This document shows, piece after piece, positions 1-64,000 of a stretch of 64,000 nucleotides of DNA; within the stretch, counting starts at the first letter, position 1, and every line of letters starts with the position of its first letter. Below the pieces are notes generated by a model. That model was not told the DNA's origin. It worked only from the letters and a program-made list of their open reading frames with translations, and searched no databases. The stretch spans positions 124,001 to 188,000 of the forward strand of contig NZ_CP049916.1 in the NCBI RefSeq assembly GCF_011578285.1, read 5' to 3'. This DNA comes from Acinetobacter lanii. Its GTDB lineage: Bacteria; Pseudomonadota; Gammaproteobacteria; Pseudomonadales; Moraxellaceae. The translations under genes were made by a program, and so were the position numbers.

Positions 1-1526
1 CAGCATTATTCAAAGGCATGTTGCGTGGTATAGAACGTGAAAGTCTACGCATGCAAAGCAATGGATTTTTATCGCAGCAGAATCATCCTGAAGCCTTAGG
101 TTCGGCACTGACTCATCCGCATATTACGACGGATTATTCTGAAGCATTGATGGAGTTTATTACGCCACCTCAAGCCAGCATTCCAGAGGCACTGAATTAT
201 TTAAAAGATATTCATGCAGTGGCACATCGTCATTTGGAAAATGGCGAAAAATTATGGCCACTGTCGATGCCATGCATGTTAGATGAAGAAGAGGAAAATA
301 TCCGTCTGGCTGACTATGGCACATCCAATATTGGACGTTTTAAAACGCTATATCGTCATGGTTTAGGCGTGCGTTATGGTCGTCGTATGCAGACCATTTC
401 AGGGGTACATTACAACGTCTCTTTCCCTGAAGAGTTGTTTGAAGCACTACAACAACACGAAACAGATGAACAATTAAAAGCACTGAGTCTGCAAGATTAT
501 CGTAGTCATCGTTACTTTGGTTTGATTCGGAATTTCATTCGTTTAACCCCTTTGGTGATGTTTTTACTCGGTGCAAGTCCTTCGGTCTGTCGTTGCTTTA
601 TGACCGGTCGTGATCATCATCTGTTGCCTTTGGTCGGGGGCACGCTACATCTTCCTTATGCGACCGCTTTACGCATGGGGCGCTTTGGTTATCAAAATTC
701 GGCACAAAAAGAACTGGGCATTCACTACAACAATTTGCCGGATTATTTAGAAGGCTTACAACAAGCGGTGCATACGCCGTACAGCGCATTTACCCGTTTA
801 GGCTTAAATGACAAAAATGGCGAACCGATTCAAATCAATGATCATGTGCTGCAAATCGAAAATGAGTACTACAGTCTCGTTCGCCCTAAACAGGTGCCTG
901 AAGCAGGCGAAACGCCGTCACAAGCTTTGGCCAACCGTGGGGTGGCTTACGTTGAGCTGCGTGCAGTCGATGTGAATCCTTATGACCCAATTGGTGTAGA
1001 TGAAGACACAGCAGGCTTTTTGGAAGTGTTGGCGCTGTATTGTTTACTCAAATACAGCCCAGAACTATTCGACAAAGAACTCGAAATCATTGAGAAAAAC
1101 CAAACTGAAGTGGTCAATCGGGGTCGTGCGCCGAATGCTTCTATTATTGAAAATAAAAAATCCATTCATATTGAAAAATGGGCGGCTCAACATTTGGCTG
1201 ACATGGCACCGTTGGCACAGATGTTAAATCAAAGCTATGCAACTCAGTTGTATAGTCAAGCCTTGAGTACCATGCAGTCACGGATCGATGAAGTGGACAA
1301 CACTTTATCGGCGCAAGTGATTCAAGACACCTTGAGCAACAATGGCACTTGGGGCTTTGGCAGTGTCATGGCACAAAAACATGCTGAAGCTTATGAGCAG
1401 CATCAGCTTAGCCCTGAAACAAAACGCTATTTTGATGCGCTGGCAATCAGTTCATTGGAAAAACAACAGCAACTTGAGCAAGAATCAACACAGAGTTTTG
1501 ATGATTATCTTGCTGCATTCAGATAA
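1..1526 (+). CDS. gshA: Glutamate-cysteine ligase, 5' end cut by window
   Basis: This enzyme makes gamma-glutamylcysteine from glutamate, cysteine and ATP, the first step of glutathione synthesis in the cytosol. The frame is already open from base 3 (A-L-F-K-G before the first visible Met at base 18), so the true start lies upstream. The N-terminal motif RGIERESLRM and the later segment ISGVHYNVSF match the enterobacterial GshA type rather than the plant/alpha-proteobacterial type. About 507 residues are visible, close to the usual 515-530, so little is missing. The stop is 17 bases before dsbB, which suggests cotranscription. The second glutathione enzyme, gshB, is in the same window near 33 kb but is not linked. 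Confidence 0.96.
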   Translation, partial: ALFKGMLRGIERESLRMQSNGFLSQQNHPEALGSALTHPHITTDYSEALMEFITPPQASIPEALNYLKDIHAVAHRHLENGEKLWPLSMPCMLDEEEENIRLADYGTSNIGRFKTLYRHGLGVRYGRRMQTISGVHYNVSFPEELFEALQQHETDEQLKALSLQDYRSHRYFGLIRNFIRLTPLVMFLLGASPSVCRCFMTGRDHHLLPLVGGTLHLPYATALRMGRFGYQNSAQKELGIHYNNLPDYLEGLQQAVHTPYSAFTRLGLNDKNGEPIQINDHVLQIENEYYSLVRPKQVPEAGETPSQALANRGVAYVELRAVDVNPYDPIGVDEDTAGFLEVLALYCLLKYSPELFDKELEIIEKNQTEVVNRGRAPNASIIENKKSIHIEKWAAQHLADMAPLAQMLNQSYATQLYSQALSTMQSRIDEVDNTLSAQVIQDTLSNNGTWGFGSVMAQKHAEAYEQHQLSPETKRYFDALAISSLEKQQQLEQESTQSFDDYLAAFR

Positions 1527-1543
1527 AAAAAAGAGGACATGCC

Positions 1544-2047
1544 ATGCAGTGGAAAAGTTACCGTGCGGTGAGCGGGTTGTTGGTGATCACAAGTGTCATT
1601 GGAATGGCGTTTGCTTTATACCTTGAACATGGTCAAGGGCTAGAGCCTTGCCCGCTGTGTATTTTCCAACGTGTGGGATTAATCGGACTCGGCATTATTT
1701 CACTGATTGCTTTCTTACATAATCCCATCAGCAACGCCTTTAAACGTGGTTATGCATTTTTAGGATTATTGTCTATCTTATGGTCGGCAGGGGTGGCCAC
1801 TCGTCATGTCTGGCTACAACATTTACCGCCAGATCAAGTACCGAGTTGTGGTCCCGGTTTGGACTATTGGTTGGATACCTTGCCGCTGAAATCAGTCTTT
1901 GAACAAGTGCTGAAAGGCTCAGGTGAATGTGCCAAAGTGGATTGGACGCTGTTGGGGCAATCTTTGCCTGTGTGGTCATTGGCGTTCTTTGCGGTGTTGA
2001 CGCTGATTAGTCTGTGGCAATTATTGCGGAAATATCCGATTCGTTAA
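1544..2047 (+). CDS. dsbB: Disulfide bond formation protein B
   Basis: DsbB is an inner-membrane quinone reductase that reoxidises DsbA. The 167-residue protein has the expected four hydrophobic segments. The first periplasmic cysteine pair is seen as C36-P-L-C39, and the second pair lies in the loop between SCGPG and GECAKVDW. An AGAGGA ribosome-binding site lies shortly before the ATG. It follows gshA by 17 bases and ends at a strong terminator, so gshA-dsbB probably form one transcript. The family call is secure from length, topology and cysteines. Confidence 0.95.
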   Translation: MQWKSYRAVSGLLVITSVIGMAFALYLEHGQGLEPCPLCIFQRVGLIGLGIISLIAFLHNPISNAFKRGYAFLGLLSILWSAGVATRHVWLQHLPPDQVPSCGPGLDYWLDTLPLKSVFEQVLKGSGECAKVDWTLLGQSLPVWSLAFFAVLTLISLWQLLRKYPIR

Positions 2048-2057
2048 TGACTCAAAA

Positions 2058-2088
2058 AAACCAGACTTTAAGTCTGGTTTCTTTTTTT
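2058..2088 (+). terminator. Rho-independent terminator after dsbB
   Basis: A near-perfect inverted repeat (AAACCAGACTT / AAGTCTGGTTT) is followed by a T-rich tract. It closes the gshA-dsbB unit. Confidence 0.9.
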
Positions 2089-2136
2089 GAAGAACAATAA
2101 TTTAGAAGTACAACAATTTAGAAGAACATAAATGAA
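2089..2136 (+). repeat. Three imperfect 16-bp tandem repeats at a gene start
   Basis: Units of 16 bases beginning GAAGAACAATAA, GAAGTACAACAA and GAAGAACATAAA run head to tail. The third unit contains the ATG of the next gene and GAAGAA-type bases that may act as the ribosome-binding site. Similarity is about 75 percent between units. Confidence 0.6.
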
Positions 2137-2866
2137 AAAATTAATCGCTATCGCAATGCTATCTGTAGCAACCACAAGTTCCGCCAACTATGCATTGATT
2201 CAAGATCCTGACGGTTATGTAAATGTTAGAGATCAAGCTTCGTTAAAAGCTAAAATCAGAGGGAAATTGAACAATGGTACAGTGGTTTACTGCTTAAATG
2301 ACATCGAAAAGGAAACATTTTATGATGCTACTTATGCGAATTTGAAAACTGATGAAGGCTATATTCACAAGTCACGGCTGAACGTTTTTAAAGGTTTTCA
2401 GCAGTGGAAATATGAAAAAACACTCGCTCATAGTGCCATTTATGCACTTAAGCAAAATCGAATCACGATTTCTGTAAGACCTGCACAGTTCAATCATCAA
2501 GATTTCAAAATGGTCAAAACCAAAGACAATATCCCGCTATATTCGCTTTATAAAAACAAACCTTTTTTTGGCACGGATGGGGAATTGCCGAATCAGACTT
2601 CAATGTGGCAATTGTCTGAAATTAAGATTCAATGGAATGGTCATACCATTGTTATTCCGCAATCCAATTTGGAGCAATACTTTTTCCCAAACACGCCTTT
2701 AGCAAAAGGCTCTAAATATGACCATGAAATGTCAGAAATTTATAGCTTAGGGAATACACTCTATATTTTGAATGATTTGAATATTGGGGGTGCTGCACAT
2801 TATCATCAAATCGTTGTGATTGAAGATGGCAAAGTCAAAGCTATCCAAGCATGGAATGCCATGTAA
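2132..2866 (+). CDS. Secreted SH3-like domain protein, function unknown
   Basis: The 244-residue product begins with a Sec signal peptide (MKKLIAIAMLSVATTSSA, probable cleavage before NYAL). Residues about 24-75 (DGYVNVRDQASLKAKIRGKL and on) resemble a bacterial SH3 (SH3b) fold, which in other proteins binds peptides or cell wall. The remainder shows no motif I recognise; the C-terminal part alternates hydrophobic and polar residues like a beta-rich periplasmic domain. It follows the dsbB terminator, so it is probably transcribed on its own. No specific role can be stated. Confidence 0.75.
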   Translation: MKKLIAIAMLSVATTSSANYALIQDPDGYVNVRDQASLKAKIRGKLNNGTVVYCLNDIEKETFYDATYANLKTDEGYIHKSRLNVFKGFQQWKYEKTLAHSAIYALKQNRITISVRPAQFNHQDFKMVKTKDNIPLYSLYKNKPFFGTDGELPNQTSMWQLSEIKIQWNGHTIVIPQSNLEQYFFPNTPLAKGSKYDHEMSEIYSLGNTLYILNDLNIGGAAHYHQIVVIEDGKVKAIQAWNAM

Positions 2867-2921
2867 AAATTCTTTCTTACATGCCATATGAGTTATAAAG
2901 AAAACAGGCTGAAACCTTCAC

Positions 2922-4253
2922 TTAGGTCTCAGCAATCCCTTCCATACTCTCAAGTTTGACCAGATATTTGCGAATCTGTTCTTCTGCCAATTCATCATGA
3001 TGCGGGTAAAACCATTTCGCAATTTGTTCCGCCACACTTGAGTGATATTGAATTTCCATGTGGTTTAAACCATAGAACACCGCTTTATGCGATTCAGGTA
3101 CTTTCAGTTGAAAGCGTGGATTCGGATGTTCGCCAAATGCACTTTTCACACTCACCAAATAATCACCAATCATTTTTAAGGTTCGGTTCTTTTTATTTTC
3201 AAATTCAATCGTGCCTGCCACCATAAAGGCGTTGATATGGGATGGGAGTGGGGCAGGCTTACGGTTGTCGTCCATACCACCAATACGGGCATGGTTATGT
3301 TCCCAATCATCATCACGGACACTGCCATGACGCAAATCTAGAATTCCGTCACTGCGAATATTCACAATATGCCCAGCCAGTTTCACGATGGGCAATTTGC
3401 CGACTTTCTCTTGCACGGCAAAACCAATCCGTTCAAGTACCGCACCATGATGCGGTGAACCCAGACAAACGATATTTTCTGCCATATGGAACCAGCGGTG
3501 CATATTTTGTTTACCGTAGAACAAGGCACTACGTGATACTAAGCCCCCCATACTGTGACCAATTAAATCGATACTGGTAATGCGGGGATTACGTTTCACT
3601 AAATCTTCAAGCAAATTCGACAATGAACGACCATTGGCGGAGATGCGACGTCCGGTGTTGTAATGCAAATAAAGCATGGTGTTTTGGTCACGTTGCGCCA
3701 ACAGTTTTTCACCAATCCCGCCATAATTGCGATTGGTCCAATCTAAATGGTTCATACATAAACCATGACAGAAAATCACCACTCGACCAGATAAATCGCC
3801 TTGTTGCAGTGAGCCATAATGGTCATACAAGACTGTCGAGAGCGCCAGAGGATTATGGTTTTTAAGCAAATAATCTCCAATCACGCCGTTTAAGGCACTG
3901 ATCAGAAAAATCATTTTTGGGGTTAAAGGTTTATCGTGTAAATTGGGAAATTGATCGATGATCTTACGTAAAGTTGGCGCAAGAAAATAATTACCGTAGT
4001 TTAATAAGGTGTTGTAGGAGAATTGATACAGTTTTTGAATATAGGAATTCTTTTGAAATTCTTTGGATTTTTTCTTACTTAAGCCAAAAATATCCAGCAA
4101 GATTTCACGTTGTAAGGACTGGATTATGTTCTTTACCACATTGCTCAAAGGCGTACTGACGAGCTGTGCTAAACCTTCCAAAACATCAGCTTGGCTGGGT
4201 GGTGAGCGATCCCATTTACAATAGGTTTCGTGGAGTGGCGTTAAACTCGGCAT
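2922..4253 (-). CDS. Alpha/beta hydrolase, lipase/PGAP1-like
   Basis: This 443-residue protein has a lipase-type alpha/beta hydrolase fold in its second half. VVIFCHGLCMNHLDW gives the oxyanion-hole strand, GHSMGG carries the nucleophile serine, and GSPHHG follows as in PGAP1-like and triacylglycerol lipases. A final HMEIQYH segment can supply the catalytic histidine. The first 140 residues form an alpha-helical region with no recognised domain. No signal peptide is seen, so it is probably cytosolic or peripherally bound. It is convergent with the SH3-like gene and divergent from yqiA. Substrate is unknown; ester or amide hydrolysis is inferred from the fold. Confidence 0.85.
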   Translation of the reverse strand: MPSLTPLHETYCKWDRSPPSQADVLEGLAQLVSTPLSNVVKNIIQSLQREILLDIFGLSKKKSKEFQKNSYIQKLYQFSYNTLLNYGNYFLAPTLRKIIDQFPNLHDKPLTPKMIFLISALNGVIGDYLLKNHNPLALSTVLYDHYGSLQQGDLSGRVVIFCHGLCMNHLDWTNRNYGGIGEKLLAQRDQNTMLYLHYNTGRRISANGRSLSNLLEDLVKRNPRITSIDLIGHSMGGLVSRSALFYGKQNMHRWFHMAENIVCLGSPHHGAVLERIGFAVQEKVGKLPIVKLAGHIVNIRSDGILDLRHGSVRDDDWEHNHARIGGMDDNRKPAPLPSHINAFMVAGTIEFENKKNRTLKMIGDYLVSVKSAFGEHPNPRFQLKVPESHKAVFYGLNHMEIQYHSSVAEQIAKWFYPHHDELAEEQIRKYLVKLESMEGIAET

Positions 4254-4397
4254 GCGTTATTATCCTCATCCAAATGATGCTGCCCGGAGTCTTTCTTTTA
4301 GGCATTAATCATTGTATAAAATCCTTTATATTTATCTTATGTTGTTCTTCCCGAACCATTTTTAAGATAACGCCATTACGCAACTGTTCTAATTATT

Positions 4398-4426
4398 TTG
4401 TCTGACAATACTTGCATAAGTACAAA
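4398..4426 (+). promoter_or_regulatory. Candidate sigma-70 promoter of yqiA-parE
   Basis: TTGTCT and TACAAA are separated by 17 bases and lie about 70 bases before yqiA in the divergent gap. The -10 match is only moderate. Confidence 0.35.
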
Positions 4427-4498
4427 ACTTAAACAAAGTTGTGATTCAGTTCACACTAAAACTAAAGCAGATCATTTTCAAATGCAAACGAAACGTTC

Positions 4499-5083
4499 AT
4501 GAATATCATCTATCTGCATGGCTTTAAAAGTAGTGCTTTATCGATCAAAGGACAACAGTTAAAGCAGTATTTTGTGCATGACCAAAATGTACAGGTGCAT
4601 TTACCGGATTTAAATCAACCGCCGTGCATTGTGCTGCAAGAGATGTCGGCATTGATTGAATCATTGGATCAGGTCGCTTTGGTCGGCAGTAGTTTAGGTG
4701 GCTTTTATGCGACACAATTGGTCGCAAAATATGGCGTGCCTGCTGTTTTAATTAATCCAGCTATGCGACCATGGCAACTGTTTCGCGAGTTGTTCGGTTC
4801 GAGTGCTATTCCGCTAAAAGTCACCGAGGATTGGACTTTGAATGATGCACAACTTGATCAGTTAGCCGAAATGGCGGTGCCATTTGTGCAAGATGCAGAC
4901 AAAATTTTGGTTCTGCTGCAACAAGGTGATGAAGTTTTGGATTATCGTGCAGCGCAGCGTTATTATAGCGCGGGAGAGCGCCACGCCTTAATCATCACTG
5001 AGGCGAAGGGCAATCATGCGATGGAAGATTTCGCGGACAAAATTCCAATGGCATATCAGTTTTTATCGGACTGCATAAAATAA
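4499..5083 (+). CDS. yqiA: YqiA-type esterase
   Basis: A 194-residue small alpha/beta hydrolase of the YqiA (UPF0227) family. The N-terminal IIYLHGFKSS strand-turn and the nucleophile elbow GSSLGG (serine near residue 64) are clear, and the histidine of the C-terminal GNHAMEDF completes the likely triad. E. coli YqiA has esterase activity; the natural substrate is not known. The stop codon is 14 bases before parE, the same yqiA-parE order as in enterobacteria, supporting an operon. Confidence 0.9.
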   Translation: MNIIYLHGFKSSALSIKGQQLKQYFVHDQNVQVHLPDLNQPPCIVLQEMSALIESLDQVALVGSSLGGFYATQLVAKYGVPAVLINPAMRPWQLFRELFGSSAIPLKVTEDWTLNDAQLDQLAEMAVPFVQDADKILVLLQQGDEVLDYRAAQRYYSAGERHALIITEAKGNHAMEDFADKIPMAYQFLSDCIK

Positions 5084-5097
5084 GGAAACAGTACAAC

Positions 5098-6978
5098 GTG
5101 TCTCAATATACGGCTCAATCACTTGAAGTTTTATCTGGTTTAGATCCGGTACGTCGCCGTCCCGGCATGTATACCGATACCACTCGCCCAAACCATTTGG
5201 CGCAAGAGGTCATTGATAACTCGGTCGATGAAGCACTTGCAGGACACGCCAACAAAATTACGGTCACAGTCTATAAAGATGGTTCATTGTCGGTGGAAGA
5301 CAACGGTCGAGGGATGCCGGTCGATATTCACCCTGAATATGGTCAAAGCGGGATCGAAATCATTCTGACCAAACTGCATGCCGGTGGTAAATTCAGCACC
5401 GATAACTACCAATTTTCAGGCGGTTTGCATGGGGTGGGAATTTCGGTGGTGAATGCACTATCGATTCGAGTTGAAGTTGAAGTTCAGCGTCAAGGTAACC
5501 TCTACAAAATGGCTTTTGAGCAAGGTGCGCCTGTGGGCCCACTTGAAGTCCTTGAAGGTAAAGCACCGAAACGTGCCACGGGCACCCGTGTTCATTTTTG
5601 GCCTGAAGCCAAATATTTCGACTCACCAAAATTTGCATTAAAAGCACTTAAACATAATTTAAAAGCCAAAGCGGTTTTAGCAGCCGGCTTGCAGATTACT
5701 TATATCGATCAAATTAACGATGAAAAAATCGTATGGCAATTTGAAAATGGTTTGGTCGACTATTTGATGGATGAATTGGAAGATCGTGAAATTCTTCCAA
5801 GCCCTGCTTTTGTGGCGACAGGTGATGCTGAACGTGCCAGTGCGGAATTTGCCATTTGTTGGAATGCTGAAGGTGGCGAACAGATTCAAGAGTCTTATGT
5901 GAACTTGATTCCAACGGCACAGGGCGGTACGCATGTGAACGGCTTACGTTCAGGCGTGACCGATGCGATGCGTGAGTTCTGTGAACTGCGTAACCTGCTG
6001 CCGCGTAATTTGAAATTGGCTGCCGAAGATGTCTGGGATGGAGTGAACTATATTCTGTCACTCAAATTCCAAGAACCACAATTCTCAGGGCAGACCAAAG
6101 AGCGTCTTTCAAGCCGTGAAGCGGTGAGTGTGGTACAGAACATTGCGAAGGATGCGTTTGCACTATGGCTGAACCAAAACTCTGAAGTGGCAATGCAATT
6201 GGCCGAGTTGGTGATTGCCAAAGCGGGTCGTCGTCTAAAAGCTGCGAAAAAAGTTGAACGTAAAAAGATTGTTTCAGGCCCGACTTTACCGGGTAAATTG
6301 TCGGATTGTGTGGGACATGATCTAGATCAATCAGAACTGTTTATTGTTGAGGGTGATTCGGCAGGTGGTTCAGCCAAACAAGCCCGTGATAAGAATTTCC
6401 AAGCGATCATGCCAATTCGCGGTAAGATTTTGAATACTTGGGAAGTGTCTTCAGATGAAGTGTTGGCTTCTCAAGAAGTGCATAATATTGCCATTGCGAT
6501 TGGGGTCGATCCGGGTTCTGACGATTTGTCTGAACTGCGTTATGGCAAGATCTGTATTTTGGCCGATGCCGACTCAGACGGTTTGCATATTGCGACTTTA
6601 TTGTGCGCTTTATTTGTGAAGCACTTCCGCACCTTGGTGGAAGAAGGGCACCTTTATGTGGCAATGCCACCGCTGTATCGTATTGATGACGCCAAAGATG
6701 TGCACTATGCGCTGGATGATGCGGAACTTGAGGGCATTTTGAAAAAAACCAAAACCAAGAATCCACAAATTACCCGATTCAAAGGTTTGGGCGAGATGAA
6801 TGCCAGTCAACTGCGTGAAACCACGCTTGATCCAAATACCCGTCGTTTGGTGCAATTGGACTTAGATGATATGCAATTTACCGCAGGTTTACTGGATAAA
6901 TTGTTGGCGAAAAAACGTTCCGGTGACCGTAAGGATTGGTTAGAACAAAAAGGGAATTTGGCAGATATTATTGTTTAA
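5098..6978 (+). CDS. parE: DNA topoisomerase IV subunit B
   Basis: ParE is the ATPase subunit of topoisomerase IV, which decatenates daughter chromosomes with ParC. The 626 residues match the family length. GHKL ATPase motifs are visible (EDNGRGMPVD, GGLHGVGISVVNAL), followed by the transducer domain and the TOPRIM region with EGDSAGG, PIRGKILN and DADSDG. The start is a GTG preceded by a TAAGGA site, giving the N-terminus MSQYTAQSLEVLSGLDPVRRRPGMY. It is cotranscribed with yqiA and ends at a terminator. Confidence 0.97.
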   Translation: MSQYTAQSLEVLSGLDPVRRRPGMYTDTTRPNHLAQEVIDNSVDEALAGHANKITVTVYKDGSLSVEDNGRGMPVDIHPEYGQSGIEIILTKLHAGGKFSTDNYQFSGGLHGVGISVVNALSIRVEVEVQRQGNLYKMAFEQGAPVGPLEVLEGKAPKRATGTRVHFWPEAKYFDSPKFALKALKHNLKAKAVLAAGLQITYIDQINDEKIVWQFENGLVDYLMDELEDREILPSPAFVATGDAERASAEFAICWNAEGGEQIQESYVNLIPTAQGGTHVNGLRSGVTDAMREFCELRNLLPRNLKLAAEDVWDGVNYILSLKFQEPQFSGQTKERLSSREAVSVVQNIAKDAFALWLNQNSEVAMQLAELVIAKAGRRLKAAKKVERKKIVSGPTLPGKLSDCVGHDLDQSELFIVEGDSAGGSAKQARDKNFQAIMPIRGKILNTWEVSSDEVLASQEVHNIAIAIGVDPGSDDLSELRYGKICILADADSDGLHIATLLCALFVKHFRTLVEEGHLYVAMPPLYRIDDAKDVHYALDDAELEGILKKTKTKNPQITRFKGLGEMNASQLRETTLDPNTRRLVQLDLDDMQFTAGLLDKLLAKKRSGDRKDWLEQKGNLADIIV

Positions 6979-7005
6979 TCGCTCATCTGTTTTGTTAGAT
7001 GAAAC

Positions 7006-7030
7006 GGCTCGCATATCGCGGGCCTTTTTT
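7006..7030 (+). terminator. Rho-independent terminator after parE
   Basis: The stem GGCTCGC / GCGGGCC (one G-U pair) has a 5-base loop and is followed by TTTTTT. Confidence 0.85.
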
Positions 7031-7111
7031 ATTTTTATAGGCTTTTAAACGGCTCATTTTGATCAATTAAATGATTCATCCGTACGTATTCAGAGGCTCG
7101 CTCCAATCGGC

Positions 7112-7128
7112 TTGGCACAGAAATTGAA
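7112..7128 (+). promoter_or_regulatory. Sigma-54-like promoter upstream of urtA
   Basis: TTGGCACAGAAATTGAA fits TGGC-N7-TTGC with one mismatch (the -12 GC is GA). The -24 half is a perfect TTGGCAC. The predicted transcript start falls in the tandem repeat just downstream, about 90 bases before urtA. Nitrogen (NtrC-type) control is the natural inference for a urea importer. Confidence 0.5.
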
Positions 7129-7133
7129 TAGCC

Positions 7134-7185
7134 TAGTACAGAAAACTAGTACAGAAAATTAGTACAGAAATTCAGTACAGAAAAT
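7134..7185 (+). repeat. Four tandem 13-bp repeats upstream of urtA
   Basis: The unit TAGTACAGAAAAC/T is repeated four times head to tail (7134, 7147, 7160, 7173) with one or two changes per copy. It ends about 40 bases before the urtA start and lies in the predicted 5' leader or at the transcript start. Confidence 0.85.
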
Positions 7186-7224
7186 AAACAACGCTGCATT
7201 TCAACGTGACCAACGCTGTGGAGA

Positions 7225-8517
7225 ATGAAAACGATGTTTCAACAAAAAATACTGTCAAAAACTGTAGTTGCATTGGCGATGATGGGGAGCCTTGCATTAA
7301 CCGGATGTTCAAAGCCTACGGAAAAAACTGCTGAAGCGAAACCTGAAGCGAAAGCCCCTGCTACGAGTGGTGACACGATTAAGGTCGGGATTCTGCACTC
7401 ACTCTCAGGCACAATGGCTATTTCAGAAACCTCACTGAAAGACACTGCAATGATGGCGATCAATGAGATCAATGCCAATGGTGGTGTACTGGGTAAAAAG
7501 CTCGAACCGATTGTGGTGGACCCTGCATCGGATTGGCCATTATTTGCGGAAAAAGCCCGTCAGTTGCTGACCCAAGACAAAGTAGCGGTGATCTTTGGGG
7601 GATGGACCTCAGTATCACGTAAGTCAGTGTTGCCGGTGGTGGAAGAACTGAATGGTTTAATGTTCTATCCGGTGCAATATGAAGGGCAGGAACAGTCTAA
7701 AAATATTTTCTATACCGGAGCAGCACCGAACCAACAGGCCATTCCTGCAGTTGAATATTTGATGAGTGAGGAGGGGGGCAAAGCAGAGCGTTTTGTTCTA
7801 CTTGGTACGGACTATGTTTACCCACGGACCACCAACAAAATTTTGCGTGCTTTCTTAAAGTCTAAAGGCGTTGATGAAAAAGACATTATGGAAGAGTACA
7901 CGCCATTTAGTCACAGCAACTATCAAACCATAGTCGGCAATATCAAGAAATTCTCAGCAGGGAAAAAGACTGCGGTGATTTCGACGATCAATGGTGACTC
8001 CAATGTACCGTTCTACCGAGAATTAGGTAACCAAGGCATCAAAGCCTCAGATATTCCAGTCATGGCATTCTCAGTAGGGGAAGAAGAACTGCGTGGTATT
8101 GATGCCAAACCTCTGGTCGGTCATTTGGCGGCATGGAACTACTTCATGTCGGTGAAGAATCCAGTTAACAGCAAATTTATTGATAAATACAAGCAATTTG
8201 CAGTGGAATACAAACTTCCAAATGCAGCCAAAGTGGTGACCAATGACCCGATGGAAGCGACCTATGTCGGTATCCATATGTGGAAGCAAGCGGTTGAAAA
8301 AGCGGGCAGTACTGATGTTGATAAAGTTCGTGAAGCGATGGCAGGTCAGACTTTTGCTGCACCTTCAGGCTATACCTTGAAAATGGATGAAACCAACCAT
8401 CACTTACACAAACCTGTGATGATTGGTGAAATTCGTGCAGATGGTCAATTTGATGTGGTCTATAAAACACCGACTGTAATCAAAGCGGAGCCTTGGAGCC
8501 CGTATATTCCTAAATAA
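7225..8517 (+). CDS. urtA: Urea ABC transporter, substrate-binding lipoprotein
   Basis: UrtA captures urea in the periplasm and delivers it to UrtBC. The 430-residue protein has a lipoprotein signal with lipobox LTGC (Cys28), followed by a charged Ala/Glu/Lys linker. The body is a type I periplasmic binding fold of the branched-chain amino acid/amide family, with typical UrtA segments such as GWTSVSRKSVLPVVEE, FYPVQYEGQE and NDPMEATYVGI. The first ATG has GGAG close upstream; a second in-frame ATG nine bases later is possible. It is first in the urtABCDE operon, and a terminator right after it probably keeps its level above that of the other subunits. Confidence 0.95.
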   Translation: MKTMFQQKILSKTVVALAMMGSLALTGCSKPTEKTAEAKPEAKAPATSGDTIKVGILHSLSGTMAISETSLKDTAMMAINEINANGGVLGKKLEPIVVDPASDWPLFAEKARQLLTQDKVAVIFGGWTSVSRKSVLPVVEELNGLMFYPVQYEGQEQSKNIFYTGAAPNQQAIPAVEYLMSEEGGKAERFVLLGTDYVYPRTTNKILRAFLKSKGVDEKDIMEEYTPFSHSNYQTIVGNIKKFSAGKKTAVISTINGDSNVPFYRELGNQGIKASDIPVMAFSVGEEELRGIDAKPLVGHLAAWNYFMSVKNPVNSKFIDKYKQFAVEYKLPNAAKVVTNDPMEATYVGIHMWKQAVEKAGSTDVDKVREAMAGQTFAAPSGYTLKMDETNHHLHKPVMIGEIRADGQFDVVYKTPTVIKAEPWSPYIPK

Positions 8518-8526
8518 GTTGTGCTT

Positions 8527-8557
8527 GCCTGCGGTGTTTTATCGCAGGCTTTTTTTT
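8527..8557 (+). terminator. Intra-operon terminator between urtA and urtB
   Basis: The stem GCCTGCG / CGCAGGC with a 9-base loop is followed by eight T. It sits before the urtB ribosome-binding site and is likely partial, giving more binding protein than membrane subunits. Confidence 0.85.
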
Positions 8558-8605
8558 GTACTTTTTTCCCGCAAAGGGATGTTGCCCTCAATAGGGAGAT
8601 TTCGC

Positions 8606-10261
8606 ATGATTTGCCGTATAAATTACGCCATAATTCTACTGATTATTACTCAAATTTTTCTACTGCAACATTTATATGCAGAGACTTCCACTTCTCCTGA
8701 ATCAGCATCACCGATCAATGCACCAAATACAGTTTTAACGACATCTGGCGATGCGATTCAGCAATTTGTCCAAGCTGAATTTGCTCAGCGTCGTGCCATG
8801 CTCAACAACTGGCCGGCAAGTATTGAACAATTGGATCAGTTGGTGGCTTATATTGACCAAAATGAACTGTATAGCGATGGTTCAGGGCAAACCTATATTT
8901 TAAAAAGCGAAGACACGTTACTGAGTTATCCTGAGCAAACGCCAGTCGCAACATGGCCTTCGGATTTGAATCAAGTCACTTTGGTGAATACCTTACGTAA
9001 GGCACTGAGTTTTGGACAAGCCAAAGCCAAACTGAAATCGGATGACACGCGTCAGCGTTTAGATGCGATTGATATTTTAGAAAATAATATCAATGAACTA
9101 AATATAAAAGACATCAATACACTGTATTTAAAAGAAAAAAATAGCAACGTCAAAGCACGCTTAGAACAGCTCAAAGCACGGATGGATTTTTCAAGTTCAG
9201 ACGTATTGACCCAAATCCAAGCCACGAAAATACTCAAACAATCGAATCGTCCCGATGTTTTGGCACTGATTGAACAGCGTTTAGAACAGCCGAATCTACA
9301 TCCCGATCTAAAAGCAGCATTACTGGATGCTAAAGGCAGTATTAAAACCCGTTTACAGTTGAGTGAATGGAGCGGACACGTCTTTTCAGGACTCAGTACA
9401 GCGAGTATTTTACTGTTGGCAGCACTTGGCCTTGCGATTACCTATGGTCTGCTGGGTGTGATCAACATGGCGCATGGTGAATTGATCATGATTGGGGCTT
9501 ATACCACCTATGTGATTCAAGGACTGTTTAAAACCCATTTAGCAGGCTATGACGATTGGTACTTGATTGCCGCGATCCCTGCGGCATTTGTAGTCAGTGC
9601 TTTAATTGGCATGTTGATTGAACGAGTCATCATCCGTCCTTTATATGGTCGTCAACTTGAAACGCTACTGGCCACTTTTGGGGTGAGTCTGATTCTGATG
9701 CAAGGGGTGCGTATGCTGTTTGGTGCGCAAAATGTCGAAGTATCGAATATCTCATGGCTATCCGGTGGGATCTCAATTACGCCAAGTTTGATGCTGCCCT
9801 ATAACCGCATTGCCATCATTGTATTCACTGTCGCAGTACTGCTTCTTTTGGTTTATCTACTGAATAAAACTCGCTTTGGTTTATTTGTTCGTGCGGTCAC
9901 GCAAAACCGTCAAATGGCACGCGCTGTCGGGATTCGTTCAAGCCGAATTGACATGATGGCCTTTGGCTTAGGTTCAGGACTGGCAGGGCTTGCAGGCTGT
10001 GCTTTGGCGCAAGTGGGCAATGTTGGCCCTGACTTGGGGCAAAACTACATTATCGATGCTTTCTTGGTGGTCGTGGTCGGTGGCGTGGGACAAGTTTGGG
10101 GTGCAGTGCTGGCAGCCTTGGGTCTAGGCATTAGTGGCACAGTTCTTGAAATTGGAATCGGTGCTGTGCTTGCGAAAATTGTACTGTTGGTTCTTGTGAT
10201 TTTGTTTATTCAAAAACGTCCACAAGGTTTATTCGCCATTAAAGGTCGATTTGTGGAGTAA
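8606..10261 (+). CDS. urtB: Urea ABC transporter permease UrtB
   Basis: UrtB is one of two inner-membrane permease subunits. The ATG at 8606 (MICRINYAII) is chosen because AGGGAG lies at the right spacing and the following residues form a signal-like segment. A longer frame begins with TTG at 8519 but would run through the urtA terminator. The 551-residue product has a long N-terminal extracytoplasmic region (about residues 25-260), as is usual for UrtB. It is followed by a LivH-type membrane domain with AALGLAITYGLLGVINMAHGE and the loop GLAGLAGCALAQ. urtC starts five bases after its stop. Confidence 0.93.
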   Translation: MICRINYAIILLIITQIFLLQHLYAETSTSPESASPINAPNTVLTTSGDAIQQFVQAEFAQRRAMLNNWPASIEQLDQLVAYIDQNELYSDGSGQTYILKSEDTLLSYPEQTPVATWPSDLNQVTLVNTLRKALSFGQAKAKLKSDDTRQRLDAIDILENNINELNIKDINTLYLKEKNSNVKARLEQLKARMDFSSSDVLTQIQATKILKQSNRPDVLALIEQRLEQPNLHPDLKAALLDAKGSIKTRLQLSEWSGHVFSGLSTASILLLAALGLAITYGLLGVINMAHGELIMIGAYTTYVIQGLFKTHLAGYDDWYLIAAIPAAFVVSALIGMLIERVIIRPLYGRQLETLLATFGVSLILMQGVRMLFGAQNVEVSNISWLSGGISITPSLMLPYNRIAIIVFTVAVLLLLVYLLNKTRFGLFVRAVTQNRQMARAVGIRSSRIDMMAFGLGSGLAGLAGCALAQVGNVGPDLGQNYIIDAFLVVVVGGVGQVWGAVLAALGLGISGTVLEIGIGAVLAKIVLLVLVILFIQKRPQGLFAIKGRFVE

Positions 10262-10266
10262 GCTGA

Positions 10267-11337
10267 ATGAAGATTACACATTTATTATCGGATAAACCCT
10301 ACAGTGCGGTGCTGATCGCACTCTGTTTTGCAGTGATGTTGATTTTACCGTGGTTGCATCTGTTACCTGCGGATTCAGCACTGCATCTCTCCGCTTATTG
10401 GGTGACGCTGATTGGCAAAATCATGTGCTTGGCTTTGGTGGCTTTAGCCCTTGATTTGGTGTGGGGTTATGCAGGCATTTTAAGCCTTGGGCATGGTTTG
10501 TATTTTGCCTTGGGTGGTTATGCCTTTGGCATGTATCTGATGCGTGAGTCAGCAGGTGAAAGTTTGCCTGACTTTATGCGTTTCCTCAGTTGGACTGAAC
10601 TGCCTTGGTATTGGATTGGAACAGAGCATCTCTGGTGGGCATTGGCATTGGTGGTACTCGCACCTGGATTGATCGCCTTTATCTTTGGCTACTTTGCTTT
10701 CCGCTCGAAAATCAAAGGCGTGTATTTCTCGATTATTACTCAAGCCATGACCTTTGCAGCAGCACTCTTGTTTTTCCGCAATGAAACAGGTTTTGGCGGT
10801 AACAATGGTTTTACGGGTTTTAAAACTATTTTGGGCATGGACATTACTTCGGCCTCCATGCGTGCAACATTGTGCTTTATCACCGCATTGGTGTTGATGT
10901 TGAGCTTCATCGGTTTGCGTCATCTTATGAATAAACCTTATGGTCGTGTACTCGGTGCAATTCGTGACAGTGAAAACCGTCTGCAATATTTGGGCTATCG
11001 TACCCTATGGTACAAGCTGTCTGCATGGGTGCTTTCAGCAGTGATTGCAGGGATTGCAGGAGCGCTGTATGTCCCTCAAGCAGGGATTATCAATCCAAGT
11101 GAAATGAACCCTGTTAACTCGATTGAAATGGCGGTGTGGGTCGCAGCAGGCGGACGTGGCACGCTCATTGGTCCAATTCTTGGTGCAGGACTGATTAATG
11201 GCGTGAAAACTTATTTCACCGTGGCCTATCCAGAAGCGTGGTTATTGATTTTAGGAGCGTTATTTATTGTAGTAACCATTTTCCTACCGAAAGGGGTGAT
11301 TGGCTTGTTTGACCGCTTTAAGAAGGAGAAAAACTAA
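10267..11337 (+). CDS. urtC: Urea ABC transporter permease UrtC
   Basis: This is the second permease subunit (356 residues, LivM type) of the inner-membrane urea channel. Several hydrophobic helices are evident, with the family motif DLVWGYAGILSLGHG near residue 60 and the EAA-like loop GAIRDSENRLQYLGY near residue 235. Its stop codon is immediately followed by the urtD start, so the subunits are translationally coupled. Confidence 0.95.
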   Translation: MKITHLLSDKPYSAVLIALCFAVMLILPWLHLLPADSALHLSAYWVTLIGKIMCLALVALALDLVWGYAGILSLGHGLYFALGGYAFGMYLMRESAGESLPDFMRFLSWTELPWYWIGTEHLWWALALVVLAPGLIAFIFGYFAFRSKIKGVYFSIITQAMTFAAALLFFRNETGFGGNNGFTGFKTILGMDITSASMRATLCFITALVLMLSFIGLRHLMNKPYGRVLGAIRDSENRLQYLGYRTLWYKLSAWVLSAVIAGIAGALYVPQAGIINPSEMNPVNSIEMAVWVAAGGRGTLIGPILGAGLINGVKTYFTVAYPEAWLLILGALFIVVTIFLPKGVIGLFDRFKKEKN

Positions 11338-12162
11338 ATGTCTGATTTAGGTTTACATGCACCGCATGGGGGTCAAGCACAGGAAGCGTATGGACGTCCG
11401 AAAGAAATTGGGCCGGATTTCACCCATGGGATTGCGCTGTATTTGGAAAAAGTCAGCGTGTGGTTTGATGCCTTTCGTGCTTTGAATGACTTGTCTCTCT
11501 ACATCAAAGAGGGTGAATTACGTTGCATCATTGGACCCAATGGTGCAGGCAAAACCACCTTGATGGATGTGATTACAGGCAAAACCCGACCGACTGAAGG
11601 GACCGCATTTTTTGGTCAAAACTATGATCTTGCCAAGATGAGTACTGAACAAATTGCAGAAGCGGGCATTGGGCGTAAATTCCAAAAGCCCACCGTGTTT
11701 GAAAATTTCACTGTCATGGAAAATTTATTGCTTGCTGCGCCTAAAGATAAACGGGTCAAAAAAAGCTTTTTTTCTAAGCTCGATCCCGATGCACAACTGG
11801 CTTTAGATGAATCCTTGACTCAAATTCGACTGCAAGAATTCGTGAATAAACCTGCAGGCTTACTGTCACATGGTCAAAAGCAGTGGCTAGAGATTGGTAT
11901 GTTGCTCATGCAACGACCTAAGCTAATTCTGCTCGATGAACCTGTGGCAGGTATGACCGATGCTGAAACGGAACGTACCGCAGAACTATGTTTGGAGCTC
12001 AAGAAAAATCACACCTTGGTGGTGGTGGAGCATGACATGAGCTTTATCGACGCCATCAGTGAAAAAGTCACAGTACTTGCGCAGGGGGCGATTTTGGCTG
12101 AGGGCACATTGGCGGAAGTCCAAGCCAATGAAGATGTAATTGAAAAGTATTTAGGGCGTTAA
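11338..12162 (+). CDS. urtD: Urea ABC transporter ATPase UrtD
   Basis: A cytosolic ATP-binding subunit of 274 residues, LivG type. Walker A is GPNGAGKTT, the signature region is LLSHGQKQWLEIGMLL, and Walker B is LILLDEPVAGM, with the switch histidine in VVVEHDM. The first 35 residues before the ABC core are an extension common in UrtD. It abuts urtC and is 10 bases from urtE. UrtD and UrtE are expected to form a heterodimer. Confidence 0.95.
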   Translation: MSDLGLHAPHGGQAQEAYGRPKEIGPDFTHGIALYLEKVSVWFDAFRALNDLSLYIKEGELRCIIGPNGAGKTTLMDVITGKTRPTEGTAFFGQNYDLAKMSTEQIAEAGIGRKFQKPTVFENFTVMENLLLAAPKDKRVKKSFFSKLDPDAQLALDESLTQIRLQEFVNKPAGLLSHGQKQWLEIGMLLMQRPKLILLDEPVAGMTDAETERTAELCLELKKNHTLVVVEHDMSFIDAISEKVTVLAQGAILAEGTLAEVQANEDVIEKYLGR

Positions 12163-12172
12163 GGAGCAGACC

Positions 12173-12871
12173 ATGTTAGAAGTCAAAGACGTCAATCAGT
12201 TTTATGGGGGCAGTCATATTTTACGTGATGTGTCCTTCACTGCCCCTGTCGGTGAATGCTCTGTAGTTTTGGGGCGTAATGGTGTCGGTAAAACCACGCT
12301 TTTAAAATGCCTCATGGGAATTTTACCGATCAAATCAGGTCAAATTTTATTGGATGGACAAGACATTTCAAAACTGAGCCCTGAACAGCGTGTTCGTGCA
12401 GGTTTGGCTTATGTCCCCCAAGGTCGCGATATTTTTTCAACCTTATCCGTAGAAGAGAATATCCTCATTGGGATGGCGAAATTTAAAGGTGCGAAAACTA
12501 AAAAAGTGCCTGAGCATCTTTATGAAATTTTTCCTGTGCTCGATGAAATGAAGCATCGTCGTGGGGGCGATTTATCGGGTGGTCAACAACAACAGTTAGC
12601 CATTGCTCGTGCGTTGGCATCTGAACCTCGGGTGCTTATTTTAGATGAACCAACGGAAGGCATTCAGCCATCTATCATTAAAGACATCGGGCGGGTGATT
12701 CGTAAACTTGCTGATGGGGGGGAAATGGCAATTGTACTGGTTGAGCAGTTCTATGACTTTGCTGAAGAACTTGCTGATGCTTATACCGTCATGGCACGTG
12801 GGCAGGTGGTGGCGCAAGGTGTGGGTAGCGAAATGCCTGAGAAAGGGATTAAGGATTTAGTGGCGATTTAA
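12173..12871 (+). CDS. urtE: Urea ABC transporter ATPase UrtE
   Basis: The second ATPase, 232 residues, LivF type. Walker A GRNGVGKTT, signature LSGGQQQQLAIARAL and Walker B VLILDEPTEGI are intact. An AAGGAG ribosome-binding site precedes the ATG. It is the last gene of the urea importer. No urease or urea carboxylase gene follows in this window, so imported urea must be hydrolysed by enzymes encoded elsewhere. Confidence 0.95.
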   Translation: MLEVKDVNQFYGGSHILRDVSFTAPVGECSVVLGRNGVGKTTLLKCLMGILPIKSGQILLDGQDISKLSPEQRVRAGLAYVPQGRDIFSTLSVEENILIGMAKFKGAKTKKVPEHLYEIFPVLDEMKHRRGGDLSGGQQQQLAIARALASEPRVLILDEPTEGIQPSIIKDIGRVIRKLADGGEMAIVLVEQFYDFAEELADAYTVMARGQVVAQGVGSEMPEKGIKDLVAI

Positions 12872-12880
12872 TCAAAGCTT

Positions 12881-12926
12881 CCTCTCCCTTTGGGAGAGGG
12901 AAAAGCCTCCCTTTTTTAAAGGGAGG
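12881..12926. terminator. Double hairpin between convergent urtE and DUF4145 gene
   Basis: Two consecutive stems, CCTCTCCC / GGGAGAGG and CCTCCCTTT / AAAGGGAGG, fill the gap. They can end transcription from both sides. The base composition differs from the surroundings, and the same style of C-rich/G-rich double hairpin is, to my knowledge, a dispersed intergenic repeat in Acinetobacter. Confidence 0.65.
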
Positions 12927-12937
12927 TTTGGAGGGAT

Positions 12938-13651
12938 TTAATTTGTCGCTTTACGTTCTTCTTGTTTTGTCTCATTAATCGCTTTGATACTTTGTAATCG
13001 CTCTTGTCTTCGATGCCTTGCGATATACCATTCTTCTAATAATAATTCGATTAATTCAATGAGTTTTTGTGCTTCATCAGGGGCAACATCAATGATCAAA
13101 TTGATGTTTTTTTCCATATGAGCACCGATGTTCCCAAGTTGACGTACTGCATTAATTGCATCGAAAATCAAAGGATCTACTTTTTCTTCAATTTGATCAA
13201 TTTCTTTATTGAGATTATCAGGTTTGACTTCCCAAAAATCGCGTAATATTCCCTGTAAACAACGACGCGCTAAAGTTGCTGAGGCTTTAGGGCTTAAATC
13301 TCGAATCTTACATGCTTCTTCGTAATCATTAAGAATAGGGAAAGGGATGTAACTAGGAAAAATTTTGGCTTGGGAGAAAGGTCTCAATTGCCACTTTTCC
13401 AATAGTGAATCTGTTGAAGAGTTAAATATTGCAGAATCGCCCATGAATAGAGAAATATCTCTATGTAAAGAAGCTGATATTACGACTTCAGCACATGATG
13501 TATTTGGACAAACAATTACATAGGTATTTAGGCATAATTGTCTTTCAAATTTATTTGATAAGTGAAAAGTGTTACTCGCATTTGAAATATTATTTTGAGT
13601 TATATAGCATTTATGATTGCAATACGGACATTCCCAAGTAAAGTTAGACAT
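12938..13651 (-). CDS. DUF4145 domain protein with N-terminal zinc-ribbon-like cysteines
   Basis: The 237-residue product resembles DUF4145 proteins. Cysteines at about positions 8, 11, 15, 40, 48 and 53 (CPYCNHKC, then VCPNTSC) look like a zinc ribbon. The C-terminal half contains the DUF4145 helices (ASATLARRCLQGILRDFW and NIGAHMEKNINLIIDVAPDEAQKLIELIELLLEEW). This domain is often found in phage-defence or restriction-linked contexts, but nothing nearby supports that here, and the molecular role is unknown. The AT-rich coding sequence and its position between two conserved nitrogen modules suggest an accessory insertion. Confidence 0.75.
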   Translation of the reverse strand: MSNFTWECPYCNHKCYITQNNISNASNTFHLSNKFERQLCLNTYVIVCPNTSCAEVVISASLHRDISLFMGDSAIFNSSTDSLLEKWQLRPFSQAKIFPSYIPFPILNDYEEACKIRDLSPKASATLARRCLQGILRDFWEVKPDNLNKEIDQIEEKVDPLIFDAINAVRQLGNIGAHMEKNINLIIDVAPDEAQKLIELIELLLEEWYIARHRRQERLQSIKAINETKQEERKATN

Positions 13652-13753
13652 AGATATTCCTAATTATTTGAATAAATTAAGAATATTCTATCGAATAAAA
13701 ATTAGACTTTATAGTGCATTATTCAGAAATTTGAATATTGAGATCTAACTAAA

Positions 13754-13817
13754 AACATCACAATTATGACCACTGCCAATCTAACAGCAGAATCACTCAG
13801 ACTCTCTAAAGTTAAAA
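13754..13817 (-). pseudogene. Decayed fragment of allA 3' end
   Basis: About 64 bases align with the 3' end of the intact allA (near 14655-14720) on the same strand, at roughly 75-80 percent identity with a short deletion. Read on the minus strand it gives LLTLESLSDSAV, matching LLTLESPSDFAV of AllA, and then the bases encoding the GGGHNCDVF region out of frame. It is a relic, not a gene. The intervening secreted-protein gene therefore lies between a dead and a live copy of the same gene end. Confidence 0.7.
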
Positions 13818-13820
13818 GAT

Positions 13821-14543
13821 CTATTCCACCCTTAAATAGGTACCCTGTGCCGCAACATTATGACCAAAACCACAGCTCATGATGTTGGTTTCTTTGACTT
13901 GAACAAATTGACCTTGTTTAGCGTCAAAACCAAATTTCAAATCAACTTTGCAGTCATCTAAATGATATGAAGCTTGGGTATTTTTCAGCGGCATTTGTGT
14001 ACTAAATTCACCCATGTTCGGTCCATAGATTAAGCTTCGTGCACCCATATAGAGTCCATTAAATTCAATCTCATAAGCATTTTTTATATGTTTAACCGTG
14101 ATGGTATTCCATTGCCCAAATCCTGCATGCTGCACATATTTGCCCACCCAACTTGTAGACTTTGTGGGATTCGGCAGTTGGCGCAAATTAAACTGGGTAC
14201 TTTTCATTTCAGGAAAAACTGAAAACCACGAGCGTGCCCAACCATATTGCCCCAGTTTGGCATAGGTGAGCCCGACATTATTAAAGGCGGTGCTAATAGC
14301 TTGCTCAGAAAATGAGATGCCACTTTCTTCACGATTGACGTCACAAAAGGATGACCATGCTGCTTGTTGTTGAAAGGGAATCAAGGCTTTTTGATAGTGT
14401 TTCTGATCATAAAGTTGCTTGCCTAGCAGGGCATTGCTTTTGACTTTATTACATTGAGTACGGAGTTCTTGCTCAAAGCTCATCTCAGCAAAAGCGCCTG
14501 AACTGAAAGCCAACAGGCCTAAGCTGAAGATTACTTTATTCAT
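13821..14543 (-). CDS. Secreted protein of unknown function
   Basis: The 240-residue protein starts with a clear signal peptide (MNKVIFSLGLLAFSSGAFA). Residues about 20-120 contain helical stretches with the spacing of tetratricopeptide repeats (LLGKQLYDQKHYQKALIPFQQQA; AFNNVGLTYAKLGQYGWARSWF). The C-terminal half is beta-rich with two cysteines (DDCKVDL, MSCGFGH) that could form a disulfide. I do not recognise a named family. It lies immediately before allA on the other side of an allA relic and may have been brought in by the same rearrangement. Confidence 0.7.
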   Translation of the reverse strand: MNKVIFSLGLLAFSSGAFAEMSFEQELRTQCNKVKSNALLGKQLYDQKHYQKALIPFQQQAAWSSFCDVNREESGISFSEQAISTAFNNVGLTYAKLGQYGWARSWFSVFPEMKSTQFNLRQLPNPTKSTSWVGKYVQHAGFGQWNTITVKHIKNAYEIEFNGLYMGARSLIYGPNMGEFSTQMPLKNTQASYHLDDCKVDLKFGFDAKQGQFVQVKETNIMSCGFGHNVAAQGTYLRVE

Positions 14544-14618
14544 AGTTTGACTCGATTGAATGATCTTATATCCAAAATAGTTGGAGATGAAGATAAATAC
14601 AATCCAGTCTATAGGATT

Positions 14619-15119
14619 TTAAGCTTTGATCTCTATGGCATTTGGGAATTGAAATACATCACAATTATGTCCACCGCCAATACGATCCACCACAGCAAAA
14701 TCACTTGGAGACTCAAGAGTAAGCAGTGGATGATGCCATGTTCCCGCCCGATAATTCACCCCTTGTTTTCCATCGGTAATAAAAGCACAAAGCTGAGACA
14801 AATCAGGTTCATCCGCATTTAAACTGGGTGCAACCACCACCAAAAAACGCTGCCCTTGCATCGGAATAAAGGCCTGCGAACCAATCGGATGCCGTTCTAA
14901 CATTGAAATCTGAAAAGGAATAGTGGTGGTTTTGATGTTTCTAAAAATACTGATTCCTGTACGTGCTTCGCCTACAATTTCAGTCTGTACCAAAGCGTGA
15001 TAACGCTCAGTGTGCGCATCATTAATATGGAAAAAATCATTGCCTGTACAACTGATAACTTCGCCAAAAGGTGCAAAATTTTCATGTGTAAGTGTTTGAA
15101 TTTGAATGGTCATACTCAT
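14619..15119 (-). CDS. allA: Ureidoglycolate lyase
   Basis: AllA splits (S)-ureidoglycolate into glyoxylate and urea, the last step of allantoin breakdown here. The 166 residues match the cupin-fold AllA family: FAPFGEVI near residue 16, ISIFRNIKTT, MLERHPIGSQAFIPM and YRAGTWHHPLLTL are all characteristic. It is encoded downstream of alc in the same direction, about 90 bases apart with a long inverted repeat in the gap. Its product urea links it to the urea importer and to a urease encoded elsewhere. Confidence 0.93.
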   Translation of the reverse strand: MSMTIQIQTLTHENFAPFGEVISCTGNDFFHINDAHTERYHALVQTEIVGEARTGISIFRNIKTTTIPFQISMLERHPIGSQAFIPMQGQRFLVVVAPSLNADEPDLSQLCAFITDGKQGVNYRAGTWHHPLLTLESPSDFAVVDRIGGGHNCDVFQFPNAIEIKA

Positions 15120-15141
15120 GTTTTATTTCTAATATCGTGAT

Positions 15142-15180
15142 GTATGGAATCACCTTCAACATAACATAGCGATTCCATAC
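15142..15180. repeat. Perfect 10-bp inverted repeat between alc and allA
   Basis: GTATGGAATC and GATTCCATAC are separated by 19 bases. No T-run follows on either side, so it is not a simple terminator. It may be an mRNA stability hairpin or an operator. Confidence 0.7.
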
Positions 15181-15210
15181 ACGCATATTTATTTAAAAAA
15201 AGATGCAAAA

Positions 15211-16215
15211 TTAAGCAATTTTACCCCATAAACGAATACGGCTAATACCGCCGTCAGGAATCATATTGACTCGAATATACGAGATCTTTTCATGCGCTAA
15301 AATTTCATTGATGAAGCTATGAATATGATCCATTTGCATCGGCTGTGCGTCTAACAGGAAAGGCCAGAACATACTTTGTGGAATCAGTTGTGGATCAGTC
15401 GCATCTTCAATATAAATCGCTTGAATCGACACTTCTGCAGGGTAGTTGCCTTTGAAATGTGCCGTATCGATGTCAATTTTCTCGATTTTGCCGGCTTGTC
15501 CCAAAGCTAAAATACACCAATCAAAACCGGGTGCACGACGACGTTTGGTTTCCCAACCATCGCCCATATTGATGCCACGTCCCGGATTGATCAAATTACG
15601 TGGGTGTCCAAAATGTGCATCGCTATAAGCAATCACACGACCGCCATTTTCCAAGGCCAGTAGATCAAGAATGTCTGTGCTATTTTGAAATTGCGGTTTA
15701 ACTTCGCCATAAACGCGTAAACGTGCCACCCCCCCATCTGGATAAATTTTTAAACGAATATGGGTATAGATTGCATCATCTTGAATCTCAAAAAGATGAT
15801 GCTGACTTGGCCCCAATATACTATTGGGTAAAATTGAGTGCCATTCTACAGTGCTTAAGTCACCATTTGGTGCAAAACAGGCTTCGAGCGCAGCAGAAGC
15901 CGGATAATTGCCTGAGAAAAATGTGGTATCGATATCTAATGCTTTAATTTTTCCTGCAACCCCAAGTTTGACAATGGCCCAGTCATAGCCTGCATGGCGC
16001 TTACGACGCGTCTCCCATCCATCCATCCATTTGCCATGATCATCAAACTTATCTTCGACAAAAATCGGTGCATCAAATTGCAACATGCGTTTTGCTTCAG
16101 CAAAAAATTCATCTGAACATTCAATGACTTTTGCACCAATTCGGGTATCTGCGAGGTTGGTCAGTTGCTGAATGTGTGCAGGGATTTCAAAAGCGGGTGC
16201 AAATAATGTTGCCAT
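15211..16215 (-). CDS. alc: Allantoicase
   Basis: Allantoicase hydrolyses allantoate to ureidoglycolate and urea. The 334-residue protein contains the two tandem jelly-roll repeats of the family; GDGWETKRRRAPGFDWCILALG in the second matches DGWETRRKRHAGYDWAIVKLG in the first. I place the start at the ATG giving MATLFAPAFE because GGAAG lies seven bases upstream. A TTG 18 bases further out would add six residues but has no ribosome-binding site. It is divergent from hpxO, and both have sigma-54-like elements in the shared gap. Confidence 0.94.
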   Translation of the reverse strand: MATLFAPAFEIPAHIQQLTNLADTRIGAKVIECSDEFFAEAKRMLQFDAPIFVEDKFDDHGKWMDGWETRRKRHAGYDWAIVKLGVAGKIKALDIDTTFFSGNYPASAALEACFAPNGDLSTVEWHSILPNSILGPSQHHLFEIQDDAIYTHIRLKIYPDGGVARLRVYGEVKPQFQNSTDILDLLALENGGRVIAYSDAHFGHPRNLINPGRGINMGDGWETKRRRAPGFDWCILALGQAGKIEKIDIDTAHFKGNYPAEVSIQAIYIEDATDPQLIPQSMFWPFLLDAQPMQMDHIHSFINEILAHEKISYIRVNMIPDGGISRIRLWGKIA

Positions 16216-16321
16216 TTGGATCTTCCATTTCAAATTTTAAATTGATCTTGAGTTTTGTTCTAAAACAGTGAGTTTTTGGGTCGAACTTGCCACAAAAACA
16301 ACGCACTAAGCGCTTTTAAAA

Positions 16322-16338
16322 TGCACAGCATGTGCCAA
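16322..16338 (-). promoter_or_regulatory. Sigma-54-like promoter of alc
   Basis: On the minus strand TTGGCACATGCTGTGCA fits TGGC-N7-TTGC with one mismatch in the -12 box. The same bases also form a GCACA-GCA-TGTGC inverted repeat, so a regulator-binding site is an alternative reading. Confidence 0.45.
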
Positions 16339-16369
16339 CTTAAAATATTTTCCTGCGCAAAATTAAAAA

Positions 16370-16385
16370 TGGCACGGTTTTCGCT
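16370..16385 (+). promoter_or_regulatory. Sigma-54-like promoter of hpxO
   Basis: TGGCACGGTTTTCGCT has the -24 GG and -12 GC at the correct 10-base separation (TGGC-N7-TCGC, one mismatch). It lies 44 bases before the hpxO ATG and closely resembles the element in front of puuE. Confidence 0.6.
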
Positions 16386-16428
16386 ATTTAACGACAAGAA
16401 CTAATTTAAAAATGAAGGAGTAAAAAAG

Positions 16429-17586
16429 ATGGAGATTGCTATTATTGGTGCAGGTATGGGGGGGTTAACCACAGGAATTGCCTTAAAAAAATTCGGACAC
16501 CAAGTCACCATCTTTGAACAAGCTGAGCAAATTTTACCGGTCGGTGCTGCGATTTCATTGTGGTCAAATGGGGTCAAATGTCTGAACTATTTAGGGCTGA
16601 CCGAACAAGTCGCGAAACTGGGTGGGCAAATGGACAATCTGGCTTATGTCGATGGCTTAACAGGCGATGTGATGACCCAATTCAGCTTATATCCCTTGAT
16701 TGAAGAAGTTGGGCAACGTCCTTATCCGGTATCACGTGCTGAATTACAAAACATGTTGATGGACGAATTTGGTCGAGACAATATTAAACTCGGCAAAAAA
16801 ATGGTGGCACTTCAGGACAATGGTGAAGCGGTCACGGTACATTTTGCTGACGGCTCACAAGTCAAAGCAGATTTATTGGTGGGGGCAGATGGTACCCATT
16901 CCATTACACGGGCTTATGTCTTAGGCGAGCAGGTTGAACGCCGTTATGCCGGCTATGTCAATTGGAATGGACTGGTCGATATTGCCGAAGATTTAGCCCC
17001 AGCAGATCAGTGGACGACTTTTGTTGCAGAAGGAAAACGGGCGTCACTCATGCCTGTGGCAGACAATCGTTTCTATTTCTTCTTCGATGTGCCATTGGCG
17101 GTCGGTTTGGACAATGATCGCAGTCAATATCAAAGCAAGCTCAAAGAATATTTTAAAGGCTGGTGTCCACAGGTACAGACCTTGATCGACCGGATTGACC
17201 CACAAAAAACCAATCGTGTAGAAATCCACGACATTGAACCTTTTGCCGATTTTTACAAAGGACGGGTGGTGATTGTCGGCGATGCAGCCCATAGCACTAC
17301 ACCGGACATTGGGCAGGGTGGTTGCCAAGCCATGGAAGATGCCATTTATCTGGCACGAGCATTACAGATCAATACTTTGGGGCTTCAAGACTCTCTCAAG
17401 CGTTATCAAAACAAACGCAATGAACGCACCAGTGAAATGGTATTACGTGCGCGTAAACGCTGTGATGTGACGCATATGAAAGACGAGTTGGTGACCCAAG
17501 AATGGTATTCAGACTTAAGGAAAGAACAAGGTCCGCATATCATGAAAGGGATTATCAGTAATATTGTCGGTAACCCGCTCGACTAA
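16429..17586 (+). CDS. hpxO: FAD-dependent urate hydroxylase
   Basis: HpxO oxidises uric acid to 5-hydroxyisourate using NADH and O2, replacing cofactor-free uricase. The 385-residue flavoprotein shows the N-terminal FAD dinucleotide motif [12 protein letters not shown], the DG motif ([10 protein letters not shown]) and the second FAD motif [22 protein letters not shown] typical of class A monooxygenases. Family assignment is strong; the urate specificity follows from its position among uraH, uraD, puuE, alc and allA. An AAGGAG site precedes the ATG. Confidence 0.93.
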
Positions 17587-17664
17587 ATGCAGAGATCTCA
17601 ATGATTTGTTCAATAGAATTAATCAAATAATAACAATAATTCAGCGTTAATCTCATTCTCAGCG

Positions 17665-17686
17665 AAGGGCGTCAGCCCTTTTTTTT
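17665..17686 (+). terminator. Rho-independent terminator after hpxO
   Basis: AAGGGC-GTCA-GCCCTT is followed by a run of T. Confidence 0.85.
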
Positions 17687-17734
17687 ATGCTGTTTTTTTC
17701 GCTACATTTATGGACTGATAGCATCTGTTTTAAC

Positions 17735-18238
17735 TCAATCAAAGTTCAGTTGCATCAACACCAAATCTCGCCATTGACCAAATTTTTGACCGACTTGTGG
17801 CATATAACCCGTATGCTGAAAGCCGAGTTTTTCATGGAGTTTGATCGAGCCAATATTCTCATGATCAATTGCCGCCACCATCACATGCACCGCATGATCA
17901 CGTGCATGATCAATCAGATGTTGCAGCAGTGCCTTGCCTAAGCCTCGACGTGCGTATTCAGGCGCGATAAAAATCGAATGTTCAACAGTGTGTTTAAACC
18001 CAACAATACTTCGAAAGCTTGAATAATCTGCATACCCTGCAATATGTCGATGTTCATCATCCACCACCACGAACAATGGAAAGTTCTGCGATTTTAAGTC
18101 TTCAAACCATTGCTGAAAATGGGCTGCATCAAAGGCTTGATCATTCCAATTGGCAACTTGATGCAACACCTCATGGTTATAAATTTCTTGAATACGTTGC
18201 AAGTCACAGGGTACAGCAGGGCGGATGCTAAAGGTCAT
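17735..18238 (-). CDS. GNAT N-acetyltransferase, phosphinothricin-acetyltransferase-like
   Basis: A 167-residue acetyl-CoA-dependent acetyltransferase. The N-terminus MTFSIRPAVPCDLQRIQEIYNHEV and the acetyl-CoA loop region EYARRGLGKALLQHLIDHA are typical of the PAT/MddA (Pat-like) branch of GNAT, which acetylates amino-acid analogues such as phosphinothricin or methionine sulfone derivatives. The exact substrate cannot be read from sequence. It lies downstream of the Tsx-like gene but is separated by a terminator, so a link to urate catabolism is doubtful. Confidence 0.88.
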   Translation of the reverse strand: MTFSIRPAVPCDLQRIQEIYNHEVLHQVANWNDQAFDAAHFQQWFEDLKSQNFPLFVVVDDEHRHIAGYADYSSFRSIVGFKHTVEHSIFIAPEYARRGLGKALLQHLIDHARDHAVHVMVAAIDHENIGSIKLHEKLGFQHTGYMPQVGQKFGQWRDLVLMQLNFD

Positions 18239-18278
18239 GGTCAGCAGATCAAAAACGGGTATATGGTTATTTTACGTG

Positions 18279-18305
18279 AAAAAAAGCAAGGCATGCGCCT
18301 TGCTT
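18279..18305 (-). terminator. Terminator of the Tsx-like gene
   Basis: On the minus strand AAGCAAGGC-GCAT-GCCTTGCTT is followed by TTTTT. Confidence 0.85.
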
Positions 18306-18335
18306 AAAAAGAATTTAATCCGCTTATATTGGCTA

Positions 18336-19064
18336 TTAGAAGTGGTATTTCACTAAAGCACTGACATCGTTTTGGCGTACGTTTGAACCAAATTTATTGT
18401 TCCAAAGTGAATGCTCGATACCGACATATAGCTTGGTGTCCGGAGAAATATGTTTACCCACATTCCATTTATATTGACTGGTCCAGTTCAATTCACTCTT
18501 ATGACCGGGCTCATTTTCAGCAGTGGTCCAGTCCAAGAACGCATCCGCAAGGAATTCTTCACCGCCAAGCGTAAATGGGATACCGTAAGTGATGGTCATT
18601 TGGTAATCATCTTTTACTTTGTCATTGGATGCTTTATAGAAGTTAATCGATGCATATTGGAACTTAGGAATGGCCAAATCAAAGCCAATACCATAAAGAA
18701 TATTATCAAAATTTAAACCATCTTGGTTATTCGATTCCCAAGTCGTCGCAATCAACACATCTTTAATTGGACCGAATGCTAATTTTTTGCCAGATACCGC
18801 ACCTAAGCTTAAACGTGGTGAAAACTCGAAATAATTACTTTGGTCGTGATTGTCATCCCAAAGATGGTCATTGAAGAAGAATACATCACCATACTTAAGT
18901 TTTGCTGCATATTCTAAAGTTACCGTGGTGCGTTCATCTGTACCCAATTCATAGTTTTCACCGTATAAACCAGATACGCTGAAGTCTTGCCAAATCGGCT
19001 TGGCTTGAGACATTGCTGCTATAGAACCAATCGCACATGCAGCTAAAACTTGTGTAAATTTCAT
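18336..19064 (-). CDS. Tsx-like outer-membrane nucleoside-type channel
   Basis: This 242-residue protein resembles the Tsx family of outer-membrane channels. It has a signal peptide (MKFTQVLAACAIGSIAAMSQA), then alternating beta-strand pattern with WQDFSVSGLYGENYEL, and ends in a C-terminal phenylalanine (VKYHF), as outer-membrane barrels do. The ATG giving MKFTQ is preferred because GGGGA lies at good spacing; the ATG nine bases earlier overlaps that site. Its position next to the urate permease and a strong sigma-54 promoter suggest that it lets urate, allantoin or a related purine compound enter the periplasm. That substrate is inferred. Confidence 0.82.
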   Translation of the reverse strand: MKFTQVLAACAIGSIAAMSQAKPIWQDFSVSGLYGENYELGTDERTTVTLEYAAKLKYGDVFFFNDHLWDDNHDQSNYFEFSPRLSLGAVSGKKLAFGPIKDVLIATTWESNNQDGLNFDNILYGIGFDLAIPKFQYASINFYKASNDKVKDDYQMTITYGIPFTLGGEEFLADAFLDWTTAENEPGHKSELNWTSQYKWNVGKHISPDTKLYVGIEHSLWNNKFGSNVRQNDVSALVKYHF

Positions 19065-19109
19065 ATAAAACATCCCCAGAGAAAGCGATTGAAATCATAC
19101 CGATAATTA

Positions 19110-19126
19110 AGCAAAAATAAAGCCAA
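19110..19126 (-). promoter_or_regulatory. Sigma-54 promoter of the Tsx-like gene
   Basis: On the minus strand TTGGCTTTATTTTTGCT matches TGGC-N7-TTGC exactly. It ends about 45 bases before the ATG. Confidence 0.65.
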
Positions 19127-19181
19127 ATTTTTAAAAATATTCAAATTAAGTGCATAATAATTTGGAAAATTTTACCATTTG

Positions 19182-20546
19182 TTAAATTTCATGTTGGGTT
19201 TTGATTAAAACTTTGTTGGCTAATTTTTGTTTAGGTTGAACAAAATCAAAGTGATAGAACAGGATATTCATCAGCATAGCCATTAAGCAAGTGGAGCTAA
19301 TTCCGGAGTGAAAAAGTGTTTGTACCCATTTTGGAAAATGATGGTAAAAGCTTTGATCGATAATCGGAATCATCCCAGCAGCAATAGACGTCGCTACAAT
19401 GATCAGATTGCGTTGGTCGTTATAATCAATTTTGGCTAAGGTGCGAATCCCACTTGCGGCCACGGTGCCAAATAACACTAAGCCTGCACCACCCAATACC
19501 GGAACAGGAATGGCAGCGATCAAACGACCCATCACCGGCAGTAAACCTAAAATCACCAAAATGATTCCACCGGCAGCCACCACAAAACGGCTTTTCACGC
19601 CGGTAATGGCAACTAAACCGACATTTTGCGCAAAAGCACTTTGCATGAAAGAACCAAAAACCGGTGCGATTGCACTTGAAAACATATCGGCTCGTAAACC
19701 ATTGGAAATACGATTGGCATCGACTTTGGTTTCAACAATTTCACCCACCGCAATAATGTCTGCCGTGGTTTCAGTCATGATCACTAAAGTGACGATCAGC
19801 ATCGATAAAATAGCAGTCAATTCGAGAGTGGGCAGTCCAAAAGCAAATAAGCTCGGCACTTGGAACCATGTGCCTTGGGATACTTGACTAAAATCGCCAA
19901 ACCCTAGTGCAAAAGCCAAAATCGACCCAATCACGATCGCCAATAAAATAGACAAACGACGAGTGGTAGCATTTCGGGATAGGTTTAAAACAATCACAAT
20001 CGCAAGCGTCATCAGCGCCAAACAAATGTTATGAAAACTGCCCCAGTCTTCCGCATTTTTATTTCCGCCCATCATCCAGCGGACCGCCACAGGCAATAGC
20101 GATAGTCCAATAATGGTAATCACACTTCCGGTCACGACAGGCGGGAAGAAACGGATAATTTTAGAAAAATAAGGCGCCAAGAAAAAACCAATCAGCGATG
20201 AAACAATCACTGCGCCATAGACCGCTTGTAAGCCACCGCCCGTGGTGACAATTGCGACCATGGTTGCCACACCGGCAAAAGACACGCCCTGTACCAACGG
20301 CAGTTTGGCCCCGATATATTTCACGCCAATGGTTTGTAAAATCGTGGCAAGACCACCCACAAACAATGCTGCTGCAATCAGTAAACCAATTTGCATCGCA
20401 TTTAATCCGGCAGCCGTGCCGACAATTAAAGGCGGTGCAATAATCCCGCCATACATGGTCAACACATGTTGTAAGCCGTAGGCTACACTTTTTCCTGCGC
20501 CCAAATATTCATCTTCTGGTGAGATTATTTTTTCATGTTCTGTCAT
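19182..20546 (-). CDS. NCS2-family urate/xanthine permease
   Basis: A 454-residue inner-membrane nucleobase:cation symporter with about 12-14 hydrophobic segments. QHVLTMYGGIIAPPLIVG near residue 26 is the TM1 signature containing the conserved histidine, and FMQSAFAQNVGLVAITGVKSR resembles the substrate-motif region of urate-type carriers such as UapA/UacT rather than the uracil branch. It is the last gene after uraD and uraH on the same strand, so it most likely imports urate by proton symport. The gene could be called uacT or pucJ-like; specificity is inferred. Confidence 0.9.
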   Translation of the reverse strand: MTEHEKIISPEDEYLGAGKSVAYGLQHVLTMYGGIIAPPLIVGTAAGLNAMQIGLLIAAALFVGGLATILQTIGVKYIGAKLPLVQGVSFAGVATMVAIVTTGGGLQAVYGAVIVSSLIGFFLAPYFSKIIRFFPPVVTGSVITIIGLSLLPVAVRWMMGGNKNAEDWGSFHNICLALMTLAIVIVLNLSRNATTRRLSILLAIVIGSILAFALGFGDFSQVSQGTWFQVPSLFAFGLPTLELTAILSMLIVTLVIMTETTADIIAVGEIVETKVDANRISNGLRADMFSSAIAPVFGSFMQSAFAQNVGLVAITGVKSRFVVAAGGIILVILGLLPVMGRLIAAIPVPVLGGAGLVLFGTVAASGIRTLAKIDYNDQRNLIIVATSIAAGMIPIIDQSFYHHFPKWVQTLFHSGISSTCLMAMLMNILFYHFDFVQPKQKLANKVLIKTQHEI

Positions 20547-20616
20547 TTTTAATCCCTCTGATTTTTTATCTATTTTTCAATTCATGTGCTTTGGATCAGT
20601 CCACTAAACAGGGCAC

Positions 20617-20937
20617 TTAACTGCCTCGATAGGTCGAGTAGGCAAAGGGGCTAATCAACAACGGAATGTGGTAATGCTGAGCAGTATCGGCAATTGAAAA
20701 ATGAATCACGGCTTTGGGGAAAAAGGTGGGTAAACCCAAGCCTTGAAAATACGCTGCCGTGTAAAAAGCCAAACTGTAATTACCCATCTGATATTCATTC
20801 AAATGAAAATCACTGATACGACCATCTGCATTGGTTTTAGATTCAGCCAAAAGCTGATTGTTGGCATCAAAAAGTTGAACCACCACATCATGTGCAGGTT
20901 TACCTAAATGGGTATCTAAAATATGGGTACTGATCAT
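20617..20937 (-). CDS. uraH: 5-hydroxyisourate hydrolase
   Basis: This transthyretin-like enzyme hydrolyses 5-hydroxyisourate to OHCU. At 106 residues it has the usual length. The N-terminal ISTHILDTHLGKPA and the invariant C-terminal tetrapeptide YRGS, which forms the active site, are both present. The gene overlaps the end of uraD by four bases, so the two are translationally coupled and act in sequence. Confidence 0.96.
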   Translation of the reverse strand: MISTHILDTHLGKPAHDVVVQLFDANNQLLAESKTNADGRISDFHLNEYQMGNYSLAFYTAAYFQGLGLPTFFPKAVIHFSIADTAQHYHIPLLISPFAYSTYRGS

Positions 20938-21437
20938 GTGTTCACTTCCTGTGATAAACGTAATAAAGCGATTTCTGAGAGTTGCTGGTGCACAATGCGC
21001 TGTTCAGTCTTTCTATCATTGGTAAGGCGATAATTCAGTGCAGTCAGAATCTGTTGACTATCGAGCCCAGAAGCTTTGATTAAGAAAATAAAGCCATATT
21101 TTTTTTCATAGGCCACATTGCCTTGATAAATGGCATTTAAAGTGTCTTGGTCTTGCGATAAATTGGCTTGCTCACGACTGGAAAAGGCTTGTTCTTTGGC
21201 ACTCAAGTCAGATTGCGCTTTCTTTTCGCCAATCCTTGGATGAGTATTTAAGGCAGCTAAAATTTCATCCCATTGCCATGTTTTGGCGCATTGTTCTGCA
21301 TAAGCCATCAAATCGGCAGGTGAACCATAAGGACGTCGCTGGGTAATCTCCTCAGCCCAACGCTCAATATGTACGCAGTGTTTCAACAAGCTTTGGATAC
21401 GATCAACATCAGCCAGATTAAATTCGGAAAGCAACAC
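20934..21437 (-). CDS. uraD: OHCU decarboxylase
   Basis: UraD decarboxylates 2-oxo-4-hydroxy-4-carboxy-5-ureidoimidazoline to (S)-allantoin. Family motifs are clear: NTHPRIGEKKA with the catalytic histidine region, LSAKEQAF, and the terminal ALNYRLTNDRKTEQ. The open frame continues 18 codons upstream to a TTG and would encode a hydrophobic leader. I reject that extension because it overlaps a perfect sigma-54 promoter. The GTG at 21437 has TTAGGG at good spacing and gives a normal 167-residue protein. Confidence 0.9.
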   Translation of the reverse strand: MLLSEFNLADVDRIQSLLKHCVHIERWAEEITQRRPYGSPADLMAYAEQCAKTWQWDEILAALNTHPRIGEKKAQSDLSAKEQAFSSREQANLSQDQDTLNAIYQGNVAYEKKYGFIFLIKASGLDSQQILTALNYRLTNDRKTEQRIVHQQLSEIALLRLSQEVNT

Positions 21438-21474
21438 AATTAACCCTAAAATCAAAAAAACATAGAGCATAAAT

Positions 21475-21491
21475 TGCAATAAGGATGCCAA
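21475..21491 (-). promoter_or_regulatory. Sigma-54 promoter of uraD-uraH-permease
   Basis: On the minus strand TTGGCATCCTTATTGCA matches TGGC-N7-TTGC exactly, including flanking T and A. The predicted transcript start is about 25 bases before the GTG start of uraD. Confidence 0.7.
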
Positions 21492-21523
21492 AATCCATTT
21501 TAGTCATGCTTGCAAGGGCTGAA

Positions 21524-21550
21524 TAAAAAAAGAGCACAAAAATGTGCTCT
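21524..21550 (-). terminator. Terminator of puuE
   Basis: On the minus strand AGAGCACA-TTTT-TGTGCTCT is followed by seven T. It separates puuE from the uraD unit. Confidence 0.88.
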
Positions 21551-21582
21551 ATAGTTGATATCAAACTACTTGATTTGATTGA

Positions 21583-22545
21583 TTATGGTGCAAAATTTTG
21601 CTGCCAATGCGCTGCAATATCGCCACGACGGCAAATCCACACTTTTTCATGCGACTGGACATAATCGAGGAATTTTTGCAGTGCTTTAAAACGCGCAGGT
21701 CGCCCTAAAAGACGGCAATGCATGCCAATCGATAGCATTTTCGGTGCGGTTTCACCCTCGGCATACAGCACATCAAAAGCATCTTTCAAATACTGATAAA
21801 ACTGTTCTGCATGATTAAAACCGCCAGCCGAACTGAATTTCATGTCATTGGTGTCGAGGGTATAGGGAATAATCAGATGCGGACGGGTTTGACCTTGTGC
21901 ATTGGTCAGACTGCTCCAAAACGGCAAGTCATCACCATAGTAGTCACAGTCATATTGAATCTGTGGAAACTCTGCCAAAAGTTGACGCGTGTTCGGGCTG
22001 TCCCGTCCGGTGTACCAGCCAATCGGCGCTTTGCCAAATAAGGCTTCAAGCACGCTGATGGCTTGGTCCATATGCTGACGTTCAGTGTCTATATCGATGT
22101 TTTGATAGTGCAACCAACGTTGTCCATGTGATACCACATCGTAGTCTGCGTCTTTAATCGCTTGCACCACATAGGGGTTACGTGCCAAGGCCATGCCCAC
22201 CCCAAAAATGGTCATAGGTAGTCCACGCTTCTTAAACTCTTGATGAATGCGCCAAAACCCTGCACGTGAGCCATATTCATACATAGAGTCCATCGACATA
22301 TGTTTGGCATTAAAACTGGCAGCCCCGACAATCTCAGATAAAAACTGCTCTGAACTCAAATCACCATGCTCAACATGATTTTCACCGCCTTCCTCATAGT
22401 TCAACACAAATTGAACCGCGACACGTGCTTCGTTGGGCCATTTAGGATCAGGGGTTTGTCCATGATAGCCAATTAAATCACGTGAATAAGGGGTACTTTG
22501 AATGCTTTCAATCAGCTCCTGACCACGTAAGTAAGCGCTTGTCAC
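21583..22545 (-). CDS. puuE: Allantoinase, polysaccharide-deacetylase type
   Basis: PuuE opens the hydantoin ring of allantoin to give allantoate without a metal-dependent amidohydrolase domain. The 320 residues match the family (about 300-320). FVLNYEEGGENHVEHGD near residue 48, FGVGMALARNPYVV, DVVSHGQRWLHY and IGWYTGRDSPNTR are characteristic. The start is GTG with AAGGAT upstream. It is a separate transcript from uraD, ending at a strong terminator, and has its own sigma-54-like element far upstream. Confidence 0.94.
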   Translation of the reverse strand: MTSAYLRGQELIESIQSTPYSRDLIGYHGQTPDPKWPNEARVAVQFVLNYEEGGENHVEHGDLSSEQFLSEIVGAASFNAKHMSMDSMYEYGSRAGFWRIHQEFKKRGLPMTIFGVGMALARNPYVVQAIKDADYDVVSHGQRWLHYQNIDIDTERQHMDQAISVLEALFGKAPIGWYTGRDSPNTRQLLAEFPQIQYDCDYYGDDLPFWSSLTNAQGQTRPHLIIPYTLDTNDMKFSSAGGFNHAEQFYQYLKDAFDVLYAEGETAPKMLSIGMHCRLLGRPARFKALQKFLDYVQSHEKVWICRRGDIAAHWQQNFAP

Positions 22546-22715
22546 AATGGGTTATCCTTTTATAAATTTTTTAAAATACTGCTTGCATAATTCTGTGTTA
22601 AGCCCGATATTCAAAGTATAAGGACACGAATCTGCAGACTCAAAAGTGTTCATCATTCAATGATAAGGAGATACTCCAGACAAGATTGAAGATGGTTCAT
22701 GCGATGTAATCAGTA

Positions 22716-22732
22716 AGCGACAAACGTGCCAA
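22716..22732 (-). promoter_or_regulatory. Sigma-54-like promoter of puuE
   Basis: On the minus strand TTGGCACGTTTGTCGCT has a perfect -24 box and TCGC at -12, nearly the same as the hpxO element. It is about 170 bases from the puuE start, which implies a long leader. Confidence 0.5.
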
Positions 22733-22784
22733 GATAATAAGTTTTGCACAAAAATGATTCAGATAAAGAAAGAGGATGATATTT

Positions 22785-23144
22785 ATGAACATTGAAATCC
22801 GTACAGATAAAAATATTCCAAACAGTGAACGCTTAATTACTTATGTTCGTGCAGAACTGAACGCAGAATTCCAACGACATACCGAAAAAATTACTCATTT
22901 TTCTGTACATTTCAGTGATGAAAACGGGGTCAAAGGCGGGCCGGATGATATCCGTTGTATGATCGAAGCCCGTCCAGCAGGACTCAAACCGGTAGTGGTC
23001 AATCATAAAGGTCATAATATCGATACCGCGATTCATGGTGCGATTGACCGTTTAAAACGCAGCCTTGAGCATGTGTTTGAGAAGAAAGAAAATCCACGTG
23101 GTGGACCGCTCGAATTTGCGGATGTGGATGCAGATCAAGCCTAA
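22785..23144 (+). CDS. HPF/RaiA-family ribosome-associated protein
   Basis: A 119-residue protein of the ribosome hibernation/interface family, with the N-terminal IEIRTDKNIPNSERLITYVRAEL and a conserved internal VVNHKGHNIDTAIHGAIDRLKRSLEH helix. It is the short form and lacks a long C-terminal dimerisation domain. The ATG at 22785 is preferred over the one nine bases earlier, because AGAGG abuts the earlier ATG and is correctly spaced from this one. It would bind the decoding region of stalled ribosomes. A terminator follows. Confidence 0.85.
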   Translation: MNIEIRTDKNIPNSERLITYVRAELNAEFQRHTEKITHFSVHFSDENGVKGGPDDIRCMIEARPAGLKPVVVNHKGHNIDTAIHGAIDRLKRSLEHVFEKKENPRGGPLEFADVDADQA

Positions 23145-23149
23145 TGTTA

Positions 23150-23174
23150 AAAAGCCCTACGGGGCTTTTTTTAT
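23150..23174 (+). terminator. Terminator after the HPF-like gene
   Basis: AAAAGCCC-TAC-GGGGCTTTTTTT forms a short GC stem with a T-run. Confidence 0.85.
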
Positions 23175-23345
23175 GGCGAATAATACGCAAATGATGAAGA
23201 GTAATTGTTTATCCACTGCGTAGAAGCCTTTTCAATGTGCAGTATTTAGTGCCATCAGCAGGCGTTCCGTCATTTAAGTCAAACACCTCAGCAATAATTC
23301 GGCATAATATTCCATTCAATATTTGATTCATTATGAGAGATCGAC

Positions 23346-23888
23346 ATGCTGAACGCACAACAACAAGTGTTTTTACAGGCTTTAGAAGAACTGGACCTTG
23401 CACAGGTTCAACGCCTGTTGGCAGAGGGTCTTGATCCAAATTTTATTGATCCTGAAAAAGGACCTGCAGTGTCGGTATGGTCTGATCAATTGTTTAAATG
23501 GTGGGAAAAAATTTGTGAAGCGCATGAATCGGGTCAATTGCTCACCGAACAAGAAAAACAGCAAGACTTACAAGTGCATTTGGATATTTTAGATGCGCTA
23601 ATTGCAGCCAAAGCCAACTTCCATTTGTGGGATGCTGAAGAATGCTATGGTCCACTTTGGGATGCAGCAAGTGCAGCATGTGTACCGGCAGTTCAACGCT
23701 TACTCGATCACAATGTTGATCCGAACATGAAAGATGATGAAGGAAAAACCATTTTAAGCTCAATTAGTGACTTATTTTTCGACTGTGAGTTTGATACCAT
23801 TGATTGGTCTCAGGCATTGCCTGAAGAAAAACAAACTTTGGAATTGCTCCGTAGTCGTGGCGCGAAGATGACCAAAGAAACAACATAA
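23346..23888 (+). CDS. Ankyrin-repeat-like protein
   Basis: The 180-residue acidic cytosolic protein has at least two ankyrin-like units: LDLAQVQRLLAEGLDPNFID near residue 17 and AASAACVPAVQRLLDHNVDPNMKDDEGKT near residue 110. Such repeats mediate protein binding; no partner is evident. The following outer-membrane gene starts 15 bases after its stop, so the two may be cotranscribed. Confidence 0.8.
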   Translation: MLNAQQQVFLQALEELDLAQVQRLLAEGLDPNFIDPEKGPAVSVWSDQLFKWWEKICEAHESGQLLTEQEKQQDLQVHLDILDALIAAKANFHLWDAEECYGPLWDAASAACVPAVQRLLDHNVDPNMKDDEGKTILSSISDLFFDCEFDTIDWSQALPEEKQTLELLRSRGAKMTKETT

Positions 23889-23903
23889 TTTAAGTGGGTT
23901 CTC

Positions 23904-24674
23904 ATGACAAAATTAAAACAACTGGGTGTAATGTGTATCGCATGCATGGGTATGCAAGCGATGGCAGCAGACTTTTCCTTTGACCGTCCAGGTACAGGTT
24001 TTAGTACAGGTATTACCCCTGTTGGCAAATTGGCATGGGAACAAGCTTTACCCACGGCAAGCTATACCGAGTCAAGCGCGGAAGATGGTGCCAAGGTCAA
24101 AACTTGGAACTTAAACGCCGACATGCTGTTCCGCACTGGGATTGGCAAGAACACGGAACTGCAACTGGGCTGGCAAGGTCCAGCATGGACCCAAAGCAAA
24201 GTTCATGGTCATAGTACCGATGATGATGGTGTCGGTGACATCACCGTTGGGATCAAACATGCGATTGATCTACAAGATGAAAAATTGACTTGGGCGGTGT
24301 TGGCTCAAGCTTTGATTGCGACAGGTGATGGTCAATTTACTGAAGATGAAGAAATTTATACTTTAGGCTCATCGGTGGATTATGCTTTTAATGATACCGT
24401 GAACACCGGTATCAGCATGTTCTATGAAGTCCAAGATGGTGATTGGGCAATTACCGCAGTGCCAACTTTGGGTTATAAAATCAAAGGTAATTTATCAGGC
24501 TATTCTGAATTGGTGTATCGCAAACAAGAACATCAAGACAATGAGTATGCTTTGGGCACAGGTTTAATCTATGCTTTGAATGACCGCGTACAATTCGATG
24601 CAAGCGTGGGTGTGAATTTAGAAGGACAAGACAAAAGCTACAAAGGTGGCTTGGGTGCGGCATTCTTGTTCTAG
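23904..24674 (+). CDS. Outer-membrane beta-barrel protein, MetA-pathway-of-phenol-degradation type
   Basis: This 256-residue product carries a signal peptide (ending QAMAA before DFSF), repeated amphipathic beta strands and a terminal phenylalanine (LGAAFLF), all features of an outer-membrane barrel. The pattern DFSFDRPGTGFSTGITPVGKLAWEQALPTASY resembles the family named after the meta pathway of phenol degradation, a loose group of putative channels. The solute is unknown. Confidence 0.75.
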   Translation: MTKLKQLGVMCIACMGMQAMAADFSFDRPGTGFSTGITPVGKLAWEQALPTASYTESSAEDGAKVKTWNLNADMLFRTGIGKNTELQLGWQGPAWTQSKVHGHSTDDDGVGDITVGIKHAIDLQDEKLTWAVLAQALIATGDGQFTEDEEIYTLGSSVDYAFNDTVNTGISMFYEVQDGDWAITAVPTLGYKIKGNLSGYSELVYRKQEHQDNEYALGTGLIYALNDRVQFDASVGVNLEGQDKSYKGGLGAAFLF

Positions 24675-24697
24675 AAGCGTTTAAGTAAAATGATTGA

Positions 24698-24729
24698 AAA
24701 AGAGTGACTTTAAGTTGCTCTTTTTTTTG
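24698..24729 (+). terminator. Terminator after the barrel gene
   Basis: AAAAGAGTGAC / GTTGCTCTTTT with two G-U pairs is followed by a T-run. Confidence 0.8.
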
Positions 24730-24840
24730 TAGATATGAAACGATTCGACAATAAAGCAAAGCTAAATTCGTGCGAGAATGGAGCATGAATCATTTTAAAT
24801 AAAGATCAAAAATGAATAAGAATAGGAGGGCATCATTGTG

Positions 24841-25536
24841 ATGAAACTATATATCGGCAATAAAAATTATTCTTCATGGTCGATGCGTCCATGGTTGGTG
24901 TTGCAACATTTTGGTATTCCCTTTGATGAAAAACTGATTCCTTTTGATGAGTTTAAAGCCGACCAACCGTTTAAAATGAAAATGACCCAAATCAGTCCGA
25001 CAGGCAAAGTCCCGACTTTGGTTGATGAAGATTTTGTGATTTGGGATTCTTTGGCCATATGTGAATACTTAGCAGAACAGAATCCAGCAAAACCATTGTG
25101 GCCACTAGGCATCCAACAACGTACGGAAGCGCGTGCAATATGCGCGGAAATGCACAGCAGTTTTCAAACCCTACGCACCCTATGCGGTATGAATATCGAA
25201 GCGGATTTACAAGAGGTGGGGCAGTCACTGTGGAATGAACATCCGCAATTACAGGCTGATGTTAAACGGATTCAACAGATTTGGGCCGATCGCCCCCATG
25301 CCAATAGCTTTTTAAGTGGGGATCATTTTACCATTGCCGATGCTTTTTATGCTCCAGTGGTGATGCGCTTTGTGACTTATGGCTTACCGGTTTCAGACAA
25401 TGCCAAACAATATATGAATACTATTCTGGCTGTGCCTGCGGTAAAAAAATGGATCGACGCTGCCAAGAAAGAACACCTATTTTTAGCTTCACAAGAACGC
25501 TATCGAACCGCACCGGCTGATGCATCAACACTTTAA
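24841..25536 (+). CDS. Glutathione S-transferase family protein
   Basis: A 231-residue cytosolic GST. The thioredoxin-like N-domain starts MKLYIGNKNYSSWSMRPWL, with the serine run where the glutathione thiol is activated, and contains the cis-proline motif GKVPTL and DSLAICEYL. The helical C-domain carries TIADAFYAPV. A strong AGGAGG site precedes both a GTG and the adjacent ATG; the ATG is chosen by family comparison. The electrophilic substrate is unknown. Confidence 0.92.
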   Translation: MKLYIGNKNYSSWSMRPWLVLQHFGIPFDEKLIPFDEFKADQPFKMKMTQISPTGKVPTLVDEDFVIWDSLAICEYLAEQNPAKPLWPLGIQQRTEARAICAEMHSSFQTLRTLCGMNIEADLQEVGQSLWNEHPQLQADVKRIQQIWADRPHANSFLSGDHFTIADAFYAPVVMRFVTYGLPVSDNAKQYMNTILAVPAVKKWIDAAKKEHLFLASQERYRTAPADASTL

Positions 25537-25601
25537 TGGATGGACTATTTCGCTAACTCAATGTTCAATTACAAAAGATTGTGAGTGTCGCCAAATCGAT
25601 G

Positions 25602-25646
25602 CAAATAAAAAATCCATCTTGAGCAAAGGTCATCGCTTCAAGATGG
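25602..25646 (-). terminator. Terminator of the GGDEF-like gene
   Basis: CCATCTTGA and TCAAGATGG form a long stem; on the minus strand it is followed by ATTTTTTATTT. Confidence 0.7.
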
Positions 25647-25687
25647 AGTGTAGAAAACACTAAAGGCTCAGCGAATGCAGATTTTAA

Positions 25688-26293
25688 TTAACTAAAAATG
25701 GCACGCTCATCACGCAGCTGGTTCATGCCACAGGCTTTGGCTAAGAACAAAGCACGATCTGCATATTGCAATACGCGGTCACTGAGCAAATTTTCATGCG
25801 ATGCAGACACACCACAACTGGCACTCATTTGAATGGCGTGCTGCGCATAGTGAATGGTTGTGGATTGAATTAAATCGAGGCAACGTTTGGCTACACCATT
25901 GGCGTTGTCTAAATCGATTTGGCTTAAAATTAAAATAAATTCATGTTCACCGTATTTACCCACCAAATCGGTATCACGGATGTTATCGGTTAAGATCGAA
26001 GCGGTTTTGATCAGCGCCTTTTCAGCCGCTTTAAGACCGTAGCTAATTTGAATCTCTTTAAAATTATCAATGTTTAACAGTACGATCGCATAATGTGAAT
26101 GAGTTTGAGGCTGTAATTCTTTTAAGTAGGTATTAATCCCAAACTGATTATAGATACCGGTTAAAGGGTCTGCATGCGCAGGTAGAATTTTATGATTCTT
26201 GGTCAACCATTGATAGACCAATGACTGTTTTAAAGTCCGTCTAAAAAATGCATGGATACGACGACGTCTCTCCGAGTAAATTGTTTTTCTCAT
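25688..26293 (-). CDS. Degenerate GGDEF-domain protein
   Basis: The 201-residue product is a GGDEF fold with a short basic N-terminus (RRRRIHAFFRR) and no sensor domain or signal peptide. The entry motif DPLTGIYNQFGIN is intact, but the catalytic signature is GEHEF (residues about 115-119) instead of GGDEF, and DNFKEIQISYG lacks the usual N/D and GH of active cyclases. It is therefore probably unable to make c-di-GMP and may bind nucleotide or act as a partner. It is a single-gene unit bounded by terminators. Confidence 0.85.
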   Translation of the reverse strand: MRKTIYSERRRRIHAFFRRTLKQSLVYQWLTKNHKILPAHADPLTGIYNQFGINTYLKELQPQTHSHYAIVLLNIDNFKEIQISYGLKAAEKALIKTASILTDNIRDTDLVGKYGEHEFILILSQIDLDNANGVAKRCLDLIQSTTIHYAQHAIQMSASCGVSASHENLLSDRVLQYADRALFLAKACGMNQLRDERAIFS

Positions 26294-26636
26294 TCGAGCT
26301 ACAGCCTATGTGATGGATATGGTTTTTATGACTTATTGTTTTGCACTTTAAATATAAACATTTTAAAAATTTGGTTCAATTTTAATGCAGTCTAAAAGAT
26401 TGAATTGCATAAACTTAATATTCAAGAGTGTGCTGAAATCGATCTTTTGCTGCCAATTTTACGATGAATGAACGATGAGTCTATGCAACACTTTTAAAAG
26501 TTCAGAGCGTTGATTGGTCACAACAAGTTAGGCTCAATCATTGCCAGGATATGAAATAAAAAATGAGCCGGAGCTCATTTTTAGATATTTCGAAAAATGT
26601 ATTTGTTTAATTCAAAATAGCATGTTGATACAAAAC
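26294..26636. other. 343-base intergenic gap
   Basis: It holds the esterase terminator and presumably the promoter of the GGDEF-like gene. Apart from that I see no gene or clear RNA element. Confidence 0.5.
26559..26582 (-). terminator. Terminator of the esterase gene
   Basis: AAAAATGAGC-TCCG-GCTCATTTTT; on the minus strand the T-run continues after the stem. Confidence 0.85.
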
Positions 26637-27551
26637 TTAGGTTTCATCTAATTTATTGGCAAATTCAGCCAAATCAGCCAAGGCTTGTTTAGCTTCAACA
26701 AACCATGGGCTAAACATTTGGAAATTATGCCACATGCCGGTATACAGTTTATAAGTGACCTCTACACCGGCTTCTTTGGCTTTTTCATTAAAGCGAGTGG
26801 CATCATCCAGTAAAATTTCTTTAGAGCCGATTTGTACGAGTGTCGGAGGTAAACCTTTTAAGTCACCATAAAGTGGCGAGATTTCAGGCAGAGATTTATC
26901 AATATTTTTAGGCACATAGTAATTAATCCCGGTTTCTAGTGCTTCAATGGAAAGTAAGGCATCGTGTTTGGCGTTATAACGCAGTGATTCACTGGTGAGA
27001 GTCAAATCCAGAAAAGGCGACATCAGCACCAAGCCACTGGGCAGTTGTTTGGGATCTTCTTGTTTTAAACGTAAGGCCAATGCCAAGGCAAGATTAGCAC
27101 CACAGGAATCCCCTGAAACAATAATGTCTTTAGGAAGCACCCCTTGGTCAAGCAACATCTGATAGACGTCATAAATCGCATCACCGACATCAGGATAGCG
27201 CTGTTCAGGGGAGAGTGGGTAATCTATGTGCAAGATCTGCATTTGAGTACGGAGTGCAATTTCACTTAAAAAAGCACGATGGGTCTTGAGAGAACCGAGA
27301 AAAAAAGCCCCGCCATGAATATGAAAAATTAATTGCGTGGTTTCAGGCTTGGGCTTGATTTCCTCAGCGCGAATACCTGCAATACGTAAGGATTTAAATT
27401 CGACATTTTTCGGTTGCGGTAAAATTTTGGTGAACTGTTCAAGTGCAATGCGTAATGCGGTTGGCGGCAGATTTAAACGACTTGGAAAGCGGAAACTGGT
27501 CTTTAAAATTGACTCTGTAATATATTGTTTCAGAAGTGGATTTATCTTCAT
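26637..27551 (-). CDS. Hormone-sensitive-lipase-type esterase
   Basis: A 304-residue alpha/beta hydrolase of the HSL (family IV) esterases. FHIHGGAFFLGS provides the HGG oxyanion hole, GDSCGANLAL carries the nucleophile serine, and the terminal GMWHNFQMF carries the catalytic histidine. The start is set at the ATG giving MKINPLLKQY; the upstream TTG has no ribosome-binding site. It probably acts on short acyl esters. No signal peptide is seen. Confidence 0.92.
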   Translation of the reverse strand: MKINPLLKQYITESILKTSFRFPSRLNLPPTALRIALEQFTKILPQPKNVEFKSLRIAGIRAEEIKPKPETTQLIFHIHGGAFFLGSLKTHRAFLSEIALRTQMQILHIDYPLSPEQRYPDVGDAIYDVYQMLLDQGVLPKDIIVSGDSCGANLALALALRLKQEDPKQLPSGLVLMSPFLDLTLTSESLRYNAKHDALLSIEALETGINYYVPKNIDKSLPEISPLYGDLKGLPPTLVQIGSKEILLDDATRFNEKAKEAGVEVTYKLYTGMWHNFQMFSPWFVEAKQALADLAEFANKLDET

Positions 27552-27684
27552 TATTGTTCCATATTGCTTATTATTTGCACAGGTGTTATACAAGGTTACA
27601 CCAAATAGTCACATTCAAAAATTGCTTAATTGTTATCAATTTTTAATAATATAAATGTCAAGAATGACAAGGGAAATCAAAAAA

Positions 27685-28119
27685 ATGAAAAAAATGACTC
27701 TAGCGTTAGGATTGTTGGCGACTGCTGTTTTTGCACATGCAGCCGATCCACTCAATGGTACTGTTTGGAAAACAATTGATGATCAAACCAAACAACCTAA
27801 AGCATTGGTAAAGTTCACTGAGCAAAAAGATGGATCTCTCAGTGCAAGCATTCAAAGTGTACTGACTCCGGGTGAAGAGAATGCATGTAAAAAATGCGAA
27901 GGCACGTACCACAACAAACCATTAAAAGGTGTCAACATCGTTAATGGTCTTAAAAATGTCGGTGGCGCTTACGAGGGCGGTACTATTCTTGATCCTAAAT
28001 CGGGTAAGACTTATAAATTAAAAGGCAAACTTGCGGATGGTGGCAAGAAACTCGAACTACGCGGTTTCGTAGGTGTGGCAGCATTGGGTCGTAACCAAAC
28101 TTGGGTTCGTGCAAACTAA
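27685..28119 (+). CDS. DUF2147 secreted protein
   Basis: This 144-residue protein has a signal peptide (MKKMTLALGLLATAVFAHA) and the DUF2147 body: GTVWKTIDDQTKQPKALVKF at the start, a cysteine pair in CKKCEGTY, GGTILDPKSGKTYKLKG, and a terminal RNQTWVRAN. The family is lipocalin-like and periplasmic, with no established function. The start at 27685 is chosen since AGGGA lies upstream and a signal peptide then begins directly; ten extra codons upstream are unlikely. Confidence 0.9.
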   Translation: MKKMTLALGLLATAVFAHAADPLNGTVWKTIDDQTKQPKALVKFTEQKDGSLSASIQSVLTPGEENACKKCEGTYHNKPLKGVNIVNGLKNVGGAYEGGTILDPKSGKTYKLKGKLADGGKKLELRGFVGVAALGRNQTWVRAN

Positions 28120-28156
28120 GTTCTTGCCAACTCAGTTTTAGCCTATCAAAGATTAT

Positions 28157-28186
28157 AAAAAAGCCGAGTTGAACTCGGCTTTTTTA
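28157..28186. terminator. Bidirectional terminator
   Basis: AAGCCGAGTT / AACTCGGCTT is flanked by A-run and T-run, serving the DUF2147 gene and the convergent ArsC-like gene. Confidence 0.9.
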
Positions 28187-28261
28187 GGTCTATATCACTT
28201 ACTTCAGCTTAGCGTTTTTGACCCACTCAATATGGATTTTAAACCTGCTATTTGAGCATGT

Positions 28262-28609
28262 TTATTTTAAAGTCTGATAACGTGCTTCATCAAAACCGAC
28301 CATTAAACCTTTTTCAGTCACCAGTACCGGACGTTTGATCATGCTGGTGTGTGTAATTAAAGTTTGAATTAGATTGTCTTCACTTGCCAAGGCATTGCTT
28401 TGTTCTTCTTCAGTCAGTTTTTTCCACGTGGTGCCTTTTTTATTTAAAATTAGCTCTGCTCCGGCTTCATCGAGCCATTTTTTTAGTGTTTCTGCATCAA
28501 TCCCTTGTTTTTTATAATCATGAAATTCATAAGCCAAGCCCAATGCATTGAGTAAATCAAAGGCTTTCTTCATCGAACTACAATTTTTAATACCGTAAAT
28601 TTTTAACAT
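28262..28609 (-). CDS. ArsC/Spx/YffB-family protein
   Basis: A 115-residue thioredoxin-fold protein. MLKIYGIKNCSSMKKAFDLL places one cysteine where ArsC-like reductases have it, without a CXXC partner. IKRPVLVTEKGLMVGF is the conserved cis-proline segment. It matches the YffB branch, which binds glutathione and whose reaction is unknown; it is unlikely to be a true arsenate reductase, since there is no ars operon context. Confidence 0.88.
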   Translation of the reverse strand: MLKIYGIKNCSSMKKAFDLLNALGLAYEFHDYKKQGIDAETLKKWLDEAGAELILNKKGTTWKKLTEEEQSNALASEDNLIQTLITHTSMIKRPVLVTEKGLMVGFDEARYQTLK

Positions 28610-29109
28610 TTAAAGACCTAAATTTTGAATGAAATAATGGGCTAAAGAGTAACAAAAAAAATCCTTAGCTCGAACATGAATATCTCAATAAACAAGCTGA
28701 AAAGTAAATCTGAATAAATGATTAAATATTTTTAAAAATGCAGTGTATTGTCATCAATATGAAAGAAACACAGGACATAATCAAACCAGTAGGAAACAGC
28801 AGACCGAGCATGAGAAAATCAGATTCAAAAAACAAAAAAGCTTCATTCAAAATGAACAAGTTAAAAAAATTAAACCAGTAAAAAAGCTAAAACAAAAAGA
28901 TGAAGAGAAAGAAGAATATGATCAAAACCAGAATAAAAATTAAAAAATGCAAAAGAGCAGATAAAAATAATATATAAAACAAGATAAAGACTTAACAATA
29001 AATGATTTTTTGGGGATGGGTTGAAGAGATACAAGCACAGTAAAGAACTGTGATTGAAGCCTAGTGTTGATGAAAGGCGATGATGAAGTCGAAAAATGAG
29101 GATATATAG
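28610..29109. other. 500-base A-rich intergenic region
   Basis: The region is very A-rich on the plus strand. A 66-codon lysine/glutamine-rich open frame at 28743-28943 is explained by composition and lacks a ribosome-binding site. I see no supported gene. Confidence 0.5.
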
Positions 29110-29271
29110 AAAGAGAAAACCCGCATCAAATCATCCTGATTATGCGGGTCTCAATTCAACGTCCAATGTCGTTCATCCTTGGAAAATAAATCTAGATTTA
29201 TTTTCTTTTCATCCTACGGCGTCCAATCCTTATTTGTCATCCTGACATGTCCCTGTGCCGTGCGACCATAA
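29110..29271 (-). ncRNA. Candidate CsrA/RsmA-binding small RNA
   Basis: Read on the minus strand, about 160 bases hold eight GGA motifs. Three are in simple hairpin loops: TGTC-AGGAT-GACA (29235-29247), AACG-ACATTGGA-CGTT (29158-29173) and AATC-AGGAT-GATT (29129-29141). The last lies inside the terminator stem ACCCGCAT / ATGCGGGT, which is followed by TTTTCTCTT. A perfect 24-base palindrome (29182-29205, half-site GAAAATAAATCT) can form another stem. This design is that of RsmY/RsmZ/CsrB RNAs that sequester CsrA. The 5' end is uncertain, and it could instead be an extended 3' UTR of xthA. Confidence 0.55.
29119..29149 (-). terminator. Terminator of the candidate small RNA
   Basis: An 8-bp GC-rich outer stem and a 4-bp inner stem with AGGAT in the loop are followed by TTTTCTCTTT on the minus strand. 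Confidence 0.85.
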
Positions 29272-29334
29272 TGCCGAGATATAAGGGAAATAAAAATACC
29301 TAAACACGACAAGTTTTGTGAGCAATATGCGTAT

Positions 29335-29360
29335 ATTGAGTAAACAATTGTTCACTCAAT
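29335..29360. promoter_or_regulatory. 26-bp near-perfect palindrome upstream of the candidate RNA
   Basis: ATTGAGTAAACAA / TTGTTCACTCAAT has a single mismatched pair. It lies between the xthA stop and the candidate RNA, about 75 bases before the predicted RNA start, where a response-regulator activating site would sit. It has no T-run, so it is not a normal terminator. Confidence 0.55.
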
Positions 29361-29376
29361 AAGCATTGTTTTTTAA

Positions 29377-30195
29377 TCAAATTTTGTAATCAATGATCAC
29401 AGGCGCATGGTCACTAAACCAAGTTTCTTTATATACCCAAGCATTTAAGGTACGTTCTTTCCAATCTGGTGAACACGCATGGTAATCAATCCGCCAGCCA
29501 ACGTTTTTTGCTCGTGCTTGCCCTCGATTTGACCACCAAGAGTACACTTCGGCATCTTTACGTACTTCACGGAACGTATCGACATAACCCAAATCATCAT
29601 AAATATGATCTAACCATGCACGTTCATGCGGTAAGCAGCCTGATGCTTTTTGGTTGCCTGACCAATTTTTAATATCAATGCGTTTATGCACGATATTATA
29701 GTCACCACACACAATCACCGACTTATCTTCATCACGCCATTGTTTGAGCACGTTGGTATATTCTGCTAAGAAATGATCTTTACGGGCTTGCGCTTCATCG
29801 CCAGAAGAGCCTGAAGGTAGGTACAACGAACAGATATGTGCAGATTTACCTAAGCCTAAATCAAATTCAGCGGAAATAAAGCGACCTTGAGAGTCTGCCA
29901 ATTCAAAGCCTAAGCCATCTTGAACTGAAAGGAAGGGTAATCGGCTATAAATAGCAGTGCCGGCATAGCCTGGTCGTTCAGCAGGGAACAAATGGGTATA
30001 CCAACCTTCAGGACGGAATTTTTCAGTCCATTGCGCATGGGTAATCCGACTTTCTTGCATACAAATGACATCGGCTTCAGACTGTTCCAACCACTCCAGT
30101 AGTCCCTTGGTGACAGATGAACGTAAGCCATTCACATTTATTGAAACGACACGAAGAATTTTTTGATCACTTGGATAGCTACTCTTTGGTATCAT
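29377..30195 (-). CDS. xthA: Exodeoxyribonuclease III
   Basis: A 272-residue AP endonuclease/3'-exonuclease of the EEP fold for base-excision repair. LRVVSINVNGLRSS gives the first metal-binding Asn, DVICMQESRI the catalytic Glu, VCGDYNIVHKRIDIKN the Asp/Asn pair, and WFSDHAPVIIDYKI the terminal Asp-His. The start Met precedes a short PKSSYPSDQK extension. The Crc protein is a sequence relative, but catalytic residues are intact here. It is divergent from pyrE. Confidence 0.92.
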   Translation of the reverse strand: MIPKSSYPSDQKILRVVSINVNGLRSSVTKGLLEWLEQSEADVICMQESRITHAQWTEKFRPEGWYTHLFPAERPGYAGTAIYSRLPFLSVQDGLGFELADSQGRFISAEFDLGLGKSAHICSLYLPSGSSGDEAQARKDHFLAEYTNVLKQWRDEDKSVIVCGDYNIVHKRIDIKNWSGNQKASGCLPHERAWLDHIYDDLGYVDTFREVRKDAEVYSWWSNRGQARAKNVGWRIDYHACSPDWKERTLNAWVYKETWFSDHAPVIIDYKI

Positions 30196-30236
30196 GCGCA
30201 GTCATAACCTCTCATTATGAAAATTAGGAGCACCAT

Positions 30237-30887
30237 ATGACTTCGCCAGCTCAGTTTAACCCTCAAGCTTTTATCGAACTTGCGTTATCACGCGGTGTGC
30301 TTAAATTTGGTGAGTTTACTTTAAAATCAGGTCGAGTGAGTCCTTATTTTTTTAACGCAGGCTTGCTCAATGATGGGGAAGCTTTAAGTGTTTTGGCTTC
30401 AGGTTATGCAGATCAATTGACTCAATGCAATGATGTTGAAGTGATTTTTGGACCAGCCTACAAAGGGATTCCGTTTGTTGCCGCAACCGCAGTAGCGTTG
30501 TCGCAAAATCATGGGGTAAGCGTGCCTTGGGGCTTTAACCGTAAAGAAGCCAAAGATCATGGCGAAGGCGGTGTTCTAGTCGGTGCTTCGGTTGCAGGGA
30601 AAAAAGTTTGGATCATTGATGATGTGATTACAGCAGGTACTGCGATTCGTGAAGTCGTGACTATTCTAAAAAATGCCGGTGCGACGATTGCGGGTGTATT
30701 GGTTGCGCTTGATCGTCAAGAAAAAGGTCAAGGAAACCTATCTGCCATTCAAGAGGTACAACAAGAGCTTGAGATTCCAGTACATGCATTAATTAACATG
30801 AAAGATTTAATGGATTACTTGGCTGCTAAAGGCGATCAAGACGCTTTAGCAAAAATGGAAGCGTATCGTTTGAAATATGGTATTTAA
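30237..30887 (+). CDS. pyrE: Orotate phosphoribosyltransferase
   Basis: PyrE joins orotate and PRPP to make OMP in pyrimidine synthesis. The 216 residues match. The PRPP-binding motif [13 protein letters not shown] (near residue 123) and the flexible-loop [13 protein letters not shown] are intact, and [14 protein letters not shown] is the N-terminal signature. AGGAG lies upstream of the ATG. The divergent xthA/pyrE arrangement leaves a gap of only 41 bases for both promoters. Confidence 0.97.
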
Positions 30888-30902
30888 ACCGTTTGATATA
30901 AA

Positions 30903-30929
30903 AAAGGAAGCCTGAGCTTCCTTTTTTTA
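30903..30929. terminator. Terminator after pyrE
   Basis: AAGGAAGC-CTGA-GCTTCCTT is flanked by A and T runs and can serve the convergent gene too. Confidence 0.88.
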
Positions 30930-30961
30930 GGGTTGATGCAATTGATTCAACATCAATAGAC

Positions 30962-31573
30962 TTAGTAGCCCACACTAAAACGTTGTTGAATATGATTGTT
31001 GTTTTTTAGCTCATCACACAGTGCAATCGCAAAATCTTCCGCAGAAATTTTACTGCCTTCTTTGTTCACAACCAGTTCATCTTTACCTAAGCGGAATTCT
31101 CCAGTACGTTTCCCTGGTCCAAATTCAGCAGCAGGAGAGATAAAAGTCCAATCAATATCATCGACTTGTTTAAGTTTGTCTAAGAAGTTAATTCCTGCTT
31201 CAGCCTCAGCTTTATACGCTTCAGGAAAATCTTCAGTATCAATCACACGCACGTTTTGATTAGGTACATTTAAACTTCCCGCACCCCCGACAACAAGATA
31301 GCGTTTTACTTTTGAATCTCGGATCGCGTTGAGCAGTGCATTAACATCGAGTCCCTGAAAACGTACCGCACTGATGACTGCATCTTGTCCCTTCAGGGCA
31401 GCCACTAATGCATCATGATCATTGAGGTCAATATCCTCAGTCATCACCAATTTGGTTTCTGGTACTTTATGGGTTTGACGTGCAATGGCTTTGACATAAT
31501 GACCACGAGAAACCAATTCTTCTAAAATACGTGAACCTGCCATGCCTGTTGCACCAATTAAAGCAATTTTCAT
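30962..31573 (-). CDS. NAD(P)H-binding atypical SDR protein
   Basis: The 203-residue product is a Rossmann-fold NAD(P)-binding protein of the YwnB/NmrA-like group. MKIALIGATGMAGSRILEELVSRGHYVKAI gives the GxxGxxG nucleotide loop, and VGGAGSLNV, WTFISPAAEFGPGKRTG follow as in this family. The usual YxxxK is not evident. The substrate is unknown; quinone or flavin reduction is possible. Confidence 0.88.
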   Translation of the reverse strand: MKIALIGATGMAGSRILEELVSRGHYVKAIARQTHKVPETKLVMTEDIDLNDHDALVAALKGQDAVISAVRFQGLDVNALLNAIRDSKVKRYLVVGGAGSLNVPNQNVRVIDTEDFPEAYKAEAEAGINFLDKLKQVDDIDWTFISPAAEFGPGKRTGEFRLGKDELVVNKEGSKISAEDFAIALCDELKNNNHIQQRFSVGY

Positions 31574-32190
31574 ATGATTCCTCTTTTTCTTAGAATAAAA
31601 TGTAATAAAATTTTTAATTCGTTTTTATAAACCATGAAACATGATTTAAAAAATTGCACTTCAGTAAATACCTTAATTGATTTTTTTAACTTGTTCTGTT
31701 GTTGATATATTTTTAATTAGCGATCTATTGATAAGCCTTGTAATCAATGAATTAATTTTTGTAAATTATTAATTTAAATTTGTTAAAGTAATTTGTAAGT
31801 CTTTAAAATTAATTGACTTTAATATAAGTAAATAAGGTTGAATGGAATTTTTTTATTTTCAATTTTTTATTGAATGTACATTTTACTGATTATTTCTAAA
31901 CTTAAATTCTATCTTTATTGCATGTTGGATTGATTTTAAAAAATAGACATTGAGAACATTTAAAAATCGTCGTGATATTTTTGAGGGCACACGGGTGGTT
32001 ATGCGACACGATTGGTGGGGGGCTAAAAGTTAAGTAACCCATTGGTCAAAGGTATTGAAGAAATTTCTCATTAAAATTTGAGCTTATCATGTAAAATCTA
32101 TAGCTGAATTCATTATCAATATTTTAATTCAATAATGAGTGACTGTTCTTGGTTGAGTTCCATCTCATGTTGTTTTGGATTTAGGTTGCA
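31574..32190. other. 617-base AT-rich intergenic region
   Basis: The stretch is strongly AT-rich except near 31980-32040, which is G-rich on the plus strand. No open frame with a ribosome-binding site, RNA motif or terminator was recognised. Confidence 0.45.
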
Positions 32191-32727
32191 ATGTACATTT
32201 TAATTTTTATGATTGTTGGCATTGCGCTTGGATTTTTCTTTCTCAAGCAACTTGATCAGCGTCGATGGCAACGCTACCAAATAGAGCGTGATGTTTATTT
32301 TAGACAGCATCCTTATTCCTTTAAAACAACAGGAAGCTATAGCATCGCGGTTGCGATGAATAAGTCTGCGCAATTTAAATTGATCAATGAATTAATGCTG
32401 AAATCATCGCAACAGCCTGTGCAAAGAGCGGCGCTGATTCAACGCATGCCTGCACAAAGTCATCATCGTTATATAATTAAAGTGCTGGTTGAAGATATTA
32501 CGATTGGCTATTTGGATCAGAGCTATGCTGAACGGTTTTGTCTTAGTTTAGAAGACACTGATTTTTTTATTGGTCGTCCCATTTCAACACAAGCTGAAAT
32601 CAGTTTTTATGCGCTAAAACCAAATATACTAGGCTGTCGACTCAAGTTAGATTTGCCTAATCATCCACATTTGGCATCCCACTATTTAATGCATTTGTCA
32701 GATCCTCATGACGCTAAAACTGATTGA
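32191..32727 (+). CDS. Membrane-anchored protein of unknown function
   Basis: A 178-residue protein with one N-terminal transmembrane segment (MYILIFMIVGIALGFFFL) followed by a basic cytosolic tail. The central part IIKVLVEDITIGYLDQSYAERFCLSL weakly resembles HIRAN-type domains, but the match is too short to assert. No neighbour gives context. Confidence 0.7.
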   Translation: MYILIFMIVGIALGFFFLKQLDQRRWQRYQIERDVYFRQHPYSFKTTGSYSIAVAMNKSAQFKLINELMLKSSQQPVQRAALIQRMPAQSHHRYIIKVLVEDITIGYLDQSYAERFCLSLEDTDFFIGRPISTQAEISFYALKPNILGCRLKLDLPNHPHLASHYLMHLSDPHDAKTD

Positions 32728-33028
32728 ATTTTTGTGCTGACAAATTGCATAGTCTAGAGATATCCCCAAATGTCTTCACGAACTTGCTCTATCATGCCTT
32801 AGAGGCGATTTTGCCAATAGGGATTATGCCTATGTTGGTCATCACACGCTCAATCCGCACCCTTGCGCGCTTGTATATCTAAAAGAAACCCAATATTGCT
32901 TTGTTGCACGATTTAGCTTCAATATCAGAGGAAATTCGAGTATTCCATAAGCTTTACCAAAATTGAGAATAAACAACAATTAAACTCCGTTATACTTTTG
33001 CCAAGCTAAAAATAGATAGAGCAAAAAC
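32728..33028. other. 301-base intergenic region with no identified gene
   Basis: It contains the gshB promoter region and a GC-richer stretch (about 32800-32900) that could be remnant coding DNA. No family could be identified on either strand. Confidence 0.4.
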
Positions 33029-33970
33029 ATGCGCGTACTTGTGGTGATGGATCCCATCGAAAATGTAAATCTCAAAAAAGATTCGTCTATGGCGATGCTT
33101 TGGGCAGCAGCGCGTCGTGGGCATGAATTGGGTTATGCGTTACAAGAAGATTTATATATCGACCAAGGCAAAGCCTTCGGTTTGATTTCACCGCTGAAAG
33201 TATTTGAAGACTATAACCACTATTACGAATTGGGTGAAAAAAACAAAGAATCGATCGCAGCCTATGATGTGGTGCTCATGCGTAAAGATCCGCCTTTTGA
33301 TATGAACTTTGTGTATACCACCTATATTTTGGAACAAGCAGAACGTGAAGGTGCGTGGATTATTAATAAGCCACAAAGCCTACGTGACTGTAATGAAAAA
33401 CTGTTTGCAACCCAGTTCCCTGAACTTCAAGTGCCTACACTGGTGACTTCACAGCAAAGCTTGATTCGTGAATTCCTCAAAGAGCATGGCGATGTGATTG
33501 TGAAGCCGCTTGATGGCATGGGTGGAATGGGGATTTTCCGTCTATATCAAGATGGGGTAAACATTGGTTCAACCATTGAAATTTTAACCAATAATGGGAC
33601 ACAGCCGATTATGGCACAGCGTTATATTCCTGAAATTGTTGATGGTGATAAACGCATTCTGATGGTCAATGGTGAGCCTGTACCCTACTGTTTGGCACGG
33701 ATTCCACAAAATGGTGAAGTTCGTGGTAACTTGGCCGCAGGTGGTTTAGGTGAAGCGCGCCCATTGACGGAAAATGACAAAGCCATTGCCGCCAAAGTAG
33801 GTCCATTCTTAAAAGAAAAAGGTTTGGTCTTTGTTGGGCTTGATGTGATTGGAGAATATGTGACTGAAATTAACGTGACCAGTCCAACCTGTATCCGTGA
33901 AATTGACGCTCAATTTGGAACCTCTATTGCGGACGATTTATTCGACGTTTTAGAAGCGGGTCGTGGCTAA
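33029..33970 (+). CDS. gshB: Glutathione synthetase
   Basis: GshB adds glycine to gamma-glutamylcysteine using ATP. The 313 residues carry the ATP-grasp features: N-terminal VVMDPIENVNLKKDSSMAML, the glycine loop KPLDGMGGMGIFRL, and INVTSPTCIREIDAQFG near the end. It is followed 12 bases later by a PhyH-type gene, probably on the same transcript. Confidence 0.97.
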   Translation: MRVLVVMDPIENVNLKKDSSMAMLWAAARRGHELGYALQEDLYIDQGKAFGLISPLKVFEDYNHYYELGEKNKESIAAYDVVLMRKDPPFDMNFVYTTYILEQAEREGAWIINKPQSLRDCNEKLFATQFPELQVPTLVTSQQSLIREFLKEHGDVIVKPLDGMGGMGIFRLYQDGVNIGSTIEILTNNGTQPIMAQRYIPEIVDGDKRILMVNGEPVPYCLARIPQNGEVRGNLAAGGLGEARPLTENDKAIAAKVGPFLKEKGLVFVGLDVIGEYVTEINVTSPTCIREIDAQFGTSIADDLFDVLEAGRG

Positions 33971-33982
33971 GGTCAAGTCTCA

Positions 33983-35104
33983 ATGAAATTTGATCTAAAA
34001 AAGCTGAAATCTTTTATGCCAGAAGAATCACAGCAACGTGTCTGGTCTGAACTGAAAAGTATGTTTCAGCAAAAACCGCTACAAACGGTCCGTGATGCTT
34101 GTACTGTCTGGAGTGAAGCTAAATCTTTCGAAAGCCATTCAATTATCGGAAATCCTGTTTTCAATGCATTGGGTTTGCATCGTTTTCGCGTTAAAACAGC
34201 TGCAGATTTGGCACAAAAACGTCGCCACTATTTAGCACAATTTATTGATGCTGAAGATGTTGCGCAGTTTCAGGAAAATGGCTTTATTCTGAAAGAAAAT
34301 TTTTTAGCAGATGAAGAATTTCAAAAATTAAAGCATGAGCTGTTGAATACGCAGTTTGATACCCGTGAAACTTTACAAGGGGATACGGTAACCAGACGAA
34401 TGGCTTTAGATGACAAAGCATTAAAGCGTGTACCGGTTACCAAAGCATTGCTAGAGCGTCTAGATTGGCAACATCTGATTAATTATGTCGGTAGTTTTAA
34501 GGTGCAGCCGATGTATTACGTACAAGTGATTCTGTCGCATGTGCGTAAGGCGCGCCCAGATCCACAAACCAGTTTGCACAGTGATACTTTTCACCCCAGC
34601 GTAAAAGCCTGGTTATTCTTAAGCGATGTTGCAGAAGATCAAGGACCGTTTGTGTATGTGCCGGGTTCACATAAAGTCAATGATGCACGGCTTGCATGGG
34701 AACATAACACCGCACTGGGTATTAATGCGAAAACTCATGCGATGACACGCCGGGGTTCATTTCGTGTCAGTGAAGATGAATTAAAAACCATGGGATATGG
34801 AACACCTCAAGCATTTGCAGTCAAATCTAATACTTTAGTGATTGCAGATACTTATGGATTTCATGCACGTGGAAAATCCAGTGGAGAATCGATGCGGATA
34901 GAACTTTGGGCCTATGCGCGGCGTAATCCATTTTTACCTTGGGTGGGTTTGAATCCCTTATCTTTACCTGTTGTGAATCGACGCTTAGTGCCTTTGTATT
35001 GGAAAAGCTTAGATTTTTTAGAGCAGAAATATCAGCGTAATAATCCTTGGAAAAACGTTGGACAGCGCATCGCAACGGATCCAGCGGTAATTCGTAGTAA
35101 ATAG
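33983..35104 (+). CDS. Phytanoyl-CoA dioxygenase (PhyH) family protein
   Basis: A 373-residue Fe(II)/2-oxoglutarate dioxygenase-like protein. The iron-binding HxD is in SLHSDTFHPSVKAWLFLSD, the distal histidine is in YGFHARGKSSG, and a following arginine (MRIELW) fits the 2-oxoglutarate site. The first 90 residues are not part of the oxygenase core. Coupling to gshB is suggestive, but the substrate is unknown. Confidence 0.85.
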   Translation: MKFDLKKLKSFMPEESQQRVWSELKSMFQQKPLQTVRDACTVWSEAKSFESHSIIGNPVFNALGLHRFRVKTAADLAQKRRHYLAQFIDAEDVAQFQENGFILKENFLADEEFQKLKHELLNTQFDTRETLQGDTVTRRMALDDKALKRVPVTKALLERLDWQHLINYVGSFKVQPMYYVQVILSHVRKARPDPQTSLHSDTFHPSVKAWLFLSDVAEDQGPFVYVPGSHKVNDARLAWEHNTALGINAKTHAMTRRGSFRVSEDELKTMGYGTPQAFAVKSNTLVIADTYGFHARGKSSGESMRIELWAYARRNPFLPWVGLNPLSLPVVNRRLVPLYWKSLDFLEQKYQRNNPWKNVGQRIATDPAVIRSK

Positions 35105-35124
35105 CTAAATGATGTTTTATGAGA

Positions 35125-35148
35125 AGGGCCCGAGAGTGGGCTCTTTTT
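35125..35148 (+). terminator. Terminator after gshB-PhyH unit
   Basis: AGGGCCC / GGGCTCT with one G-U pair is followed by TTTTT. Confidence 0.8.
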
Positions 35149-35374
35149 GTATGTATATGGCTTAAAAATCGAAAATATTACTTCGATATACTGCAAAATA
35201 AGCTTAATTTTTCTCAGTAAATGACAAAACTAGTTTAAACTTTGCAGAATGCCGAAAAAAACAATGAAATGATTGGTGAAAAAAAGTAAATAAACTTTTC
35301 CCAATATCTGTTTGTGATTACAATTGTTGTTTGAAAATACGCTTTAATTGACTCTGACTTGAAGAAATAACACT

Positions 35375-36472
35375 GTGACCAATACTTCGCAAAAAGCACC
35401 GAAACACGTCATGATGATGGCGGCAGGGACCGGTGGCCATGTTTTCCCAGCGCTTGCTGTCGCTAAACAATTGCAACAAGAAGGTTGTCAAGTGTCTTGG
35501 TTGGCCACGCCTTCAGGTATGGAAAACCGACTTCTCAAACAGCATGACATTCCTATTTATCAAATTGATATTCAAGGCGTGCGTGGCAATGGTTTAGTGC
35601 GTAAGTTAGCTGCTCCCTTTAAAATTTTAAAAGCAACCTTTAGCGCAATGCGCTATATGAAACAGCTCAAGGTAGATGCGGTGGCAGGTTTTGGCGGTTA
35701 TGTGGCAGGCCCCGGTGGTTTAGCCGCACGATTGCTGGGCATACCTGTAATTATTCATGAACAAAATGCAGTCGCAGGCTTTACCAATACCCAATTGTCT
35801 CGTGTAGCAAAAGTGGTGTGTCAGGCTTTTCCCAATGCCTTTCCTGTAAGCTCAAAAGTTGTCACCACAGGTAATCCCGTACGTGCTGAAATTACGGCGA
35901 TTGCCGATCCTGCTGTGCGTTATCAAGCACGTATGGATGCGAATCAACCTTTACAGATTTTAATCGTCGGTGGATCACTCGGTGCACAGGCCTTGAATGA
36001 AAATATTCCTCAAGCTTTAAAACAACTCAACATTGCGCTTGAAGTATTTCATCAATGTGGTCAGAACAAACAAGACACTACTCAACAGAATTATGAAAAT
36101 GCACCTTCTACGTTAAAGGTGCAGGTGCAACCCTTTATTGAAGATATGGCAAAAGCCTATGCCAATGCCGATTTAATTATTTGTCGTGCAGGGGCACTGA
36201 CGGTGACTGAAGTGGCAACAGCCGGTGTCGCTGCGGTGTTTGTGCCTTTACCCAGTGCGGTGGACGATCACCAAACGGCCAATGCTAAGTTTTTAGTCAA
36301 TAGTGGTGCTGCGCAAATTTGCCCTCAGTCCAGCATGACACCTGATCATTTAGCTGCATTATTAACACCGTTGATGGATCGTTCAGTACTCAAAAATATG
36401 GCGATCAAAGCACGTCAACAAGCGCAACCCAATGCTACCCAGCATGTGGTTAGTTTAATTCAAGATTTGTAA
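35375..36472 (+). CDS. murG: UDP-GlcNAc:lipid I transferase MurG
   Basis: MurG adds GlcNAc to lipid I to form lipid II at the inner face of the membrane. The 365-residue GT-B enzyme shows GTGGHVFPALAVA at the N-terminus, HEQNAVAGFTN, GGSLGAQALN, and the UDP-binding CRAGALTVTE followed by VPLPSAVDDHQTANA. The start codon is GTG with a weak GAAGAA site. It heads murG-murC-ddl-ftsQ-ftsA-ftsZ; the upstream mra/mur genes of other bacteria are not here. Confidence 0.96.
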   Translation: MTNTSQKAPKHVMMMAAGTGGHVFPALAVAKQLQQEGCQVSWLATPSGMENRLLKQHDIPIYQIDIQGVRGNGLVRKLAAPFKILKATFSAMRYMKQLKVDAVAGFGGYVAGPGGLAARLLGIPVIIHEQNAVAGFTNTQLSRVAKVVCQAFPNAFPVSSKVVTTGNPVRAEITAIADPAVRYQARMDANQPLQILIVGGSLGAQALNENIPQALKQLNIALEVFHQCGQNKQDTTQQNYENAPSTLKVQVQPFIEDMAKAYANADLIICRAGALTVTEVATAGVAAVFVPLPSAVDDHQTANAKFLVNSGAAQICPQSSMTPDHLAALLTPLMDRSVLKNMAIKARQQAQPNATQHVVSLIQDL

Positions 36473-36488
36473 GATTTTAGAGTAGATT

Positions 36489-37937
36489 ATGTCTCCAGCA
36501 AGCCCAGCAGATAAAGCAAAAAATTTAATTAAAATTCCTGAAATGCGCCGTATCAAACATATCCATTTTATTGGGATTGGGGGCGCGGGGATGTGTGGTA
36601 TTGCCGAAGTGTTAAAGAACCAAGGCTACAAAGTCTCGGGTTCAGATATTAAAGCGTCTAAAACCACGCAACAACTTGAGCAAAATGGCATTCAGGTGTA
36701 CATCGGTCACGCGGCTGAAAACATTGAAGGTGCCAATGTGATTGTAGTATCGACCGCGATTGATACGGAAAATCTGGAAATTAAAGCGGCGATCGAACAG
36801 CGTATTCCTGTAGTGCGTCGTGCTGAAATGCTCGGTGAACTGATGCGTTACCGTCACGGTATCGCGGTTGCAGGCACACACGGTAAAACGACCACCACAA
36901 GTCTAGTGACCTGTATGTTGGCGGAAGAAAATTTGGATCCGACCTATGTGATTGGTGGATTGCTGAATCGCTCAGGTGTGAATGCTGCATTGGGTGCGAG
37001 TCGTTTTATCGTGGCTGAAGCTGATGAGTCAGATGCGTCATTCTTATATTTAGAGCCAATGGCCGCGATTGTGACCAATATCGATGCTGACCATATGGAC
37101 ACCTATGGCGGTAGTTTTGATACCTTAAAAGATACCTTTGTTCAGTTCCTGCAAAAGCTTCCATTTTATGGTTTGGCTGTGGTCTGTGGCGATGATGCCA
37201 ATATTCGTGAAATCATGCCACGCATCGGTCGTCCAGTTTTGACCTATGGTTTCAATGAAGACAACGATATTCGTGCGATCGATGTCAAACAAGAAGGCAT
37301 GCAGTCGCATTTCACGGTATTGCGTAAAGGTAAAGAGCCTTTGCCATTGACCATTAACATGCCAGGTCTACATAACATCCTAAATGCATTGGCTGCCATT
37401 GGCATTGCCACCGATGAAGGTGTGTCAGATGCTGCGATTGCACGTGCATTGGAAAGCTTTAGCGGTGTCGGTCGTCGTTTCCAAGTTCAAGGCGAATTTG
37501 AACTCGGCGAAGGTACAGTGAAATTGGTGGATGACTATGGTCACCATCCTAAAGAAGTGGAAGCGACCATTAAAGCGGCACGTGCCAGTCATCCTGAGCG
37601 TCGTTTGGTGATGATGTTCCAACCGCATCGTTACAGCCGTACCCGTGACTGCTTCGATGACTTTGTTGATGTGTTGTCACAAGTGGATCAATTGTTGCTT
37701 TTAGAAGTCTATGCCGCAGGTGAAAAGCCAATCGTGGGTGCGGACAGTCGTAGCTTAGCGCGCAGTATTCGTTTACGTGGTGATGTCGAGCCGATCTTAA
37801 TCGATCCAGTAGACGGCAACCTCCAAAATGCGCTACAAAAAGTGTTACAAGCAAATGACTTGTTATTAACACAAGGTGCAGGTAACGTGGGAGCGATTTC
37901 AGTAGAATTGGCTCAAAACCAACTGTATTTGAAATAA
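36489..37937 (+). CDS. murC: UDP-MurNAc-L-alanine ligase
   Basis: MurC attaches L-alanine to UDP-MurNAc in the cytosol. The 482 residues include the N-terminal Rossmann motif [16 protein letters not shown], the ATP loop [10 protein letters not shown] (near residue 130), [10 protein letters not shown] and the C-terminal [11 protein letters not shown]. It starts 16 bases after murG. Confidence 0.97.
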
Positions 37938-37990
37938 TCACGGATCGTGATTTGTTAGATTGACCCATTTTAAAGTTTAAGGATATAAAC

Positions 37991-38920
37991 GTGTCAAATG
38001 CTTCTAAATTCGGCAAAGTTGCTGTATTGCTTGGTGGTAAATCTGCTGAGCGTGAGGTTTCGTTAGATAGTGGTAAAGCGGTACTTGAAGCATTGGTACG
38101 TTCAGGGGTAAATGCAGAAGCATTTGATCCGCAAGAGCGCAGCGTTACAGAACTTGTTCAATATGATCGTGCATTCATCGTATTGCATGGTCGTGGTGGT
38201 GAAGATGGTCAAATTCAGGGCACCTTGGAGTGGATGAATATTCCCTACACCGGTACAGGTGTACAAGGCTCTGCGATTGGGATGGACAAAGTCAAAACCA
38301 AGCAAATTTGGCAAGGATCTGAATTACCGACAGCGCCGTATCGCATTGTGACGCAACAAACCAATGTCGCTGACGTGGTTGAAGCATTGGATTTACCCTT
38401 AATTATTAAACCTGTACATGAAGGCTCGAGTGTCGGCATGAGTAAGGTTGAAAAAGCCGAAGATTTAGCAGAAGCAATTGCCAAAGCAACTCAACATGAT
38501 GCGGTGGTGATGGCTGAAAAGTGGATCACAGGTCGTGAATTTACCATTTCATTTTTAAATGGTCAGGCTTTACCGGTGATTCGTTTGCAACCCCCTGCAG
38601 ACGTTGCTTTTTATGACTATGAAGCAAAATACAACCGCAATGATGTGGAATATGGTATTCCATGTGGTTTAACGCCTGAAGAAGAAAAACAATTACAGGA
38701 AGTATGTACCCGAGCATTCCAAGCGGTGGGTGCGAGTGGTTGGGGACGTATTGATGCCATGCAAGATGAACAAGGCAATTTCTGGTTGTTAGAGGTGAAT
38801 ACCGTGCCAGGCATGACCAGTCATTCTTTGGTGCCTAAGGCTGCACAAGCGGTGGGCTATAGTTTTGATGAATTATGTGTTGCCATTTTGGAACAAACCT
38901 TAGCAAAAGATACGCATTAA
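37991..38920 (+). CDS. ddl: D-alanine-D-alanine ligase
   Basis: Ddl makes the D-Ala-D-Ala dipeptide for peptidoglycan. The 309-residue ATP-grasp enzyme has VLLGGKSAEREVSLDSG, HGRGGEDGQIQG, and the terminal LEVNTVPGMTSHSLVPKAA. Length and position in the cluster fit the DdlB type. The start is GTG with TAAGGA seven bases upstream. ftsQ begins three bases after its stop. Confidence 0.96.
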   Translation: MSNASKFGKVAVLLGGKSAEREVSLDSGKAVLEALVRSGVNAEAFDPQERSVTELVQYDRAFIVLHGRGGEDGQIQGTLEWMNIPYTGTGVQGSAIGMDKVKTKQIWQGSELPTAPYRIVTQQTNVADVVEALDLPLIIKPVHEGSSVGMSKVEKAEDLAEAIAKATQHDAVVMAEKWITGREFTISFLNGQALPVIRLQPPADVAFYDYEAKYNRNDVEYGIPCGLTPEEEKQLQEVCTRAFQAVGASGWGRIDAMQDEQGNFWLLEVNTVPGMTSHSLVPKAAQAVGYSFDELCVAILEQTLAKDTH

Positions 38921-38923
38921 TTT

Positions 38924-39778
38924 ATGGCACAGCTTCCAGCGTCAATGCGCCGTAAACGAGCGGCAATTACATCGATTCATGAAAAGCCACCCACCCGCAA
39001 AGAGAAAATGCTGGTTGCGGGTGGATGGCTGTTATTGATCTTTGCTTTTCTGGTGCTTTTATCCGGTATCTATGCAGCATATCGTGTGATTACCGATGCA
39101 AAAGTGGCGACTTTGGAAGTGGTTGGGACAGGTTCTGCTGTTGAAAAACAGCAGTTGATGACCCATTTAAGCCCTGTGGTGAAAGACAATTATTTCACTT
39201 CAGACTTAGAGCAGATTCGAGATAGAACCCTTGAAGTGTCATGGGTTGATCGCGTGGTGGTTTCACGTGCTTGGCCGAATGGCATTCGAGTGAGAGTTAT
39301 GCCGCGTCACCCGATTGCACGCTGGGGGACAGGGCGATTGCTCAGTGATGAGGGAGATGTGTATTCTGAAGCGGTTGCAAAGAATCACGCATCTTTACCA
39401 TTACTGCATGGACCTTTAGATCAGTCTAAGGTCATGATGCGACGTTATAATGAAATCAATCAACTCTTTCATCCTGCTCAGCTACGTTTGAAAGAATTGT
39501 ATTTAACAGATCGTCGGACATGGTTTATGCAGTTTGATTCCGGTTTACGTATTATTGTGGATCAGGATCAGACCATGAGTAAACTGCAGCGTCTGAGTCA
39601 TTTGGCACAAACCGACTTAAAAACAGTGTGGCCTAAAATATCTGCGGTAGATTTACGCTATCGAAATGGATTGGCACTGCAATGGAAAAAATCAGCACCA
39701 CCAAGAATAGTCAATGGTCAGTTTGTGGTTCCGGTAAATGATGCAGTCGTTGCAAATGCAACAGCCGCACAGCCATAA
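38924..39778 (+). CDS. ftsQ: Cell division protein FtsQ
   Basis: FtsQ is the bitopic scaffold of the FtsQBL complex. The 284-residue protein has a basic cytosolic tail, one membrane segment (AGGWLLLIFAFLVLLSGIYA), a POTRA domain beginning at about residue 60 (VATLEVVGTG) and the beta domain with WPNGIRVRVMPRHPIARWG. It lies between ddl and ftsA with a few bases' separation, as expected. Confidence 0.94.
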   Translation: MAQLPASMRRKRAAITSIHEKPPTRKEKMLVAGGWLLLIFAFLVLLSGIYAAYRVITDAKVATLEVVGTGSAVEKQQLMTHLSPVVKDNYFTSDLEQIRDRTLEVSWVDRVVVSRAWPNGIRVRVMPRHPIARWGTGRLLSDEGDVYSEAVAKNHASLPLLHGPLDQSKVMMRRYNEINQLFHPAQLRLKELYLTDRRTWFMQFDSGLRIIVDQDQTMSKLQRLSHLAQTDLKTVWPKISAVDLRYRNGLALQWKKSAPPRIVNGQFVVPVNDAVVANATAAQP

Positions 39779-39838
39779 TAATGAGCTGATAAAGAGGCAT
39801 TTAAGCCAACTAAACAATGAAGAAAGTGGTATTGAAAG

Positions 39839-41101
39839 ATGAATGAAGCTGTTCCCTCAGTTGTTGCGATAGACATTGGGACACATAAAGTTTCAGTTCT
39901 AATTGGTAAAGTGCATGCCCCTGATAATATTCAGGTGATTGGTATGGCGAGCGCACGCAATAAAGGCATGAATAAAGGCAAAATTGTCAGCCTAGATAAA
40001 GTCATTAGTGCCATCAAAAATGCCGTTCAAGAAGCCGAAGACATGGCCGAGTGCCGTGTTCATTCAGCATGGGTGTCGATACCAAGTACTGAGCTACAAA
40101 GTTTTTATGCGACAGGCCGTACCCCAATTTCAAATCCTGAACGTACGATCACGACCACAGAAGTGGTACGTGCTTTAGAGCTTGCTAAAGCCAGTCATAT
40201 GACTTTGGATCATTATTTGGCCAGTGCCGTACCGTTGGGCTTTGAATTGGATGATTCACCAGAATGGGTGCACAATCCGATCAATCTCTCTGCCAATAGC
40301 ATGACTGCACATTATCAATTGATGATGCTACCAATCAGTACCATGCAGAACTTAGACCGTGCCATGAAAGGTGCCAACATTTTCGTTGAAAAGATGGTGG
40401 TCTCTTGTTTAGCGACGGCTGAAGGCTCATTGCTGAAAGATGAAAAAGAGTACGGCGTTTGCTTACTCGACATCGGTGCAGGCACTACCAATATCGCTGT
40501 GTATATTGAAGGGCATTTAGTGCTTGCACATACCATTCAACGGGGTGGTGAAAATGTCACCCGTGATATTGCAGCGGTATTACAAACCACCACTGAAGAA
40601 GCGGAGCGTTTAAAACTGCTTTATGGCTGTGTGGATCTGCATCAGGTCAAACCTGAACACATGATCGAGTTTGAAACGATTGATGGACCACAATCCATCA
40701 GTCGGATTGAACTTTCAGAAATCATCATTGCCCGTTATGAAGAAATTTTGGGTATGGTGCGTGAAGTGCTTGAAGAGCGTGGTGCCTTACAAAGTTTGTA
40801 TCATGGTGTGGTATTAAGTGGAGATGTCTGTCAAATTGAAGGTATGGTGACCTTATCTCGACGTATACTCGGTGTTTCGGCACATTTAGGTAATCCGCCT
40901 TTACAAGTGTACGCAGATGATCAACACTTACCGGCATTACGTCGTTCAATGTACGCAACAGCCACCGGTTTACTTCTATTTAGTCAAAGCGAATTGCAAG
41001 AGTCGGTTGAAGAACCTGAAGAAAAAGGCAAGCGACCAATGTTTGACCGAGTGATCAGTGGATGGAATGCATTAAATAACAAATTAAAAGGCATTTTTTA
41101 G
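39839..41101 (+). CDS. ftsA: Cell division protein FtsA
   Basis: FtsA is the actin-like anchor of the Z ring. The 420 residues have the first phosphate loop VVAIDIGTHKVSVLIG, the second phosphate loop LLDIGAGTTNIAVY and a C-terminal amphipathic membrane-targeting helix (RVISGWNALNNKLKGIF). ftsZ follows after a 167-base gap that may have its own promoter. Confidence 0.97.
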   Translation: MNEAVPSVVAIDIGTHKVSVLIGKVHAPDNIQVIGMASARNKGMNKGKIVSLDKVISAIKNAVQEAEDMAECRVHSAWVSIPSTELQSFYATGRTPISNPERTITTTEVVRALELAKASHMTLDHYLASAVPLGFELDDSPEWVHNPINLSANSMTAHYQLMMLPISTMQNLDRAMKGANIFVEKMVVSCLATAEGSLLKDEKEYGVCLLDIGAGTTNIAVYIEGHLVLAHTIQRGGENVTRDIAAVLQTTTEEAERLKLLYGCVDLHQVKPEHMIEFETIDGPQSISRIELSEIIIARYEEILGMVREVLEERGALQSLYHGVVLSGDVCQIEGMVTLSRRILGVSAHLGNPPLQVYADDQHLPALRRSMYATATGLLLFSQSELQESVEEPEEKGKRPMFDRVISGWNALNNKLKGIF

Positions 41102-41154
41102 GTTTAATTTTTTTGGGAATCTTGTTAGCAACTTGTAAGCGCATCTTCATGTGC

Positions 41155-41184
41155 TTGACAAGACCTGCAATGCCAAGCATCCTA
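41155..41184 (+). promoter_or_regulatory. Possible ftsZ promoter in the ftsA-ftsZ gap
   Basis: A consensus TTGACA is followed 18 bases later by ATCCTA, a weak -10. Only the -35 is convincing. Confidence 0.25.
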
Positions 41185-41268
41185 AAAACAATTTTTATTT
41201 TATTATTGTAGATCAAGGCAGTATACGGGCTTAAGTGACTGCCATATTTATTAGGAAATTTTAAGGTC

Positions 41269-42456
41269 ATGGCTTCATTTGAATTTTTAGAAGATGAACA
41301 AACCGATAACAACGGTCAAGCCCGTTTTACTGTGTTTGGTGTTGGTGGCGGTGGTGGTAATGCCGTGCAGCACATGGTGCAATCTGACATCCAAGGTGTG
41401 AAATTTGTTTGTGCGAATACAGACAAGCAAGCGCTCGATCGCATGAATGCCCCATTTAAAATCCAATTGGGCCAACAAAGTACCCGTGGTCTAGGTGCAG
41501 GTGCCAATCCTGATGTGGGTCAAATTGCTGCTGAAGAAAGCCGTGAATTGATTCGTCAGCACCTTGAAGGTGCGGACATGGTGTTCGTCACTGCAGGTAT
41601 GGGTGGTGGTACCGGTACCGGTGCAGCCCCTGTTGTCGCTGAAATTGCTCAAGAAATGGGTATTTTAACCGTGGGTGTTGTGACCACGCCATTTAACTTT
41701 GAAGGTCGTCGTCGTCAACGTTCGGCTGAAAAAGGCATTGAAGCGTTAGAAGCGCATGTAGATTCATTGATTATCATTCCAAACCAACGCTTACTCAGCG
41801 TGTATGGTGATATTTCAATGCAAGATGCCTACCGCAAAGCCGATGATGTATTGCTCAGCGCTGTACGGAGTATCTTCGATCTAGTGGTTCGTCCAGGTCA
41901 TATTAACCTTGACTTCGCCGATTTGAAAACTGCGATGAGTACCCGTGGTTATGCAATGATGGGTGAAGGCAAGAGCAGTGGTCCTGATCGTGCAGAAGAA
42001 GCTGCACGTTTAGCGATTCGCAGTCCACTGCTTGATAATGTAAATATCATGAACGCCAAAGGTGTGTTGATTAACATTACCGGTGGTGCAGATATTACCT
42101 TACGTGAAACTGAAATCATCACCGATGTGGTCAATCAAATTGTTGACTTGGATGAAGGTGAAGTGTTCTTCGGTACTGTATTTGACCAAGATGCCCGTGA
42201 TGAAATCCGTGTTACTGTGATTGCAACCGGTTTGACACGTAATGCCAATGAAGCAGAAGTGAAACGCCGTGCGCCGGTGAGTTCATCGACTCAAAGCTAT
42301 CAACAACCGGCTCAAAATGCAGTGCTTGAAGAAGATGATGTACCTGCAATCAGCAAGCGTCAAAACACTGAAGCACCTGTTGCAGCACCAACAGCGTCGC
42401 CACGTTCTGCACCAATGAGCATTCAAGATTATTTGAAAAATCAACAACGTAAGTAA
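41269..42456 (+). CDS. ftsZ: Cell division protein FtsZ
   Basis: FtsZ is the tubulin-like GTPase that builds the division ring. The 395 residues show [12 protein letters not shown], the tubulin signature [11 protein letters not shown] (near residue 108), and the synergy loop region. A variable linker precedes the conserved C-terminal peptide ([13 protein letters not shown]), where FtsA and ZipA bind. A terminator follows. Confidence 0.98.
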
Positions 42457-42487
42457 TTTATTCTGAAAAACAATAAATGAAATCGGA

Positions 42488-42517
42488 AAAAGGTGGCGTG
42501 AAAACGCCACCTTTTTG
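42488..42517 (+). terminator. Terminator after ftsZ
   Basis: GGTGGCG-TGAAAA-CGCCACC is followed by TTTTT, ending the division cluster transcript before lpxC. Confidence 0.9.
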
Positions 42518-42578
42518 TTTTTTATCAATGGCTAAATGTGCTAACGTATAGCGGAATTTTGCTGATGATCAAAGCCCT

Positions 42579-43481
42579 ATGTTGAAACAACGCACCCTGA
42601 AACGAGTCGTGAAAGCGAGTGGTATCGGATTACACAGTGGGCAAAAAGTACTGATTAATTTTGTACCGCATGTGGCTGATGGGGGCATTGTATTCCGTCG
42701 TATTGATCTCAATCCACCGGTGGATATTCCTGCCAACGCGATGCTGATTCAAGAAGCCTTTATGTGTTCTAACTTGGTTCAAGAAAATGCCAAAGTCGGC
42801 ACCATTGAACATGTGATGAGTGCGATTGCAGGTTTGGGCATCGATAATTTGATCATTGAAGTCTCTGCTTCAGAAGTGCCGATCATGGACGGCAGTGCCG
42901 GTCCTTTCATTTACCTCCTTATGCAAGGTGAGTTGGTGGAGCAAGATGCGCCAAAGAAATTCGTCAAAATTTTAAAACCGGTTGAAGCATTCATTGATGA
43001 CAAACGTGCGATCTTTACACCGCATGAAGGTTTTCAACTGAACTTTACCATTGATTTTGATCACCCCGCATTTGCCAAAGAATACCAGTCCGCAACAATT
43101 GACTTTTCAACTGAAACATTTGTCTATGAAGTCAGTGAAGCGCGAACTTTTGGCTTTATGAAAGATTTGGATTATCTCAAATCGAATAATTTAGCTTTGG
43201 GTGCGAGCTTAGACAATGCCATTGGTTTAGACGAAAAAGGTATCGTGAATGAAGAAGGTTTGCGTTTTGCCGATGAATTTGTGCGCCATAAAATCTTAGA
43301 TGCGGTCGGCGATTTATACCTGCTAGGACATCAAATCATAGCAAAATTCGATGGTTACAAGTCAGGACATGCATTGAATAATCAATTGTTACGCAATGTT
43401 AAAAGTGATCCTTCGAACTATGAAATTGTAACATTTGATGACATGAATTCCTGCCCAATTCAATTCGTGAATGTGACATAA
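42579..43481 (+). CDS. lpxC: UDP-3-O-acyl-GlcNAc deacetylase
   Basis: LpxC commits UDP-3-O-acyl-GlcNAc to lipid A synthesis. The 300-residue zinc enzyme shows GIGLHSG near residue 15, the zinc ligands in [16 protein letters not shown] and [14 protein letters not shown], and the terminal [10 protein letters not shown]. Order after ftsZ is the standard one. It is transcribed separately because of the upstream terminator. Confidence 0.97.
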
Positions 43482-43579
43482 GTCATTGTCTTTTCATCCC
43501 AATGTTATATTGTACCGAGAGATTATGATAATTTGATCATAATTTGTGCCTGTTATATTGCAAATTTTAGCTAAGCTGA

Positions 43580-44020
43580 TTACTTTTTATTGCTTGCCAA
43601 ACGTAGCAAAGCTTGGCTAAGCTTAGGGTCGCTCACAAAGCCTGCAGCAGCATGTAACATTTCTTGTGTTGCTGGAGAAATTTGTTTGGGGATTTGCATT
43701 CTTTTAGGTTCAGCTTGGGGTTTTGCTCGAAGACGCACTTGGATTTTCTGTAAGTCTTTAAACTCATCAATTTGTGATAACTGAGAAATATACTGTTTTT
43801 GAAGATAACCGAGTTGACTAATTAAGGCTTGATTTTCACCGGTCAGGGTCAAAATACCGTATTGATAACATACAACCTGCCAATCGTCCTGCGGTGGCAA
43901 TAAAGGTTGAATTAATTTAGTAAGTCTTTGCCAGTCGGCAACTTGCTTTGTAAGAAACGATAAGTTTCCTGTTTTTATGTGTTGTCTTGTTTGTTGAAAG
44001 ACGTTTTTAGGGTCAGACAT
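43580..44020 (-). CDS. dciA: DciA-family helicase loader (DUF721)
   Basis: DciA loads the replicative helicase DnaB in bacteria that lack DnaC. The 146-residue product carries the DUF721 core (WQVVCYQYGILTLTGENQALISQLGYLQKQYISQL), preceded by a helical N-terminus and followed by a basic, proline-rich tail and a short C-terminal helix (DPKLSQALLRLASNKK). It is convergent with lpxC, an arrangement I recognise from Acinetobacter and pseudomonads. Confidence 0.8.
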   Translation of the reverse strand: MSDPKNVFQQTRQHIKTGNLSFLTKQVADWQRLTKLIQPLLPPQDDWQVVCYQYGILTLTGENQALISQLGYLQKQYISQLSQIDEFKDLQKIQVRLRAKPQAEPKRMQIPKQISPATQEMLHAAAGFVSDPKLSQALLRLASNKK

Positions 44021-44127
44021 ACATTGTTCCTACATAGTGTTGTCTTAATCTTAAGCGCTCGTTTCAGTGAATATCAAGGAAGAGATCACGCAAGAAGCTT
44101 GAGTAAGAACAGTTTAATGAGGTTTTT

Positions 44128-44835
44128 ATGCATACGCGACGTATTTTATTGGCGTTTTCGCTTGCCGCTTCGGCAGCATCAGTGGCTTTCGCAGACTTAG
44201 TTCAATTGGATGCCAGTAACATCAACACCGCTTCACCTGATCGTTTAGAGCTACTTACAAAAACATTATCACAAGGCTCTTACAGTCATCCAGATGACAT
44301 GGATATCCCTGCAGATACAACCTTCAATACCAATATTCGTAAATCAACACCGACTGAGTTGAATAATGCGTCTCTGGCGGCTAAATATGGGACCTCTAAA
44401 TCATACTCAAGCAATAGCTATGCAAATAAAGGGGCTTATTCTTGGTTGGTATCACATCCGCTGCCTGATATGAAACGCGTCAGTTCAGATTTCGGTGGTC
44501 GTACCATGGGTGGACGTGCTGAAAACCATTCTGGCTTAGATATGTCTGCACCAAGTGGTACACCGATCTATGCAACAGGTCCGGGTATCGTGACCAAATC
44601 AGGTTGGGGCACAGGTTATGGTCAATACGTTGAGATTAACCATGGCAATGGCTACATCACTCGTTATGCGCATGCATCTCGCTTAATTGCTCGTGTCGGC
44701 GATCAAGTCAAAGCCGGTGAGCACATTGCCAATGTAGGTTGTACCGGACGTTGTACTGGTCCTCATTTACATTATGAAGTGGTCAAAGATGGTCAACGTA
44801 AAAATCCATCTTCATACTTAGCGATGTTACCTTAA
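44128..44835 (+). CDS. M23-family metallopeptidase
   Basis: A 235-residue secreted peptidase with a signal peptide (MHTRRILLAFSLAASAASVAFA). The catalytic domain is C-terminal: RVSSDFGGRTMGGRAENHSGLDMSAPSGTPIYA carries HxxxD, and GRCTGPHLHYEVVKDGQ carries the HxH zinc ligands. It lacks LysM and coiled-coil regions, so it may cut peptidoglycan crosslinks directly. It follows dciA divergently. Confidence 0.92.
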   Translation: MHTRRILLAFSLAASAASVAFADLVQLDASNINTASPDRLELLTKTLSQGSYSHPDDMDIPADTTFNTNIRKSTPTELNNASLAAKYGTSKSYSSNSYANKGAYSWLVSHPLPDMKRVSSDFGGRTMGGRAENHSGLDMSAPSGTPIYATGPGIVTKSGWGTGYGQYVEINHGNGYITRYAHASRLIARVGDQVKAGEHIANVGCTGRCTGPHLHYEVVKDGQRKNPSSYLAMLP

Positions 44836-44999
44836 AGAATCATGTGGCCTTAATGAACTATGTTGCTTTAATGAGCTGATTTAGATCGCATGGTTTAAAG
44901 ACAAGTTCAGGTACAAGAGTGTCGAACTAGACCTAAAACGTCTGACTAGTGCATTGAAGTCTTTTTTACTTTATCACGTGAATAAATAGAGATTGTATA

Positions 45000-45028
45000 A
45001 AAAACCGCCATGATTGGCGGTTTTTTGT
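45000..45028 (+). terminator. Terminator after the M23 gene
   Basis: AAACCGCCA / TTGGCGGTTT stem with T-run. Confidence 0.88.
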
Positions 45029-45052
45029 TTTGTTCTGTAATTTTTGGTCAAT

Positions 45053-45075
45053 CACTATTTCGAAATGAAATAGTG
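45053..45075. promoter_or_regulatory. 9-bp perfect inverted repeat upstream of aceE
   Basis: CACTATTTC and GAAATAGTG are separated by five bases and lie about 95 bases before aceE. The two-fold symmetry and the position suggest an operator for pyruvate dehydrogenase regulation; a PdhR-type consensus was not recognised. Confidence 0.5.
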
Positions 45076-45169
45076 TGCAAATCCGTATTCAGCTGTAACC
45101 ATAACTGAACGTCCTTAAAACGTGATACATATAAGATATAAAGTAAGATTTAAATGGAGTAGGGAACAC

Positions 45170-47887
45170 ATGGCGTATTATGGCGATACAGACGCACAAG
45201 AAACGCAAGAATGGCAAGAAGCCTTTGATTCTGTCTTAAAACATATGGGTACAGAGCGTGCTGCATTTTTGTTAGAGAAATTGTATCAGCAAGCAATCGC
45301 AAAGCATGTGCCATTACAACGTTTAAACACTCCATATTTAAATACTATTTCAGTAGAAGAACAGCCAGCTATGCCGGGCGATGCCGATATGGAGCGTCGT
45401 ATTCGTGCATTGATTCGTTGGAATGCATTGGCAATGGTGTTACGTGCCAATAAAACCGGCGATGACTTAGGCGGTCACTTAGCAAGTTTTGCCTCCTCAG
45501 CCACCTTGTATGATGTGGGCTTTAACCATTTCTTCCGTGCCAATAACGATCATTTTGGCGGCGACATGATTTATTACCAAGGTCACTGTGCCCCGGGGAT
45601 TTATGCGCGTTCGTTTCTAGAAGGACGTTTAAACGAAGATCAGTTGAATAATTTCCGCCGTGAAGTGGGTGGCAATGGTCTACCGAGTTATCCGCATCCT
45701 TACCTCATGCCAGACTATTGGCAATTTCCAACGGTATCGATGGGTCTAGGACCGATCATGTCGATCTACCAAGCCCATATTCAAAAGTATTTGATGAACC
45801 GTGGTTTGATTAAAGAAGAAGATCGTAAAGTTTGGGCTTATCTCGGTGATGGGGAAATGGATGAGCCAGAAAGTACGGGTGCAATCTCACTGGCAGGCCG
45901 TGAAAAGCTCGACAACCTCATTTGGGTGGTGAACTGTAACTTACAACGTTTGGACGGTCCGGTCCGTGGCAATGGTAAGATTATTCAGGAGCTTGAATCT
46001 TTATTCCGTGGCGCAGGTTGGCGCGTGATTAAAGTGGTTTGGGGTCGTCATTGGGATCCACTACTTGATAAAGATGAATCCGGCGCACTCAAAGCCATTA
46101 TGGAAGAAGCGGTGGATGGTGATTTCCAACGTTACCAAGTAAAAGGCGGTGCTTATACCCGTGCGCATTTCTTTGGAAAATACCCTGAAGCAGAAGCGTT
46201 GGTAAAAAACTTAAGTGATGAAGACATTGATAATCTGAACCGTGGCGGTCATGACCCCTATAAAGTCTACGCAGCCTATGCAGAAGCGATGAAATCGACC
46301 GGACAACCGACGGTGATTTTGGCGAAAACCGTCAAAGGCTACGGTTTGTCTGAAGAAATTGAAGCGGTCAATAAAACCCATCAAATCAAAAAAATGCAAC
46401 TTGAATCACTCAAGTATGTACGTAACCGCTTTAATTTACCCTTTACCGATGAACAGCTTGAAGAAGTGCCGTTCTATCGTCCAAGCGAGAACTCGCCTGA
46501 ATTGAAATACATGAAAGCACGTCGTGAGGCATTGGGTGGCTATTTACCTGCACGTCGTAAAGACAGTGAGCAATTGGCCATTCCTGAACTTTCAGTGTTT
46601 GATGCGGTGCTCAAAGGCAGTGGCGGTAAAGAACAATCGACCACCATGGTGATGGTGCGTTTGATTTCTGCTTTATTAAAAGAAAAAGCCATTAAAGATC
46701 GTGTGGTGCCGATTGTGCCCGATGAAGCACGTACATTTGGTTTAGAAGGTATGTTCCGTCAGTTGGGTATTTATGCCGCACACGGTCAAAAATACACGCC
46801 TGAAGACCAAGAACAGTTGATGCATTATCGTGAAGCCAAAGACGGTCACATGTTACAAGAAGGCATCAATGAAGCCGGTGCAATGAGTGCATGGGCAGCA
46901 TTGGGCACCAGTTATTCAACCAATAACTTGCCGATGATCCCGATGTACATGTATTACTCGATGTTTGGTTTCCAACGCATTGGAGATATTGCATGGGCAG
47001 CAGGGGATGCACAAGCACAAGGTTTCTTACTGGGAGCAACTGCAGGGCGTACAACGCTGAATGGTGAAGGTCTACAGCACCAAGATGGTCATTCACACAT
47101 TCTTGCCAATACCATTCCGAACTGTATTTCTTATGACCCTTGCTTTGGCTATGAGCTTGCGGTGATTGTGCATGACGGTTTACGCCGTATGTATGTCAAT
47201 CAAGAGCGTGTGTTCTATTACTTAACTGTGATGAACGAAAATTACGAACATCCTGCGATTCCTGAAGGCGCGGAAGAGGGCATCAAACGTGGTATGTACC
47301 TCCTTGAGAAAGATGATAAAGCCACGGTTCAGTTGATGGGCTCGGGTGTAATCCTGCGCGAAGTGATTAAAGCGGCGCAAATCTTACGTGACGAATACCA
47401 AATCCATTCCAATGTGTGGAGTGTGACCAGTTTCAATGAGTTGGCACGTGATGGGATGGCATGTGAGGAATATAACCGTCTACACCCATTAGCAACCGAA
47501 GTGAAAGAGTCATGGGTATCTCAACAACTTCGTGGACATGATGGCATCGTGGTGTCAGCGACGGATCATATGCGTGCTTATAGTGAGCAGATTCGAGGCT
47601 ACTTACCCGACAGCCGTCCATTTGTCGCACTCGGTACTGATGGTTACGGTCGTTCAGATACCCGTGGGAATTTGCGTAGTTACTTTGGTGTCGATGCTGC
47701 GCATATTGTGGTGGCAACATTGAAAAAATTGGCCGATGAAGGTGAAGTCGATCCGCGCTTGGTCAAAGATGCGATTTCAAATTTTGAACTTGATACCGAC
47801 CGTCCTGTTGCATGGGCACCTCAAGCTCACCCTGAAGTTCAGGCGGTGGCTGACTATAAAGAACCGACATCAGTTGAGGAGAAATAA
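45170..47887 (+). CDS. aceE: Pyruvate dehydrogenase E1 component
   Basis: AceE is the homodimeric thiamine-diphosphate enzyme that decarboxylates pyruvate and acetylates the E2 lipoyl arms. With the ATG at 45170 (MAYYGDTDAQET; GGAGTAGGGA upstream) it is 905 residues, as usual. A further GTG 48 bases upstream is not needed. The TPP motif runs LGDGEMDEPES to VVNCNLQ, and GHDGIVVSATDHMRAYSEQIR lies near the C-terminus. aceF follows two bases after its stop. Confidence 0.97.
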   Translation: MAYYGDTDAQETQEWQEAFDSVLKHMGTERAAFLLEKLYQQAIAKHVPLQRLNTPYLNTISVEEQPAMPGDADMERRIRALIRWNALAMVLRANKTGDDLGGHLASFASSATLYDVGFNHFFRANNDHFGGDMIYYQGHCAPGIYARSFLEGRLNEDQLNNFRREVGGNGLPSYPHPYLMPDYWQFPTVSMGLGPIMSIYQAHIQKYLMNRGLIKEEDRKVWAYLGDGEMDEPESTGAISLAGREKLDNLIWVVNCNLQRLDGPVRGNGKIIQELESLFRGAGWRVIKVVWGRHWDPLLDKDESGALKAIMEEAVDGDFQRYQVKGGAYTRAHFFGKYPEAEALVKNLSDEDIDNLNRGGHDPYKVYAAYAEAMKSTGQPTVILAKTVKGYGLSEEIEAVNKTHQIKKMQLESLKYVRNRFNLPFTDEQLEEVPFYRPSENSPELKYMKARREALGGYLPARRKDSEQLAIPELSVFDAVLKGSGGKEQSTTMVMVRLISALLKEKAIKDRVVPIVPDEARTFGLEGMFRQLGIYAAHGQKYTPEDQEQLMHYREAKDGHMLQEGINEAGAMSAWAALGTSYSTNNLPMIPMYMYYSMFGFQRIGDIAWAAGDAQAQGFLLGATAGRTTLNGEGLQHQDGHSHILANTIPNCISYDPCFGYELAVIVHDGLRRMYVNQERVFYYLTVMNENYEHPAIPEGAEEGIKRGMYLLEKDDKATVQLMGSGVILREVIKAAQILRDEYQIHSNVWSVTSFNELARDGMACEEYNRLHPLATEVKESWVSQQLRGHDGIVVSATDHMRAYSEQIRGYLPDSRPFVALGTDGYGRSDTRGNLRSYFGVDAAHIVVATLKKLADEGEVDPRLVKDAISNFELDTDRPVAWAPQAHPEVQAVADYKEPTSVEEK

Positions 47888-47889
47888 AG

Positions 47890-49908
47890 ATGCAAATTAA
47901 AACTCCGGATATTGGTGTAGATAAAGCGACTGTTGCAGAAATTTTAGTCAACATTGGTGATACCATTGCCATTGATGATAGCTTGGTTTTGCTCGAGTCT
48001 GATAAAGCCTCAGTTGAAGTACCCAGCACTTCAGCAGGCATAGTAAAAAGTATTGCTGTTGCCTTAGGCGATAGTGTTTCAGAAGGGACGGTGCTGATCG
48101 AGCTTGAAGCTGAAGATGAGGCTTCAACAGCGCAGAACACTGCTGAAACGGTATCTCAGTCTGAACCTGTGCCTGAACAATCAGTTGAAGTGAAGACAGA
48201 GCCAAAAGCTGAACAGAAAGTAGAAGAAACACCTACACCATCAGCATCGAACAGTTCAAGTTCAGTGGTTGATGTACAAATTCCGGACATTGGGGTTGAA
48301 AAAGCCTTGGTGGGTGAAATCTTGGTGAAAGTCGGTGATAGCATCGAGGTGGATCAGAGCATTGTGGTGGTGGAATCGGACAAGGCAACGGTCGAAGTTC
48401 CAAGCACGGTTGCAGGTACAGTTGAAAGTATTGAGATCAAAGAAGGCGATACGATTAAAGAAGGCGTGGTGGTGCTTAAAGTGAAAGTTGCAGGAGAAGC
48501 TGCAGCTCAAACCACACCACAATCTGTTGAAACAGCTCAAGTTCAGCCGACGCAAGCGACGCCAACGGATATAAAAGCTTCAGAAAGCTCAGTGCCATCT
48601 GATCTTTCTACGCCAAGCGTGGTTGAGATTGCAGTGCCAGACTTAGGTGTAGATAAAGCCACAGTATCTGAAATCTTGGTACAAGTCGGCGATACTGTTG
48701 AAGCTCAACAGAGCTTATGTGTGGTGGAATCGGACAAGGCTTCGGTTGAAGTACCGAGTACAGTTGCAGGAAAAATCACCGCGATTCATGTTGAACTTAA
48801 TCAAGCAGTGAAACAAGGCGTGGCGTTGGTGAGCATCGAAACCACAGGTGCAACTGCTCAACCTGTTGCTAAAGCGACTGTAGCTGAAACGAAACCTGCT
48901 CAGGCGACAGAAAAAGCATCTGAGTCAACGCAGGTTGAGCGCGCATCGGCTTCTGTCAGTGCAGAGCCTGAAAAGTTAACCGCAGCTCAGCAAGCAGACA
49001 ATGCCAAAGTCTATGCGGGGCCTGCGGTGCGTAAGTTGGCACGTGAGTTGGGTGTCGTGCTTGCTCAAGTCAAAGCAACAGGTCCACATGAACGTGTGAT
49101 GAAAGAAGATGTCTTTGCTTTCGTTAAATGGCGTTTAACTGCACCGCAAGTAGCCCCTGTCGCGCAAGCTGCCGTCGTATCCGGTTTGCCTAAACTACCT
49201 GACTTTAGTGCTTTTGGTGGTACAGAAGTCAAAGCCATGACCCGCTTGCAACAAGTGTCTGTGCCTCAGTTGTCTTTAAACAACTATATTCCACAAGTGA
49301 CTCAGTTTGATTTGGCTGACATTACTGAACTTGAAGCATGGCGAGGTGAGCTTAAAGCCAACTTTAAGAAAGAAGGCATTAGCCTGACCATTTTAGCTTT
49401 TATTGCCAAAGCTGTGGCGCATCTACTCAAAGAAGAGCCATATTTTGCAAGTCATTTGGCAGACGATCAAAAGTCGGTGGTATTACGTAAAGAAATCCAT
49501 ATGGGGATTGCGGTGGCAACCCCTGATGGTTTGACTGTTCCGGTACTCAGAAATCCAGATCAAAAGTCGATTAAACAAATTGCGATTGAATTGGGTGAAC
49601 TCAGTCAAAAAGCACGTGATAAGAAGTTATCGCCTAAAGATCTACAAGGTGCCAACTTTACCATTACCAGCTTAGGTTCAATTGGAGGTACTGCCTTTAC
49701 GCCGTTAGTCAATTGGCCTCAAGTGGCGATCTTGGGTATTTCACCTGCGACCATGCAACCGGTATGGAATGGTTCAGGTTTTGATCCTAAACTCATGTTG
49801 CCGTTGTCTTTGTCATATGACCATCGTGTGATTAATGGGGCAGATGCAGCTCGCTTTACCAACAAGCTGACCAAGCTGTTGGCGGATATTCGTAATTTAT
49901 TGCTTTAA
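47890..49908 (+). CDS. aceF: Pyruvate dehydrogenase E2 component, three lipoyl domains
   Basis: AceF is the dihydrolipoamide acetyltransferase core. The 672 residues contain three lipoyl domains with modified lysines at positions 39, 165 and 283 (ESDKAS, ESDKAT, ESDKAS), separated by Ala/Pro/Glu-rich linkers. An E1/E3-binding domain follows (AGPAVRKLARELGV, near 378), then the catalytic domain ending SYDHRVINGADAARFTNKL. aceE-aceF are cotranscribed; an E3 gene is not in this window. Confidence 0.97.
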   Translation: MQIKTPDIGVDKATVAEILVNIGDTIAIDDSLVLLESDKASVEVPSTSAGIVKSIAVALGDSVSEGTVLIELEAEDEASTAQNTAETVSQSEPVPEQSVEVKTEPKAEQKVEETPTPSASNSSSSVVDVQIPDIGVEKALVGEILVKVGDSIEVDQSIVVVESDKATVEVPSTVAGTVESIEIKEGDTIKEGVVVLKVKVAGEAAAQTTPQSVETAQVQPTQATPTDIKASESSVPSDLSTPSVVEIAVPDLGVDKATVSEILVQVGDTVEAQQSLCVVESDKASVEVPSTVAGKITAIHVELNQAVKQGVALVSIETTGATAQPVAKATVAETKPAQATEKASESTQVERASASVSAEPEKLTAAQQADNAKVYAGPAVRKLARELGVVLAQVKATGPHERVMKEDVFAFVKWRLTAPQVAPVAQAAVVSGLPKLPDFSAFGGTEVKAMTRLQQVSVPQLSLNNYIPQVTQFDLADITELEAWRGELKANFKKEGISLTILAFIAKAVAHLLKEEPYFASHLADDQKSVVLRKEIHMGIAVATPDGLTVPVLRNPDQKSIKQIAIELGELSQKARDKKLSPKDLQGANFTITSLGSIGGTAFTPLVNWPQVAILGISPATMQPVWNGSGFDPKLMLPLSLSYDHRVINGADAARFTNKLTKLLADIRNLLL

Positions 49909-49942
49909 CTGTTCTGAATTGATCAAAGCTTCCCTAATATAT

Positions 49943-49969
49943 AAAACCCTGCCTCGGCAGGGTTTTTTG
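49943..49969 (+). terminator. Terminator after aceF
   Basis: AAACCCTGCC-TC-GGCAGGGTTT is followed by a T-run. Confidence 0.9.
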
Positions 49970-49985
49970 ATCTAGAGAAGCATGT

Positions 49986-50014
49986 TTGATTAAAAATTAC
50001 AGTTTCAATATAAT
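49986..50014 (+). promoter_or_regulatory. Sigma-70 promoter of the riboswitch RNA
   Basis: TTGATT and a consensus TATAAT are spaced by 17 bases. The expected start is at about 50021, directly before the riboswitch core. Confidence 0.8.
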
Positions 50015-50020
50015 GAGCGC

Positions 50021-50220
50021 ACTTCATTGGGGAGTAGCCGCCTTTTACGCAAAGTAGAAGGGTGATGGTCAACATAATTGCTCTAAAACGAGCATGGTCA
50101 TCATAGCAAAGAACCAAATGTGCTTTTCTAAGCATTCTTTTGTTGGCAAGACCTTTGATTTACCATTCTGCACCTATGGCTAGCAGGAGTGGTGAGTCAT
50201 CGGTATATGTTTTGCTAGCC
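50021..50220 (+). promoter_or_regulatory. yybP-ykoY Mn2+ riboswitch
   Basis: The hallmark GGGGAGTAGCC is at 50029-50039 and GTCAACATA at about 50068. The closing GGCAAGACCTTTG segment is at about 50145, in the order found in gammaproteobacterial yybP-ykoY leaders. The hairpin GGCTAGCA / TGCTAGCC (50178-50220) just before the gene is a likely expression platform. The class binds Mn2+ and turns on manganese exporters such as the TMEM165-family gene that follows. Confidence 0.88.
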
Positions 50221-50233
50221 AGAGAAACACAAC

Positions 50234-50812
50234 ATGCTTTCAGCTTTCCTGATCTCATTGGCCGTGGTTGCCCTGTCTGAAATGGGCGATAAAACCCAAC
50301 TTTTGGCCTTATTGCTTGCTGCACGTTTCCGTAAACCGCTTCCAATTTTAGTTGCCATTTTTTTAGCGACTGTGGTGAATCATGGTGTGTCTGCAATTTT
50401 AGGACAATGGATCACCACCGTATTGAGCCCGACTGTACTCTTGTGGATTGTATCCTTGGGCTTTATTGGGATGGCGATCTGGATGCTCATTCCTGATGAG
50501 CTGGATGATGAAGATGACAGCATCAATAAATGGCAAAAATATGGTGTTTTCGGTGCCACTTTTGTGTTGTTCTTCTTAGCTGAAATTGGCGACAAAACCC
50601 AAATTGCGACGGTCGCACTAGCCGCTCGTTTTGACAGTGTGGGTTGGGTGACCTTAGGTACAACGCTCGGGATCATGTTGGTGAATGCACCTGCGGTCTT
50701 TATTGGGAACAAACTCGCTGAAAAATTACCGATTTCCTTAATCCATAAAATTGGTGCCTTGGTCTTCTTGGTCATTGGTCTTGCAGCATTGGCACAACAT
50801 TATCTTTTTTAA
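50234..50812 (+). CDS. TMEM165/GDT1-family (UPF0016) manganese exporter
   Basis: A 192-residue inner-membrane protein with six hydrophobic helices. The family motif E-x-G-D-K-T occurs twice, as EMGDKTQ (near residue 17) and EIGDKTQ (near residue 117), in two inverted halves. Bacterial members export Mn2+. The upstream Mn2+ riboswitch strongly supports that role here. Confidence 0.92.
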   Translation: MLSAFLISLAVVALSEMGDKTQLLALLLAARFRKPLPILVAIFLATVVNHGVSAILGQWITTVLSPTVLLWIVSLGFIGMAIWMLIPDELDDEDDSINKWQKYGVFGATFVLFFLAEIGDKTQIATVALAARFDSVGWVTLGTTLGIMLVNAPAVFIGNKLAEKLPISLIHKIGALVFLVIGLAALAQHYLF

Positions 50813-50840
50813 GTTATCCGTATACATCCTAAATGATAAG

Positions 50841-50870
50841 AAATCCTAGCAAATTTGTTGGGATTTTTTA
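50841..50870 (+). terminator. Terminator after the TMEM165-family gene
   Basis: AAATCCTAGCAAA / TTTGTTGGGATTT with G-U pairs is followed by TTTT. Confidence 0.65.
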
Positions 50871-51002
50871 TGTAAATTACATCACAAATTATTGATAATA
50901 ATAAAAATAATTTAAATCTTCTTGGTTGTGTGTTGTGTTAATTCCCTATATTTTATCGGGTATTAAAATAGCGATTTTTAAAATCGTATTTGGGGAATAA
51001 CA

Positions 51003-51809
51003 ATGGCTTTAGATCGTACAACATCACAAGTACTCTTCGATAATGGCACACATAAATGTATTAGTTTTACCAGTTTGGTCAAAGGTGAAGGGGTTCAAGC
51101 TAATCAGTTTCTGATTGTAAATCATGGTCGTGCTGCAGTGATTGATCCAGGTGGGGATTTAACCTATGTGCCATTGACCATGGAACTGAATAAGTACACG
51201 CGACTTGCCAATCTCGATTATGTGATGGCATCGCATCAAGACCCTGACATTATTACCTCGATGCCGCGTTGGTTGGTGTATACCGATGCAACTGTGGTGG
51301 CTTCTAAACTGTGGGCGCGTTTCCTTCCTCACCTGAACTCAGCTTTTATGAGTGATCGGATGAAAGGCCATTGGTTAGATCGTTTGGTCGAACTGCCTGA
51401 TCAGGGCATGGCCATCCGTTTAGGTGAAACCAAAATTGTGGCAATACCTGCACATTTCTTGCACTCAGTAGGAAATTTTCAATTTTATGACCCGATTTCG
51501 AAAATTCTATTTTCAGGCGATATGGGTGCTTCGATGGTGGAAGACGCTGCCGAAGAATTGACAGATTTCAATGCGCATATATTGAAAATGAAAGGCTTTC
51601 ACCAGCGTTATATGTGTTCAAACCGAGTCATTCGTTTATGGGTGAAAATGGTTCGAGACATGGATATTGAAATGATCGTTCCTCAGCATGGAACACCTTT
51701 TAAAGGGAAAACACAGATCAATCAATTTTTAGATTGGATTGAAAATTTGCAATGTGGCATTGATTTGATGGATGAAAAGGTATTTTCTTGTCCGCAATAT
51801 TTATTGTAA
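51003..51809 (+). CDS. MBL-fold protein, oxygen-binding di-iron (ODP) type
   Basis: This 268-residue protein has the metallo-beta-lactamase fold as found in flavodiiron-like ODP domains. The usual HxExDH motif is altered to SHQDPDI (His78, Asp80, Asp82), so the last histidine is missing. Later ligands are in PAHFLHSV, FSGDMGAS and PQHGTPF. No flavodoxin or rubredoxin domain is attached. It could bind iron and oxygen as a sensor rather than act as a hydrolase; function is inferred only. Confidence 0.8.
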   Translation: MALDRTTSQVLFDNGTHKCISFTSLVKGEGVQANQFLIVNHGRAAVIDPGGDLTYVPLTMELNKYTRLANLDYVMASHQDPDIITSMPRWLVYTDATVVASKLWARFLPHLNSAFMSDRMKGHWLDRLVELPDQGMAIRLGETKIVAIPAHFLHSVGNFQFYDPISKILFSGDMGASMVEDAAEELTDFNAHILKMKGFHQRYMCSNRVIRLWVKMVRDMDIEMIVPQHGTPFKGKTQINQFLDWIENLQCGIDLMDEKVFSCPQYLL

Positions 51810-51884
51810 ATCTTGAATTTTGAGATGACATTTTTTAGGATTTATCCAACAAAAAATTGATCGAAATCGACGAGAATTTTAAAA

Positions 51885-52250
51885 ATGTTGTCTCAGAAAC
51901 TTACACAGGATGCGTGTTTAAGTTGCGGTGCATGTTGCACATTTTACCGTGTCTCATTTTATTGGGCGGAAGCTGAACATTTACCGGCACATATGGTTGA
52001 ACCTTTAACGCCTGTTTATTCTTGCATGGCGGGCACGAACCAAGCTACACCCCGTTGTATCGCACTCCAAGGTCAGATCGGCCAACAGGTGAGTTGCAGT
52101 GTCTATGCACATCGCAGCTCAACCTGTAAAGAAGTTCAAGCAGGGGATAGCCAGTGCTTAAAGGCACGTCGAGCGGCAGGATTAATCCCAATGATTGATG
52201 TGGCGGCGCATCATTCGGCCAATGATCAAGATTATGATCAGGTGAGTTAA
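51885..52250 (+). CDS. YkgJ-family cysteine-cluster protein
   Basis: A 121-residue protein with the YkgJ cysteine pattern: CLSCGACCTFY at residues about 10-20, and further cysteines in CIALQGQIGQQVSCSVYAHRSSTCKEVQAGD. The cluster likely binds zinc or an iron-sulfur centre. No function is established. Confidence 0.85.
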   Translation: MLSQKLTQDACLSCGACCTFYRVSFYWAEAEHLPAHMVEPLTPVYSCMAGTNQATPRCIALQGQIGQQVSCSVYAHRSSTCKEVQAGDSQCLKARRAAGLIPMIDVAAHHSANDQDYDQVS

Positions 52251-52376
52251 TTGAAGCGTTAAAAGCGAAAGTAGGATGATTGAGCATGCGTTCACTTTCA
52301 ATTATTTTAAGTGATTGTATTCAAGAAAGTTATAAATTCATCGCAATAAAAAATGAATTTTTAATGGAAATTTGTA

Positions 52377-53878
<1,502 letters not shown>

Positions 53879-53922
53879 GACGCTCCGCTATAAATAGGTA
53901 ATCTTGCTTATACTTTGTGTGC

Positions 53923-53955
53923 AAAAAAGCCGTCAGTTTATGACGGCTTTTTTTA
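53923..53955 (+). terminator. Terminator after guaB
   Basis: AAAGCCGTCA-GTTTA-TGACGGCTTT is followed by a T-run. Confidence 0.92.
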
Positions 53956-54019
53956 TTTGGTGTAAAGTAGCTGTATTGAAAAAGCGTCGTTATATAGCAC
54001 CATAATAAGTGGGAATAAA

Positions 54020-55351
54020 ATGAGTTATTTTGGAACAGATGGTATTCGCGGTAAATTTGGGCAACTTCCAATCACGCCTGATTTTGCACTCAAACTGGGT
54101 TTTGCAGCGGGTAAAGTATTAAAACGCCGAACTAAAAAAAATAAACCTATCGTTGTTTTGGGTAAAGATACTCGTTTATCCGGTTATATTTTAGAGGCTG
54201 CTTTACAAGCGGGTTTAAACGCTGCGGGTGTCTATGTCCATTTGCTTGGCCCATTACCGACCCCAGCGATTGCACATTTGACTCGTGCCTTACATGCCAG
54301 TCTTGGCATCGTGATTTCAGCATCGCATAACCCATATTTTGACAATGGCATTAAGTTTTTCTCATGCGAAGGTAAGAAATTACCGGATTATTGGCAAGAT
54401 GAAATCAATGCAGAACTTGAACTTGATATGCATATTGATGACACGGCAAACTTAGGTAAAAGCGTGCGTGTTAAAGATGCCAATGGGCGTTATATCGAAT
54501 TTTGTAAATCGACCTTTCCTTACCATTTAGATTTATCTGATCTAAAAATTGTGGTGGATTGTGCCAACGGTGCAGCCTATAACGTCGGACCTGCGGTGTA
54601 TCGTGAACTCGGTGCCAAAGTGATTGCGATTCATGATGAGCCTACAGGTTTAAATATTAATGATGGTTGTGGTTCAACCCATCCCGAGCATTTACAAAAA
54701 GCTGTTGTAGAGCATCAAGCTGATTTGGGTATTGCCTTTGACGGTGATGCAGACCGCGTGATTATGGTGGATAAAAATGGTGAGCAAATTACCGGTGACC
54801 ATATTCTATATATTTTAGGTACACAAGCATCACGCAAACCTGCAGGTATTGTCGGCACTGTGATGAGCAATATGGCCCTTGAAATTGCACTCGACAAAGC
54901 AGGGGTTGCGTTACATCGAGCTAAGGTCGGTGACCGTTATGTACTTCAAAAACTAGAAGATCATCATCTAGTCATAGGCGGTGAACCATCAGGCCATATT
55001 CTAACTCTTGATAAAAGCACCACGGGCGATGCGATTATTGCCTCATTACAAGTGCTGACTGTGATGGTTGAACAGAAGAAAGCGCTACACGAGCTGGTTG
55101 ATGGTTTCCATTTATTGCCGAATGTTTTAGTGAACGTGCGTTTAGACGCGATGTTTGATCCCTATTCGGTACCTGCTTTAGTAACAGAATTTGAAAAAGC
55201 AGAAGCACAGCTCAAAGGTCGAGGTCGTTTATTGATTCGTAAATCAGGCACTGAACCGGTGATTCGTGTCATGGTGGAAGGGGATGATTTGGCTGAAGTG
55301 ACGCAACTTGCCAATGATTTGGCTGAAGCTGTACGTGCGAATGCTGTTTAA
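54020..55351 (+). CDS. glmM: Phosphoglucosamine mutase
   Basis: GlmM interconverts glucosamine-6- and -1-phosphate for UDP-GlcNAc synthesis. The 443 residues begin [14 protein letters not shown]. The phosphoserine loop [16 protein letters not shown] is near residue 100, the metal loop DGDADR near 245, GGEPSGH near 325 and the phosphate-binding [12 protein letters not shown] near the C-terminus. It starts the glmM-pdxH-recJ run. Confidence 0.97.
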
Positions 55352-55396
55352 AGACAAATAAAAGGCAAAGCCAAAGTCTGTAAAAGGGTGAAATGA

Positions 55397-56053
55397 ATGA
55401 GTGATGTGATTAGAGATTTGAGTGAACTTCGTTTAAGTTACCAAAAAGGTGAGTTACATGAAGATCAAGTTCAAAAGAATCCGCATGAGCAATTTCTCAA
55501 TTGGTTTAACCATGCTTTAGAGATTAAACTTCATGAACCCTATGCGATGTCTTTGGCAACAGCCAATGCCCAAGGTCGTCCGCATGTACGCACCGTTTTA
55601 TTGCGTGGGGCATCTGAAGCAGGTTATGACTTTTATACCAATTATGATAGTCAGAAGGGTTTGGATTTAGGTGAAAATCCTTATGCTGAAATTTTGTTTT
55701 ATTGGCCGGAATTAGAACGACAAATTCGTATTGCGGGTAAAGTTGAAAAAATTTCAGAGGCGGAGTCGACAGACTATTATCATAAGCGTCCTCGCGACAG
55801 TCAAATTGCAGCCCATATCAGTACCCCGCAAAGTGGTGCGATTGAAAGCCGTGAAGTTTTACAATCTCGTTTTGATGCGTTGCATGATGCAGTGGAGTCG
55901 AAGTCAACGCTCGATAAACCCGAGTTTTGGGGAGGCTATCGTTTGGTGCCAGATCATTATGAATTTTGGCAAGGTCGACCCAACCGTTTACATGACCGCT
56001 TGAGTTATGAAAGAATCGAAGCTCAATGGACACTACAACGGCTCATGCCTTAA
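55397..56053 (+). CDS. pdxH: Pyridoxamine/pyridoxine 5'-phosphate oxidase
   Basis: PdxH makes pyridoxal 5'-phosphate using FMN and O2. The 218 residues match: ELRLSYQKGELHEDQV, RPHVRTVLLRGASEAGYDFYTNYDSQKG (FMN binding), and the C-terminal EFWQGRPNRLHDRLSY with the terminal RLMP. Its stop codon is directly followed by the recJ start. Confidence 0.97.
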   Translation: MSDVIRDLSELRLSYQKGELHEDQVQKNPHEQFLNWFNHALEIKLHEPYAMSLATANAQGRPHVRTVLLRGASEAGYDFYTNYDSQKGLDLGENPYAEILFYWPELERQIRIAGKVEKISEAESTDYYHKRPRDSQIAAHISTPQSGAIESREVLQSRFDALHDAVESKSTLDKPEFWGGYRLVPDHYEFWQGRPNRLHDRLSYERIEAQWTLQRLMP

Positions 56054-57757
56054 ATGCAAAATATACGCATACAACAACGACCATTTCTTTCCAACCCTGA
56101 GCAATTTCAGGGTTTGTCGCCTTTATTGGCCAACATTTTAGCGCGCCGTGGCGTACAGTCAGAACAAGAACTTGAACTCAAACTCAAGCATTTACTTGCT
56201 CCTAAAATGAAAGGTTTAGAACAAGCCATTCAGATTATAGACACCGCCCTTGATCAGCATCAAAAAATTGTCATTGTCGGGGATTATGATGCGGATGGTG
56301 CAACCAGTACCGCACTGATGGTTCTGGCACTTCGGGAGATGGGAGCAGATGTTGAATATTTGGTACCTGACCGTTTTAAATATGGTTATGGCTTAACCCC
56401 CGCCATTGCTGATTTGGCTTTTGTGACCTTTACTCCGGACGTATTGATTACCGTCGACAATGGTATTTCGAGTCATGAAGGGGTGGCCCAAGCACAAGCG
56501 CACGGGATGCAAGTCATCGTGACAGACCATCATTTGACCACCAAAGAAACACCACATGCTGAAGCGGTGGTGAATCCGAATCAATTGGGCTGTGGATTTC
56601 CAAGTAAAGCCTTAGCCGGGGTGGGTGTAGCATTTTATGTCTTGGCCAATTTAGCCAGCTTTCGTGCTAAACAGGGGAAATCCAGTATCAAGATGAGCCA
56701 ATACTTAGATTTGGTGGCTTTAGGTACTTATGCTGATGTGGCAAGCCTCGATTATAACAATCGCATACTGGTCGACTCAGGTGTGAAACGCATTCAAAGC
56801 AGTCAATGTCGAGCAGGAATAATTGCACTCCTTGATGTGGCGGGACGTGATCCAGCACAGCTCAAAGCACAAGATTTAGGTTTTGTGATTGGACCACGGA
56901 TTAATGCCGCAGGTCGTATGGAAACCATGGACATTGGGATTGAATGTCTATTGGCCGAAGACATGCAAACCGCCTATGCTTTAGCACGACAACTGAATGA
57001 CTTAAATCTTGAACGTCGTCATGTTGAAGCTGAAATGAAGCAAGATGCGCTCAAGGCAATGCAAGATCTTGATTTGGATGAAAATCATTTACCTCCGGCC
57101 ATTATTATGTTTGAGGAACATTGGCATCAAGGCGTAATTGGCATTGTCGCAGGGCGCTTAAAAGAACAATTCCATCGCCCCGCAATCGTGTTTGCTGCCG
57201 ATCAAGATGGGGTTCATATTAAAGGTTCAGCACGTTCGATTGAAGGTATTCATATTCGAGACAGTATTGAAAAGGTCGCAGAGCAGTATCCGCATTTGGT
57301 GAGCTTTTTTGGCGGGCATGCAGCAGCGGCAGGCTTAACCATTCGACGGGAACATTTTGCAGAATTCAAACAGGTGTTTGAGAATTTGATTGCTGAAACT
57401 GATGATGCGATTTTTCAAGCCTGTTTATGGACGGATGGTGAACTGAAAGCAGAGGATTTTCAGGTCTCAACAGTAAAACAGATTGAAGACTTGGGTCCAT
57501 GGGGACAAAAATTTCCACATCCTGTATTTGAGGGTATCTTTAAGGTGGTTGAGCATCGATGGCTCAAGGAGGTTCATCTGAAACTGAAACTGATGTTGGA
57601 CAATGGTCAAGTGGTTGAGGCAATTGCGTTTAATGCGCTGGATAAATTTGATTATGATCCGCAGCAAGCCAAGGTTCGCTTAGTCTATGAGCTCGATCAA
57701 AATGAATATAAGGGCAATGTCAGTGTTCAGCTTCGAGTCATACATTTAGAGCATTAA
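56054..57757 (+). CDS. recJ: Single-stranded-DNA exonuclease RecJ
   Basis: RecJ degrades 5'-ended single strands in recombination and mismatch repair. The 567 residues include the DHH phosphoesterase motifs GDYDADGATSTALM, TVDNG, TDHHLT and the DHHA1 GSARSIEGIHIRD and SFFGGHAAAAGLT. The start is immediately after the pdxH stop, implying translational coupling. Confidence 0.96.
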   Translation: MQNIRIQQRPFLSNPEQFQGLSPLLANILARRGVQSEQELELKLKHLLAPKMKGLEQAIQIIDTALDQHQKIVIVGDYDADGATSTALMVLALREMGADVEYLVPDRFKYGYGLTPAIADLAFVTFTPDVLITVDNGISSHEGVAQAQAHGMQVIVTDHHLTTKETPHAEAVVNPNQLGCGFPSKALAGVGVAFYVLANLASFRAKQGKSSIKMSQYLDLVALGTYADVASLDYNNRILVDSGVKRIQSSQCRAGIIALLDVAGRDPAQLKAQDLGFVIGPRINAAGRMETMDIGIECLLAEDMQTAYALARQLNDLNLERRHVEAEMKQDALKAMQDLDLDENHLPPAIIMFEEHWHQGVIGIVAGRLKEQFHRPAIVFAADQDGVHIKGSARSIEGIHIRDSIEKVAEQYPHLVSFFGGHAAAAGLTIRREHFAEFKQVFENLIAETDDAIFQACLWTDGELKAEDFQVSTVKQIEDLGPWGQKFPHPVFEGIFKVVEHRWLKEVHLKLKLMLDNGQVVEAIAFNALDKFDYDPQQAKVRLVYELDQNEYKGNVSVQLRVIHLEH

Positions 57758-57782
57758 GTCTTAATACTCAAATTTAGCCCAT

Positions 57783-57813
57783 AAAAAAACCGCTCTGATG
57801 AGCGGTTTTTTTA
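57783..57813. terminator. Bidirectional terminator after recJ
   Basis: AAACCGCTC-TGAT-GAGCGGTTT is flanked by A and T runs, between recJ and the convergent porin gene. Confidence 0.92.
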
Positions 57814-57829
57814 TTAAGTTTAAATCATA

Positions 57830-58588
57830 TTAGAAGCGATACGCTGCACGAAGACCATAAGTATTGGCATCATCACCGAAACCAATATCGCCTTCTAGGC
57901 TAACTTGTTGCGTGAAGAATTTTTTGGCACGAATCGAGAAAACATCTTCATCGTTGCCTTCTAAGTCGCTACCTCTATAACCTAGACCAACACTTAACGT
58001 TTTGTCTAAGTAAAGATCTGCGCCAACATTATAAGCATCGATATCACCGAAGCTTGCACCACCTTCGAAGTTCATATCGTATGAACCCACTTTGGTGACA
58101 TATTTTGCACGAATCGTTGGATCAACACCGTCATCATAATCATTGTCATAGCCCAACAGACCAACAGCGACCAATAAGCCAGAAACGGGTAAATAACCCA
58201 CTTCTGCAGAATATTGAAGGGTATCGTTATCACGTAAGTCAGAATCTAAAAAAGTTTGACCAATTCTACCACTGACATAAAAATCAGAATTCGGCACGAA
58301 ATATTCTAATCCCACATTGTAAGTGGTTAAATCGAATAGATCATAATCATAATAACTGACATCAGCATTCACATTGCTTGCACGGTTTAAAAATGCAGCT
58401 TCATTCAGTGGTGAATCTTTCACTTGGACAGGATTAAAATAATACGTTCCATCTAATGCGAAACCTGCAGAGCCATCACCATGATCTGGATCAACATAAG
58501 CAACTGTTCCACCTACTTCTGCTTGGTAAGCATAAGCATTTCCTAGGCCAGCAATAAGCGCTGTTGCAAGTGCAATTTTCTTAAACAT
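57830..58588 (-). CDS. Putative porin, paralogue 1
   Basis: A 252-residue outer-membrane protein. It has a signal peptide (MFKKIALATALIAGLGNAYA), alternating beta strands, acidic loops and the terminal aromatic residue of a barrel (LRAAYRF). It shares strand layout and phrases with the next gene: GTYYFNPVQVKDSPLNEAAFLNRAS here, GTYYFFKRVDIHDVPLAETAYLDRAS-like there, and PTLRAKYV/PTIRAKYV. The pair arose by tandem duplication. Substrate is unknown. Its promoter contains a nine-base homopolymer. Confidence 0.82.
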   Translation of the reverse strand: MFKKIALATALIAGLGNAYAYQAEVGGTVAYVDPDHGDGSAGFALDGTYYFNPVQVKDSPLNEAAFLNRASNVNADVSYYDYDLFDLTTYNVGLEYFVPNSDFYVSGRIGQTFLDSDLRDNDTLQYSAEVGYLPVSGLLVAVGLLGYDNDYDDGVDPTIRAKYVTKVGSYDMNFEGGASFGDIDAYNVGADLYLDKTLSVGLGYRGSDLEGNDEDVFSIRAKKFFTQQVSLEGDIGFGDDANTYGLRAAYRF

Positions 58589-58637
58589 TATCGTAACTCT
58601 CGTATTTTTGAAATTGTTTCATTGTTGTTACATTTTT

Positions 58638-58666
58638 AGTATTGTAGAAAAAAAAAGCACTGTCAA
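58638..58666 (-). promoter_or_regulatory. Sigma-70 promoter with homopolymer spacer for porin 1
   Basis: On the minus strand consensus TTGACA (58661-58666) and AATACT (58638-58643) are spaced by 17 bases, nine of which are a T-run (58648-58656). Change in run length would alter spacing and expression. Confidence 0.6.
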
Positions 58667-58748
58667 TGCGCAAAAAAATCTTTTTGTATCTGAAATTATT
58701 AAGAATGTAGTTTTTTTTCGCTCGAAAATTAAATGATTTAGACACTAT

Positions 58749-59537
58749 TTAGAAGTGATAACGGGCAGCTAAATCGAAACTCGTATAATTCTGATCATGT
58801 TCTTCACCAAAGCCCACACGGCCTTCAAGGCTAAATTGGCTATTTAAGAACTTGCGTGTTTTAATCCCGACTTCAGAGAGATCTTCCACATCATTACGAT
58901 GAAAATCTGCACCTACACTGAATGTATGATTGATGTAAAAATCAGAAGACACGCTGAATTCTTGAAGATCACCGAAGGATGTTTCAGCTTCTAAATTGAC
59001 ATATTTTCCTGCAATTTCACGTACATATTTAGCACGTAAAGTAGGACTTACACCATTTTCATGATCATTCTCATAGCCTTTTACCCCAGCGGCAACGAGT
59101 AAACCTTGGATAGGGGATACACCCACTTCAGCATCATAATAGGTGGTGTTTAAATCATTTTTTATGCCTTGTTCACGCCAAGTTTCACGGGATTGATTTG
59201 CACCGACAGCAAAGTAGAAGTTGTTTGGTGTGTAGACTTTCAATTCAGCACCATAGGTGTCATCTTCAGTATTACCATGATCTGCATAGTGGGCATGTGC
59301 GCTGATACTGCTAGCACGATCTAAATATGCAGTTTCTGCCAGTGGCACATCATGAATATCGACACGTTTGAAAAAGTAAGTCCCGTGCACACCCAATTCA
59401 CTGCCAGAATGACCATGCTCACTATGATCAAAACCGGTGCTTGCTTCGACTTCAGCATGATAGGCATGGGCAAAGACAGTCCCAGAACTCATCGCAAGTG
59501 TAGAAAATAAAGCAGATGCAATGATGAATTTGTTCAT
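58749..59537 (-). CDS. Putative porin, paralogue 2
   Basis: The 262-residue paralogue has a signal peptide (MNKFIIASALFSTLAMSSGTVFA), is rich in histidine in the first mature segment (HAYHAEVEASTGFDHSEHGHSG), and ends in a barrel-type phenylalanine (AARYHF). The histidines could bind metal, which the first paralogue lacks; this is speculative. It lies upstream of paralogue 1 on the same strand, with 160 bases between them. Confidence 0.82.
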   Translation of the reverse strand: MNKFIIASALFSTLAMSSGTVFAHAYHAEVEASTGFDHSEHGHSGSELGVHGTYFFKRVDIHDVPLAETAYLDRASSISAHAHYADHGNTEDDTYGAELKVYTPNNFYFAVGANQSRETWREQGIKNDLNTTYYDAEVGVSPIQGLLVAAGVKGYENDHENGVSPTLRAKYVREIAGKYVNLEAETSFGDLQEFSVSSDFYINHTFSVGADFHRNDVEDLSEVGIKTRKFLNSQFSLEGRVGFGEEHDQNYTSFDLAARYHF

Positions 59538-59922
59538 GGGTAAATTTCCTGTCGCTTCTAAAATCAGGCGGTGTTGCGCTGATGGTGAAAGTGTAGGAAA
59601 AAATGGCTTGGGTTAAATGAAGCGAATCTGAGGGCGTGTATTAAAAATCAACAGATTAGCTGTAACTTAAGTTTAAACGGTTGAATTTAAATAAAAATAA
59701 AAATAGATGAAAACGAAAAATAAATAAAATAAAGTGAAATTTTGATTTGCCTACAGCACAATTTGAAGCCTGATTCTGCAATTTTCTATTCAAGATAACA
59801 CTTCGGGCTCCACGTTTTAGTGCGTTCATCAGTTAGGGATATTACGTTTTTTGACTCGGATTTTTTGACAGTGTGGTAGAATGCATATGAATTTATGATC
59901 GACATATTTAGGGTCAACACAC
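59538..59922. other. 385-base divergent gap between porin 2 and prfB
   Basis: This AT-rich gap must hold the divergent promoters. No RNA element or gene was recognised. Confidence 0.5.
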
Positions 59923-61018
59923 GTGGAAATTAATCCTTACCTCATTCAAATAAAAGACTTAAACGACCGTGGTCAAACACTACGGGGGTATCTTTGACTA
60001 CGATCTGAAAAAAGAGCGTTTAGAAGAAGTTCTACGTGAACTCGAAGATCCTGCAATTTGGAATGACCAAAGTCGTGCGCAAGCGATGGCCAAAGAAAAA
60101 GGCGAGCTTGAAAATGTTTTAAATGTGCTTGATGGTCTTGCTGTTCAGATTGAAGATGCGCAAGCGATGTTAGATTTGGCTGTAGAAGCTGATGATGAAA
60201 GCTTGCTTGAAGATGTACAAGCAGAACTGAGTTCAGCTGAAGAAGAATTGGCGAAACTTGAATTCCGTCGTATGTTCAGTAACCCGATGGATCCGAACCC
60301 ATGTTATGTGGAAATTCAAGCGGGTTCTGGTGGTACTGAAGCACAAGATTGGGCGTCAATGTTACTGCGTATGTACTTGCGTTGGATTGAACGTCATGGC
60401 TTTAAAGCAGAATTGATGGAAGAATCGGATGGTGATGTAGCGGGGATTAAATCTGCGACCATTCGTGTTGAAGGTGAGTATGCTTATGGCTGGCTACGTA
60501 CTGAATCAGGTGTGCATCGTCTAGTACGTAAGTCACCATTTGACTCAGGTAACCGCCGTCATACCTCATTCTCAGCAGTATTTGTTTCTCCTGAAATTGA
60601 TGACAATATTGAGATTGAAATTAATCCTGCCGATGTACGTACCGATACCTATCGTGCCTCAGGTGCCGGTGGTCAGCACATTAACAAAACCGATTCTGCG
60701 GTGCGTTTAACGCATGCGCCGACAGGGATTGTGGTGGCGTGTCAGAACCAGCGTTCACAACATGCCAACCGTGACCATGCATGGAAACAGTTACGTGCCA
60801 AATTGTACGAATTGGAAATGCAGAAACGTAATGATGCAGCCAAAGCCCTTGAAGACTCGAAGTCAGATATCGGCTGGGGCAGTCAGATTCGCTCTTATGT
60901 GTTAGATGACTCACGGATTAAAGACTTACGTACCAGTGTTGAAAGTTCCAACACAGGCGCAGTTTTAGATGGTGATTTGGATAAATTTATTGAAGCGAGT
61001 CTAAAACAAGGTCTTTAA
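59923..61018 (+). CDS. prfB: Peptide chain release factor 2 with programmed frameshift
   Basis: RF2 ends translation at UGA and UAA. The gene starts with GTG ([24 protein letters not shown]) and meets an in-frame TGA at 59995-59997. The ribosome slips +1 on CTT-TGA-C, helped by the GGGGG stretch (59984-59988) acting as an internal Shine-Dalgarno, and continues [11 protein letters not shown]. The full protein is 364 residues. [10 protein letters not shown] contains GGQ-region context, and [15 protein letters not shown] is the peptidyl-transferase motif. The feature is autoregulated by RF2 level. Confidence 0.97.
59984..59998 (+). promoter_or_regulatory. RF2 +1 frameshift site
   Basis: GGGGG, a three-base spacer, CTT and TGAC reproduce the conserved slippery site. 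Confidence 0.95.
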
Positions 61019-61037
61019 TACGACTTTGAAACGCCTT

Positions 61038-61068
61038 AAAAAGCAGAGATTGATTCTCTGCTTTTTTT
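61038..61068 (+). terminator. Terminator after prfB
   Basis: AAAGCAGAG / CTCTGCTTT with a T-run. Confidence 0.9.
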
Positions 61069-61246
61069 GTATTAACGCTTTGTATTAAAGCTGTTATTGC
61101 AAAGGTATTATTGCAACGCATCTATCTGAAGATTTTGGAATGTTGATTACTGCAAATACGTGATCATTTTAGAACAATGTTAGAATACGCCATACTTGTC
61201 AGTTCAATACTGGTTTTTAAAGCATGATCTAATATCGTAAATATTC

Positions 61247-61276
61247 GATATTAATATCTAAAAAAATCGATATAAT
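61247..61276 (+). promoter_or_regulatory. Promoter-operator of the ArsR gene
   Basis: The palindrome GATATTAATATC (61247-61258) and a consensus -10 TATAAT (61271-61276) lie together, as in autoregulated ArsR promoters. The -10 overlaps the first in-frame ATG, which argues for the later start. Confidence 0.55.
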
Positions 61277-61316
61277 GAGGCTGTTGAGTGCATATCATGA
61301 ATTTGAGCGAAATGAG

Positions 61317-61619
61317 ATGGACACCGAAGCAATTTATAAAGCCTTATCCAATCCGATTAGAAGACAAATTTTGCAATGTCTGAAACATCCTGAGCAGATG
61401 ATCCCCAAAGGAGAATGCGAGCAGGATTTTAGTCGTGGGGTGTGTGCAGGGCAAATTGAAAAAATTGCCGATGTGTCTCAATCGACTATGTCCAATCATC
61501 TGTCGGTATTACAGCAGGCGGGGTTGGTGACCGTGACCAAACATGGTCAATGGTGTTATTTCGCACGTAATGAAGCACAGATTCAGAATTTTTTAGCCCA
61601 TATACAGCATGCTTTATAA
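61317..61619 (+). CDS. ArsR-family regulator
   Basis: A 100-residue winged-helix regulator (MDTEAIYKALSNPIRRQIL start; a further ATG 42 bases upstream overlaps the promoter). The recognition helix region is SQSTMSNHLSVLQQAGLV. Cysteines CLKHPEQ, GECEQ and GVCAGQ could sense oxidants, electrophiles or metals. The gene directly precedes an Old Yellow Enzyme reductase by 45 bases, so it probably represses it in response to reactive compounds, by analogy to NemR-NemA. Confidence 0.85.
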   Translation: MDTEAIYKALSNPIRRQILQCLKHPEQMIPKGECEQDFSRGVCAGQIEKIADVSQSTMSNHLSVLQQAGLVTVTKHGQWCYFARNEAQIQNFLAHIQHAL

Positions 61620-61664
61620 GCATTGAACCACTGTGCTTGCACAGCAAGATGACAAGGAATTGCA

Positions 61665-62741
61665 ATGACTGATTTTTCAAGCCCAATCCAATTCGGTGAA
61701 CTCAAACTGAAAAACCGTGTGGTGATGGCACCTTTAACCCGGAGCCGTGCGACTCAAGACCGTGTACCGACCCCGATGATGGTTGAATATTATGCACAAC
61801 GTGCCAGTGCAGGGTTGATTATTGCTGAAGCGACGGTGATTTCAGAAGAAGCCAATGGCTATGAATATACTCCTGGCTTATTTACTGATGCACAAGTAGA
61901 AGGCTGGAAACCGATTACTCAGGCTGTGCATGACCAAGGTGGTTTGATCGTATCGCAGTTATGGCATGTGGGGCGTGTATCGCATCCAGATTTATTAAAC
62001 GGTGAAACACCTGTATCTGCGAGTGCTGTTAAACAAGCAGGGTATGTAAGTTTGTTGCGTCCAAAAAGAGAATTTGTTGAGCCACGTCCACTCGAAATTG
62101 CTGAAATTCATGCCATTACCGAACAATACAAACAAGCGGCGATTCGTGCTAAAGCTGCCGGTTTTGATGGGGTGGAACTGCATGCTGCCAATGGTTATTT
62201 GATTGATCAATTCTTACAGACCAAGACCAATTTACGTGATGATATTTACGGCGGTTGTGTAGAAAACCGCGCGCGTTTCTTGCTTGAAGTGGTGGACGCA
62301 CTGATTGAAGTGTGGGGTGCAGGTCGAGTCGGTGTGCATTTAGCACCTCGTGGCGATGAGCATGATATGGGCGATGTGAATCCACGTGAAACATTTGGTT
62401 ATGTGTTAGAACAATTGGGTAAACGTCAAATTGCGTTCTTCTTTACTCGTGAATATTTGGCTGAAGACAGTATTTCAGCAGAGATGAAAGCACGTTCAAA
62501 TGGCGTGCCGTATATTGCCAATATGCGTTTAACTCGTGAAGATGCGCTGGATTTATTGTCTTCAGGTCAAGCTGATGCAGTGGCCTTTGGTAAAGCCTAT
62601 ATTGCCAATCCAGACTTATATGAACGTTTGGTGCAAGATGCGCCGCTGAATGAACTTCGCTTTGAAAATATGATTGGCAGTCAAGTGGCAGAAGGCTATA
62701 CCGATTATCCATTTTTAGCGGATCGCTTAATCGAAGCTTAA
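61665..62741 (+). CDS. Old Yellow Enzyme-family alkene reductase
   Basis: A 358-residue FMN barrel enzyme, NemA-like, reducing activated C=C bonds with NAD(P)H. Signatures are MAPLTRSRA near residue 23, QLWHVGRVSHP, the substrate-binding VELHAANGYLIDQFL and YGGCVENRARFLLEV. It pairs with the upstream ArsR gene. Physiological substrates are likely electrophiles such as quinones or enals. Confidence 0.93.
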   Translation: MTDFSSPIQFGELKLKNRVVMAPLTRSRATQDRVPTPMMVEYYAQRASAGLIIAEATVISEEANGYEYTPGLFTDAQVEGWKPITQAVHDQGGLIVSQLWHVGRVSHPDLLNGETPVSASAVKQAGYVSLLRPKREFVEPRPLEIAEIHAITEQYKQAAIRAKAAGFDGVELHAANGYLIDQFLQTKTNLRDDIYGGCVENRARFLLEVVDALIEVWGAGRVGVHLAPRGDEHDMGDVNPRETFGYVLEQLGKRQIAFFFTREYLAEDSISAEMKARSNGVPYIANMRLTREDALDLLSSGQADAVAFGKAYIANPDLYERLVQDAPLNELRFENMIGSQVAEGYTDYPFLADRLIEA

Positions 62742-62859
62742 AGGCTTCAATCTGCGTTCGATGATGCTGAACAGGATGAGTCATTAACATTGGGCTCATC
62801 CTCTGCTATATTTTTCAAAATCTCTGATATTTTAATTTCACGGCTTTGAGGCGAATTTT

Positions 62860-64000
62860 TTGACAACTCCATTGTGGTACAACGCTGCTTTAGCACTGAT
62901 TAAACCCTTATACCAATGGCGTATCAAAAAGCGTGCCAGTGATGCTGAGCAATTGCAGCAAGAAAGCCTTGAGCGTTTTGGTCCTTTCCAAACCCCGAAA
63001 AATCTTCACAGTATTTGGTTTCATGTGGTGTCAGTGGGTGAAACCAATGCAGCGCAACCGCTGATTGAGCATTATTTAAAATTGGGTCATCCAGTTTTGG
63101 TCACCAATACCACCAAAACAGGTCAGGCCAGAGCCAAATCATTATTTTTAAAAGCGCCTTATGAAGCGTTGTTTCAAGCCGTCTATTTGCCTGCTGATCA
63201 AAAAAAATTAATCAAAACCTTTTTCGCCAAGTATCAACCGAAAATGTTGGTGTTGGTCGAAACTGAATTGTGGCCGAATTTGATTGCACAGGCGCAGCAA
63301 TCTCAAGTGCCTTGTGTGTTGGTCAATGCACGGCTTTCCGAAAAATCAGCCAAAGGCTATGGCAAAGTGCCAAGTCTCACCCGAGCTATGCTTCAAGGCT
63401 TAAAACAATTGTTGGCACAAGATCAAGCCTCATTGGATCGCTTTGTGGCATTGGGTGCCCATCCTCAGCAGAGTCAGGTGGTGGGGAGTATCAAATTTGA
63501 TATTAATGCTCCGCAAAACTTCCTTGATCAAGCCCAGCAATTAAAATTGGATTGGCAGTTACAACATCGAAAGATCATCACCTTGGCGAGTACCCATGCG
63601 CCTGAAGAACAAAGCTTGGTTAACGCCTTAAAAGCGTATCTGCTTCAAGATCCAAAAGTTGTGGTGATTGTGGTGCCACGTCATCCTGAACGCTTTGATG
63701 CTGTCTATCACACCATGCAAGACTTAGGTTTAAAGATCCAGCGCCGTAGTTTGGGGCAAAGCATCGAAGCAGATACCCAAGTGTATTTGGCAGATTCGAT
63801 GGGTGAAATGTGGTTGTGGTATGCCTTGAGTCAAGTGTGTTTTGTCGGTGGCTCGTTGAATCAGCCCGGTGGTGGACACAATATTTTAGAGCCCATTGCA
63901 TTAAATGTGCCGACGGTGGTTGGTCCAAATTATTTTAATTTCCAGACCATTGTCGATGAGTTCCTCGATGCCCATGCAGTAGCGGTAGGTGCCAATGCTG
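62860..64000 (+). CDS. waaA: Kdo transferase, 3' end cut by window
   Basis: WaaA (KdtA) transfers Kdo residues to the lipid A precursor. The frame opens with TTG at 62860, preceded by GAGG, and stays open to the window end (about 380 residues). Segments VSVGETNAAQPL near residue 53, VLVETELWPNLI near 130, VNARLSEKSAKGY, GSIKFD and the UDP-sugar-like FVGGSLNQPGGGHNILEP are diagnostic of the family. The final portion lies outside the window. Confidence 0.93.
   Translation, partial: MTTPLWYNAALALIKPLYQWRIKKRASDAEQLQQESLERFGPFQTPKNLHSIWFHVVSVGETNAAQPLIEHYLKLGHPVLVTNTTKTGQARAKSLFLKAPYEALFQAVYLPADQKKLIKTFFAKYQPKMLVLVETELWPNLIAQAQQSQVPCVLVNARLSEKSAKGYGKVPSLTRAMLQGLKQLLAQDQASLDRFVALGAHPQQSQVVGSIKFDINAPQNFLDQAQQLKLDWQLQHRKIITLASTHAPEEQSLVNALKAYLLQDPKVVVIVVPRHPERFDAVYHTMQDLGLKIQRRSLGQSIEADTQVYLADSMGEMWLWYALSQVCFVGGSLNQPGGGHNILEPIALNVPTVVGPNYFNFQTIVDEFLDAHAVAVGANA

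Follow-up and report, generated by a model that had tools for sequence, protein, structure and literature searches.

We present a candidate non-coding RNA gene of about 151 nt from Acinetobacter lanii, whose product, judging from its conserved sequence and structural features, very probably titrates CsrA. The comparative evidence supports the view that this putative CsrA-sequestering sRNA is common to most of the genus, and it appears so far undescribed as a family in the literature covered. The gene lies in a 64,000-nt stretch of contig NZ_CP049916.1 (positions 124,001 to 188,000), hereafter the window, a preliminary description of which had already proposed a CsrA/RsmA-sequestering sRNA at this place. 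That reading gains support from the GGA motifs, the covarying hairpins, the presence of csrA and gacA-like genes, the GacA boxes and the csrA-adjacent relatives presented below.

The RNA and its presumed control elements form one compact block, comprising the palindrome at 29356-29339, the box at 29322-29307, the -10 hexamer at 29273-29268 and the RNA at 29261-29111, all of it on the minus strand and flanked by xthA (29377-30195) on one side and, on the other, by an ArsC-family gene (28262-28609) that scores above the cut-off of TIGR01617, a model of the Spx/MgsR-type subfamily:

29377..30195, minus strand: xthA (exodeoxyribonuclease III family), the upstream neighbour, matching TIGR00633 (229.5 bits) and TIGR00195 (221.1 bits), both above cut-off
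29339..29356, minus strand: FabR/DesT-type operator-like palindrome AGTGAACAATTGTTTACT, at -95 to -78
29307..29322, minus strand: activator-type box CTCACA-N5-TGTCG (consensus CTTACA-N5-TGTCG), at -61 to -46
29268..29273, minus strand: -10 box CATTAT, kept at -12 to -7 in 103 of the 119 upstream regions compared
29111..29261, minus strand: sRNA gene of about 151 nt, 5' end at 29261, 3' end at about 29111

In 83 aligned copies the conserved block starts with ACGGC and ends with a T-run. The sRNA at 29261-29111 matches the covariance model built from these copies with 162.9 bits, its sequence being also part of the model's own alignment. The element originally delimited, 29110..29271, holds as a gene-like unit, but its end at 29271 falls within the -10 box, and the RNA probably begins at 29261, a 5' end deduced from that box. 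A simple promoter and terminator scan of the window lists neither the -10 box nor the terminator of the sRNA, because it requires a -35 hexamer and accepts no loop above 8. Taken together, these elements have the makings of a free-standing non-coding RNA gene with its own promoter and intrinsic terminator. With regard to the upstream neighbour, the PDB relatives of its product include the exodeoxyribonuclease 2jc5 (246.9 bits) and Crc, the catabolite repression control protein (4jg3, 222.5 bits). In Pseudomonas crc adjoins pyrE, and we therefore considered that the 29377-30195 gene might be crc instead of xthA; the adjacent pyrE indeed resembles the Pseudomonas crc-pyrE arrangement, but NCBIfam assigns the gene to xth, above cut-off; its product may be either an active exonuclease III or a Crc.

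By BLAST the sRNA was recovered from the window's own genome and from 32 of 36 further genomes of its genus; 21 genomes representing other families of the order gave no copy. Of the relatives with a name among the loci, the nearest is Candidatus A. avistercoris, with about 80% identity over 3.3 kb. Scanning named genomes for an exact pattern returned at least 118 loci, including those of A. baumannii (L032) and A. baylyi (L034); among the matches listed are Acinetobacter, Alkanindiges and metagenome-assembled genomes (MAGs) labeled Moraxellaceae or 'Pseudomonadota', along with two chance matches, in Firmicutes (L115) and Clostridiales (L137). Seven loci lacking the terminator end as defined by the expression (L072, L078, L088, L103, L114, L115 and L137) were left out, and the resulting 141 rows were reduced to 101 distinct sequences and, with removal of near-identical ones, to 83 aligned by sequence only (alignment A1); the pattern behind this selection fixes GGA 1, GGA 2, ACGGCA and a GCGG..TTT terminator end. 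The covariance model R1, derived from these 83 copies, matched (E <=0.1) 178 of 348 genomes of the family, namely 166 of 175 within the genus and 12 of 173 outside it, the latter relatives including Alkanindiges-type organisms. The preliminary description had called for a database search for conservation of the GGA-loop hairpins, and copies of the RNA are found in most genomes of the genus examined.

The genomic context is similarly stable. An xth gene lies directly upstream in 75 of 80 named loci examined; of the remaining five, three come from stretches cut near the xth side, and the other two are additional copies carried by the KLAP32 MAG. The flanking pyrE and arsC genes keep the same order wherever the stretch extends, Alkanindiges included. 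Multiple copies occur in KLAP32 (four), PMG_235 (three), A. hydrocarboniclasticus (two) and genome G205 (two in tandem), and the small Acinetobacter genome G031 has three divergent copies; the window's genome shows no paralog by R1, even at E 3. The four KLAP32 copies (L043, L049, L089 and L114) comprise three near-identical ones and a divergent one. G205 (genus g25), whose two tandem copies are located elsewhere, also has after its xth gene what looks like a degenerate sRNA relative (L298), preceded or accompanied by a box of the CTTACA type. Nine genomes of the genus yielded no R1 match at E <=0.1, with csrA kept in all eight of those tested; with laxer filters one of the nine, G176, did give a match, a divergent one (E 5e-6). 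The xth locus was read in seven of the other eight, all but G029; these seven (G014, G113, G118, G123, G137, G181 and G030; loci L289-L295) possess csrA and have 0-4 GGAs on the same strand in the 520 nt after xth, which suggests that the sRNA may have been lost, moved or become dispensable in a few lineages. Six weak matches to the model (L206, L207, L208, L213, L214 and L215) have 0-4 GGAs and look like chance, an inspection that left out the weak matches L209, L210, L216, L217, L219 and L220.

All eight GGA motifs originally reported are present on the minus strand of the window. GGA 1 and GGA 2 were imposed on alignment A1 by the search pattern, and their counts there are to be read accordingly:

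29250..29252, minus strand: GGA 1, within ACAGGGA; 30/30 BLAST-found copies, 83/83 in A1 (pattern-imposed)
29240..29242, minus strand: GGA 2, in a hairpin loop; 30/30 BLAST-found copies, 83/83 in A1 (pattern-imposed)
29227..29229, minus strand: GGA 3; 83/83 in A1, 30/30 BLAST-found copies
29222..29224, minus strand: GGA 4; 78/83 in A1, 30/30 BLAST-found copies
29212..29214, minus strand: GGA 5; 83/83 in A1, 30/30 BLAST-found copies
29176..29178, minus strand: GGA 6, within CAAGGAUG; 83/83 in A1, 30/30 BLAST-found copies
29162..29164, minus strand: GGA 7, within GGACGTT; 83/83 in A1, 30/30 BLAST-found copies
29134..29136, minus strand: GGA 8, in the terminator apex loop; 83/83 in A1, 30/30 BLAST-found copies

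No other place among the 127,704 frames of 151 nt on both strands of the 64 kb reaches eight GGAs. Across contig positions 1-445,400 (the window plus twenty 20-kb stretches, some overlapping; 921,784 frames of 151 nt, both strands) three clusters do, including the sRNA, and we take the other two to be a 16S rRNA and a protein-coding Rhs-like gene. Eight GGAs are reached by 15% of dinucleotide and 0.4% of mononucleotide shuffles of the element; given the former figure, the count alone is not decisive, and it is conservation that decides. The eight are retained together in 30 of 30 BLAST-found copies. Across 16 divergent model matches any single GGA position is retained in 3-15, and the total per match stays at 7-10 in 13 of the 16 (the other three have 4, 5 and 6). 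The predicted unpaired probability is 0.73 for GGA bases versus 0.34 for other bases, being higher for the GGAs in all 83 sequences, and 0.51 for GGAs in shuffled sequences; the shuffle statistics for the GGAs, as also for the upstream motifs, the GacA box and the middle hairpin, ignore kinship among sequences. Several GGAs are thus predicted to occupy unpaired or loop positions, as is characteristic of CsrA/RsmA-sequestering sRNAs.

The predicted fold of the RNA comprises the following parts, for which both-side changes are those that alter both bases of a pair and keep the pairing:

29217..29260, minus strand: 5' domain with closing stem CGGC/GCCG (29260-29257 with 29220-29217), both-side changes in 3 of 4 pairs
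29236..29246, minus strand: hairpin GUC-AGGAU-GAC with GGA in the loop, both-side changes in 2 of 3 pairs
29182..29205, minus strand: middle AT-rich hairpin (24-nt palindrome), sequence drifting, hairpin retained
29115..29152, minus strand: intrinsic terminator hairpin with apex AUC-AGGAU-GAUU, followed by a T-rich run, both-side changes in 12 of 15 pairs

Covariation of the stems in relatives, on which the preliminary description had made its reading depend, was found in 17 of 22 consensus pairs in an alignment fitted to the model's structure with distant relatives included (A2), pair counts that are biased toward the model structure since the sequences were aligned to it. Locus L088, whose terminator reads GTGGG instead of GCGGG, is outside A1 and included in A2. 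The cells with both-side changes in A2 number 100; shuffles give 11.1, and sliding the partners gives no more than 27. The sequence-only alignment A1 displays such changes in 3 of 22 pairs, few because the most distant relatives are absent from it. Covarying pairs occur in the stem of the 5' domain, in the GUC-AGGAU-GAC hairpin and in the terminator hairpin, here in both of its parts, which makes the GGA in the terminator loop a conserved feature. Of the three GGA hairpins originally proposed, TGTC-AGGAT-GACA and AATC-AGGAT-GATT are present and show compensatory changes, the latter being, as claimed, the conserved apex of the terminator, but AACG/CGTT occurs in only 1 of 83 sequences and is hence specific to this genome. 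The repeat CGTCCAAT (here ATTGGACG) does occur twice in the window; it is found in only 4 of 83 aligned sequences and hence is not conserved. The 24-base palindrome is real: its sequence is variable, and a hairpin at its place is retained in 79 of 83 sequences, with at most 5 of 100 shuffles folding equally well. The overall stability of the 181-nt stretch is unexceptional (z -0.69). This stem covariation, together with one- and two-base indels between species, makes it extremely improbable that the element is a short coding gene, and no reading frame of at least 60 aa overlaps the sRNA.

Upstream of the RNA, 119 distinct regions, mostly from Acinetobacter, were compared (L115, L137, L114, L043, L049, L089 and loci with less than 160 nt upstream were left out). 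CTTACA at -61/-62 is matched at 5 or 6 of 6 positions in 109 of them, and TGN(C/G)G follows 5 nt downstream in 112. The Rsm sRNAs of Pseudomonas carry a GacA box, TGTAAG-N6-CTTACA, along with their other typical features, and the CTCACA box of the window looks like its right half. The complete box is matched at 10-11 of 12 positions in 19 of 20 upstream regions from other genera, paralogs and two divergent copies of the genus; in these relatives it starts at -73/-74, with two exceptions, L190 and L191, whose model match begins later. The left half is matched at no more than 2 of 6 positions in 134 of 140 main-form Acinetobacter upstream regions (not de-duplicated), the window's included, which leaves it uncertain whether the usual activator operates on the main form. 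The promoter lacks a recognisable -35 and is probably activator-dependent; as the right half-box and the conserved TGNCG remain, GacA or another response regulator would probably still activate it. The window's genome encodes a GacA-type regulator scoring 268.5 bits, the cut-off being 280. These promoter elements also bear on the notion that the element is nothing but the untranslated 3' end of xthA with its terminator, bearing GGAs by chance. The two are on the same strand, xthA being 115 nt upstream, and the simple scan detects no terminator between them; yet the promoter elements keep a constant distance from the RNA and not from xthA, paralogs are located away from xth, and the GGAs and the covarying structure are conserved, all of which makes this origin very unlikely.

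The presumed target is widely available: the window's genome has one csrA gene, and csrA is also present in 14 of 14 further genomes of the family tested. In two other genera, weak matches to the model lie less than 250 nt from a CsrA domain and are convergent with csrA:

Genome G199 (L301, C20:313500-315200): sRNA match at C20:314358-314476 (E 1.4e-4), CsrA domain at C20:313982-314137
Genome G217 (L302, C33:38800-40200): sRNA match at C33:39281-39420 (E 0.117), CsrA domain at C33:39492-39647

Around the G217 match there are 13 GGAs in 220 nt, and these csrA-adjacent GGA-rich RNAs possibly represent sponges of their own, not described so far. Binding by CsrA does not make every sRNA a sponge, and an Hfq-type base-pairing sRNA that is merely protected or modulated by CsrA could equally possess promoter-like and terminator-like elements of its own. 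Nevertheless, here it is the GGAs and their stems that are conserved while the middle hairpin drifts, the GGAs are many and spread out, and relatives of the RNA are adjacent to csrA and carry GacA boxes; hence, we consider a base-pairing sRNA of this kind unlikely, and favor CsrA titration. The RNA would be transcribed from its own promoter and end at the intrinsic terminator, and its GGA sites would bind CsrA dimers, two of them being fixed in AGGAU loops, one of which is the terminator apex. When abundant, it would draw CsrA away from its target mRNAs.

The palindrome AGTGAACANNTGTTCACT sits at -95/-96 in 118 of the 119 upstream regions; at least 13 of its 16 positions are matched in 108 of the 119, against 0 of 2380 shuffles. 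In seven named loci checked, with xth 151-393 nt away, it holds its place at -95 with 13-16 of 16 positions, and this fixed position despite the varying distance to xth indicates that it belongs to the sRNA. The Alkanindiges-type upstream regions L046, L065, L108 and L134 match it at only 9-11 of 16. Allowing one mismatch, the only other sites in the window's genome are at two places. One is the promoter of a gene for a fatty-acid desaturase (PF00487, 76.1 bits); the other, which contains two further copies with two mismatches, is the spacer that separates a FabR-type TetR gene (NF008402, 145.8 bits, slightly below the cut-off of 151) from a ferredoxin-reductase-like gene. At three mismatches there are 32 and 33 matches in this genome versus 34 and 42 for the reversed control, with no enrichment, so that only near-perfect sites are informative. 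Across 41 genomes of the genus, 73 sites match the palindrome with one mismatch or none (8 of the 41 genomes have no such site), distributed as 26 at the sRNA (20 assigned by adjacent xth, 6 by coordinates against BLAST matches), 33 in the fabR/reductase intergenic region (19 genomes), 5 at the desaturase, 4 near a sensor kinase and 5 elsewhere; the reversed control motif is absent in 40 of 41. The four one-mismatch sites near a sensor kinase (L239, L244, L262 and L311, in four genomes) have a hybrid sensor kinase gene on one side and a gene of about 255-270 aa on the other, and in three of the four genomes an ErdR-like reading frame comes next (labels by resemblance to L234). These hybrid-sensor-kinase loci are possibly a further member of the regulon.

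The E. coli FabR site AGCGTACACGTGTTCGCT (PMC4273635, as far as covered) agrees with AGTGAACANNTGTTCACT at 13 of 16 positions. At P. aeruginosa fabA the DesT site is placed upstream of a putative activator site, according to the portion of PMC3462791 covered, and the sRNA palindrome is likewise upstream of a candidate activator site. The operator palindrome in the promoter, its recurrence at fabR-type and desaturase genes and the fabR-type gene of the same genome suggest that the putative sponge gene is also acted on by a fatty-acid regulator, a repressor of the FabR/DesT type, whichever way and on whatever signal it would work here. The dyad might instead be an RNA hairpin or the xthA terminator, and in certain species both of its arms have changed in step so that the dyad is preserved, an example being AGTTTACANNTGTAAACT in L002 and L107. 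However, no T-run follows it in the window, its distance to the sRNA is constant at -95 while xth is 151-393 nt off, and the same positions mark the fabR-type and desaturase genes; a hairpin is accordingly a rather improbable explanation. Returning to the operator, we regard as an even chance the proposal that the Acinetobacter Csr sponge was rewired by loss of the GacA half-box and gain of a FabR/DesT operator, such that a sensor of fatty-acid unsaturation, with membrane fluidity or the acyl-CoA pool as input, would set the level of free CsrA. In the portions of the literature on these operators that were covered, where the combination was not specifically sought, a FabR/DesT site at a Csr/Rsm sRNA is not mentioned.

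The Rfam models CsrB (RF00018), RsmY (RF00195) and rsmX (RF02144) have no match in the window at threshold and none up to E 10, and PrrB_RsmZ (RF00166) reaches 10.5 bits versus the 44 needed. Among eight related loci the best scores are 28.0 bits for CsrB (the divergent paralog L193) and 23.9 bits for rsmX, both below gathering. In the same window, at 50017-50160 on the plus strand, is a manganese (yybP-ykoY) riboswitch with 54.8 bits against a gathering score of 45. The sRNA resembles RsmX/RsmY/RsmZ and PrrB of Pseudomonas in its size, its GGAs in AGGA hairpin loops, its intrinsic terminator, its several copies in some genomes, the GacA box of its divergent relatives and its presumed sequestration of CsrA/RsmA. 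Unlike them, it gives no significant match to these models, is located after xthA and, in its main form, has half a GacA box and a FabR-type palindrome. With CsrB/CsrC of enterobacteria, which have roughly 18-22 GGAs, it shares the GGA-loop sponge principle, but it is much shorter and has 8. From these Rsm/Csr-like features and the lack of Rfam matches, a sponge-like action is to be expected from an RNA outside the described Rfam families.

The preliminary description knew of no well described family member at this location, which agrees with the Rfam results at threshold but has to be qualified by an earlier prediction. A CsrA/RsmA-regulating sRNA was predicted in A. baylyi ADP1 (Kulkarni et al. 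2006, as cited in PMC5568370), and Table 2 of PMC5568370, in the part covered, gives two predicted RsmA-regulating sRNAs in this strain, at ACIAD0018/0019 (25035-24917) and ACIAD2750/2751. These come from the same genus and have the same proposed function; however, the orientations of their flanking genes, as tabulated there, are unlike those of xth-sRNA-arsC, which all point in one direction in A. baylyi, and in the A. baylyi type strain dnaA and the sRNA are on different contigs. Likewise, the network in the portion covered of PMC12442408 includes as antagonist a 'CsrB-like small RNA' in A. baylyi, citing the 2006 prediction. The 2006 prediction may be the same gene as the xth-sRNA-arsC sRNA. 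No title or abstract opening in the literature covered describes the sRNA gene, although a transcript may well be listed in supplementary tables or subscription papers, and it is unmentioned in the parts covered of PMC3976366, PMC5538643, PMC11472050, PMC11796373 and PMC12802169.

The system at issue is an important one: in the portions of these papers covered, csrA is essential for A. baumannii on rich media (PMC12802169), and csrA, hfq and rnd are repeatedly mutated by A. baylyi in laboratory evolution (PMC12442408, PMC11426457). With a putative sRNA gene that holds a constant position across most of the genus, the missing antagonist arm of the csrA network becomes directly testable. The putative FabR-type operator is the most surprising part of these findings; if it works, a lipid input would have been added to a Csr/Rsm sponge, and, were the proposed rewiring true, the state of the membrane lipids would feed straight into the global post-transcriptional programme of these bacteria.
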